DNA of 37,788 nucleotides from Caldisericaceae bacterium (GTDB lineage: Bacteria; Caldisericota; Caldisericia; Caldisericales; Caldisericaceae): contig JALVXB010000026.1 in assembly GCA_027023025.1 (NCBI GenBank), positions 1 through 37,788 of the forward strand, read 5' to 3'. The notes under the pieces are model-generated. The model saw only the letters and a list, made by a program, of their open reading frames with translations. It did no database searches and had not been told where the DNA came from. The translations under genes were made by a program, and so were the position numbers. Position 1 is the stretch's first letter. The number at the start of each line of letters is the position of its first letter. Of the stretch, positions 1 through 37,788 are shown in pieces.

Positions 1-362
1 CAGGAGTTGGAGAAATGTCGCCCATTATGAGAAGAGAAATGACGAAGAATCTCGAATACTTCGGCGTAAAGATCGACCCAGCAAAGAACGAACTTGCCCA
101 CACGAGAAATGCAGAAATGGACATCAGCGCACCGGACTCGAAAGTAAAAGTTTTCGTAATTCCAACTGACGAAGAGCTCGTAATGACTGAGGACACAGTT
201 GCACTGCTCGAAGGAAGGTACGACATCCACACTAAGTTTACCTACTCCTTTCAGGACCCCCATTATGTAAATAAACTAAGGGAAGCAAACTTCCAGAAAG
301 AAGTAGAAGAAGTACCAGAACTTTTAGAAGTCCGCGCAAAAATCCCCGGATTAGAAAAATAA
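1..362 (+). CDS. ackA: Acetate kinase, C-terminal part (5' end outside window)
   Basis: The reading frame is open from the left edge (first full codon at base 3) and reads GVGEMSPIMRREM, then a VKVFVIPTDEELV stretch. Both are typical of the C-terminal half of acetate kinases, which interconvert acetyl phosphate plus ADP with acetate plus ATP in the cytoplasm. The conserved IPTDEEL segment normally lies close to the end of the enzyme. Here about 60 more residues follow, including a TYSFQDPHYVNKLRE stretch, so this is a tailed form. From memory such tails occur in some anaerobes, but I could not check. The catalytic N-terminal residues are outside the window. A strong terminator follows 23 nt after the stop, so this is the last gene of its transcript. 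Butyrate kinase belongs to the same superfamily and is a weaker alternative. Confidence 0.9.
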   Translation, partial: GVGEMSPIMRREMTKNLEYFGVKIDPAKNELAHTRNAEMDISAPDSKVKVFVIPTDEELVMTEDTVALLEGRYDIHTKFTYSFQDPHYVNKLREANFQKEVEEVPELLEVRAKIPGLEK

Positions 363-384
363 GAAACTTGCTATTACAGCATTT

Positions 385-411
385 ATGCCCTTCTTTAAGA
401 AGGGCATTTTT
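385..411 (+). terminator. Rho-independent terminator of ackA
   Basis: A near-perfect 11-bp inverted repeat (atgcccttctt, one base, aagaagggcat) is followed at once by TTTTTAG. In practice a few central A/U pairs would open to form the loop. Its position directly after ackA on the plus strand fits intrinsic termination. Confidence 0.88.
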
Positions 412-857
412 AGTTTTGGATTTACACTTTCTCGATTTTAACCTGAAATTTGCATCTTAATAGCGAAAAAGTAGAGTATACGCATTTTTCTATAATGCGA
501 GGCAAATTCCTGTACAGTAACATTACTGAAAAATCCCGGGTTTATGACTATTTTGATAAACATTTTTCATCCCATAGCATAGTGCCTGAATTTATTACCT
601 CCCAAGTATGTAGAGCAAAGTCAAAATTATAACGACATGCACAGGATAACCCATTTTCTGTCGTCCTCGAATGAGCGTTAGCGAGCGGAGGATTTTATCC
701 TTTTGAAAAATGCGCAGAATATCCTTTCTAATTCTTAATTACAAAAGTGTGGAATTCTGGGATATTCATATCCTATCCTAATAACAACAGTTGCAACTAC
801 TGCGTTACAAAAGAAAAATTTCTACTAAATACTTATAAACCTTCGTGATTCAGGTTT
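412..857. other. Gene-free stretch with a dispersed repeat
   Basis: No convincing gene lies between the ackA terminator and the end of the minus-strand SDR gene. A 60-codon frame at 450-632 has no ribosome site and no recognisable sequence. The only structured element is the repeat at 660-698. Confidence 0.6.
660..698. repeat. Dispersed palindromic repeat, copy 1
   Basis: The GTCGTCCTCGA...GAGCGTTAGCGAGCGGAGGA sequence matches, in inverse orientation, the copy at 6035-6072. The family consists of short, GC-rich, partly palindromic intergenic elements with alternating GCGAGCG and AGCGAAG motifs. Confidence 0.6.
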
Positions 858-1868
858 TTAACCACTCTTTAAGTATTTATTTTGGATAAATCCAGTATGG
901 ACGAACCAGTTATATGCATCGATTAAACTTTCTTCTATTGGGCGCACCGTATATCCCAATTCTCTGCTTGCCTTCCTATGGCTGATGTAGGAATTTGAAG
1001 CAAGCACCCGTACGGAATAAGTGGTAAACAGAGGTTTTGTTTTCGTAAAGTAATAGTAAATCGGGGTAAGCGGCGCAGTAAACAAAGCAAGCGCGTACGG
1101 CATTTTGTGAACTGGCTTTTTAATACCTGTAATTCTCTCAAGCAAATTTAACAGCTTTTCTATCGTAATTCTGTGCCCTGATAAAATGTAGTATTCTCCA
1201 CTTTTGCCTTTCTCTGCTGCAAGAATGTGACCATTTGCTACATCGCGTACATCCGCAAAGTCGTACGCACCGTCCACATACGCCTTTAACCTTCCTTCTA
1301 TAAAGTCAAGCATCAACTGCCCCATTTCAGAGATGCGGAAGTCGTAAGGCCCAATTATACCGCTAGGACAGAGAATTACGGCATCCAGCCCGTACTCTTT
1401 AACGGCATTCAGTACCTCAATAGATGCTTTTGCCTTCGTTTTTGCGTAATCTCCTAAAACTTTTTCTGGCGCAAAAGGCTGCGTTTCGTCCATCACCGTT
1501 CCGTGCGGAGGTTCTAAAACTGCGTGCACAGAGCTCGTATAAATAAGCCTGTCAATACGGTTTTTTAGAGCAGCTGATATTACATTTTTCGTTCCTTCCA
1601 CATTCACTTTCTCAAGCAGCACTCTATTCCCGCTCGATATGTTCACGGCACTTGCAAGGTGATACACCACACTTGCACCGCTTAGCGCTTCGTTCAAAGA
1701 CGGTAAGTCCGTTATGTCGCCGCGCACTACTTCGACATCCAGCCCTTTTATCGGTGTTAAGTCGTCGTTTGGCAATACGACTGCACGCACTTTTTCACCT
1801 TTCTCAACGAGGTTTCGGACGAGCACATTCCCCAGATGCCCCGTTGCCCCAATTACGACATTAAGCAT
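858..1868 (-). CDS. NAD(P)-dependent epimerase/dehydratase, extended SDR family
   Basis: This 336-aa protein has the extended short-chain dehydrogenase fold. An N-terminal Rossmann motif GATGHLG lies at residues 7-13, an acidic turn (RGDITD) near 49, the catalytic Ser region YTSSVHA near 110-116, and the YxxxK pair at Tyr141/Lys145. The nearest family by overall look is the dihydroflavonol 4-reductase/NAD-dependent epimerase group, so it probably reduces or isomerises a small carbonyl or sugar-nucleotide substrate in the cytoplasm. The substrate cannot be told from sequence. Its ATG lies 8 nt inside the end of the tetR gene, and the GGAGG that serves it is within the last tetR codons, so the two genes are translationally coupled. 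The TetR regulator probably controls this enzyme. Confidence 0.88.
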   Translation of the reverse strand: MLNVVIGATGHLGNVLVRNLVEKGEKVRAVVLPNDDLTPIKGLDVEVVRGDITDLPSLNEALSGASVVYHLASAVNISSGNRVLLEKVNVEGTKNVISAALKNRIDRLIYTSSVHAVLEPPHGTVMDETQPFAPEKVLGDYAKTKAKASIEVLNAVKEYGLDAVILCPSGIIGPYDFRISEMGQLMLDFIEGRLKAYVDGAYDFADVRDVANGHILAAEKGKSGEYYILSGHRITIEKLLNLLERITGIKKPVHKMPYALALFTAPLTPIYYYFTKTKPLFTTYSVRVLASNSYISHRKASRELGYTVRPIEESLIDAYNWFVHTGFIQNKYLKSG

Positions 1869-2409
1869 TAAAATCGCCTCCTAACCCTTTCCAGACTTTT
1901 TCTGCAAGTTTCTTTGCATTCGGCTTTCCGTTCTTAAAGCCCACTTCTACCCAGAGGGAAAGCGTAACACCCCAGAGGAGCATTAAGTCTTCTTCTGCAC
2001 ACTTACCATTTTTAATTAGTTTAACAAACTCGCAGATTGCACTTCGCACGGCATTTTCAATAAAGTTACTCAGCGAATCGTCTTTCAGTTCAAGGAAGTT
2101 TACATCCCTTAACCCGATCAAAATACCTGAGATGTACATTTTTGAGAGTTCGATGTTTTTCTTAAAAAACACTTCCAGCGTACTGATTGGATCTTTTTTC
2201 GTCATAACTATCTGTTTTATTTCCTCTATCAAAGCAGAAACGGACGAGCGAACGATTTCTTCAAGCAGTTCGTTTTTAGACTTAAAGTATACATAGAAGC
2301 CACCCTTTGAAATGCCCACAGTTTTTGTAATTTCGTCTACGGACACATTACTGAACCCTTCTTTAAGAAAAAGTTCTTTTGCTTGTTCCATAATCACTTC
2401 TTTTTTCAT
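1861..2409 (-). CDS. TetR/AcrR-family transcriptional regulator
   Basis: The first 50 residues form the family's helix-turn-helix. AKELFLKEGFSNVSVDEI is followed by VGISKGGFYVYFKSKNEL, a very typical recognition-helix region. The rest is a helical ligand domain without a recognisable signature. The protein is 182 aa, usual for the family. I chose the ATG at 2409 because GGAGG sits five bases before it. An in-frame GTG 12 nt upstream (2421) would place the ribosome site inside the gene. The gene precedes and overlaps the SDR enzyme. A TetR-style operator lies just downstream of its own -10 box, which suggests autorepression relieved by a ligand related to the SDR's substrate (inference). Confidence 0.93.
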   Translation of the reverse strand: MKKEVIMEQAKELFLKEGFSNVSVDEITKTVGISKGGFYVYFKSKNELLEEIVRSSVSALIEEIKQIVMTKKDPISTLEVFFKKNIELSKMYISGILIGLRDVNFLELKDDSLSNFIENAVRSAICEFVKLIKNGKCAEEDLMLLWGVTLSLWVEVGFKNGKPNAKKLAEKVWKGLGGDFNA

Positions 2410-2482
2410 ATGTTCCTCCACAGTGCATTATTTATTCTTGCGCTTTTTACAGTACTTAAATTTATCTTTTGCAAATTTCCAC

Positions 2483-2500
2483 TGACCGACCGTTTAGTCA
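2483..2500. promoter_or_regulatory. Probable TetR-family operator
   Basis: The 18-bp sequence TGACCGACCGTTTAGTCA has TGAC/GTCA ends and a GACCGACCG-type core, as in many TetR-family operators. It lies about 74 nt before the tetR ATG, at the expected transcription start of the minus-strand promoter 2506-2533, where a bound repressor would block initiation. Confidence 0.65.
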
Positions 2501-2505
2501 TTTTT

Positions 2506-2533
2506 ATTATAGCACGCTGTTTTGAGAAAGCAA
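2506..2533 (-). promoter_or_regulatory. Promoter of the tetR-SDR operon
   Basis: On the minus strand TTGCTT (2528-2533) is separated by 16 bp from a perfect TATAAT (2506-2511). The operator at 2483-2500 follows directly. Confidence 0.65.
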
Positions 2534-2815
2534 AACCGATTTGACAGGTAAAACTGCCGGCAAGATTTTAAAGTATGATTTTGTAAATTACGATTTTGCA
2601 CTTAGGCTTGTTACTTACGCTGTTTTTTAGAAAGAGTACTACAACAATTGAAAAAATTTTTATAATCTAATTGTAGAAAAGATGCTCTAAATGAAATAGA
2701 GCACCTGTACCCTAATGATTTTATCTACCCGTTAAAGAATCAACCATAAAATAGAAGGTAAGAAGTTTTTTACAAAACGGGCCAATCGTAATGGACGAGA
2801 TGAAAAACTATTGCC

Positions 2816-2850
2816 TTCTGTCCCCTAAGCAAAGCGAAGAGTTTCTGTCA
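2816..2850. repeat. Dispersed repeat, copy 2
   Basis: TTCTGTCCCC...AGCAAAGCGAAGAGTTTCTGTCA is a diverged copy of the element best seen at 6076-6110 (CACTCTGAGCGAAGCGAAGA). Such AGCGAAGCGAAG elements are intergenic in many bacterial genomes. Confidence 0.6.
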
Positions 2851-2882
2851 TAATAATTTCACATTCTATACCCTTGCATTTT

Positions 2883-2920
2883 TTCTGTCTTGCTGACGAA
2901 GCGAAGCATCTCTGCCTTAA
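2883..2920. repeat. Dispersed repeat, copy 3
   Basis: TTCTGTCTTGCTGACGAAGC followed by GAAGCATCTCTGCC is another copy in the same orientation as copies 2 and 5, only 33 nt from copy 2. Confidence 0.6.
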
Positions 2921-3231
2921 CGGCAATGCAACAAAAAATACCTCATTTATACTATGGTTTTTACTATACTGGAAACTTTTTTCAAAACTTTTTTAAAAAT
3001 TCTTCGAAAATCGCGGAACTTTTTGTTGAGTTTTCCGTCTATTGTATAGAGGTACAAAATTTAATGGAAAAATCGGGTGAAAAAGTGAAAAATTGTGAAA
3101 CATTTTTGGAGAAATTTCATCTATATAAGTGAGATGAAAATTATGGGAAAGCAAATGACGGAAAACAAAAAAGAAAAATGGAAGCAGGTTTTGCAATTAA
3201 TGAGAATGCTTTTTACAGGAGGCGGTGTAAT

Positions 3232-3264
3232 ATGAATGTAAGTGGCGTAAAAACAAAATGCTGA
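3232..3264 (+). CDS. Possible 10-residue peptide or gene remnant
   Basis: ATG at 3232 is preceded by ACAGGAGGCGGTGTAAT, a strong ribosome site at workable spacing. The frame encodes MNVSGVKTKC and then stops. It may be a leader peptide, a remnant of a lost gene, or chance. Nothing downstream shows attenuator structure. Confidence 0.2.
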   Translation: MNVSGVKTKC

Positions 3265-3516
3265 GCAAAGGTAAATAGGCAGAGAGGTTGTATGTGAGGA
3301 AGTATCGTTTCATTATTGCAAAAAGTGTTAATGAACTACATTTAAAAGCCTCAGCACAAAATGCCTTTGCAAATTCTTCGGAATTGCTTTTTGAAATTCA
3401 CCAGAACATCGGAACCTCAATAAGTGCTTTGCAAATGAAGCGAAAAATTATATCGAAACATAAATTTGTTTGCAAAGTTTTTAAAAGAAAGTAGAATTTA
3501 AAAGAGGAAAAAACTT

Positions 3517-4146
3517 ATGAAAAAAATTTACAAAGTTTTATTAATTGTAATTGTTATTGCAGCAGTGATAACCGGTTTTTATGTTAGGAGCCTTGCCAAT
3601 GTAAAAACATACGATACAAAAACAATTTCTCAAGAATTATCAGATGCTTTGCAAAACTGGATTGTCACAAACTACTCGCGGTACTACAAAAATATTGGCG
3701 TATCTATGACACCAGAAGGCAAGGTTGCGATCAAAAACGGGGTTGCAAGTGAAGTATTTAATACGAAAATCAACTTAACACTAAAAGCTGAAAGCGTGGA
3801 AGACCTTCCGTTTATAAAAGGGATGCTAAATTACTTTAACTCCAAAAAGGCAACTGCTACAAAAGCACAGATCAAAGCAGCAGAAAAGTTAATAAAGGAT
3901 TGGGAGTCAGAGCAAAAGGGCTACATCGGCAAACCGGAACCTCCTGCCAATACAACATTTAAAATCACCGCAGTAGTTGGGAAAGACGGAAGTATTAAAA
4001 AGGACAGCGTAAAGCTATACATTGAAGAGCCGTCCAAAAGTGGCCCCGGCGATGCCTTCTATCCTGTTCCTCCGTCCATATTTGGATCGCCTGAGAAAGA
4101 AGAAAAACTTGGCGAAGAAGCTATAAAAGAGGTGATGAATCCGTAA
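3517..4146 (+). CDS. Membrane-anchored protein of unknown function
   Basis: I do not recognise this 209-aa protein. Residues 1-25 form a basic start (MKKIYK) and one hydrophobic segment without a clear cleavage site, so it is probably anchored with its body outside the membrane. The body is hydrophilic and lysine-rich, with a long helical stretch near residues 105-140 and a proline-rich part near 143-148. The C-terminus has a PVPPSIFGSPE segment and then a charged tail. There are no cysteines. GAGG lies nine bases before the ATG. The next two genes on the same strand are also membrane-anchored and closely spaced, so all three probably form one envelope operon. Confidence 0.75.
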   Translation: MKKIYKVLLIVIVIAAVITGFYVRSLANVKTYDTKTISQELSDALQNWIVTNYSRYYKNIGVSMTPEGKVAIKNGVASEVFNTKINLTLKAESVEDLPFIKGMLNYFNSKKATATKAQIKAAEKLIKDWESEQKGYIGKPEPPANTTFKITAVVGKDGSIKKDSVKLYIEEPSKSGPGDAFYPVPPSIFGSPEKEEKLGEEAIKEVMNP

Positions 4147-4222
4147 ACTTTTATCGGCACTGGGAAAGTTATTTTGGGGTGAGAAGTTCCCCTGAAGAAT
4201 ACTTTACGAAAGGAGATAAACG

Positions 4223-4864
4223 ATGAAAAAGACGAATCTTTCAAACACCGTCGTAATCGCCCTGCTTGCAATCGGCCTATTCGTTGCAATCTGGTACGGT
4301 GCCTATGTGCATAGCTCATGCTCAGTAAGGGCAGATTCTAACTACAGGTACGCCCTGCTTGAAACTGCAAACGAAAGCATTGCCGCTGTAGACCAGAACA
4401 TAAAAGAGGCAAAGTCAAACCTTGATGAACTGCTTTCGATGCAGAACTTTCAGGAACCTGTAAAGAGCCTTCTCGAAGTAAAATATCTCGTATCTGCGGA
4501 GATGCTGTTCGTAAGCGCGGAAAGAATTACGACTTCCGGAATGTTAACTCCACTGTCGCAGATTCCGCTAAAAGACAGATACCCGCTCGATTTGTCAAAA
4601 GAGATTTTCTCTGTGTGTAACACGCTTTCTGGAGAACAGGGAAGTGCAATAGAGGCCATAACAAACGACACATACTCGGGAAAGTTCAGCCACTCTGACC
4701 TCGAGTACCTTAAAAAACTCGACACACTTTTAGAGAAACTGTCCTATACTTTGGAAAGCTCAACTATTTACAGGAACACGAATGGAACACTCTACGAGCT
4801 GAAAACGATAAACAGTGCTCTCATTGAACTTTCAAAAGAAAAACCACAGGAGAAGAACAAGTGA
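4223..4864 (+). CDS. Membrane-anchored helical protein of unknown function
   Basis: This 213-aa protein has one hydrophobic segment at about residues 10-28. A long, mostly helical extracytoplasmic domain with coiled-coil-like stretches (residues 45-75 and 165-205) follows. I recognise no family. An AAAGGAG ribosome site lies seven bases before the ATG. Its TGA overlaps the GTG start of the next gene as GTGA, so the two are translationally coupled. The gap of 76 nt after the preceding gene has no terminator. A structural or sensory envelope role together with the Asp-box propeller is inference only. Confidence 0.8.
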   Translation: MKKTNLSNTVVIALLAIGLFVAIWYGAYVHSSCSVRADSNYRYALLETANESIAAVDQNIKEAKSNLDELLSMQNFQEPVKSLLEVKYLVSAEMLFVSAERITTSGMLTPLSQIPLKDRYPLDLSKEIFSVCNTLSGEQGSAIEAITNDTYSGKFSHSDLEYLKKLDTLLEKLSYTLESSTIYRNTNGTLYELKTINSALIELSKEKPQEKNK

Positions 4865-5970
4865 AGAAAAAGTATACTTTTATTATCGTAGTTTCAGTCG
4901 TCGTACTTTTTGGAGCGCTTGCTTTACGAAGCGTTTTTAAGCACACAGAGAAAAACCCGAAAGAGAGCAGCACAAAGGAAGCTCGCCCAGTTTTGCTTTA
5001 CGAAGATTCTGCGCGTAATTTTGAGTATATTTACCTGAATCCGATCAATTCTGAGCATGTTTACCTGGATCCAAACAATGCTAATGTATTATACCTTTTT
5101 CGTCCCAGTGGAAGTGGTAAATTTTACAAGGGAGAAATATACAAATCAACTGACGGTGGGAAAAATTTTAAGAAGTTAAGTGTAAATGGTTCAGCTGTTG
5201 CCGTGAGCCCGAAACACCCTGAGGTCGTTTTTGTTGGTGGAAACTCTGGTTTGTTTAAGTCCAACGATTACGGAAAAAGCTGGATAAAAACTGCACTTAA
5301 CGATGTTAGAGATGTGAAGTTTTCAACAGGTGGCATTCTGTATGTGATTGCGGATAAAGGCTTATTCGTATCGTACGACGAAGGAGAGCACTTCAATAAT
5401 GTCGGTTCGAACAAGGATGTACATCAATGGAATATATTTCCAGAAAGTAGTAAAGGCAATGTCGTCTATGAAAGTGCGCAACTAATGCATCCAAAACCTG
5501 AAATGAAAATGGGTAATATATTCCTCAAGTCTATGGATTATGGAAAAACATGGAAAGAAATTGACAGAGGTTTGAACTATCATCTCGTTACGGCTTTTGC
5601 AGATAATCCAGACGATGAAAGTATGCTATTTGCAGGAGCATCCATTGTTACAGGAGGGCCAGGAGCGCCAATAACCTCAAAAACAGAAACGGGCATCTTC
5701 AAGTCAACTGACGGCGGTTCTTCCTGGAAAAAAGTCCTTCCACTTGAATTAGTAAATGCAATTATAGTGAATCTGGATAACACAAATACGATATATGTGG
5801 GAGCGTTCAGAGGGCTGTTTAGATCTACCGATTGTGGCAACACCTGGAGCAAAGTAGAGTTAGGCGGTAGCTCAAAAACGGTGGTTGACGATGTAAAGCA
5901 AAGTCCTATCTCACACGACATTTACATCTTACAGAACGGGAAGCTCTATGTAATTCGCAAAGAGAGGTAA
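4861..5970 (+). CDS. Membrane-anchored Asp-box (BNR/sortilin-like) beta-propeller protein
   Basis: The 369-aa protein has an N-terminal membrane segment (about residues 5-22). Six Asp-box motifs of the S-x-D-x-G-x-x-W/F type follow, near residues 96, 134, 171, 224, 282 and 322 (for example KSTDGGKNF and RSTDCGNTW). Asp boxes mark BNR-type beta-propellers, found in sialidases, sortilin-like and photosystem-assembly-like proteins. No sialidase catalytic residues are visible, so a binding or scaffold role is more likely than catalysis. The GTG start is coupled to the upstream gene. A second Asp-box protein lies at 14678-16129, but that one is secreted and carries a different C-terminal domain. 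Confidence 0.85.
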   Translation: MKKKYTFIIVVSVVVLFGALALRSVFKHTEKNPKESSTKEARPVLLYEDSARNFEYIYLNPINSEHVYLDPNNANVLYLFRPSGSGKFYKGEIYKSTDGGKNFKKLSVNGSAVAVSPKHPEVVFVGGNSGLFKSNDYGKSWIKTALNDVRDVKFSTGGILYVIADKGLFVSYDEGEHFNNVGSNKDVHQWNIFPESSKGNVVYESAQLMHPKPEMKMGNIFLKSMDYGKTWKEIDRGLNYHLVTAFADNPDDESMLFAGASIVTGGPGAPITSKTETGIFKSTDGGSSWKKVLPLELVNAIIVNLDNTNTIYVGAFRGLFRSTDCGNTWSKVELGGSSKTVVDDVKQSPISHDIYILQNGKLYVIRKER

Positions 5971-5989
5971 ACTTCGTGCACTTTCTGAA

Positions 5990-6110
5990 GGAGCGCAGCG
6001 AGTAAAGCATTGAACTATACGCCAATTTCTTATGAGGTCCTTCGCTCGCTGGCGCTCGCTCGAGGACGACTCCATTCTTGTCACTCTGAGCGAAGCGAAG
6101 AGTCTCTGCC
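5990..6110. repeat. Cluster of dispersed repeats, copies 4-5
   Basis: Within 120 nt there is a GGAGCGCAGCGAG fragment (about 5990-6005), a palindromic TTCGCTCGCTGGCGCTCGCT element (6035-6072, inverse of copy 1), and a clear CACTCTGAGCGAAGCGAAGA element (6076-6110). The tandem arrangement of opposite orientations could fold into a long RNA hairpin. Confidence 0.65.
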
Positions 6111-6169
6111 CTAACAACTTCGCTTTTTGTTAATCTTACAAACATCAAACTACACATCCTAAACTTATA

Positions 6170-6203
6170 AGATCCTTTGCAAAAACAGCTCAGGATGACA
6201 GAT
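6170..6203. repeat. Dispersed repeat, copy 6
   Basis: AGATCCTTTGC...AGCTCAGGATGACA has the two arms of the common AGATCCTTCGC/GCTCAGGATGACA element, with an altered centre. Confidence 0.5.
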
Positions 6204-6779
6204 CACCTTTAACAAACCTTGTATTTATCAGTGCTCGTTTCAAAATCGCTAATTTAAGGCCCATAGACGCAAATCTTGAGAAAAATCGGGTAATTATACC
6301 TGCAAAATGCGTTAAACGGCCTTATTTTAGGGCAAACGAAAATTGCAATAAAGCCTGTGTTTATCAGCGTTTCCCAAAAATTGCCCTGAAATTATCAATT
6401 TGAATAAAATTAGCGAAAATAGAAACCCGCATAAATAAAGGCTTTCTTAATGGTCAAAAATAGGCAAAATCCAGCCGAAAAGTGAAAAATTGTTCGTATA
6501 AAGTAAAAATAGCAAAAAAGCAATTATTTATAAGGATTCCTGATATTTTACGCGCACCATTTGCCTTTAAAGGACAAACTATAATTTTACATTAAAGAGC
6601 AAAATAGACAACTTGCAAAGTAAAAATTGGTAATGTTAACCCGCTGAGTAGTTTTAGTACGCTTTGATATTTTTATATTTTGTGAATATATACTTTTTTA
6701 CCACATCGTGAATCTTCACTTTCACAAAAATATTGATCTAAACTTGAACAGAATTTTTCTAGTAAAAAAGAATCAATTG

Positions 6780-6808
6780 TTGACAAAAAAGCAAAAATCC
6801 ATTAAACT
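6780..6808 (+). promoter_or_regulatory. Promoter of the small membrane protein gene
   Basis: A perfect TTGACA (6780-6785) is 17 bp from TAAACT (6803-6808). Transcription would start about 15 nt before the ATG at 6831, leaving just room for the AAAGGAGGTG ribosome site. Confidence 0.65.
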
Positions 6809-6830
6809 TCTGGTGAAAGGAGGTGTGATT

Positions 6831-7133
6831 ATGAATAAAACAGTATTAGTTGCAGCAGGTATTCTTGCACTGATTGACGCATTCTTGAAAAGCACCACTT
6901 TGAATGTAATTATATTCATCGTGGTAGGTATTGCTGCTCTCTACTTCGGGTTTAAGTTATTCGGGAAAACGAAGATTGGCGGGACAATTGCAATGCTTAT
7001 GGGTATCCTATTTATTTTATTTGCATTCATAAAAGACATCGTAAGATACAATCCCGCACACATTGCAGTAAGTATCATTCTCGGACTTATTCTGATTGCA
7101 GCTCCATTTATCGGGAAACTCGTCCAGGAATAA
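6831..7133 (+). CDS. Small four-helix membrane protein of unknown function
   Basis: The 100-aa protein consists almost entirely of four hydrophobic segments (about residues 3-19, 23-43, 49-68 and 76-95) with short basic loops (KLFGKTK, KDIVRYN). I do not recognise a family. The start is the ATG at 6831 because AAAGGAGGTG lies eight bases before it. The frame stays open upstream to 6708, but that part has no ribosome site and would precede the promoter. It is a single-gene unit ending against the terminator shared with the converging ribonucleotide operon. Confidence 0.85.
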   Translation: MNKTVLVAAGILALIDAFLKSTTLNVIIFIVVGIAALYFGFKLFGKTKIGGTIAMLMGILFILFAFIKDIVRYNPAHIAVSIILGLILIAAPFIGKLVQE

Positions 7134-7135
7134 AA

Positions 7136-7160
7136 AAGTGGGGGCATCACGCCCCCACTT
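7136..7160 (-). terminator. Terminator of the nrdD-thyX-nrdD' operon
   Basis: A perfect 10-bp stem (AAGTGGGGGC / GCCCCCACTT, loop ATCAC) is followed on the minus strand by a run of T (TTTTTTA). There is no T run on the plus side, so it is oriented for the ribonucleotide operon. It starts two bases after the stop of the plus-strand membrane protein gene and may also protect that transcript's 3' end. Confidence 0.85.
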
Positions 7161-7181
7161 ACGGCAACAAATCAGGAGTTA

Positions 7182-8234
7182 TTAAAGGTCTTTAAAAGTT
7201 TTTCTTTTCTTAAACTCCTGCCTCTTTCCGTTGTTCCATTGCGAAACCGGCCTTAAATCAATCTGTTACTTTTATGACTTCCTATTTTTAGGAAGCGGTG
7301 CTAAATTTCTTTAGCACTCTGCATGTTACCATGCAGTTCGGACTGTTGCTTCACTCTTTTGAGTGTCCATTCGTTCAGTCTCTCACGGTGGAGTAAAATG
7401 TTCTCAAAGAGATATCTTTTCCTCTCTAAGTAAATAGTAGATCCATCATACAGATAGTGATAAATTGTAGCCAATTGATCAATTCCTCCATAGCGAATAC
7501 GAGCAATTCTTTTGCGGGAATAATTCAGAGAAGTCATAGGTAAATGAAGATTGTTAACAAAAACTATCCTCTGCAAATCTTTTAGAAATTCAGTATTGCC
7601 CTCTATACTAAACTCTCCTCCCGCATATAAATAGGTTTTACCGCTAGGCTTAATTACTTTTCTCGTTTGCTTTGTAATACAACCATCTGCATCAAAAATG
7701 CCTCTTACATAATGAGCAGTTAGATCTTTAGTAAGCATATCATAGAGAAAACGCACAGTAAAAGTTTTTCGTGGCCTAATACCAAATAATGAAAGATCAT
7801 TTTTAATTTTAGTAGATCTGAAATATACTTCCCATGCTTTAGTATCTTTATGGTAATAATCTTTTCCTTCCCAGCCCGTAAACTTTTTCCATAACAAAAG
7901 ATGCGGATAATCTTTCTCCGCCAATGTGATTCTGATTTTATTCTCAGTAATACAACCGTCGGCAGTAAAAAAGCCTAGCCAATATGCTTGTTCTTCACTA
8001 CTAATTTTTTCAAAAATGCTTTCGTTTAAATTGTACTTCCTTTTGAACATTTCACTCCTTCCGCCTCGTTGTCCCTGAAAAATGGAGTTCCGAGTCAATT
8101 AGAATGGATTTTAGTTGGGCACTTCTCTACCCAACGACGCGAGAATAAATCTCGGTCTTTTGCCGTTTCTCCTTTGGAACTACGGTGCCGTTCTCCAGAA
8201 CTAAATTCCCATTTTCGTCTTCTTTATACCTCAC
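7182..8234 (-). CDS. nrdD: Stand-alone glycyl-radical domain of class III RNR, split by a group I intron (exons 8129-8234 and 7182-7258)
   Basis: Exon 1 starts with GTG at 8234, seven bases after a strong GGAGG, and runs 35 codons to ...EIYSRVVG plus one T. Exon 2 starts at 7258. Joining them gives a 60-aa protein with RVVG|YLRPVSQWNNGKRQEF, the C-terminal radical motif of anaerobic NrdD. Gly35 would carry the stable glycyl radical placed there by NrdG. The large NrdD gene two genes upstream ends without this domain, so the enzyme is in two pieces that must associate. The join is inferred from the protein motif, from group I splice rules and from P1/P10 pairing. Without splicing, translation ends at TAG directly after Gly35. 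No nrdG is in the window. Confidence 0.93.
7259..8128 (-). ncRNA. Group I self-splicing intron with internal homing endonuclease gene
   Basis: The 870-nt intron follows a T (5' splice site) and ends in G, as group I introns do. P1: the exon end GTTGGGT (8129-8135) pairs with GCCCAAC (8114-8120), with U.G at the splice site and an 8-nt loop. P10: AAGT (8121-8124) pairs with exon 2 ATTT. P3: TCCATTC (8102-8108) with GAATGGA (7366-7372). P4/P5: CTCG (8091-8094) with CGAG (8065-8068) enclosing a short stem. P7: GACTG (7376-7380) with CAGTC (7341-7345). P8: 7352-7365 (CACTC AAAA GAGTG). P9: 7319-7336 (CTGCATG GTAA CATGCAG). P9.1: 7298-7317. P9.2: 7278-7295. The layout resembles the phage T4 td intron (subgroup IA) from memory. 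The endonuclease gene fills the loop after P5 and overlaps the 3' core. Confidence 0.93.
7301..8050 (-). CDS. LAGLIDADG homing endonuclease encoded in the intron
   Basis: The 249-aa protein has two LAGLIDADG motifs, YWLGFFTADG (residues 23-32) and YVRGIFDADG (114-123). It should therefore act as a single-chain, pseudo-symmetric endonuclease. Both motifs end in D-G, with the metal-binding aspartates kept, so it looks active. Such enzymes cut the intron-less allele and let the intron copy itself in, and some also assist splicing as maturases. The start is the ATG at 8050, four bases after GGAG. The frame upstream (to 8098) lies in ribozyme core sequence without a ribosome site. The last 25 or so codons also form the ribozyme's P3 3' strand, P7, P8 and P9, and the stop lies in P9.1, so the two functions are locked together. 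Confidence 0.92.
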   Translation of the reverse strand: MFKRKYNLNESIFEKISSEEQAYWLGFFTADGCITENKIRITLAEKDYPHLLLWKKFTGWEGKDYYHKDTKAWEVYFRSTKIKNDLSLFGIRPRKTFTVRFLYDMLTKDLTAHYVRGIFDADGCITKQTRKVIKPSGKTYLYAGGEFSIEGNTEFLKDLQRIVFVNNLHLPMTSLNYSRKRIARIRYGGIDQLATIYHYLYDGSTIYLERKRYLFENILLHRERLNEWTLKRVKQQSELHGNMQSAKEI

Positions 8235-8259
8235 TCGCTCACCTCCTTCTAAAAAGAAT

Positions 8260-8886
8260 TTATACAAAAAGTTTTAGATTGCTTTCACTAAAAATATTCG
8301 GTGCGACTTTTTTAACTTCTTCAAACATTGCTTTTGCCATCCGCCTTATCTCCCACTGCGCATGTTCGTCGCAGCGGAGTTTAAAAAAGTGCATCAGTTC
8401 CCGCGCGTTTGCAGTTGCAACGATTTTTGTTTCCGTTGCATTCGGCAGGACGAACCGCGCATCTTCAATCGGCACGAGTGCTGAAAGTTTGTCGTACGCA
8501 CCCGCAATGTATTCCATCGCCTTCAAAAACACCTTTTTTGCTTCTGGGTTTTGCTTCACAGTTTCTGGCATAACAAAAGGAAAGTTTCGCTCCTTAACAT
8601 ACCGCTGGCTCTGCTGAGTAAAGGCAAACAAACGGTGGCGTACAAACTGATGGGAGCACGCACGGGAAATTCCCTCAATTGCAAATGTAAAAGAAATGTG
8701 CTCAAACACCGAAAGGTGTCCCAACTTCAGCGCAAGTTCAATAAGGCGCTTTACATCTCCACTTTTCAATGTAAGGTTTATAACCCCGCCTTTATACCTG
8801 CTCTGCCTCATCGCTGTTGCAACGACGAGTTCTGGTTCTGGCGTATAAGAAATAAGTGCGACTTTTAGTGCAGTTTCCCGTTCCAC
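8260..8886 (-). CDS. thyX: Flavin-dependent thymidylate synthase ThyX
   Basis: The 208-aa length is normal. RHRLFAFTQQSQRY at residues 83-96 fits the family signature RHRX7S. ThyX makes dTMP from dUMP using methylene-tetrahydrofolate, FAD and NADPH. Typical features also visible are the N-terminal TPEPELVVATAMRQSR and the QWEIRRMA segment near the end. It starts with GTG 11 nt after the nrdD stop with only a weak AAGG, so it is probably translated by coupling. The radical-domain gene follows 25 nt after its stop. Placing dTMP synthesis inside the RNR operon makes metabolic sense, since both supply DNA precursors. It uses the folate made by the folP-folK pathway further right in the window. 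Confidence 0.96.
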   Translation of the reverse strand: MERETALKVALISYTPEPELVVATAMRQSRYKGGVINLTLKSGDVKRLIELALKLGHLSVFEHISFTFAIEGISRACSHQFVRHRLFAFTQQSQRYVKERNFPFVMPETVKQNPEAKKVFLKAMEYIAGAYDKLSALVPIEDARFVLPNATETKIVATANARELMHFFKLRCDEHAQWEIRRMAKAMFEEVKKVAPNIFSESNLKLFV

Positions 8887-8897
8887 ATTAAACCTTA

Positions 8898-10970
8898 TTA
8901 CAAATCTATATTAAACTGAATAGCGCCTTCCTCAGAATCGTTTTCCGATGGTTCGCCTTTTGCGTACTTTTCTGCAAGTTCAGCATCGCAATACGGACAG
9001 TACTCGTGCTCGCCGGGGATGTATCCGTGCTTCGGGCAGATGCTGAATGTCGGGGTAATCGTAATGTAAGGAATTTCAAAGTTATTTACGATTTTCTTTA
9101 TAAACACCTTCGCCTCTTCTCCGCTGTGCAGTGACTCCCCAAGGAAGAAGTGGATAACGGTCCCACCCGTCCAGAGCCTTTGAATGTCGTTTTGCTTCTC
9201 AGCAACTTCAAATGGATCGTCCGTATAGTCCACAGGGAGCTGCGCAGAGTTCGTGTAGAATGGGTCAACGCCTAACTCTTCCACTTCCTTTTCGTTTGCA
9301 ACTATAATGTCAGGATAAAGTTCTTTGTCCTTTAAGGCAAGTTCGTAAGAGGTGCTTTCACTTGGAGTTGCTTCGAGGTTGAACATACTGCCCGTTTCCT
9401 CCTGGAATTCCTGCATCTTCTCACGCATAAAGTTCAGGACTTCTACGGCAAATTGTATACCCTCTTCGTCTCCTATGTTCTTGCCCATAAAGTTCAAAAG
9501 CGCTTCGTTCATTCCGACGACGCCAATCGTGGAGAAGTGGTTGTCCCAATAGTGGCCTGACGACTTCTTAATAGGCTCAAGGTAAATTTTCGAATACGGA
9601 TACAGGCCAGCCTCTGTAAACGCTTCTATCGTTTTTCTCTTTACGACGAATGCGTCTTTTGCGGCTTCCATTATGTCGGAAACATAGTCAAAGAATTCCT
9701 TCTTCGTCTTTGACAGATAACCGATGCGCGGCATATTAATCGTGATAACTCCAATCGAGCCCGTGAGTGGTGCTGCGCCAAACAGTCCGCCGCCTTTGCT
9801 CTTTAACTCTTTCGTGTTGAGCCGAAGCCTGCAGCACATCGAGCGGGCATCTTCCGGCTTTAGGTCGGAATTTACGAAGTTTGCAAAGTAAGGCGTGCCG
9901 TACTTTCTCGTTGCTTCCCACATCGGTTCAAGCTCGGGATTGCTCCAGTCAAAGTCTTTATCAATGTTTATCGTTGGAATCGGGAATGTAAACGGCCTGC
10001 CGTTTCCGTCGCCTTCAATCATCGTTTCCCAGAACGCTCTGTTCACCATATCCATTTCTTTCTGCATGTCCCTGTAAAGCACTTCAGGGTGTTCTTTTCC
10101 GCCGACAATCACGGGACGGTCCTTCAGTAAAGGATGCGGGTGGATATCCAGAGTGATGTTTGAGAACGGAGACTGCCCGCCGGTCCTCATCGTCTGGTTC
10201 ATATTGTAAACGAATTCCTGTACCTGCTGTTTTACTTCTTTGTAGGAAAGTTTGTCAAAGTAAACGAACGGGGCAAGATATGTATCAAAAGAGCTGAATG
10301 CAACGGCACCTGCTGCTTCGTTCTGAAGGGTGAAAAGGAAGTTCATCATCTGTCCTAAAATAGAAGAGAGGTGTTTTGCAGGCTTTGAATACGGTTTTCC
10401 TGGCACGCCGCCAAACCCGCGCTTTATCAAGTCCTCAAGATCCCAGCCCACGCAATAAGCGCCTAAAAAGCTTAAATTGTGGATGTGCACCCAGCCATCT
10501 TTGTGCAAGTTGGCAATTTTCTTTGGATACACCTTATTGAGCCAGTACATCTTTTCCGCTTTTCCTGCAACAAACGCCTTTAAGCCCTGAATGGAGTAGT
10601 CCACATTTGCATTCTCGTGCACTTCCCAAGTGCTGTTTCCCAGGTATTCGTCAATAATGTCACTCGTTATGTGATTTTTAATTTCTCTGATTTCACGCCT
10701 GTGCTCACGGTAAAGGATGAACGCCTTTGCCGTCCCAAAGAATCCTTTGCGCATAAGGACAGTTTCAATTTTATTCTGGATAAGTTCAATGGAAAACGGG
10801 ATACCGTCGTGTTCATTTTCGAGTTCGGTAATCACGATGTTTGCAAGAAACTGCGCAGTTTCCCTGCCAAACTCGCCCGTTTCGTGCCCTGCTTTATAAA
10901 TTGCGTTTACGATTTTTTCTTTTTCAAAATCAACAACGCGTCCGTCTCTTTTGATAACTTTACGAATCAT
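8898..10970 (-). CDS. nrdD: Anaerobic ribonucleoside-triphosphate reductase NrdD, catalytic body lacking the radical domain
   Basis: The 690-aa protein begins with an ATP-cone regulatory domain (residues 2-95, KRDGRVVDFEKEKIVNAI). The ten-stranded barrel of class III RNR follows, including SMCCRLRLN with the Cys379/Cys380 pair expected to carry the thiyl radical. Near the end lies a metal-site segment SICPKHGYIPGEHEYCPYC (Cys645, His648, Cys658, Cys661). Normally RVxGY and a short tail follow within about 50 residues. Here the chain ends with an acidic tail (ENDSEEG) and a stop. The missing domain is the separate gene at 7182-8234. The ATG at 10970 follows GGAGGGAATT. It is the first gene of the operon. 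It reduces NTPs to dNTPs under anaerobic conditions once the partner is radical-loaded. Confidence 0.95.
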   Translation of the reverse strand: MIRKVIKRDGRVVDFEKEKIVNAIYKAGHETGEFGRETAQFLANIVITELENEHDGIPFSIELIQNKIETVLMRKGFFGTAKAFILYREHRREIREIKNHITSDIIDEYLGNSTWEVHENANVDYSIQGLKAFVAGKAEKMYWLNKVYPKKIANLHKDGWVHIHNLSFLGAYCVGWDLEDLIKRGFGGVPGKPYSKPAKHLSSILGQMMNFLFTLQNEAAGAVAFSSFDTYLAPFVYFDKLSYKEVKQQVQEFVYNMNQTMRTGGQSPFSNITLDIHPHPLLKDRPVIVGGKEHPEVLYRDMQKEMDMVNRAFWETMIEGDGNGRPFTFPIPTINIDKDFDWSNPELEPMWEATRKYGTPYFANFVNSDLKPEDARSMCCRLRLNTKELKSKGGGLFGAAPLTGSIGVITINMPRIGYLSKTKKEFFDYVSDIMEAAKDAFVVKRKTIEAFTEAGLYPYSKIYLEPIKKSSGHYWDNHFSTIGVVGMNEALLNFMGKNIGDEEGIQFAVEVLNFMREKMQEFQEETGSMFNLEATPSESTSYELALKDKELYPDIIVANEKEVEELGVDPFYTNSAQLPVDYTDDPFEVAEKQNDIQRLWTGGTVIHFFLGESLHSGEEAKVFIKKIVNNFEIPYITITPTFSICPKHGYIPGEHEYCPYCDAELAEKYAKGEPSENDSEEGAIQFNIDL

Positions 10971-11008
10971 AATTCCCTCCTTATTGCCCTCCTTTATTTC
11001 CTCGTTCT

Positions 11009-11036
11009 GTTATACCAAAACCAGATAAAAAATCAA
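11009..11036 (-). promoter_or_regulatory. Promoter of the nrdD operon
   Basis: On the minus strand TTGATT (11031-11036) and TATAAC (11009-11014) are 16 bp apart, leaving a leader of about 30 nt before GGAGGGAATT-ATG. I saw no NrdR-box pair. Confidence 0.6.
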
Positions 11037-11358
11037 ATGTTTGAAATGTTTCCAAAAATTAGCAAAAATGTTCCAAACTATGCAGCAGTAAAACACTTTC
11101 AAAAAATAGACCTTAAAAAAGCAGTATGTAAATTCTTTTGTTCACAAAGTGAGCAGATACAAAAATGCTTTTAACTACAGATTTTTAAGAAGGTAAATAA
11201 ACAAATTTTCGTATTACGCACGACTTGCTTTCACTTTACATTATGCTAAAAACAAAGAAAACGATTAGTATTAAAGCAGGCTTTCAGAACTTACTCCTTA
11301 AAAATTTTCTCGGGCAAAGCAAAACTATTGGAAAAAATTTTACAAAGAGTAAAATAGG
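11037..11358. other. AT-rich intergenic stretch between divergent operons
   Basis: I see no gene, repeat or clear plus-strand promoter here. The plus-strand frames are short and biased to K, F and N. Confidence 0.5.
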
Positions 11359-12918
11359 TTGTTTGCAAACTGTAAAATTATTTTTGGAAATAACTGCAGG
11401 AAAGGAGTAAAAAATACGGAAAGTAAATTTGATGTAATCATAATAGGCGCAGGCGTCGTTGGCAGCCTTATTGCGCGCGCTTTATCAAAGTACGAATTAA
11501 AAGTGCTCGTCGTCGAAAAAGGTGACGATGTCGCAATAGGAACGACCAGAGCAAATACGGGTATCGTGCACGCTGGCTACAACGCTCCCGTAGGTTCAAA
11601 CAAGGCACGGATGAATGTGCGGGGAAACGCGCTTTTCGATAACCTTGCAGCAGAACTCCACATAGACTTCAAAAGAATAGGCGACTTCGTGGTTGCAACG
11701 AGCGACTCAGAATTAAAAACGATAGAAGAACTGCTTGAGCGCGGAAAGAAAAACGGAGTGCCGAACCTCGAAGTAATTGGCAGAGAAAAGATGCTTGCAC
11801 TTGAGCCGAACCTTACGCCAAAAACAAAGGCAGCACTCTTTGCACCAACAGGCGGAGAAGTTGACCCCATAGGGCTTGCAATCGCCGCAATGGAAAATGC
11901 CGTTTTAAACGGAGTAAAATTGAAGCTACTTACCGAAGTAAACGGATTTATAAAAGAGAACGACAAAATCGTTGCAGTAAAAACAAATAGAGGCATTTTT
12001 TATACTGATTGGGTGGTAAACGCAGCAGGTTTATACGCAGACAGAATAATGAAACTTGCAGGTATAGAATCTGAGTTTGAAATCCGTCCACGGAAAGGCG
12101 AATACATCATACTCGATCCCGCATACCAGCCCGTCCGCTCCATTTTATTCCCCACGCCGACAGAAATTTCCAAAGGCATTCTCGTTACGACGACGGTATT
12201 TGGCAATGTAATGGTAGGCCCTACTTCAGTTCTGATAAACGACAAAGAGGACAAGTCCACGACGGAAAGCGGGCTGAAAGAAGTGGAAGAAGGCGGCAAA
12301 AAACTAATCCCCTCGCTCGACATGCGCTATGCAATAAAAGAATTTGCAGGCCTCAGGGCAGACGGAAACGCAGGCACGAAAAAAGACAGATACGGCAGTA
12401 TGGTGAAGCGCGACTTTATAATGGAAGTTCCTTCGAGCATCGTAAAAGGATTTGTAAACCTTGCAGGTATCGAGTCGCCAGGGCTTGCATCGTCCCCTGC
12501 AATTGCAGAGTGGGTCGTAGAAGCACTGAAAGAAAACGGGCTCAAGATGAAAGAGAAAAAGTCGTTCAACCCAGAGCGCATTCCCGTGCCTCCATTTGCA
12601 AAACTCAGCAAAGAAGAGCAGGCAAAACTTATAGAAAAAGACCCGCGTTTCGGAAAAATCGTATGCAGGTGCGAGAATGTGACTGAAGGGGAGATCGTGC
12701 GCGCAATTCACGCACCCGTTCCTGCACTGAGCTACGATGCAATAAAAAGAAGGCTGCACATTGGAATGGGACGCTGCCAGGGCGCTTTTGACACGCCGCG
12801 CGTAATTGAAATTCTTTCCCACGAGCTGGGAATTCCGCCCGTAAAAGTAAGAAAAGACGGGACAAAAACAGAATTCCTTTTGCGAGGCACAAAAGAGGTT
12901 GAAGATGAACGAAATTAA
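11359..12918 (+). CDS. glpA: GlpA-like FAD-dependent glycerol-3-phosphate dehydrogenase / oxidoreductase with C-terminal Fe-S domain
   Basis: The FAD-binding motif DVIIIGAGVVGS opens a DAO-type oxidoreductase domain, with GTTRANTGIVHAGYNA and GLYADRIMKLAG further on. This matches the GlpA family, which oxidises glycerol 3-phosphate to dihydroxyacetone phosphate. The C-terminal 90 residues form a BFD-like [2Fe-2S] domain (CRCENVTEGE...GMGRCQGAFD). The usual fourth cysteine (GGFC) is Asp here, so cluster binding may be altered. The start is uncertain. TTG at 11359 adds an unusual Cys-rich extension, while the good AAAGGAG at 11401-11407 has no in-frame ATG, GTG or TTG after it (ACG at 11416 is the best placed codon). 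The two following genes overlap and form the known GlpA/FAD-oxidoreductase/DUF1667 trio. Confidence 0.85.
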   Translation: MFANCKIIFGNNCRKGVKNTESKFDVIIIGAGVVGSLIARALSKYELKVLVVEKGDDVAIGTTRANTGIVHAGYNAPVGSNKARMNVRGNALFDNLAAELHIDFKRIGDFVVATSDSELKTIEELLERGKKNGVPNLEVIGREKMLALEPNLTPKTKAALFAPTGGEVDPIGLAIAAMENAVLNGVKLKLLTEVNGFIKENDKIVAVKTNRGIFYTDWVVNAAGLYADRIMKLAGIESEFEIRPRKGEYIILDPAYQPVRSILFPTPTEISKGILVTTTVFGNVMVGPTSVLINDKEDKSTTESGLKEVEEGGKKLIPSLDMRYAIKEFAGLRADGNAGTKKDRYGSMVKRDFIMEVPSSIVKGFVNLAGIESPGLASSPAIAEWVVEALKENGLKMKEKKSFNPERIPVPPFAKLSKEEQAKLIEKDPRFGKIVCRCENVTEGEIVRAIHAPVPALSYDAIKRRLHIGMGRCQGAFDTPRVIEILSHELGIPPVKVRKDGTKTEFLLRGTKEVEDERN

Positions 12919-14188
12919 TACGGATGTTGCGATAATAGGAAGCGGGCCTGCTGGGCTTGCTGCTGCGCTTTCTGCAAAGGAAAACGGAGCAGACAGAGTG
13001 CTGCTTATAGAACGAGACAGCAGGATTGGCGGCATCCCTCTGCAGTGTATACACAACGGATTTGGCACACAGATTTTCAAAAAAGACTTAACAGGCCCCG
13101 AATACATCCACTTCTATGCAGACGAAGTTCAGAGGTCTGGCGTTGAAGTGTGGACTGATACATTCGTATTTGAACTGAACCAAAAAAGAGAAATCTACAC
13201 GATAAGTCCTAAAAACGGGCTTACAAAGACAAATGCAAAGTCAATCGTGCTTGCAATGGGGTGCAGAGAAAGGCCGAGAGGCGCAATCAAAATCCCCGGA
13301 GACCGTCCCGTAGGCGTGTACACTGCAGGCACGCTCCAACACCTCATAAACATCGACGGATTTATGCCCGGAAAGCGATTCGTCATACTGGGCTCTGGCG
13401 ACATTGGAATGATTATGGCGCGCCGCATCACGCTTGAAGGTGGAAAAGTGGAACGCGTAGTAGAAATTTTGCCGTATCTTTCAGGACTCAGGAGGAATTA
13501 TTCGCAGTGCCTGCTTGACTACGGAATACCGCTAAACCTGTCGCACACCGTCGTAAGAATTAACGGAAGGAAACGCCTTGAATCCGTAACAATTGCAGCA
13601 GTAGACGAAAGTAGAAGCGTGATAAAAGGCAGTGAAGAAGTAATTCCCTGCGACACGCTCGTTCTGTCCGTAGGGCTGATACCGGAAAACGAGCTCTCTA
13701 AAATGGCCGGCGTAAAAATAGACCCTTTGACGAACGGCCCCCTTGTCGACGAAACGATGCAAACGAGCGCAGAAGGAATATTTGCAGCAGGAAATGTCGT
13801 GCACGTTTACGACCTCGTGGACTGGGTTTCCATTGCAGGAACGCGCGCAGGAAAGTACGCAGCGCTGCACGCAAAAGGAATTTTTACTAAAGGAGACGAG
13901 TATACTGAGGTTTTGCCCGGTGAAAATGTGCACCACGCCGTACCCCAGCGTATTAAAAAAGATACCAATGAAACCGTATTTCTGCAGTTCCGCGTAAAAA
14001 AACCGATAGAGGCACTGACTAAAATAACTATTAAAGATGATGTGCAGAAAGAAACAGTCCTGTTCCAGAAAGTTCTTCGCTACGCGCGCCCCAGTGAAAT
14101 GATAGAACTGGAATTAAAAGATACTGCTTTGCAAAAGGTTTTAAGCGCAGATATCGTCGCAGTAAGTGCGGAGGCATTAAAAAAGTGA
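12905..14188 (+). CDS. FAD/NAD(P)-binding oxidoreductase, partner of the GlpA-like protein
   Basis: The 427-aa protein has an FAD motif GSGPAG (residues 12-17), SRIGGIPLQCIHNGFG, and a central second Rossmann motif VILGSGDIGM for NAD(P). A C-terminal FAD-binding GIFAAGNVVHVYD follows. This is the pyridine-nucleotide-disulfide oxidoreductase fold, but the paired redox cysteines are absent, so it transfers electrons rather than reducing disulfides. I start at the ATG at 12905, which follows GAGG and overlaps the upstream stop by 14 nt. An in-frame TTG six bases earlier is less likely. It probably links the GlpA-like subunit to NAD(H) or another carrier (inference). Confidence 0.88.
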   Translation: MNEINTDVAIIGSGPAGLAAALSAKENGADRVLLIERDSRIGGIPLQCIHNGFGTQIFKKDLTGPEYIHFYADEVQRSGVEVWTDTFVFELNQKREIYTISPKNGLTKTNAKSIVLAMGCRERPRGAIKIPGDRPVGVYTAGTLQHLINIDGFMPGKRFVILGSGDIGMIMARRITLEGGKVERVVEILPYLSGLRRNYSQCLLDYGIPLNLSHTVVRINGRKRLESVTIAAVDESRSVIKGSEEVIPCDTLVLSVGLIPENELSKMAGVKIDPLTNGPLVDETMQTSAEGIFAAGNVVHVYDLVDWVSIAGTRAGKYAALHAKGIFTKGDEYTEVLPGENVHHAVPQRIKKDTNETVFLQFRVKKPIEALTKITIKDDVQKETVLFQKVLRYARPSEMIELELKDTALQKVLSADIVAVSAEALKK

Positions 14189-14556
14189 AAGAGCAAACGG
14201 ACAAACTGATATGTATAATGTGCCCGCTTGGATGTGAGCTTACGGTAAAACACATCGGGGGAAAAGTCATTTCGGTTCAGGGCAACGGATGTCCGCTTGG
14301 GGAGCGCTTTGCAAAGGAAGAGTTCTCAAACCCAAAACGCGTGGTTATCACGACCGTGCAGGTAAAAAACGGAAAAAGACGCCTCGTGCCCGTGCGCTCT
14401 GACAAACCAGTGCCAAAAGAAAAGCTATTCGATGTGCTGAAGTACCTGAGAAAAGTGCAGATCAGTGCACCAGTAAAGTTTCACCAGATAGTCGTGGAAA
14501 ATATTCTCGGCACAGGCGCAAACATCATCGCAACGGACGAAGTGGAGGGAGAATAA
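14185..14556 (+). CDS. DUF1667 cysteine-rich protein
   Basis: The 123-aa protein starts with GTG overlapping the previous TGA (GTGA). Four cysteines lie at residues 10, 13, 17 and 36 (ICIMCPLGC and NGCPLG), the pattern of DUF1667, which usually accompanies this GlpA/FAD pair in anaerobes. The cysteines probably bind a metal or an Fe-S cluster. The rest reads VVITTVQVKNGKRRLVPV and KPVPKEKLF, both familiar in this family. Its exact role is not established. A third subunit or electron-transfer module of the complex is the natural reading. Confidence 0.9.
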   Translation: MKEQTDKLICIMCPLGCELTVKHIGGKVISVQGNGCPLGERFAKEEFSNPKRVVITTVQVKNGKRRLVPVRSDKPVPKEKLFDVLKYLRKVQISAPVKFHQIVVENILGTGANIIATDEVEGE

Positions 14557-14677
14557 CTACAAAAACTACATCCCTAAACTTTCTACTATAAGAATAAAAG
14601 TTTACGAAATTCTAAATGTAGTGTGGAAATAAGTCTTTTTGTTACAGTTTAACCCAATAATGTATCTTATAAATCAC

Positions 14678-16129
14678 TTATGGACGAGGATAAACTATCG
14701 TAATCGTTCTCGTAGTTCCGTCCCATTCAACCTTACAACCGAGAGATTCCGCAACGAAGCGTAACGGCAGCATCGTCCTATCGTTTACGATGATAGGCCT
14801 GACATCGTGATTATTAGGGTCTATCCACCTGGTTTCTCCGTTTACTTTTGCTCTGGGATTGTTTATCCACAATTCTATCGTCGTTCCTTTGAAGTTTATC
14901 GTAACTTTTCTTTCCTTTCCGTTCCACTCTATCGTTCCGCCCAATGCTTCCACGATTGCACGGATTGGGACGACCGTCCTTCCCCACTTTGGAATGATTA
15001 TGGGTTTGGTGCCTCTGCCAGGATCTATTTCCTTTTTCACGCCGTTTACACTCATATACGGATTATCTATTTTTAGCGTAATAACTATTTTGCTTTCCTT
15101 ATTACTGCCCTGGCTTGTTTCACTACTTTTAAATTCAAAGATACCTTTATTCGTTCCCACATAAACAATGCTCGAGTTTTTAGGGTCAACGGCAAGAGAA
15201 AGAACTTCACTTCCCGATAATGCTACCTGTTTCCAGTTAGCACCGCCGTCTGTAGATTCAAAAAGGCCTTTGCTATCCGTTCCTGCAAATATGATGTTCG
15301 GGTTTTCTGGGTTAATGAGAAGTGCATTGATCTGCCTATTAGATAGCGCTGGATGGCTCCAGTCCATTCCACTGTTTACAGACTTAAAAATACCGTTATC
15401 CGTTCCTGCATAAACGACTTGTGGATTATCAGGATTAACGGCAACTGCATTAACGCCGTTGTTTTCCATAGACTGGCCCGTTTGCATCCAATCGTCACCA
15501 CCGTCCATAGACACAAATACGCCTTCACTGCCCGTACCTGCATAGACAATGTCAGTATTTGCTTTGCAAACAGATAGAGAGTAAATCTCGTCGTCAGAAA
15601 GTATTATTTGATTCCAATGTAGTCCACCATTTGTGGTTTTATAAATTCCATCGTCCGTTCCTGCATAGATAACCTGTGGATTTTTAGGGCTCATAACGAG
15701 CGTATGAATCCAAACATTCGCTAAGCCTAACTGTCCCCACAAAGAACCTCCGTCTGTAGACTTAAACATGCCTTGGTCTGTTCCTGCATAAACGATTTGT
15801 GGATTTACTGAGTCAATGACGATTCCGTGAACCCAGTTAGACCTTAAACCATTACTTGCCCTGGCCCACTTTTTCCCGCCGTCTGTGGTTTTAAAGATTC
15901 CGTCGTCAGTTCCAGCATAGATAATGTTTGGATTCTTCGGGTCTACGGCAATAGAATCTACCATTCTGCCACTCAAACCCAGTTCCTTTAAACCTGATAC
16001 ACTGCAGAGGACACTCCTTTTCGCAGAGTTAGAATTAGAAACATTAGGAGAAGCAAAAGCAGAGGAGCTAAATGTCAGGGCACATACAAAAACCGCGATC
16101 ACAAAAACAATAAATCTTTTCACTTTCAC
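14678..16129 (-). CDS. Secreted seven-repeat Asp-box propeller with C-terminal copper-amine-oxidase N-like domain
   Basis: The 483-aa protein has a signal peptide (MKVKRF, hydrophobic core, AFA at residues 25-27). About seven repeats of 41-44 residues follow, marked by YAGTD at 71, 114, 155, 196, 240 and 281 and YVGT at 323, each with an Asp-box-like S/T-T-D-G-G-x-x-W. Residues 350-480 match the copper amine oxidase N-terminal-like domain (two halves with VPIRAIVEALGG and LPLRFVAESLG). In spite of its name this is a wall- or surface-associated module in many anaerobes. No catalytic residues are visible. The GTG start at 16129 follows AGGAGG at eight bases. It is a single gene. A 12-bp inverted repeat lies 57-101 nt upstream. 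Confidence 0.9.
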   Translation of the reverse strand: MKVKRFIVFVIAVFVCALTFSSSAFASPNVSNSNSAKRSVLCSVSGLKELGLSGRMVDSIAVDPKNPNIIYAGTDDGIFKTTDGGKKWARASNGLRSNWVHGIVIDSVNPQIVYAGTDQGMFKSTDGGSLWGQLGLANVWIHTLVMSPKNPQVIYAGTDDGIYKTTNGGLHWNQIILSDDEIYSLSVCKANTDIVYAGTGSEGVFVSMDGGDDWMQTGQSMENNGVNAVAVNPDNPQVVYAGTDNGIFKSVNSGMDWSHPALSNRQINALLINPENPNIIFAGTDSKGLFESTDGGANWKQVALSGSEVLSLAVDPKNSSIVYVGTNKGIFEFKSSETSQGSNKESKIVITLKIDNPYMSVNGVKKEIDPGRGTKPIIIPKWGRTVVPIRAIVEALGGTIEWNGKERKVTINFKGTTIELWINNPRAKVNGETRWIDPNNHDVRPIIVNDRTMLPLRFVAESLGCKVEWDGTTRTITIVYPRP

Positions 16130-16185
16130 TTGTATCGCCTCCTGTCGATTTTAGCTGCTTAATAATTCTGCCTTTCCCGTAGATT

Positions 16186-16230
16186 CTGCAGAAGGTTAGG
16201 CTTTTATACAAAATACAAAACCTTCTGCAG
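16186..16230. repeat. 12-bp inverted repeat upstream of the secreted propeller gene
   Basis: CTGCAGAAGGTT (16186-16197) and AACCTTCTGCAG (16219-16230) are perfectly complementary, 21 nt apart. No T run follows in either direction, so it is more likely an operator or leader hairpin than a terminator. Confidence 0.6.
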
Positions 16231-16471
16231 GTTCGCGGTTTTACACTTTACTACTGCTTAAAGATAATTTTAGGACATTATGGGAATTTTTCAAGGAATG
16301 TTTAGTCTAACCAAAAAGTAAAAAACACGACACACTTATCGTGCAATTAGTTTAGAATAGGAGGCCTACCGTTCACATTTACTTAATCGTAAAAGAAGTA
16401 AAGCAAAATCTACGCTAAAACCGCTTATGCAAAATTACACTATAGTTTTACAATTTGCGATTAGCTAACCT

Positions 16472-17950
16472 TCACACTTCTCGTGCTTCGAGAAGGTTGA
16501 AGATTGACTTCAGATCGTAAGAAAACTCCCTGTCTTTTTCTGCAAACGGCACTTTGCTGCGAATCGTTTCGTATACTGCACGCGTGCCTTTGCCGAGTTT
16601 TTCACTTCCATAAAAGTCAACTGCCTGAGCAGAAACGAGAAGCTCTGCAGCAATAACCCACTGCACATTTTCAAGCACCTTTTCTGCTTTGATTACGGCA
16701 TTCATCCCCATACTTACATGGTCTTCCTGGTCGGCAGATACGGGCACAGAGTCGACGGATGCAGGATGTGCAAGTGTTTTATTCTCGGAAACGAGCGATG
16801 CGGCGCTGTACTGCACGATCATCAGCCCGGAATTCAGCCCGGAGTTTTTCACGAGAAATGCAGGTAAATTGCTTAGAGCGGGATTAAGCAACCTGTTAAT
16901 CCTCCGCTCGGATACGCTTGCAACTTCAGAAAGTGCAACTGCAAAGTGGTCCATTGCAAGTGCAACAGGTTCAGCGTGAAAGTTTCCGCCAGATAGCACA
17001 TCGCCGTCGTCTGCAAACACGATTGGATTGTCCGTTACCGCATTTATCTCTTTAAGAATAATGTTTTGCACATAACGAAGTGCAGAAAGCACGGCGCCGT
17101 AAACGGACGGGATGCAGCGCAGAGAATACGCATCCTGCACGCGCGGAACGGAGTTTACGAGATTACTCCCACTCACCTCATCCAGAATAAATTCGGCAAC
17201 TTCTTCCTGCTCTGGAATTCCGCGTAATTCCTGTATTCTTCTGTCAAATGCTTCGCGCCTGCCCCTCAGCGCCTCAAGACTTAAAGCCGCTGCCTTAAGC
17301 GATACATCAAACAGGTAAAGTGCTTTGCGCACGAGCAGAGCGGATATCCCCGCTTCAACTGCAGTTCCGTTAATAAGCGCGAGCCCTTCCTTTGCTTTAA
17401 GAGAATTTAACGGCGTAAACCCGTAATCGCCCATTACTTCAGAAAAGTCTTTTACTTCTCCGTTCAATACGACTTTGCCCTTTCCTAAAAGAAGCAGAGA
17501 GATGTGTGCAAGCGGAGCAAGGTCACCCGATGCCCCAACGGAGCCGTAAATAGGGACATACGGATAAATGTGCTTGTTGAGAAGTTCCACGAGTTTTTCC
17601 AGTGTTTCCACCCTTATGCCAGAGTAGCCGCGTGCAAGCGAGTTAATCCTCACTACAATTCCTGCACGGACATTTTTTTCTGACATTGGCTTGCCCATGC
17701 CGGACGCATGGCTCATTAAAAGATTTTCCTGTAACTTACTCACTTCGTCGGGAGGTATTACGGTGTCGCAGAGTTTTCCAAAGCCGGTCGTAACGCCGTA
17801 AACGACTTTTCCCTGAGATGCAATTTGTTCGATAAATTCAGCAGACTTTTTTACCTTATGGGGAACATCGTCGGACAGGGAAACTTCCTCGCCCTCGGAT
17901 GCGCGTTCCACCTCCTTTAAGGAAAGCATTTCGCCGTTAAGTTTAATCAT
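16472..17950 (-). CDS. hutH: Histidine ammonia-lyase
   Basis: The 492-aa length is a little below the usual 500-510 for HutH. GSVGASGDLAPLAH holds the Ala-Ser-Gly triad (140-142) that cyclises to the MIO cofactor. GVTTGFG near residue 52 carries the catalytic tyrosine (Tyr51). LLMSHASG has the Ser-His pair typical of histidine rather than tyrosine lyases. The reaction is L-histidine to urocanate plus ammonia. No other hut gene is nearby, so the fate of urocanate is not shown, and a related aromatic amino acid lyase cannot be fully excluded. The ATG follows GAGG and overlaps the HAD gene end by 8 nt. It is the last gene of the ileS operon. Confidence 0.93.
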   Translation of the reverse strand: MIKLNGEMLSLKEVERASEGEEVSLSDDVPHKVKKSAEFIEQIASQGKVVYGVTTGFGKLCDTVIPPDEVSKLQENLLMSHASGMGKPMSEKNVRAGIVVRINSLARGYSGIRVETLEKLVELLNKHIYPYVPIYGSVGASGDLAPLAHISLLLLGKGKVVLNGEVKDFSEVMGDYGFTPLNSLKAKEGLALINGTAVEAGISALLVRKALYLFDVSLKAAALSLEALRGRREAFDRRIQELRGIPEQEEVAEFILDEVSGSNLVNSVPRVQDAYSLRCIPSVYGAVLSALRYVQNIILKEINAVTDNPIVFADDGDVLSGGNFHAEPVALAMDHFAVALSEVASVSERRINRLLNPALSNLPAFLVKNSGLNSGLMIVQYSAASLVSENKTLAHPASVDSVPVSADQEDHVSMGMNAVIKAEKVLENVQWVIAAELLVSAQAVDFYGSEKLGKGTRAVYETIRSKVPFAEKDREFSYDLKSIFNLLEAREV

Positions 17951-18659
17951 AATGTTCCTCGATTACTTTGCGGACATCCTTTAGCGACTTAACTAATGGA
18001 TGCATAAACGCCCTATTTTCGTCAGGCAAGAACTGAATTGGCTTTAACCCCGCGTCACGCGCGCCAAGAAAGTCAATGTTTACGGAATCCCCTATGTGTG
18101 CAGTTTCCCCTGGCTTCGTGCCTAACTTTTCACAGGCAAGCAAAAAAATCTGTGCATTAGGTTTCCTCAGGTGCACTTCGTCCGAAAAAATCAGCGCGTC
18201 AAATACATCGAGAATGTTTAACTCCTTGAGAATTTTCCTTAAAACTCTTCCCGGTGTGCGTCCTGTATTTGATATAAGGGCAATTTTGTAATCACTTTTC
18301 AGTTCAAGAAGTATCTCTCGCACATCCGCTTCTATGAGTTTTGGCAAAATGTCCAGCGCCTCTTCAGTGTATATTCTTAAAATCTCCTCAAACTGTTCGT
18401 CGCTTACCCTTACGCCGATTAAGTCAAACAAATGCTGAAGCTGCGTATAAGGGAGTAGTGCCCATTCGTTACGCTCAAGCGGACACTTAAAACTTGCAAC
18501 AAGTTCCACGAAAAAGTCCATAATCTTTACCCTGTAAGACTCGTCAAGTCGAAGAATCCGCATAATCATATCGGCACGCTTTTCGTCCCTTTTGTGTTCC
18601 ATCGTGTGCCCGTCCGTAATGAGCGTGTCCCACAAATCAACAGTAATTCCTTTAACCAC
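17943..18659 (-). CDS. HAD-superfamily hydrolase
   Basis: Motif I is VDLWDTL with the nucleophile Asp8. Motif II is ISNTGRTPG, and motif III/IV are LRKPNAQIF and HIGDSVNIDFLGARDAG. The fold is the haloacid-dehalogenase phosphatase type with a helical cap (residues 15-90), 238 aa. The substrate is unknown. I choose the GTG at 18659 because AAGGAGG lies six bases before it. The TTG at 18677 would include the ribosome site itself. It overlaps the ktrA end by 8 nt and hutH by 8 nt, so it is firmly inside the operon. Confidence 0.9.
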   Translation of the reverse strand: MVKGITVDLWDTLITDGHTMEHKRDEKRADMIMRILRLDESYRVKIMDFFVELVASFKCPLERNEWALLPYTQLQHLFDLIGVRVSDEQFEEILRIYTEEALDILPKLIEADVREILLELKSDYKIALISNTGRTPGRVLRKILKELNILDVFDALIFSDEVHLRKPNAQIFLLACEKLGTKPGETAHIGDSVNIDFLGARDAGLKPIQFLPDENRAFMHPLVKSLKDVRKVIEEHYD

Positions 18660-19311
18660 GAGTTGCCTCCTTTTCAAACTTCTGAATGTCCGTTGCTTTG
18701 CCCACGAGGAACAGCGTGTCCATTTCTTCTATCTTTTGTTCTGCCTGGGGCGACACGATCACTTCGCCGTCGTGTTTTATTGCAATAACGGTAATGCCAT
18801 AACGGTTGCGCAAAGAGAGTTCTTTCAAGGTCTTTCCCACGAGGTTCTTCGTTGCCTGGAACTCCACGAGGTCAAACTCCTTTGAGATTGAGATGTAGTC
18901 CAGGATGTTCGTGGAGGCAATTTTATTTGCAACCCTTATGCCCATATCCTCTTCCGGGAAAACTATGTCCGTAATCCCTATCTTTCGCAGAACCCTTCCG
19001 TGTATTTTACTCCCTGCCTTTACTATGATGTTTTTTATACCCAACTCCTGCAGCACGAGAGAAACGAGGATGTTTGACTGCACATCCCCTATTGCAACGA
19101 CTACCGTGTCGCAGTTTTTAATGCCTGCTGCAGCAAGTGCCTCAGGGTCCGTTGCTTCCACGACTTCTGCAAAACTTACATCGTTTTTGATTTCGTCAAC
19201 GAGGCTCATCTCTTTGTCTATTGCAAGCACGGGATATCCTAACTTTTCAAGGTGTCTTGCAACGGCAGAGCCAAACTTGCCGAGCCCTATTACTCCAAAT
19301 TGTTTTTTCAT
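18652..19311 (-). CDS. ktrA: Potassium uptake regulatory subunit KtrA/TrkA
   Basis: The 219-aa single-copy RCK protein has an N-terminal nucleotide-binding domain (GLGKFG at 9-14, Asp32 at the end of the second strand) and an RCK_C domain from about residue 135. This length fits KtrA (about 220) rather than the duplicated TrkA (about 458). KtrA rings sit on the cytoplasmic face of KtrB and gate potassium entry by binding ATP/ADP. AGGAGG is five bases before the ATG, and part of it lies in the end of the transporter gene just upstream. Confidence 0.94.
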   Translation of the reverse strand: MKKQFGVIGLGKFGSAVARHLEKLGYPVLAIDKEMSLVDEIKNDVSFAEVVEATDPEALAAAGIKNCDTVVVAIGDVQSNILVSLVLQELGIKNIIVKAGSKIHGRVLRKIGITDIVFPEEDMGIRVANKIASTNILDYISISKEFDLVEFQATKNLVGKTLKELSLRNRYGITVIAIKHDGEVIVSPQAEQKIEEMDTLFLVGKATDIQKFEKEATRG

Positions 19312-19320
19312 AAAAACCTC

Positions 19321-20673
19321 CTATCCAATTCCCACTTCCTCGCTGGGGTATTCTACCTTCGGAATACGCTTTCTGCCCACCATACTGAGCAGCAGAGAAA
19401 GCGGACCGACCCTCCCGATAAACATTGTAGCAATAATTACGAGCCTTGACAAATCAGAAAGGTGCGGCGTAATTCCCGTGGAAAGCCCTACCGTTCCGAA
19501 AGCAGAAAACACTTCGAACATCACCTGCAAAAATGTAAACTGATCGTGTTCTACAGATAGGATAATTATTGCTGCTATAGATATCGTAATTGCAGCAAAC
19601 CCTACGATAAACACGGCCTTATCAACGGTGTCGTCTTCTATTGTGCGCCCATAAATCACCACATGTTTTTTCCCTACAACTGCTTTAAATATTGATCTAA
19701 AGAAAATAACGAATGTCGTCGTTTTAATGCCACCTGCAGTTCCGCCGGGTGAGCCACCAATAAACATCAAAAGCATAATGATAAACAGCGTCGACTGGTG
19801 CATCGAAGACATCGCAACTGTATTAAAACCTGCCGTCCTTGGAGTAATTGCCTGGAAGAACGAGGCGAGAATTTTTCCCCTTACGCTGAGCAAACCAATG
19901 GAGTGCGGATTGCCCCACTCCAAAAGCATTATGATACCTGCACCCAGAAGAATCAGCCAGAATGTCGTTCTGAAAACTATTTTGACGTGCAGTGGCATAC
20001 GGGCAATGTGCTTTCCTTTAAAAATATCTATAACGATGTTTACGAGCCTCCACAGTGCATAAAAACCAATGCCGCCCATAACGATTAGCGTCATTACCGT
20101 TAAGTTTACCGTAAGGTCATTCGTATAGTTCGTAAGGCTTTTAAACCCACCCATAATGTCAAAACCTGCGTTGCAAAATGCAGAAACGGAGTGGAATGCG
20201 CCTAACTCAAGCGCACGCCAGAACGGGAAGTCTCGCATGAAACGCAGAGTTAAAACAACCGTGCCTGCTCCTTCAAAGAACGCAACGATACCGAGCGTCG
20301 TTTTTGCAAACTGCATAATTTTCGATACATGCGAAACATTCAGCCCCTCTTTCAATATAAACCTGCTTCCAAGGGATACGCGCCTGTTAAACGCAAGCAA
20401 AAAGAATGTCGCAATCGTCATGTAGCCGAGCCCGCCGAACTGAATCAGGGAAATAATGATAAACTTTCCTATACCAGACCAGTATGTCCCTGTATCCACC
20501 ACGACGAGGCCCGTTACGCACACTGCTGATGTAGAAGTAAAAAATGCAGTTATAGGGCTGGTAAATGTGTGGTTAGCACTTGCAAACGGAAACATCAGCA
20601 AAATCCCGCCTGCAATAATTAAACCAGCAAAACTCAGTACGACAATTCTAATCGGCGTAAGTTTTCTGTGCAT
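19321..20673 (-). CDS. ktrB: Potassium uptake membrane subunit KtrB/TrkH
   Basis: The 450-aa protein has four M1-P-M2-type repeats with the expected selectivity-filter segments: TSAVCVTGL (Gly55), FCNAGFD, PRTAGFNTV and FGTVGLSTG. The length fits KtrB. Eight or more membrane helices are evident. It takes up K+ together with KtrA, encoded nine bases downstream. It begins one base after the ileS stop, with no ribosome site of its own, so translation is likely coupled to ileS. Confidence 0.95.
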   Translation of the reverse strand: MHRKLTPIRIVVLSFAGLIIAGGILLMFPFASANHTFTSPITAFFTSTSAVCVTGLVVVDTGTYWSGIGKFIIISLIQFGGLGYMTIATFFLLAFNRRVSLGSRFILKEGLNVSHVSKIMQFAKTTLGIVAFFEGAGTVVLTLRFMRDFPFWRALELGAFHSVSAFCNAGFDIMGGFKSLTNYTNDLTVNLTVMTLIVMGGIGFYALWRLVNIVIDIFKGKHIARMPLHVKIVFRTTFWLILLGAGIIMLLEWGNPHSIGLLSVRGKILASFFQAITPRTAGFNTVAMSSMHQSTLFIIMLLMFIGGSPGGTAGGIKTTTFVIFFRSIFKAVVGKKHVVIYGRTIEDDTVDKAVFIVGFAAITISIAAIIILSVEHDQFTFLQVMFEVFSAFGTVGLSTGITPHLSDLSRLVIIATMFIGRVGPLSLLLSMVGRKRIPKVEYPSEEVGIG

Positions 20674-20674
20674 T

Positions 20675-23600
20675 TTAATGCGCTTTTTTGAGGGCTATCC
20701 TGTAAGCCTTCTCACCTACTTTCAATTCTTTTTCTATTTGTTTTTCAGTTAAATCACCCATGGAGACGGTAAGCGTTTCTTTTTTAATGTAATCTTCAAA
20801 GTCCTTTATCGTGTCGTCCACTGGTTCTACGGAAAGTTCTATGCGGTCTGCTATGTCAAGCCCCGCCTCTTTTCTCATGTTCTGGATAGCGTGGACGATT
20901 TCTCTTGCAGTGCCTTCTTTAATAAGGTCTTCTGTAAGCGCCGTATCGAGGAAAACAAAGTAGCCTTTATCTACTGCGCCGATGTAGTTGCCCGTGCCTT
21001 CAAGTTCAAGCAGCACTTCGCCCTTTCCAAGTTCAATCTTTTTGCCGTCTATGTCAAGAGCGACCTTTCCAGTATTTACAAACTCTATTCCCTTCTGCGG
21101 GTCTGCAAGCGCCTTCACGATTTTCGGCACATCTCTTCCGTATGTTTTACCTATCACCGGCAAATTCGGCTTAAGTTTTATCGTGCCAAACTGCGAAATG
21201 TCGTCTGTAAGTTCCACATCTTTTACATTGAGCTCTTCTTCAATAACGCTCTTGTGCTGCAGCACGACATCTTTTTCCTCGTCAGTTTTCACATAAACGA
21301 CGAGTTTTGAGAGCGGCTGCCTCACCTTTATCTTTGACCGCTTTCTTGCAGAGCGCCCAAGCGAAGTGACTGCAATGATCAGTTCCATATCGTCTATAAG
21401 TTTTTTGTCGATTAACGATTTGTTCGGCTGCGGATAGTCTTCCAGGTGGACGCTTTCTTTTGCATTTTTGTCTATACCTACGGCAAGGTTCTGGTACAGC
21501 ATTTCTGCAAGGAATGGAGTAAACGGTGCAAGCATAACGGCGAGTTTTCTCAGCACTTCGTAAAGCGTGAAGTACGCAGCAAGTTTGTCACTGTCGTTTT
21601 CACTCTTCCAGAATCTTCTTCTCGAGCGCCTCACATACCAGTTGGACAGTTCGTCCACAAACGACTGGATTTCCCTCGTAAGTCCAGTAATGTCGAAATT
21701 TTCCATCTTCTCTACGACGATTTCGTTTAGATTTTCCAGTTTGGATATGATCCACTTATCCAGAAGAGATCTGCTTTCCACAGGAATGTACTGCGTTTCA
21801 AACGGGTTGAACTTGTCGATGTTTGAATAAAGCGCAAAGAAAGAGTACACATTCCTCAGCGGGATAATGAAACTTTTTAGCGCGTCGCTTACGATGTTCG
21901 GGCCAAAGCGGCGCGGAGTCCACGGCGGAGACGCAACATATATAGACCACCTGAACGCATCAGCACCCTGCTTGTTGAGAATTTCCCACGGGTCAATAAC
22001 ATTGCCTCTCGACTTGCTCATCTTCTGGCCTTTTTCGTCAAGAATCAGTTCAAGGCACATTACACTTTTGTAAGGAGCAGTATCTTTTATCAGCGTGGAG
22101 ATTGCAAGAAGCGAATAGAACCATCCGCGCGTCTGGTCAATGCCCTCGGTAACGAAGTCTGCAGGGAAGTTTTTGTTAAACTCTTCGACATTTTCAAACG
22201 GATAGTGCCACTGCGCATAGGGCATAGAACCTGAATCAAACCACACATCAATTACTTCCGGAACGCGTTCCATCACTCCTCCGCACTTCGGACAGCGCAG
22301 GTGGATGTTATCCACATACGGCTTGTGGAGTTCTATGTCTTCAGGCACATCTTCAATCGCCTTTTCCCTTAACTCCTTTATGCTGCCGATTGCCTCTTTG
22401 TGCCCGCAGTCCTTGCACACCCAAATGTTTAGCGGAGTTCCCCAGAAGCGCTCCCTTGAAAGCGCCCAGTCGTTTATGTTTTCAAGCCAGTTCCCGAAGC
22501 GCCCGTGCTTAATGTGCTCGGGATACCAGTTCACAGTTTCGTTATTTTTTATCAAGTGGTCCTTTACTTCAGAAATTTTTATAAACCACGACTTCTTTGC
22601 GTAATACAGAAGAGGCGTCCCGCAACGCCAGCAGAAAGGATAATCGTGCTCGTAAAGTTCCTTTTTGAACAGCAGGCCCCTCTCTTTTAAGTTCTCTATA
22701 ATTTTCGGGTCTGCTTTTTTCACGAACATCCCCTTCCACGGCCCTGCCGTAAGCTCACCCTGTAAATTTACCAGCTGGATAAAAGGCAGGTTGTACTTTT
22801 TGCCCACTCTCAGGTCGTCTTCGCCGAATGCAGGGGCGGTGTGGACGATGCCCGTTCCGTCGTCTGCAGTTACATAGTCGTCAGAAACCACTTTGAAGCC
22901 GCGCGACTTTTCCTCTTCCGTTAAGTTTGCAAAGTCAAAGAGCGGTTCGTACTTTACGCCTTCAAGGTCTTTTGCAGAGAGTTTCTGCAGCACTTTGTAG
23001 TCTTCTCCAAGCACTGCTTTTGCCCTGCTCTCAGCAAGTATCAGTTTTTCTCCGTTGTATTCAACTAATAGGTATGTAAAGCTCGGGTTTATTACTGCAG
23101 CAACATTTGAAGGGAGTGTCCACGGAGTAGTCGTCCAAACGAGCAGGTACGCATCCTTAAAGCGCGGGTCAGTTATCTTGAACTTTATGTATATTGATGG
23201 GTCCTTTACCTTTTTATATCCCTGTGCAACCTCGTGAGATGAAAGCGTCGTTCCACAGCGCGGGCAGTACGGCACGACTTTATAACCCTCGTATAAAAGC
23301 CCTTTATCAAAAATCTGTTTTAATATCCACCAGACACTTTCCAGATACTTGTTGTCGTAGGTAAGGTAGGCATTTTTCATGTCAATCCAGAAGCCGATGC
23401 GCTCGGTCATTCTTTCCCACTCTGCCTTGTACTTCATTACGCTTTCCTTGCAGAGTTTATTAAACTTTTCCACGCCGTATTCTTCTATTTCTTTTTTGGT
23501 GTGGATGCCGAGCATTTTTTCTACTTCAAGCTCGACGGGCAGCCCCTGCGTGTCCCATCCGCCTTTTCTCGGCGTGTAGTATCCCTGCTGGGACTTATAC

Positions 23601-23809
23601 CTCAGCACAGTATCTTTATATATTCGTGAAAGGCCGTGATGCACACCCGGTTTTCCGTTTGCAGTAGGCGGCCCTTCGTAAAACACATATCGCTTATTAT
23701 TTTTCCTTAAATCAAGCAGTTTTTGAAAAATATTTCTATTATTCCAGAACTTTATTACATCTTCTTCCTCTTTGGGAATGTCCGTTACCTTTCCAATCTG
23801 TTTAAACAT
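20675..23809 (-). CDS. ileS: Isoleucyl-tRNA synthetase (long, HHG-signature type)
   Basis: The 1044-aa class I synthetase has the HIGH-box region GKPGVHHGLSR (about 52-62) and KMSKSRGNV. It contains an editing domain and zinc-like CPRCG/CWRCG/CKDCG/CPKCG pairs in its insertions. The HHG variant, the length above 1000 and the absence of the C-terminal zinc finger of the E. coli-type enzyme point to the second (eukaryote-like) IleRS type, known for lower mupirocin sensitivity. That typing is from memory of family features. It charges tRNA-Ile. AAAGGAG precedes the ATG at 23809. The leader is short and no T-box is seen. It heads the operon with ktrB, ktrA, HAD and hutH. Confidence 0.96.
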   Translation of the reverse strand: MFKQIGKVTDIPKEEEDVIKFWNNRNIFQKLLDLRKNNKRYVFYEGPPTANGKPGVHHGLSRIYKDTVLRYKSQQGYYTPRKGGWDTQGLPVELEVEKMLGIHTKKEIEEYGVEKFNKLCKESVMKYKAEWERMTERIGFWIDMKNAYLTYDNKYLESVWWILKQIFDKGLLYEGYKVVPYCPRCGTTLSSHEVAQGYKKVKDPSIYIKFKITDPRFKDAYLLVWTTTPWTLPSNVAAVINPSFTYLLVEYNGEKLILAESRAKAVLGEDYKVLQKLSAKDLEGVKYEPLFDFANLTEEEKSRGFKVVSDDYVTADDGTGIVHTAPAFGEDDLRVGKKYNLPFIQLVNLQGELTAGPWKGMFVKKADPKIIENLKERGLLFKKELYEHDYPFCWRCGTPLLYYAKKSWFIKISEVKDHLIKNNETVNWYPEHIKHGRFGNWLENINDWALSRERFWGTPLNIWVCKDCGHKEAIGSIKELREKAIEDVPEDIELHKPYVDNIHLRCPKCGGVMERVPEVIDVWFDSGSMPYAQWHYPFENVEEFNKNFPADFVTEGIDQTRGWFYSLLAISTLIKDTAPYKSVMCLELILDEKGQKMSKSRGNVIDPWEILNKQGADAFRWSIYVASPPWTPRRFGPNIVSDALKSFIIPLRNVYSFFALYSNIDKFNPFETQYIPVESRSLLDKWIISKLENLNEIVVEKMENFDITGLTREIQSFVDELSNWYVRRSRRRFWKSENDSDKLAAYFTLYEVLRKLAVMLAPFTPFLAEMLYQNLAVGIDKNAKESVHLEDYPQPNKSLIDKKLIDDMELIIAVTSLGRSARKRSKIKVRQPLSKLVVYVKTDEEKDVVLQHKSVIEEELNVKDVELTDDISQFGTIKLKPNLPVIGKTYGRDVPKIVKALADPQKGIEFVNTGKVALDIDGKKIELGKGEVLLELEGTGNYIGAVDKGYFVFLDTALTEDLIKEGTAREIVHAIQNMRKEAGLDIADRIELSVEPVDDTIKDFEDYIKKETLTVSMGDLTEKQIEKELKVGEKAYRIALKKAH

Positions 23810-23844
23810 AAATCCACTCCTTTCAAATCGTAATCATACTCACA

Positions 23845-23872
23845 AGTATAAATATATAGGGGCATAAGTCAA
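23845..23872 (-). promoter_or_regulatory. Promoter of the ileS operon
   Basis: On the minus strand TTGACT (23867-23872) and TATACT (23845-23850) are 16 bp apart. The leader of about 30 nt leaves no space for a T-box riboswitch. Confidence 0.7.
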
Positions 23873-23975
23873 GCAAACGGGGTGCTTTATAAAAAATCCG
23901 TGCGGAATTGTTTCGGGGGTATGATTCGGTTCGTGATTGTATGTTTGAAAACTATAAAGCAATAGTATTTTATTA

Positions 23976-24539
23976 TCACTTGTACTTGCGGGCAAAGATG
24001 GTAAGGAAGATTACCCACATAAATGTGCCAAAAATTGCCCCGAGTGACGCAAGGATTCTGAATATCGGAATGTGCCAGAGCGTCGTTAAGGCAGGCTGTA
24101 AGTCTCCGTAGCCCAATGTCGTTGCCGTAACGACGCTGAAGTATTCTGCAGAAGCAAAGGACTTCTCTGCGTGAGGAAAGAGAGAGAAGAAAGGTTGAGA
24201 TACTGCAATTCCGTGCCCAAAGTAATAAATACAGGGAAATACGATAAGCACGAGTATAAGCCATATTACAACAGGTCTGATGGAGTCCGTGCCATACCGA
24301 CATGTAAAGTCTGCAATCAACCACTCAAAAAATTGTGCAATCTTATTTTTTTGCCTGCGCCTTGCACGCATTTCACGCAGGAAATAAGTGTCTGCTGCTT
24401 TCCTATCTCCAAACTTTTCGTAAGAACGCCCTGCCGCTCGACAGGCATTTTCTTCAGCTTGCAAGCTCTTAAAAGCAGTTCTTTTAAGAGAAAGCCCACC
24501 TTTTACTGTAAGAGTACTAAACCAAACATCACCCATTAT
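23976..24539 (-). CDS. Two-helix potassium-channel-like protein
   Basis: The C-terminal half has two membrane helices flanking a pore loop with TATTLGYGDL, the K+ selectivity filter of the Ion_trans_2 family. The N-terminal half (about residues 25-65) is a basic helical segment (EENACRAAGRSYEKFGDRKA) often found between pentapeptide-like repeats and the channel in larger proteins. Only a short repeat-like remnant (KGGLSLKRTAF) precedes it, so this may be a shortened form. I choose the ATG at 24539, eight bases after GAGG. A TTG at 24572 is the alternative. The product is 187 aa. It probably forms tetramers that let K+ out, beside the KtrAB uptake genes. Confidence 0.85.
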   Translation of the reverse strand: MMGDVWFSTLTVKGGLSLKRTAFKSLQAEENACRAAGRSYEKFGDRKAADTYFLREMRARRRQKNKIAQFFEWLIADFTCRYGTDSIRPVVIWLILVLIVFPCIYYFGHGIAVSQPFFSLFPHAEKSFASAEYFSVVTATTLGYGDLQPALTTLWHIPIFRILASLGAIFGTFMWVIFLTIFARKYK

Positions 24540-24912
24540 GCGCGCCTCATTTTTCAATATTGTGTGCAACAAAGTGGAGTTGAAAACATTGTAATTATAT
24601 CAAAAGAAAAAACATAAATTTTAAGCTTAGTAATTTAAAGATCAATAATGTGAAATGCGAACTTTGTCGTTCTATTAATTCAATTCAGCGTTGTTGTGCT
24701 TATTTATTTATTGGATAAAACACTTCACTTTTTTACTATCATATATGTCAACATGATTCATTATAAAAGAAAGGGGGGAACATCGAATTAACAATTAATT
24801 AGTTGAAATTTATTAGATTGCATAAAAAATTGTTGTTAGAAAAATAAAAGTTTTTTTCGAATATAAAGAAATATAAAGGTAAGTACCCTAAAAATATTAA
24901 CTCCTGCATATA
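24540..24912. other. AT-rich intergenic stretch
   Basis: No gene or RNA is recognised. There is an AAAGAAAGGGGGG purine run near 24768 on the plus strand, but no start codon and open frame follow. This marks one border of the AT-rich ABC cluster. Confidence 0.5.
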
Positions 24913-26595
24913 TTAATCTGAGCTACACAAATCGATTTTTTTAATAGTGTCCTCAACTCTTTTTATTATCTTGCCAAGAATTAAGATCGGCAAAACAATC
25001 TCTGTGGCTACGATACTGATTCCGAATATATTCGGAATTTTCAAAACAAATTTATATATAACAGACCAAACGAGCAAAGAAGCAAAAGATAAAACTACCA
25101 GATATGTGCTCAATCTTCCGTTTTTAACTTGCCAAAAAGATACCTTTCCTGAGATAACTTTTGTGCCAATGCCCCCGATGTAAAAACTACTGGTAAAATC
25201 CCAGAAAAACAATATAAAAAATTGAATTATTGCCATATCCATATAATAGGGACTCTGAGCATGGGCAAAAAATATGAAAGTCACCGCTACGATAATAGCC
25301 AACGGCACAACTGCAATTATTGCAGCTGCAAGGAATTTCTCAAGCAAGTATTTTTTAACATTCACGGAAGTAACCTTTAGGAGAAACACGTCACTTTCAT
25401 CCGAATAGAACACATAAAATGCAACCTGCGAGAACTGTACTAAAGATATAGTCAGTATAAGCAAAGCCAAATAATTTATTTTGATCCCGAACACAATGTA
25501 TGTGAGTTTTGCTGAGATTTCTTTGCTTAATATAGCAGGCGTATAGAAAATTAAAGGTATTATAACAGCCAATATAAAGGAATTTGACAACCATTTGAAT
25601 GTGTTTCCTTTCCGCAGGAAAGCGTATACATCTTTTTTGACAAAGATCGGTAAATTCCTAAAAATGCCAAATTCTTTCAATTTGACATTCCCTATCTGTT
25701 TTACTTCCTTAAAAGAAGACTGAGGGCATGCCAAATACTTTTTATCTGCAATAACGCTCGCTCCGAAAACCATAAGCAAAAATATAGATACTGTAATTAT
25801 CAGCCAAAAAACAACTTTAACCGAATACAAAACATTTGGAACGGGTCTTGTGAGGTCAACTATTGCCTTAGAGATATAAGATACTGGCGGATAACCGTAT
25901 ATTCTAATAAAATACCTGTTTGAAGAAGATAGTACAGCATTCAAAATTGCAAGAGAAAATGCACCAAAACTCCCAGCTACAATAAAATTCACCCAAACAG
26001 GAGAGCTTTTAAAAACTCCTAAGCGGTCTGACAGATAAGAAAACGATTCAAACACAACAACAAAAATAAAAGACAATGTTACCGCTATTATTGAAATGGC
26101 GGCTATATAAAAAGTTGATAATATAATATATGCAATAATCAACACTGCAAATTTATCCGCCAATAAAACAGGCTTCAGAAGCGCAAAAACTTTTTCTCCA
26201 TACAGAATAGCAAACGGAAGAAATACCAGAAATGCTATCAGTAATACTTTTTTGGTTACAATCAACAATTTTGCAAATACAATATCGGAATAATGCAACG
26301 GAAGAAGCGCAAACAATGTTTTCTCCTTACCATTTGTGAACTCCTCCACGGTAAAAAAGAACGCTATAATAAAAACAAAAACGAATATAAATAAAACCGC
26401 ATATTGTACATTAACTCCAGAAAAAGGAATAAGAAATTTTTGAGCTCTAGAATAATTTGGATTTGTAGAAATAAATCCAGCCCTTGAAGATAAAAGTTTA
26501 TAAGCAAAAAGCATACCTAACAGAATAGAAATTACGGAATACCAAAATAGTGTGTAGACTTTTTTATTTTTGAATAGTAAATAGTGCAAATTCAA
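24913..26595 (-). CDS. ABC transporter permease (exporter type)
   Basis: The 560-aa protein has about 12 hydrophobic segments in two similar halves. Each half opens with a helix followed by a region like FTNGKEKTLFALLPLHYSDI, typical of ABC-2-type export permeases. It overlaps the ATPase gene by 4 nt (ATGA) and surely forms the membrane channel for it. The substrate is not known. The 37-aa peptide gene at the head of the cluster is one candidate, as product or as signal. Base composition is more AT-rich than the neighbouring operons, with frequent ATA and AAA codons, which suggests transfer (inference). Confidence 0.82.
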   Translation of the reverse strand: MNLHYLLFKNKKVYTLFWYSVISILLGMLFAYKLLSSRAGFISTNPNYSRAQKFLIPFSGVNVQYAVLFIFVFVFIIAFFFTVEEFTNGKEKTLFALLPLHYSDIVFAKLLIVTKKVLLIAFLVFLPFAILYGEKVFALLKPVLLADKFAVLIIAYIILSTFYIAAISIIAVTLSFIFVVVFESFSYLSDRLGVFKSSPVWVNFIVAGSFGAFSLAILNAVLSSSNRYFIRIYGYPPVSYISKAIVDLTRPVPNVLYSVKVVFWLIITVSIFLLMVFGASVIADKKYLACPQSSFKEVKQIGNVKLKEFGIFRNLPIFVKKDVYAFLRKGNTFKWLSNSFILAVIIPLIFYTPAILSKEISAKLTYIVFGIKINYLALLILTISLVQFSQVAFYVFYSDESDVFLLKVTSVNVKKYLLEKFLAAAIIAVVPLAIIVAVTFIFFAHAQSPYYMDMAIIQFFILFFWDFTSSFYIGGIGTKVISGKVSFWQVKNGRLSTYLVVLSFASLLVWSVIYKFVLKIPNIFGISIVATEIVLPILILGKIIKRVEDTIKKIDLCSSD

Positions 26596-27374
26596 AACAG
26601 CGGAAATATTTCTTTTTCTTTCTTTAATAAAATATTTGTAAGATATTTGTATTTTGCACCTCCTGTAAGTTGCAAGAATATTTCCTCCAAATTTTTTCCT
26701 TTGGATGCCGATAGGATATCTTCGATGCTTCCCGAGGTAACAATTTCTCCTTTGTCTAATATTACCGCTTCATCGCACAACGACTGGGCTATCTCGAAGA
26801 TATGGGTTGCTAATAAAATGACTTTACCTTCAGAAGCAAACATTTTCAACAACGATTTTATTACATATGCACTTTCAGCATCAACTCCGGTTAATGGTTC
26901 ATCCAAAAGTATTATTTTGGGGTTGTGGATTATGGCAGATGCAAAAGAGAGTTTTTTCTTCATCCCAAATGAATATGTTTCGATTGAATATCCCGCTTTG
27001 CTCTTTAAACCAAGCAGTTCGAAAAGATAATCGACTCTCCTGTCAAACAAATTATCTCTATGCACACCGTAAAGCGCTGCAAGAAACTCAAGATATTCGT
27101 AAGCATTCAACTTTTCAAAAAGGAGAAATTCGTCAGTTACAAAACCTATCTGTCTTTTAATTGTTTCCTTGTGTTCTACTATATCCAGTCCGTCAACAAT
27201 TACTTTGCCATAGTACGGTTTACATAAGGTAAGCAGTATTTTCAACAAGGAAGTTTTACCCGCTCCATTGGGACCTAACAGTCCATAAATCTTTCCATTT
27301 TCAAAAGTTGTACTAATGTTATCGATTGCGACGGTAGAGCCATAAGTAACAGTTAAATTTTTAATCTCGATCAT
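26592..27374 (-). CDS. ABC transporter ATP-binding protein
   Basis: The 260-aa ATPase has Walker A GPNGAGKT (34-41), signature YSFGMKKK (134-141, an unusual form of LSGGQ), Walker B IILLDEP (154-160) and the switch His in ATHIFE. The Q-loop position reads VTDEFLL with Asp in place of Gln, which is seen in some export ATPases. It starts with ATG overlapping the stop of the small upstream gene by one base (TAATG). It powers the permease encoded next. The type (CcmA/drug- or bacteriocin-export-like) fits secretion or self-protection rather than nutrient uptake. Confidence 0.93.
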   Translation of the reverse strand: MIEIKNLTVTYGSTVAIDNISTTFENGKIYGLLGPNGAGKTSLLKILLTLCKPYYGKVIVDGLDIVEHKETIKRQIGFVTDEFLLFEKLNAYEYLEFLAALYGVHRDNLFDRRVDYLFELLGLKSKAGYSIETYSFGMKKKLSFASAIIHNPKIILLDEPLTGVDAESAYVIKSLLKMFASEGKVILLATHIFEIAQSLCDEAVILDKGEIVTSGSIEDILSASKGKNLEEIFLQLTGGAKYKYLTNILLKKEKEIFPLF

Positions 27375-27652
27375 TAGTCTCCTCTGTAATTATCCTGAAA
27401 AGGTTCTTTTTTTTCAGGTGTATAAGGCTCAAAATATCTCATAAACATAGAACTAATAAAAATGGCAGATAGAATCCAATTATATGGGCTTTCAATAAAC
27501 TTGTGGTTTAACCATAAAATTAAGCCACCAATACCTATAGCTAAAAGAATAATCAACATTCTCCACTTAAGTTCTTTCGTAATTTTCAATCTTTTTACTA
27601 AAATGCCTCCGACTATAACTAAAATTGCTTCAATAATTATTACTGCAAACAT
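27374..27652 (-). CDS. Small three-helix membrane protein of the ABC cluster
   Basis: The 92-aa protein has three hydrophobic segments (about 2-18, 32-48 and 56-71) and a charged C-terminus (EPYTPEKKEPFQD). I do not recognise the family. AGAGGTG lies before the ATG, and the stop overlaps the ATPase start. It may be an accessory or immunity-type subunit, as small membrane proteins often are in peptide-export clusters, but this is only inference from position. Confidence 0.8.
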   Translation of the reverse strand: MFAVIIIEAILVIVGGILVKRLKITKELKWRMLIILLAIGIGGLILWLNHKFIESPYNWILSAIFISSMFMRYFEPYTPEKKEPFQDNYRGD

Positions 27653-27688
27653 TTTTCACCTCTGTAATAATGATAATACACTTACAAG

Positions 27689-27732
27689 ATTATTCAAAGG
27701 TGCACAAAACTACAGATGTACCTTTGAATAAT
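27689..27732 (-). repeat. Hairpin at the end of the peptide gene
   Basis: ATTATTCAAAGGT (27689-27701) and ACCTTTGAATAAT (27720-27732) are perfect 13-bp arms. Three further pairs including a G.U extend the stem, and the loop is about 12 nt. No T run follows on the minus strand, so it is more likely an RNA stability, processing or attenuation element between the peptide and transporter genes than a full terminator. Confidence 0.65.
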
Positions 27733-27803
27733 TGATACTCACTAAAAAAGACTTTGTCTGTTAAACTTCTGTTATCAATTTTCTTAACTGGCCTAAATCC
27801 CAT
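27690..27803 (-). CDS. 37-residue peptide gene heading the ABC cluster
   Basis: An AAAGGAGGAT ribosome site stands eight bases before the ATG at 27803. The frame encodes 37 residues, starting MGFRPVKKIDNRSLTDK and ending VVLCTFE. The first half is charged and leader-like. The second half is hydrophobic with a single Cys34. The stop is 38 nt before the small membrane protein gene, on the same strand. The last 14 codons sit in a strong inverted repeat (27689-27732). It could be a precursor of a secreted or modified peptide, a pheromone, or a regulatory leader. No modification enzyme is present nearby, so I do not name a class. Confidence 0.6.
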   Translation of the reverse strand: MGFRPVKKIDNRSLTDKVFFSEYQLFKGTSVVLCTFE

Positions 27804-28379
27804 AAATTTAATCCTCCTTTTTTCTTAATTTATCTCTCTTACAGAAATCTTATAATGCTTTTGCATAAATATTTCTACCCTTGCTTAACATTTAATTTTT
27901 ACTCATATTTATAATACACTACATAGCTTTTCAAATAAAGCGTTTTTTGGTTCGCAGGGAACTCATTTTTCAAATACAATATTAGCTTAAGCGTTTTTTT
28001 TGCTGTCAAGAGATCGAACTGCCTTAATAAAAAAATCCACTCAAAAGTGATAAAATAAGAAGACTAAACAAATCAAAAATTAAATAAAATAGATATTTAT
28101 CAGATTGGTAATTTTCTGAATTTAAGCATAAAAGAGAGCAATAGAAAGCAAGACTAAAACAAGTAACAAGAAAAATCGTACGGCGCCGATCAAAATAAAC
28201 ATAATAACAGACCAAAAAAACACCTATCTTCAAATATTCATATGAAATGACTTCACATATAATTTTAACAAAACGATATTGAATATCTGTTTCAACTAAT
28301 ACATAAGATTATACAAATTATTAGATTCACACTTTTACTTCCAAAATTTCTGGCGTCAAGCAACGCGCCCACCCCACAC
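27804..28379. other. AT-rich stretch upstream of the peptide/ABC cluster
   Basis: No gene is supported. A 69-codon hydrophobic frame (28024-28233, minus) has a TTG start without ribosome site. A perfect TTGACA lies on the minus strand at 28004-28009 with TAATAT 19 bp further on, a possible but imperfectly spaced promoter for the peptide gene. Confidence 0.45.
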
Positions 28380-29186
28380 TCACAGCTTATAGTACTTCTC
28401 AAACATCAGCTCGGAAAGAGATGCGGGGAGGAATTTTTTGAGCATAATAAAGAGCCTCTCTGCAAATGGCCCCACCGTGTAGCGGAACCTGGGATTCTTA
28501 GTGTTCAAAATGCGGTAAACGGTTTTTGCAATTACAATCGGGTCTGCCCCGTTCTGCTCGTCGTGTTCCATAACGGACAGGCACCTTAAAAAGCGCTCTT
28601 TGTAGGCTTCGTCTTCCTGCGCAAGCACTGTTTTCTTCCTGTTCTGCGTGAAGTTCGTCTTGAAGTCGCCAGGCTCTATTACAGACACCTTAATGTTAAA
28701 CGGCTTTACTTCAAAGCGGAGCGCCTCGCTGAACCCCTCTATTGCAAACTTCGACGCGCTGTAAAATGCCTGGAACGGAAGGCCGACGAGCCCACCTATA
28801 GAACTAAAGTTTATAATGTATCCAGAGCGCTGCTCTCTCATGTGCGGTAAAACTGCCTTTACGATGCGCAGAGTGCCAAAAAAGTTCGTCTCGCACTGCA
28901 TTTTTGCTTCGGAAACTGAGGTATCTTCCACTGCACCTGCAATGCCAAACCCCGCAGCATTCACCACTGCGTCGATGCGCCCTTCCTTTTGCAAAATAAA
29001 GGCGACAGCACTTTCCACACTTTCGTCACTCGTTACATCCATTTTTACGGTAAGAGGCAGCGTATCAGAAGGTTCGATGTGCCTGCTTGCGCCGTAAACG
29101 GTAAACCCATTTTTATGTAAATACTCGGCAACAGACTTTCCAATGCCGCTTGATGCACCACTTACTAAAACGACCATTTTCTTCAT
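28380..29186 (-). CDS. Short-chain dehydrogenase/reductase (classical SDR)
   Basis: The 268-aa protein has the classical motifs: GASSGIG (10-16), VNAAG (75-79), catalytic FSS around Ser129, and YSASK with Tyr142 and Lys146. It reduces or oxidises a small alcohol/carbonyl with NAD(P). The substrate is not told by sequence. The C-terminal half (RFTVGPFAERLFIMLKKFLP type) resembles oxidoreductases acting on lipid-like substrates. I choose the ATG at 29186, six bases after GGAGG. The frame's extension to 29228 would run through the promoter. It is a single gene, divergent from thiF. Confidence 0.92.
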   Translation of the reverse strand: MKKMVVLVSGASSGIGKSVAEYLHKNGFTVYGASRHIEPSDTLPLTVKMDVTSDESVESAVAFILQKEGRIDAVVNAAGFGIAGAVEDTSVSEAKMQCETNFFGTLRIVKAVLPHMREQRSGYIINFSSIGGLVGLPFQAFYSASKFAIEGFSEALRFEVKPFNIKVSVIEPGDFKTNFTQNRKKTVLAQEDEAYKERFLRCLSVMEHDEQNGADPIVIAKTVYRILNTKNPRFRYTVGPFAERLFIMLKKFLPASLSELMFEKYYKL

Positions 29187-29210
29187 TTCCGCCCTCCTTG
29201 AATTAACCCA

Positions 29211-29238
29211 ATTATAAACTTTTTGCAATTTCTCACAA
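29211..29238 (-). promoter_or_regulatory. Promoter of the SDR gene
   Basis: On the minus strand TTGTGA (29233-29238) and a perfect TATAAT (29211-29216) are 16 bp apart. It overlaps the divergent thiF promoter, so the two would compete for polymerase. Confidence 0.6.
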
Positions 29239-29251
29239 ACATCCTTATAAT
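29223..29251 (+). promoter_or_regulatory. Promoter of the thiF-like gene
   Basis: TTGCAA (29223-29228) and a perfect TATAAT (29246-29251) are 17 bp apart, ending 33 nt before the ATG. Confidence 0.65.
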
Positions 29252-29284
29252 TTCAAAAAGTGGCAAAATGTAAAAGGGGTAAAA

Positions 29285-30043
29285 ATGTTAAACGAAGAAG
29301 AAAAAATCCGATACAGCAGGCAGATAAACATCAGCAAAATTGGGGAAAGCGGGCAGGAAAAACTGAGAAACGCGTCCGTGCTCGTTATCGGCGCAGGCGG
29401 TTTGGGCAGCCCAATTTTGATGTACCTCGTTTCGGCAGGGATTGGAAGAGTGGGCATTGCAGATAACGATACCGTTTCGCTCTCAAATCTCTCAAGGCAG
29501 GTACTTTACGATACAAGCGACATCGGAAGGAAAAAAGCAACCGTTGCAAAAGAAAAACTCGAAAAAATGAATCCAAATGCAAAAATCATTGCGTACTCAG
29601 AGCGTATTGAAAGCGAAAGTGCAGAAAGGCTCTTCCCGCAATTTAACTGCATAGTGGACGCAACGGACAACTTCGAAACGCGCTATCTGATAAACGAAAA
29701 AGCCGTAAAATTTAACAAGCCGCTCTTTATAGGCGCAGTTGGAAAGTTCACCGGGCAGGTGATGAATGTAATGCCGCACAAAACGGCGTGCTACAACTGC
29801 GTATTTCCCAAAAAAAGCAAAGCAGAACTCAAGGAAATGAGCGCGCGCATTCCTGCAAATGGCGTGTTTACCCCCCTCGTTGGCATTATCGGCACACTCG
29901 TTGCAAGTGAGGTGGTGAAGTACTTTTTAGGGATAGGAAGCAGCCTGTTCGGGAAACTCCTTATATACGATGCACTCCACAACGACTTTTCGATTATATC
30001 CGTGCAAAAAGACCCCCGCTGTAAAGTCTGCGGAAGCGCATAA
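29285..30043 (+). CDS. ThiF/MoeB/HesA-family adenylyltransferase
   Basis: The 252-aa E1-like enzyme has the ATP-binding motif GAGGLGS (36-42), DNDTVSLSNLSRQ, and DATDNFETRYLIN with the Mg-binding Asp. Two CxxC pairs for the structural zinc are visible (CYNC near 165 and CKVC at 246-249). The family adenylates the C-terminal Gly-Gly of small sulfur carriers such as ThiS or MoaD for thiamine or molybdopterin synthesis. No ThiS/MoaD gene is close, so the partner is unknown. The molybdopterin-fold oxidoreductase at 35609 would need such a cofactor, making MoeB a fair guess. Its stop directly abuts the stop of the convergent rlmH. Confidence 0.92.
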   Translation: MLNEEEKIRYSRQINISKIGESGQEKLRNASVLVIGAGGLGSPILMYLVSAGIGRVGIADNDTVSLSNLSRQVLYDTSDIGRKKATVAKEKLEKMNPNAKIIAYSERIESESAERLFPQFNCIVDATDNFETRYLINEKAVKFNKPLFIGAVGKFTGQVMNVMPHKTACYNCVFPKKSKAELKEMSARIPANGVFTPLVGIIGTLVASEVVKYFLGIGSSLFGKLLIYDALHNDFSIISVQKDPRCKVCGSA

Positions 30044-30463
30044 TTACTTGTGGTACTTTTCACCCCTGATAATGGTAAATGCGCGGTAAAGCTGCTCGAG
30101 CAAAAACACGCGGGCAAGCTCGTGCGGAAGCGTCATCTTTGAAAGGGAAAGCAGAAAGTCTGCCTTTTTTCTTTCAGTATCACTAAACCCGTCTGCACCA
30201 CCTATAAAGAAAGCGATGTCCTTCCTGTAGTGCACTAATTTTTCGTTTATAAACTGCGCAAACTGCTCGGATGTAAGCATCTTCCCCCGCTGGTCGAGCA
30301 AAACATTAAAGTAACTCTCACTAATGTTCTGCACAATCACTTCTTCTTTTATTTCAACCACTTCAAACGGCACATAGTGAACGATGCGAGATCTGTATTC
30401 GTCCGCTGCAATCCGCGCAAAGCGCGCTTTCAGTTTTCCCACTGCAAAGAGTTTTATTTTCAT
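30044..30463 (-). CDS. rlmH: 23S rRNA (pseudouridine-1915-N3) methyltransferase RlmH
   Basis: The 139-aa SPOUT methyltransferase has FFIGGADG (85-92) and a RGEKYHK C-terminus; RGxxYH is a hallmark of the family. It is slightly shorter than the E. coli protein (155 aa). It methylates pseudouridine 1915 in helix 69 of 23S rRNA in assembled ribosomes. It is a single gene, convergent with thiF with zero bases between the stops, and no terminator is visible. Confidence 0.95.
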   Translation of the reverse strand: MKIKLFAVGKLKARFARIAADEYRSRIVHYVPFEVVEIKEEVIVQNISESYFNVLLDQRGKMLTSEQFAQFINEKLVHYRKDIAFFIGGADGFSDTERKKADFLLSLSKMTLPHELARVFLLEQLYRAFTIIRGEKYHK

Positions 30464-30508
30464 AGATTTATTTTATAATGAAATGCAAATTAAGGAAACG
30501 GAGCAAAT

Positions 30509-31495
30509 ATGATAAAGATAAAAGGAAACAAAGTGCACTTTATCTACAAAGGAGAAGCAGAAAGCGTCTGCGTGCGTGGAGACTTTAATAACTGGCAAAA
30601 GGAACGGATGCGCAGAAAGGGAGAAACGGAATGGGAAATTATAAAGACATTTCCGCTCAATGCGCGCTTTGACTATAAGTTCGTCGTGGACGGAGAAGAA
30701 ATTATAGACCCGGATAATCCTTTTACAAACGAAGGTGGCTTTGGCTTTAACTCCGAACTGAGAATGCCAAACTTCCACTACCCAAAGGCCGTTTACTTCC
30801 AGAAAAGTATCCCTCACGGAGAAATCGTAAAAACAAGCATAACGGATAAAACATACTTTAAGTACAAAAGGGACATCTACATCTATGTGCCTTACGGAAA
30901 TCCTCGCACGAAAAAAGCAATTGTCTTTCAGGACGGGCTTGAGTACATACTGTTTGGCGCAGCAAAAAATGTCCTGGACTACCTGATACACAAAGAGCAA
31001 ATTCCCCCGCTTATCGGAATATTCGTTGACATAAGGAAAAACAGAAGAATAAAGGAATACTCTGCACATTCAAAGTATCACGAGTTTATCACGGAAAAAG
31101 TGCTGCCCTACATAGAAAGCAAGCGCCACACGAAGTTCAACGAAATTTACATAGCAGGCGCATCTTTGGGCGGGTATGTATCAATTGACACGGTAATGAA
31201 ACACCCCGATGTCTTTGCAGGGGCGATATCGCAGTCAGGCGCGCTGCTGTTCAATGCAGATGTGGACTTTTCACGCCTGAAAAATAAAAAAGTATATATG
31301 GACTGCGGACGGTTTGAAACGCAGGTGGACGAATCAATGGACATCGTTTTTACGAATAAATTCTTTGCAAAAAAGTTCAGGCAAAGCGGAGCAAGCGTAA
31401 CCTTTAAAGCGTGGAACGACGGACACTCCTGGGGCAACTGGAAAGCGCACCTCCCGTTTGCACTTACCTCGACATTTAAGGAGGGCAAAAAGTGA
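30509..31495 (+). CDS. Esterase with N-terminal CBM48-like domain
   Basis: Residues 5-75 look like an early-set (CBM48/E-set) domain (VCVRGDFNNWQ, FDYKFVVDGE). An alpha/beta-hydrolase of the Fes/esterase D type follows from about 120. The nucleophile elbow is GASLGG (217-222, Ser219) and His306 (NDGHSWGNW) ends the triad. No signal peptide is present, so it acts in the cytoplasm. This architecture is known from enterochelin-type and carbohydrate esterases, but the substrate is open. It is the first gene of the folP operon, and its TGA overlaps the folP GTG by four bases. Confidence 0.88.
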   Translation: MIKIKGNKVHFIYKGEAESVCVRGDFNNWQKERMRRKGETEWEIIKTFPLNARFDYKFVVDGEEIIDPDNPFTNEGGFGFNSELRMPNFHYPKAVYFQKSIPHGEIVKTSITDKTYFKYKRDIYIYVPYGNPRTKKAIVFQDGLEYILFGAAKNVLDYLIHKEQIPPLIGIFVDIRKNRRIKEYSAHSKYHEFITEKVLPYIESKRHTKFNEIYIAGASLGGYVSIDTVMKHPDVFAGAISQSGALLFNADVDFSRLKNKKVYMDCGRFETQVDESMDIVFTNKFFAKKFRQSGASVTFKAWNDGHSWGNWKAHLPFALTSTFKEGKK

Positions 31496-32673
31496 TTGCG
31501 GAAGAAGTAAACAGGAAAAATTTAGATAAGGAATTGGAGCACATCGGAGTTGACAGGGCCGCATTCGACATATTCAACTGGAAAAGCAACCTTATACTGC
31601 TGAAGCTTTACGATGTAAACGGAAAGGGCGCAAACATCCTGAAACAGGAATTCCTTGCAAACGGCGGGGATGTTGCAGTGCACAGAGATGTTGCAAGCTG
31701 GAAAGCAGAAAAAACAGACTGCCTGCTGATAGGCACTGAAAAAGTTTACAAACGCGTTTACGACAAACTCGCTTTTGAGCCATTTTTCGGGCTTACCGAA
31801 GTAAGAAAATTGATTGAAAAAGTGCTGAACAAAAAGCAGCCAGATACAATGGAAGTAAACGGAAAGACATTTGAGTTCGGCAAAAAACGCTACATTATGG
31901 GCATTCTCAATACGACGCCAGATTCTTTCTCAGACGGTGGAAAGTTCAACAATATAGAAAGTGCGCTGAAGCACGCAAAAGAAATGCTTGAAGAAGGCGC
32001 AGACATTATCGATGTAGGCGGTGAGTCCACGCGCCCCGGTGCAGAAAAAGTGCCTGAAGAAGTGGAAATTCAGCGCACGGCACCCGTTATAAAGGAAATA
32101 AGAAATACATTCCCCGATGCAGTGATTTCGATAGATTCGTACAAGGCAAATGTTGCAGAAGTAGCGATCAAAAACGGCGCAAACATCATAAACGACATCA
32201 GCGGGCTGCGCTTTGACGAGCGGATGAAGTCCGTTGCTAAAGAATACGGCGTGCCAGTCGTCGTAATGCACATAAAGGGCACTCCGGAAAATATGCAGAA
32301 AAATCCTTATTACGAAAATGTTATAAAGGAACTATTGGAATACTTTGACGAGCGAATAAATGCGCTGGAGTCGTTCGGAATTTCAAAGATAATTATCGAC
32401 CCGGGAATCGGGTTTGGAAAACGCATTGAAGACAACCTGCAGATTATTGACAGGCTGAACGCATTCAAAATATTCGGAAAACCCGTTCTTTTGGGAGCTT
32501 CCAGAAAGTCCTTTCTCGGGCACACACTGAATAAAACCGTAGAGCAAAGGCTATACGGAACGCTCGCAGCCGATGCGTACGGCATTTTCCGCGGAGCAGA
32601 CATTATCAGAGTGCACGATGTTGCACCTCACAAAGACTTACTGAAGATGTTTGAGGCAATCCAGAATGCATAA
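31492..32673 (+). CDS. folP: Dihydropteroate synthase with N-terminal extension
   Basis: The C-terminal 260 residues are a TIM-barrel DHPS: MGILNTTPDSFSDGG (136-150), GGESTRPGA, DSYKANVAE, NDISGL and GASRKSF are all conserved. The enzyme joins p-aminobenzoate to the pterin pyrophosphate. About 125 residues precede the barrel. Similar extensions occur in clostridial and other anaerobe FolPs, and their role is not known to me. It starts with GTG coupled to the esterase stop. folK begins 8 nt before its stop. Confidence 0.95.
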   Translation: MIAEEVNRKNLDKELEHIGVDRAAFDIFNWKSNLILLKLYDVNGKGANILKQEFLANGGDVAVHRDVASWKAEKTDCLLIGTEKVYKRVYDKLAFEPFFGLTEVRKLIEKVLNKKQPDTMEVNGKTFEFGKKRYIMGILNTTPDSFSDGGKFNNIESALKHAKEMLEEGADIIDVGGESTRPGAEKVPEEVEIQRTAPVIKEIRNTFPDAVISIDSYKANVAEVAIKNGANIINDISGLRFDERMKSVAKEYGVPVVVMHIKGTPENMQKNPYYENVIKELLEYFDERINALESFGISKIIIDPGIGFGKRIEDNLQIIDRLNAFKIFGKPVLLGASRKSFLGHTLNKTVEQRLYGTLAADAYGIFRGADIIRVHDVAPHKDLLKMFEAIQNA

Positions 32674-33145
32674 AGTCGTTATTGCAATAGGCACAAATTT
32701 AGGAAATAGAAAAGAAAACATTGAAAAGGCCATTGAAAAAATCCGCGAAAACAAAATTACAGTAGAGAAAGTTTCCTCAATTTACGAAACTGCGCCTTAC
32801 GGCTACACCGAGCAGCCTGCATTTTTAAACTGCGCTCTTTTAGGGGAAACGGTGCTTTCGCCGCGGGAACTCCTTGAAACGCTCCTTGCAATAGAGAAGG
32901 AAATGGGACGCGTGAGGAAAATTCACTGGGGGCCGCGCATAATCGACCTGGACATTATTTTTTACGACGACCTCGTAATTAACGAGCCCGACTTAAAGAT
33001 TCCCCACCCTGACATGCAGAACAGAGAATTCGTATTGAAGCCAATTAGCGAAATTGCGCCGTGCTTCGTGCACCCTATATTCTGCAAAACGGTAAAAACG
33101 CTTTACGAAGAGCTAAAAAATGAAAAAGCTCGCAAAACTCCTTAA
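32666..33145 (+). CDS. folK: 6-hydroxymethyl-7,8-dihydropterin pyrophosphokinase
   Basis: The 159-aa protein has AIGTNLGNR (7-15), ETAPYGYTEQPAFLN and HWGPRIIDLDIIFYDD, which holds the Mg-binding DxD. It makes the substrate for FolP from 6-hydroxymethyl-dihydropterin and ATP. I use the ATG at 32666 (MHKVVIAIG), since the kinase fold begins there; a TTG 15 bases upstream is unnecessary. It overlaps folP by 8 nt and the first chrA by 26 nt. The folate made here feeds ThyX at 8260-8886. Confidence 0.95.
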   Translation: MHKVVIAIGTNLGNRKENIEKAIEKIRENKITVEKVSSIYETAPYGYTEQPAFLNCALLGETVLSPRELLETLLAIEKEMGRVRKIHWGPRIIDLDIIFYDDLVINEPDLKIPHPDMQNREFVLKPISEIAPCFVHPIFCKTVKTLYEELKNEKARKTP

Positions 33146-33677
33146 AATATCAGGGCTGTTTTTTTACATAGGCCTGTTTACTCTGGGCGGGGGATACGCA
33201 ATGATCCCGCTTATGGAAGAGGAATTAGTCAAAAAACGACATCTATTTACAATGGAAGAATTTTACGAAATGTTTGCAATCTCACAGGTTACACCCGGCC
33301 CAATTGCAATAAATATGGCAACTTTTATAGGATATAGAGAAGGAGGAGTAATCGGCTCCGTATTTGCAACGACCGGAGTGATGCTCCCTTCAATCATCAT
33401 TATTATTGCAATCTCCCTTTACTTTAAGTCTTTTATAAAAAACCCGTTCGTTCACAAATTTTTCCTTGGCATACTGACAGGCGTAGTTGCAGAAATTTCC
33501 TACATTACGGTAGACCTGTGGAAAAGAACAAAAATTGACCTGTTTTTCTGGGCTGTATTTCTTCTATCCCTTGCAGAAGTTTTTTTACTAAAAGTGAACC
33601 CTATTTATACAATTCTCATTGGCGGTGCGATAGGCATTATTTACTACGGATTTATCAAAAAGGAGCAAAATGATTAG
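33120..33677 (+). CDS. chrA: Short-chain chromate transporter family protein, subunit 1
   Basis: The 185-aa membrane protein carries the single ChrA domain: LFTLGGGYAMIPL near residue 19 and SQVTPGPIAINMATFIGYR near 55, then four or so helices. Single-domain ChrA proteins occur as adjacent pairs that work together. The second copy follows with 8 nt overlap. Chromate/sulfate efflux is the known role of the family, but the true substrate here is not shown. It starts inside folK, which ties it to the folate operon by translation. Confidence 0.93.
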   Translation: MKKLAKLLKISGLFFYIGLFTLGGGYAMIPLMEEELVKKRHLFTMEEFYEMFAISQVTPGPIAINMATFIGYREGGVIGSVFATTGVMLPSIIIIIAISLYFKSFIKNPFVHKFFLGILTGVVAEISYITVDLWKRTKIDLFFWAVFLLSLAEVFLLKVNPIYTILIGGAIGIIYYGFIKKEQND

Positions 33678-34194
33678 TTTTATAAAAATTTATCTCGAAT
33701 TCTTCAAAATTGGCGCGGTGACATTCGGAGGCGGCCAGGCAATGCTTCCCATCCTGAAACACGAACTCGTGACAAATCTGCACTGGATAGATATGAAAGA
33801 TTTCTTATACTTTCTATCCGTTTCGCAGGTTACACCCGGCCCAATTGCAATAAATATGGCAACTTTTATAGGATACTCGATGCGGGGATTTGTAGGCTCG
33901 CTCGTTGCAACGACAGGAGTCGCATCACCGTCGTTCATCGTGATTCTCTTGATAGCGACCGTATTCAAAAAATTTGCAGACAGTAGAATTTACAAAGCGT
34001 TTATAAAAGGCGTAAAACCCGTAATCGTGGTGCTGCTTATTGGAGCAATTTACTTAATCATCAAAGGCGCATTCGTCGGCGCAATTCCGTTTGTCTTAGC
34101 GGCTGCTGCATTTGCCGTATTTATCAAATTTAAGCCGAACGCATTTTTGTTTCTCATTGCAATGGGCGTAATCGGCATATTCCTCATTCCCTAA
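33670..34194 (+). CDS. chrA: Short-chain chromate transporter family protein, subunit 2
   Basis: The 174-aa paralogue of the preceding gene has GAVTFGGGQAMLPIL and the same SQVTPGPIAINMATFIGY segment, which is identical at DNA level over 50 bases (33826-33875 versus 33285-33334). The two halves of a ChrA pair normally have opposite membrane topology. It ends the operon. Its last 11 bases overlap the end of the convergent DMT gene, so no terminator separates them. Confidence 0.93.
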   Translation: MISFIKIYLEFFKIGAVTFGGGQAMLPILKHELVTNLHWIDMKDFLYFLSVSQVTPGPIAINMATFIGYSMRGFVGSLVATTGVASPSFIVILLIATVFKKFADSRIYKAFIKGVKPVIVVLLIGAIYLIIKGAFVGAIPFVLAAAAFAVFIKFKPNAFLFLIAMGVIGIFLIP

Positions 34195-35068
34195 CCTGTT
34201 TTGCAAATATGCCGTTAAGCACTATTCCCAAAACGATAAGAAAAAGCCCGGCAATCGTTTGAAGTGCGATCGTTTCTCCTAAAAATAAGTGTATAAACAA
34301 AAGCGAAACAAACGGTGAAAGGTAAACGAGATTGCTCAGCACGGCCGTGTTATACAGGGAAATCGCTTTGAGGAACAGCAGGTAGGTAATCCCCATTTCA
34401 AATACACCTACGAAAATTGCAGGCGGAATCCCTTGAGGAGAAATTTGAAAACCTCCCGTAAGCAAAAGAAAAATGCCGATGTAAATGGTGCCAAACAAAA
34501 AACTCAAAAATAACTTCAAATCAGCGGGAAGTTTATTTTTTACATTTAATGTCCAGAACGATGCCCAGACGAACGCGCTGAGAAGTGCAAGGAATACTCC
34601 AAAAGCACTTATGTGGGCAAAAACGCCAGAGTACCTTTCTGCTACGATAATCGAAGCACCGATAAAACTCAGGAAAATTGCAAGTATTTGAAAAATAGAA
34701 ACCTTTTCTTTAAGAAAAATCACCGAAAAAATCGAAAGGACAATCGGCCAGGTATAGTTAAGGGGCTGAGCAACCTGTGCGGGGAGCAGCGCATACGCCT
34801 TGAACAAAACGAGATAATAAAGAAAAGGATTAAGAAGCGATAAAAGTGCAAAGTAAATAAAGTTATGAAAACGCAAATTTTTTAATCGGGCAACGCCATT
34901 TGTAGAAATTAGCACGGTAAAAAGCAGAACGAGAGATGTAAGCGATGCAACAAAAAGAAGGTTTGCCACACTTAGATAACGCAGCGCAATCTTGAACGCA
35001 GTTGCAACAGTTGACCAGAAAAGTATAACGAGCGCAATTAAAAAATACGCCTTTTGGACTTTTCTCAT
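34184..35068 (-). CDS. EamA/DMT-superfamily transporter
   Basis: The 294-aa protein has ten hydrophobic helices in two EamA repeats (residues 5-135 and 150-285), with features such as LNYTWPIVLSIFSVIFLKEK and LSPFVSLLFIHLFLGE. These permeases move small metabolites such as amino acids or nucleotide sugars. The substrate is not predictable. The ATG at 35068 has no good ribosome site. Its 3' end overlaps the convergent chrA by 11 nt. Confidence 0.9.
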   Translation of the reverse strand: MRKVQKAYFLIALVILFWSTVATAFKIALRYLSVANLLFVASLTSLVLLFTVLISTNGVARLKNLRFHNFIYFALLSLLNPFLYYLVLFKAYALLPAQVAQPLNYTWPIVLSIFSVIFLKEKVSIFQILAIFLSFIGASIIVAERYSGVFAHISAFGVFLALLSAFVWASFWTLNVKNKLPADLKLFLSFLFGTIYIGIFLLLTGGFQISPQGIPPAIFVGVFEMGITYLLFLKAISLYNTAVLSNLVYLSPFVSLLFIHLFLGETIALQTIAGLFLIVLGIVLNGIFAKQVRE

Positions 35069-35101
35069 AGAAAGATTTTAAAAGATTTGCAGGAAAAATA
35101 A

Positions 35102-35118
35102 AGCCCCAAAAGGGGGCT
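35102..35118 (-). terminator. Terminator of the DUF4870-like gene
   Basis: AGCCCC and GGGGCT form a 6-bp stem with a five-base loop. On the minus strand it is followed by TTATTTTT, 11 nt after the gene's stop. Confidence 0.8.
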
Positions 35119-35128
35119 GATTTTCAAA

Positions 35129-35482
35129 TTAGATCTTAAGACTCTGTGCCCAATCGTAAATAAGTGGAATTTTCCAGAATTTACCCATTAGCGCATAGAT
35201 TAATCCAATCAGGGAAACGATTCCTATGGCGATCCACGCAATCCATGCAAGAATTCTAACGATAGTCCCCAGAACAGGAATCCATCCAAAAATTACTTCT
35301 ACGAGCCAGAGTATAACTTCCGCAATAAACAGCGCCAATCCCTGCTTTGCGTGTTCCCTAACGAACTTGCTGTCCTTTTTTACGAGCAAGGGAATAAGCA
35401 CGAGAATACCAAGATAACTGATCGCTGCAAGAACTTTATTTTCGTCAATGTCCTTCTGATCAAAGCCTGTAATTTCTTCCAT
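35129..35482 (-). CDS. DUF4870/Tic20-like small membrane protein
   Basis: The 117-aa protein has ISYLGILVLIPLLVKKDSKF followed by VREHAKQGLALF, typical of DUF4870 (Tic20-like) proteins. Three to four membrane helices are present. The family's function in bacteria is not established. I start at the ATG at 35482, six bases after AGGAGG. The upstream open frame to 35536 would run across the promoter. It is a single gene with its own promoter and terminator. Confidence 0.9.
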   Translation of the reverse strand: MEEITGFDQKDIDENKVLAAISYLGILVLIPLLVKKDSKFVREHAKQGLALFIAEVILWLVEVIFGWIPVLGTIVRILAWIAWIAIGIVSLIGLIYALMGKFWKIPLIYDWAQSLKI

Positions 35483-35515
35483 TTTTTCCTCCTTTCTTTT
35501 TATATGATCGCTTTT

Positions 35516-35543
35516 ATTATACAGAAAACCCGACAAATATCAA
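35516..35543 (-). promoter_or_regulatory. Promoter of the DUF4870-like gene
   Basis: On the minus strand TTGATA (35538-35543) and a perfect TATAAT (35516-35521) are 16 bp apart. Confidence 0.7.
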
Positions 35544-35557
35544 AGTGAAAAAGACGG

Positions 35558-35585
35558 TTGCTTTTTCTAAAAATATTATTACAAT
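35558..35585 (+). promoter_or_regulatory. Promoter of the molybdopterin-fold oxidoreductase gene
   Basis: TTGCTT (35558-35563) and TACAAT (35580-35585) are 16 bp apart, 23 nt before the ATG at 35609. It faces away from the DUF4870-like promoter. Confidence 0.55.
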
Positions 35586-35608
35586 GATTAAAATATATGG
35601 AGGCAAAA

Positions 35609-36307
35609 ATGAATAAAAACTTTAAGATAAGCGTTATTTATACCATTGTTGCAACAATTGCACTTGCAACTGTTATAAAACTAACGGCATTGCCCACATC
35701 TTCTATGGATGGTGGTATGAAAAAACCAGCCACTGCAAAGAGCCTGTTTGAGAAACGACTCGAGATTTCCCTGAAAAATGCAGACAAAATTACGAAGAAC
35801 AGCGAATTCTTCTCGGTTAGCATAAAAGGTATACCAAAAATCGACATTACGAAGTACCACCTGCAGGTGGGCGGGCTCGTAGAAACACCGCTTAACCTCT
35901 CATACAATAGCATTATTAACATGCAGCAAAAAGAGGAAACGGAAACCCTCACCTGCATATCCCTGATAAGCGATAAAGCAGTATGGAGCGGTGTGCCGCT
36001 AAGCAAAATCTTAAAAATGGCAAAGCCAAAAGACGGAGCGACAGAAGTCGTTTTTTACGCAGCAGACGGATATTCTTCGTCTATCCCGTTGAAAAACGCA
36101 ATGAAAGAGGATGTCATCCTTGCAACAGAGATGAACGGCGAGATATTACCCGCAAAACACGGTTTCCCGTTAAGACTCGTTTATCCCGGGTATTACGGAT
36201 ACAAGTGGGTTAAGTGGATTACCCGCATAGAAGTTATTAACTACGACTACAAGGGTTTCTGGGAATCGCAAGGGTACAGCGACGAAGCAAAAATAAAACT
36301 CCCGTAG
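35609..36307 (+). CDS. Membrane-anchored molybdopterin-dependent oxidoreductase (sulfite-oxidase fold)
   Basis: The 232-aa protein has an N-terminal membrane segment (residues 8-27). One sulfite-oxidase-type molybdopterin domain follows: LQVGGLVETPLNLS, TETLTCISL with Cys116 as the expected molybdenum ligand, VWSGVPL, AADGYSSSIPL and AKHGFPLRLVYPGYYGYKWVKW. No heme domain or export chaperone gene is adjacent. It probably acts outside the membrane on sulfite, sulfoxide or another oxyanion. The substrate is unknown. I start at the ATG at 35609, five bases after GGAGG. A further ATG at 35597 contains the ribosome site and is unlikely. Confidence 0.87.
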   Translation: MNKNFKISVIYTIVATIALATVIKLTALPTSSMDGGMKKPATAKSLFEKRLEISLKNADKITKNSEFFSVSIKGIPKIDITKYHLQVGGLVETPLNLSYNSIINMQQKEETETLTCISLISDKAVWSGVPLSKILKMAKPKDGATEVVFYAADGYSSSIPLKNAMKEDVILATEMNGEILPAKHGFPLRLVYPGYYGYKWVKWITRIEVINYDYKGFWESQGYSDEAKIKLP

Positions 36308-36310
36308 CCT

Positions 36311-36895
36311 TTATGTTGTAGCGTTTGCAGTTTTTTCGCGCCTGGTGAACTCTGCAGTAATAGAACCGTCCGCGTTCATCGTGATACTGATCTTGGTTTT
36401 CTTTCCCGTAATCGTATCGAAAATACCTGCGAATACGCCGCTGCTGAACTTCAAACTACTGTCTGTTCCAATTGAATTAGCACTTTCGGTTTCAAAATCG
36501 TTGTACACCTTTACTCTCATGTAAGGCTTCTCGTAATCAATTTCCTCAATTTTGTCAACAGACCATCCTGCGACAACTGAAGCGAACGCAAGCACTATAG
36601 GCAAAATTTGTTCTTTAGGGACGCTTAACTTTTCGTATCTGTGCACTACTTCCTCTCCATACTTATAGCCGAACCAGTGGATGAATTGATCTGCCATAGG
36701 CCCAACAATTTCGCTCGTCGTTTTTACGAGCAGTGCGGGGAATATAGAAACATCCAACATTACCCAGCGTTTGCCACCAAAAACGATTTTCCCTTCTTCG
36801 TTTGTAAATTGCCCAAAACCCTCTCCTAAAACTTTTTGGAGTAATTCTTTGTGTTGCTCTACGAGAACTGCCACTTCATCTTTGTTAGAACTCAT
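36311..36895 (-). CDS. V4R-like ligand-binding domain protein (tentative)
   Basis: The 194-aa soluble protein has MADQFIHWFGYKYGEEVVHRY near the middle and SSLKFSSGVFAGIFDTITGKK near the end. This pattern resembles V4R/heme-NO-like small-molecule binding domains (a Gly-rich F-x-x-G-x-F-A-G-x-F before the last strand). The match is by eye only. There are no cysteines and no signal peptide. GGAGCAGGAAT precedes the ATG. It is a single gene with its own promoter, convergent with the molybdopterin-fold gene (3 nt between stops). A sensor or carrier role is inference. Confidence 0.6.
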   Translation of the reverse strand: MSSNKDEVAVLVEQHKELLQKVLGEGFGQFTNEEGKIVFGGKRWVMLDVSIFPALLVKTTSEIVGPMADQFIHWFGYKYGEEVVHRYEKLSVPKEQILPIVLAFASVVAGWSVDKIEEIDYEKPYMRVKVYNDFETESANSIGTDSSLKFSSGVFAGIFDTITGKKTKISITMNADGSITAEFTRREKTANATT

Positions 36896-36958
36896 ATTCC
36901 TGCTCCTTTCCCATGCTGTAAATCTAAAAACTGCAATTAACCCAACTCGTTTTTACAA

Positions 36959-36987
36959 ATCATAACGACTTTTTTTAAAAATATCAA
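36959..36987 (-). promoter_or_regulatory. Promoter of the V4R-like gene
   Basis: On the minus strand TTGATA (36982-36987) and TATGAT (36959-36964) are 17 bp apart, about 64 nt before the ATG. Confidence 0.65.
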
Positions 36988-37172
36988 AATGTAAAATTAG
37001 TCTGCATTTATAGCACCGAAGATGCATAAAATTCTTTTAATAAAGTTATTCTATTTCTATCTTAAAAATTTTGGCAATTTTTTAAATTTCACATTTTCTT
37101 CACATTTTGGCATAAAATATCCTACGGTGAAAGAAAAAAATCACCCCTCACATCAATAAGATCAGATCAATC
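36988..37172. other. AT-rich intergenic stretch
   Basis: No gene is seen between the V4R-like promoter and the hairpin at 37173. A TAAAAT at 37113-37118 could be a plus-strand -10 box but lacks a good -35 at normal spacing. Confidence 0.45.
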
Positions 37173-37207
37173 AGGGCTGCGTTTTCCTCCTCCTTTTTCG
37201 CAGCCCT
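37173..37207 (+). terminator. Strong orphan hairpin, possible terminator or small-RNA 3' end
   Basis: AGGGCTGCG and CGCAGCCCT form a perfect 9-bp stem around a 17-nt pyrimidine loop (TTTTCCTCCTCCTTTTT), followed by TTCTTATTTT on the plus strand. No plus-strand gene precedes it, as the upstream gene reads away. It may end a small RNA or insulate the chagasin-like gene from upstream transcription. The loop is complementary to Shine-Dalgarno sequences. Confidence 0.6.
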
Positions 37208-37227
37208 TTCTTATTTTCCAAAAACAG

Positions 37228-37236
37228 TGTTATAAT
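37228..37236 (+). promoter_or_regulatory. Extended -10 promoter of the chagasin-like gene
   Basis: TGTTATAAT (TGN plus a perfect TATAAT at 37231-37236) lies 27 nt before the ATG. The -35 region is poor, as is usual for extended -10 promoters. Confidence 0.55.
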
Positions 37237-37263
37237 CAAAGCAGATAAAAATTAGGAGGAAAT

Positions 37264-37665
37264 ATGAATAAAGTAATAACTATCGTCCTATTATGCACTG
37301 TAATTCTCATTATTTGGGGTATATTCTGGCTGCATCGTCCAAAACCAATTACCCTGAACGAGAACGACGACGGAAAAACGATAAATGTAAAAGTTGGACA
37401 GGTTATTTACATTAAACTCCAGTCAAACCCATCTACAGGATTCGACTGGCACATAAAAACAAAACCCGACATCGTTGAGGCAGTAGGTTCTGTAGAATAC
37501 ATAAATAATACAGACGAAAAACTCGTAGGCGCGCCAGGCACCACGCAGTTTGAATTCAAAGCAGTAAAAAAAGGCACTGGTAAACTCACGCTAATTTACA
37601 AAAGAAACTGGGAAGGGGAACTCCCTTCTTCTCAAATGTTTTCAATAACAATAAATATTAGTTAA
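37264..37665 (+). CDS. Chagasin-family (I42) cysteine protease inhibitor, membrane-anchored
   Basis: The 133-aa protein has an N-terminal membrane segment (residues 4-23). One chagasin-like domain follows with the three loops expected: NPSTGFDW (55-62, family NPTTGY), GAPGTT (89-94, family GxGG) and KRNWE (113-117, family RPW). The family blocks papain-like cysteine proteases by inserting these loops in the active site. Here it would act outside the cell membrane, against an own or foreign protease. The ATG follows TAGGAGGAAAT. A small palindrome follows the stop. Confidence 0.9.
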   Translation: MNKVITIVLLCTVILIIWGIFWLHRPKPITLNENDDGKTINVKVGQVIYIKLQSNPSTGFDWHIKTKPDIVEAVGSVEYINNTDEKLVGAPGTTQFEFKAVKKGTGKLTLIYKRNWEGELPSSQMFSITINIS

Positions 37666-37788
37666 GACTTAGTATAATAAGTCAATACCTTGGAGAAGGA
37701 ATAGGGAGAAAATAAAGGAGAATAGCAGGCAAAAATAGCAACAATGAAGAACATAGAATGAAAAGGAGGAGCACAGCGAGGAAAAAAT
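37666..37788. other. Window end: palindrome with TATAAT, then purine-rich sequence
   Basis: GACTTAGTATAATAAGTC (37666-37683) is a palindrome with 6-bp arms enclosing a TATAAT. It could be a weak hairpin after the inhibitor gene or an operator over a -10 box. The remaining 105 nt are A/G-rich. A frame MKRRSTARKK opens at 37758 and runs off the edge without a ribosome site, so I do not call it. The last 30 nt contain GGAGCACAGCGAGG, like the repeat fragment near 5990. Confidence 0.4.

Follow-up and report, generated by a model that had tools for sequence, protein, structure and literature searches.

How can a gene that encodes the radical domain of a ribonucleotide reductase (RNR) still yield its product when 870 nt interrupt it one base past the glycyl-radical codon? 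The question is raised by a 60-residue gene on a contig from a Caldisericaceae bacterium (JALVXB010000026.1; its 37,788 nt, analysed as a whole, are called the window), in which the insertion occupies positions 8128 to 7259 of the minus strand. We hold with high confidence that the insertion is a group I intron of a phage-associated family, that it should be excised by splicing, that it carries a homing-endonuclease ORF, and that its host is the radical-domain gene of a split class III RNR. In this Caldisericales host, nrdD is followed by thyX and then by the separate radical-domain gene. The features of the locus are as follows:

8898 to 10970, minus strand: nrdD main gene, with an ATP-cone (PF03477) and the catalytic barrel, covering positions 1-529 of the 562 of PF13597.
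8260 to 8886, minus strand: thyX, situated between nrdD and the radical-domain gene (PF02511, E 1.4e-69).
8129 to 8234, minus strand: 5′ exon of the radical-domain gene, with a GTG start at 8234, the radical glycine codon at 8132-8130 and a last base T at 8129.
7259 to 8128, minus strand: group I intron of 870 nt, whose ends agree with those of an ORF-less homologue (L003:8373-8587).
7301 to 8050, minus strand: ORF for a LAGLIDADG homing endonuclease, located in L6 of the intron and comprising 249 codons and a stop.
7185 to 7258, minus strand: 3′ exon of the radical-domain gene, YLRPVSQWNNGKRQEFKKRKTFKDL, with a split Y codon and the stop codon after it.

The main NrdD protein (690 aa) stops after the Zn-site cysteines, ahead of the radical loop. 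The NRDD family is divided exactly between the two genes, with positions 1-529 of PF13597 in NrdD and 530-562 in the small gene, and together they make up one complete class III RNR. In the host genome (99.89% complete), no class I/II RNR (PF02867) was detected and no second copy of the radical domain was found, so that the interrupted one is the sole copy found. For these two reasons, splicing should be essential for DNA synthesis, if this RNR inventory is right. Class III RNR occurs widely in this split form. A separate radical-domain gene after NrdD also occurs in Nautiliaceae, other Campylobacterota, Thiospirillum, some Patescibacteria and a Woesearchaeota MAG (loci L004, L005, L009, L011, L019-L021, L023-L025, L027-L029, L031, L032, L035, L036 and L038); in other relatives the domain is fused, and one genome (G007) has a radical-domain gene with neither nrdD nor thyX adjoining it. 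A limited literature search found no description of a stand-alone NrdD radical domain.

The exon junction reads ...GTCGTTGGGT and ATTTAAGG... on either side of the insertion, with flanks CGC GTC GTT GGG T and AT TTA AGG CCG. Without splicing, the exon T and the intron AG form a TAG stop directly after the glycine codon. Removal of the intron gives an NrdD radical domain without interruption: translation yields VRYKEDENGNLVLENGTVVPKEKRQKTEIYSRVVG joined to YLRPVSQWNNGKRQEFKKRKTFKDL and a stop, and the joined exons read VRYKEDENGNLVLENGTVVPKEKRQKTEIYSRVVGYLRPVSQWNNGKRQEFKKRKTFKDL followed by the stop. The spliced protein matches PF13597 at positions 530-562 (E 2.1e-10) and contains the RVxGY radical loop, which matches the NRDD C-terminus. 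In a comparison with the genes of the family, the 5′ exon matches query residues 1-36 at 94% and the 3′ exon residues 36-60 at 96%. The initial annotation had proposed an insertion at the glycyl-radical codon of a stand-alone radical-domain gene and a continuous domain after splicing; comparison with relatives supports the first, and translation of the joined exons bears out the second. The boundaries, the U that ends the 5′ exon and the terminal G of the intron were correct on re-reading of the sequence.

Which elements of the insertion identify it as a group I intron? Those located are given below.

8114 to 8120, minus strand: internal guide GCCCAAC (3′ strand of P1), pairing with exon GTTGGGT at 8135-8129, with a U.G at the splice site.
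8121 to 8124, minus strand: P10 strand AAGT, which may pair with ATTT of the 3′ exon (7258-7255), as read from the sequence.
8102 to 8108, minus strand: P3 5′ strand TCCATTC, with its 3′ strand at 7372-7366.
8094-8091 and 8068-8065, minus strand: P4, from sequence and covariation.
8086-8082 and 8076-8072, minus strand: P5, with one A.G mismatch in the window copy and perfect in L003.
8045 to 8064, minus strand: 5′ strands of P6 and P6a, with 3′ strands at 7403-7390 (P6a) and 7388-7385 (P6).
7341 to 7380, minus strand: catalytic core, with P7 (7380-7376 and 7345-7341), J7/3, the P3 3′ strand, P8 (7365-7361 and 7356-7352) and J8/7.
7336-7319, 7317-7298 and 7295-7278, minus strand: P9, P9.1 and P9.2, respectively, from sequence and covariation.

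All the helices claimed earlier (P1, P10, P3, P7, P8, P9, P9.1 and P9.2) could thus be located, and P4, P5, P6 and P6a were added. P7 (GACUG and CAGUC in the ORF-less homologue) is the pseudoknot partner of P3. The terminal G is present, and a P10 pairing of AAGU with AUUU is possible. Since no stem lies between P7 and P3, the intron is devoid of the P7.1/P7.2 of group IA. J3/4 has 7 nt here, which is longer than usual for group I introns.

The initial annotation had named an Rfam covariance search as a check that could speak against the assignment, and this search came out without a match to the intron. RF00028 matched neither in the window, nor in the whole genome, nor in the ORF-less homologue, at the gathering score or at a lenient threshold (E<=10 in the window). 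Whether RF00028 matches is, however, a question of detection; the structural definition of group I does not include it. Support from covariance has to be divided: it is absent for the Rfam model and present for a model built from the relatives of the intron itself.

When the ORF-less homologue was folded together with its exons, the minimum free energy (MFE) structure contained P1, P3, P4, P5, P6, P6a, P8, P9, P9.1 and P9.2 (z = -5.3). P7 is missing from this fold because it forms a pseudoknot, which such a program cannot draw. Plain MFE folding of the full 870 nt, or of an ORF-deleted version of the window intron, did not recover P3 and was set aside, as was a MAFFT alignment of L003 with the full window intron, whose 5′ part was misaligned because of the ORF.

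Relatives were located in viral contigs by a pattern derived from two motifs flanking P7, and one phage intron (L079) by an endonuclease search. Four introns were aligned: those of the window (ORF deleted and P6a shortened, both by hand), of L003, of a virus (L076) and of L079. In this alignment, 95.5% of the cells are paired, and double-sided changes occur in 21 of the 62 pairs versus 7.6 in shuffles. The covariance model built from it, R1, gives 156.4 + 70.7 bits for the two halves of the window intron, 277.7 bits for L003, 236.2 for L076 and 207.5 for L079. R1 also matches two group I introns that are Rfam-positive (L074, 43.5 bits; L077, 41.7 bits) and finds more than 20 further members in viral contigs.

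Over 23 distinct relatives, 94.8% of the cells are paired, with 385 double-change cells versus 110 +/- 10 in shuffled and fewer than 70 in slid controls. P1 is paired in 94.3%, with double changes at all 7 pairs and the U.G in 19 of the 23; P3 is paired in 100%, again with double changes at all 7 pairs. It should be noted that R1 guided the 23-member alignment, a bias in favour of the other helices but not of P7, since P7 lies outside the model. P7 is nevertheless 100% paired, with a G-C/A-U exchange in 9 of 22, and none of 500 shuffles reached the values observed for P3 and P7. Folding, covariation and the model from relatives outweigh the Rfam negative. As supported by the homologous ORF-less intron, the phage relatives, the covariation and the relatives-based model, we take the group I identity first proposed as settled by structure. 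Few of the introns detected by R1 attain the gathering score of RF00028, and most relatives are missed by it; this group is probably under-annotated.

A sister species ('Caldisericales bacterium', L003, WFZA01000026.1, the same contig as G001) carries an insertion at the identical base. It measures 215 nt versus 870 nt; its flanks are alike, the ORF is gone and the RNA core is kept. Compared between the two genus members, identity is 98.5% in the intron core, 92.8% in the exons and 91.5% in thyX. By these figures, constraint on the intron RNA is no weaker than that on the protein. Among 61 genomes around the host, the intron was found in the two genus members only, that is in 2 of the 18 family genomes. 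The intron-less junction proposed as a check was found in relatives: the radical-domain gene is uninterrupted in 14 of the 16 other family genomes, with GTN GGN TA intact, and the same holds for genomes belonging to another family in the class. One further R1 match among the 61 genomes, a weak one, is a 23S rRNA intron. It is of group I, contains a LAGLIDADG ORF and lies immediately upstream of TAACGAACGGTCCTAAGGTAGCGAA-like rRNA sequence in another genome of the family (L089:2808-2963, or G012:C142:7807-7962); its site and its gene differ from those of the RNR intron.

The ORF of the window intron matches PF14528 (LAGLIDADG_3; E 1.2e-8, 35.5 bits versus a cut-off of 22.5), is full length and has motifs from residue 23 (YWLGFFTADGC) and from residue 113 (HYVRGIFDADGC). 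By profile and by these two motifs, its product is a LAGLIDADG homing enzyme, for which cleavage would be expected. Phage endonucleases are about 28-36% identical to it. No sequence relative was found in the PDB, and a single-sequence AlphaFold model (pLDDT 41.5) was discarded. The 14-bp P6a closes the ORF and holds part of a Shine-Dalgarno-like GGAAGGAG (8062-8055) and the ATG start, which the folded intron should hide. The last ~33 codons of the ORF overlap P6, P7, P3, P8 and P9 of the ribozyme core and extend into P9.1. The ORF-less sister therefore still gave a 33-residue protein match. Because the end of the ORF runs through core helices, its translation and the folding of the ribozyme should compete on one RNA.

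Where did the intron come from? A viral contig of 49.6 kb (IMGVR_UViG_3300026512_000018; L076/L082) carries an nrdG-like gene, nrdD, thyX and a separate radical domain. Its radical-SAM-like protein stands in the place of NrdG and is assigned by position and a CxxxCxxC-type motif only. The viral NrdD (900 aa) has no ATP-cone and contains an intein-like insertion. The viral radical domain, MKKKQKLIKFTRVVG and FIRPIDSFNKGKKKEFKQRKSYDLNQYRDR, is interrupted in RVVG by an ORF-less intron. No viral thyX locus with the same cassette was found besides this contig. Between virus and window, the introns are 83.7% identical, the radical-domain exon DNA 62.4% and thyX 60.2%. The intron is thus far more alike than its surroundings, as would be expected for independent movement; structural constraint on the intron contributes too. 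The predicted viral splice site (GGT/TTC) lies 1 nt upstream of the bacterial one (GGG T/AT), in frame, and the guide of each intron fits its own exon. The intron is a member of a phage-associated family, and it was probably through viruses that this lineage acquired it.

The active-site cysteine of NrdD is occupied as well. In the sister species, in a Caldisericum exile MAG and in the virus, an insertion lies exactly at SM/C, and is an intein or intein-like:

L003, about 5455-6660: insertion in the sister species, with intein N- and C-terminal regions over the NCBIfam cut-off.
L018, about 6130-7330: insertion in the C. exile MAG, with the intein C-terminal region over the cut-off.
L082, about 9990-11010, minus strand: insertion in the virus, judged intein-like by position and C...HN/C ends only.

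The nrdD of the window has no intein. The one-nucleotide offset between the viral and bacterial introns, each with a guide that suits its own exon, could reflect retargeting at the RNA level, the intron having reverse-spliced into a neighbouring GGGU, rather than homing by an endonuclease. This would have taken place on a split RNR in which both radical residues (the cysteine by an intein, the glycine by an intron) are occupied by mobile elements traded between viruses and thermophilic bacteria. The proposal is speculative, and we consider it rather unlikely as it stands.

We infer the following course of splicing, cleavage, homing and split-enzyme assembly from sequence comparisons. After transcription, the ribozyme would pair GUUGGGU with its guide and use guanosine to cut after the U; joining of T/AT would restore the Tyr codon and the radical loop, and the 60-residue product would complete NrdD in trans. 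On unspliced RNA, the TAG would halt ribosomes after the glycine codon and so keep the ribozyme free of them, the resulting peptide being useless. The endonuclease would be made from unspliced RNA and cut intron-less alleles, into which the intron would be copied.

The homing proposed at the outset has indirect support: an intact-looking ORF with two motifs, a patchy distribution, empty sites, and homologues of the intron both in a virus and in capsid-like genes of phages. This part of the scheme has a serious competitor, somewhat less probable than even, in which the intron is spliced but now immobile, inherited vertically in the genus, with the ORF a remnant or a maturase only. Both genus members do have the intron at the same base and one has no ORF, as this would predict; however, the window ORF is full length with both motifs, occurrence in the family is patchy and a close relative of the intron resides in a virus. 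It is very unlikely that the intron folds but no longer splices, leaving the radical-domain gene dead and dNTPs to come from elsewhere. The failure of Rfam to recognise the core and the P5 mismatch of the window copy would fit such a decay, whereas exons that are open and conserved in two species (92.8%), a core more conserved than the exons and the failure to find a further RNR or radical domain in the host genome argue for a functional intron. Finally, a protein-level element such as an intein, or an ORF insertion with no ribozyme, can practically be dismissed: the insert encodes a LAGLIDADG protein, a kind also found in inteins, and the nrdD of the sister species carries an intein, but the insertion is closed in the exon frame by the immediate TAG, the ORF lies in another frame and is missing from the 215-nt insertion of the sister, where the RNA core is kept, and the helices covary.

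A group I intron in an RNR gene is a known kind of element; its place here is unusual, and the viral counterpart makes its mobility testable. Placed directly after the radical-glycine codon of what is apparently the sole RNR, it would make DNA synthesis dependent on a ribozyme. Bacterial and viral introns in the same gene form a rare natural pair for testing intron movement between virus and cell. The locus also points to a phage-associated intron group that the general group I model of Rfam overlooks, and draws attention to a widespread split form of class III RNR in which the radical domain is a protein of its own.

Among known systems, the T4 nrdD (sunY) intron with I-TevII likewise combines a group I intron and an endonuclease ORF in an anaerobic RNR gene. 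However, it lies near codon 172-182 of 605, far from the radical glycine of an unsplit NrdD, belongs to group IA and encodes a GIY-YIG enzyme (record AF158101), in contrast to the LAGLIDADG protein described here. In bacteria, protein-coding genes seldom harbour group I introns; nrdE, nrdF and recA of Bacillus and nrdE of cyanobacteria contain them (PMC3984707). More than 100 are curated in RNR genes in RNRdb (PMC2795772); in phages, RNR genes commonly contain such introns, and examples are known from Bacillus and cyanobacteria (PMC2795772, PMC3653736, PMC3984707). The Bacillus and cyanobacterial introns share with the present one bacterial protein-coding hosts, a preference for RNR and links to phages, but reside in class I RNR genes. 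The introns of phage capsid-like genes (L079, L092-L099) have the same core, the U.G splice site and P9/P9.1/P9.2, but other host genes, often with several introns per gene; the endonuclease search found no related endonuclease ORF in them. Several group I introns stand close together in phage contigs (L092-L099, L077, L112), often in a capsid-like gene at VGGVNG/D. A limited literature search found no intron described at the radical glycine or in a stand-alone radical domain. As to the radical domain itself, GrcA/YfiD is, as here, a separate small protein carrying the radical glycine, and replaces a damaged part of pyruvate formate-lyase. It thus serves another enzyme, whereas here it is NrdD itself that is without a radical domain. 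Autonomous glycyl radical cofactors have been described (PMC12288474). The split class II RNR NrdJa/NrdJb (PMC5704485) and the split NrdA of phage Aeh1 (PMC2988022) are likewise RNRs of two pieces acting together, but differ from the split NrdD in class and in break point.
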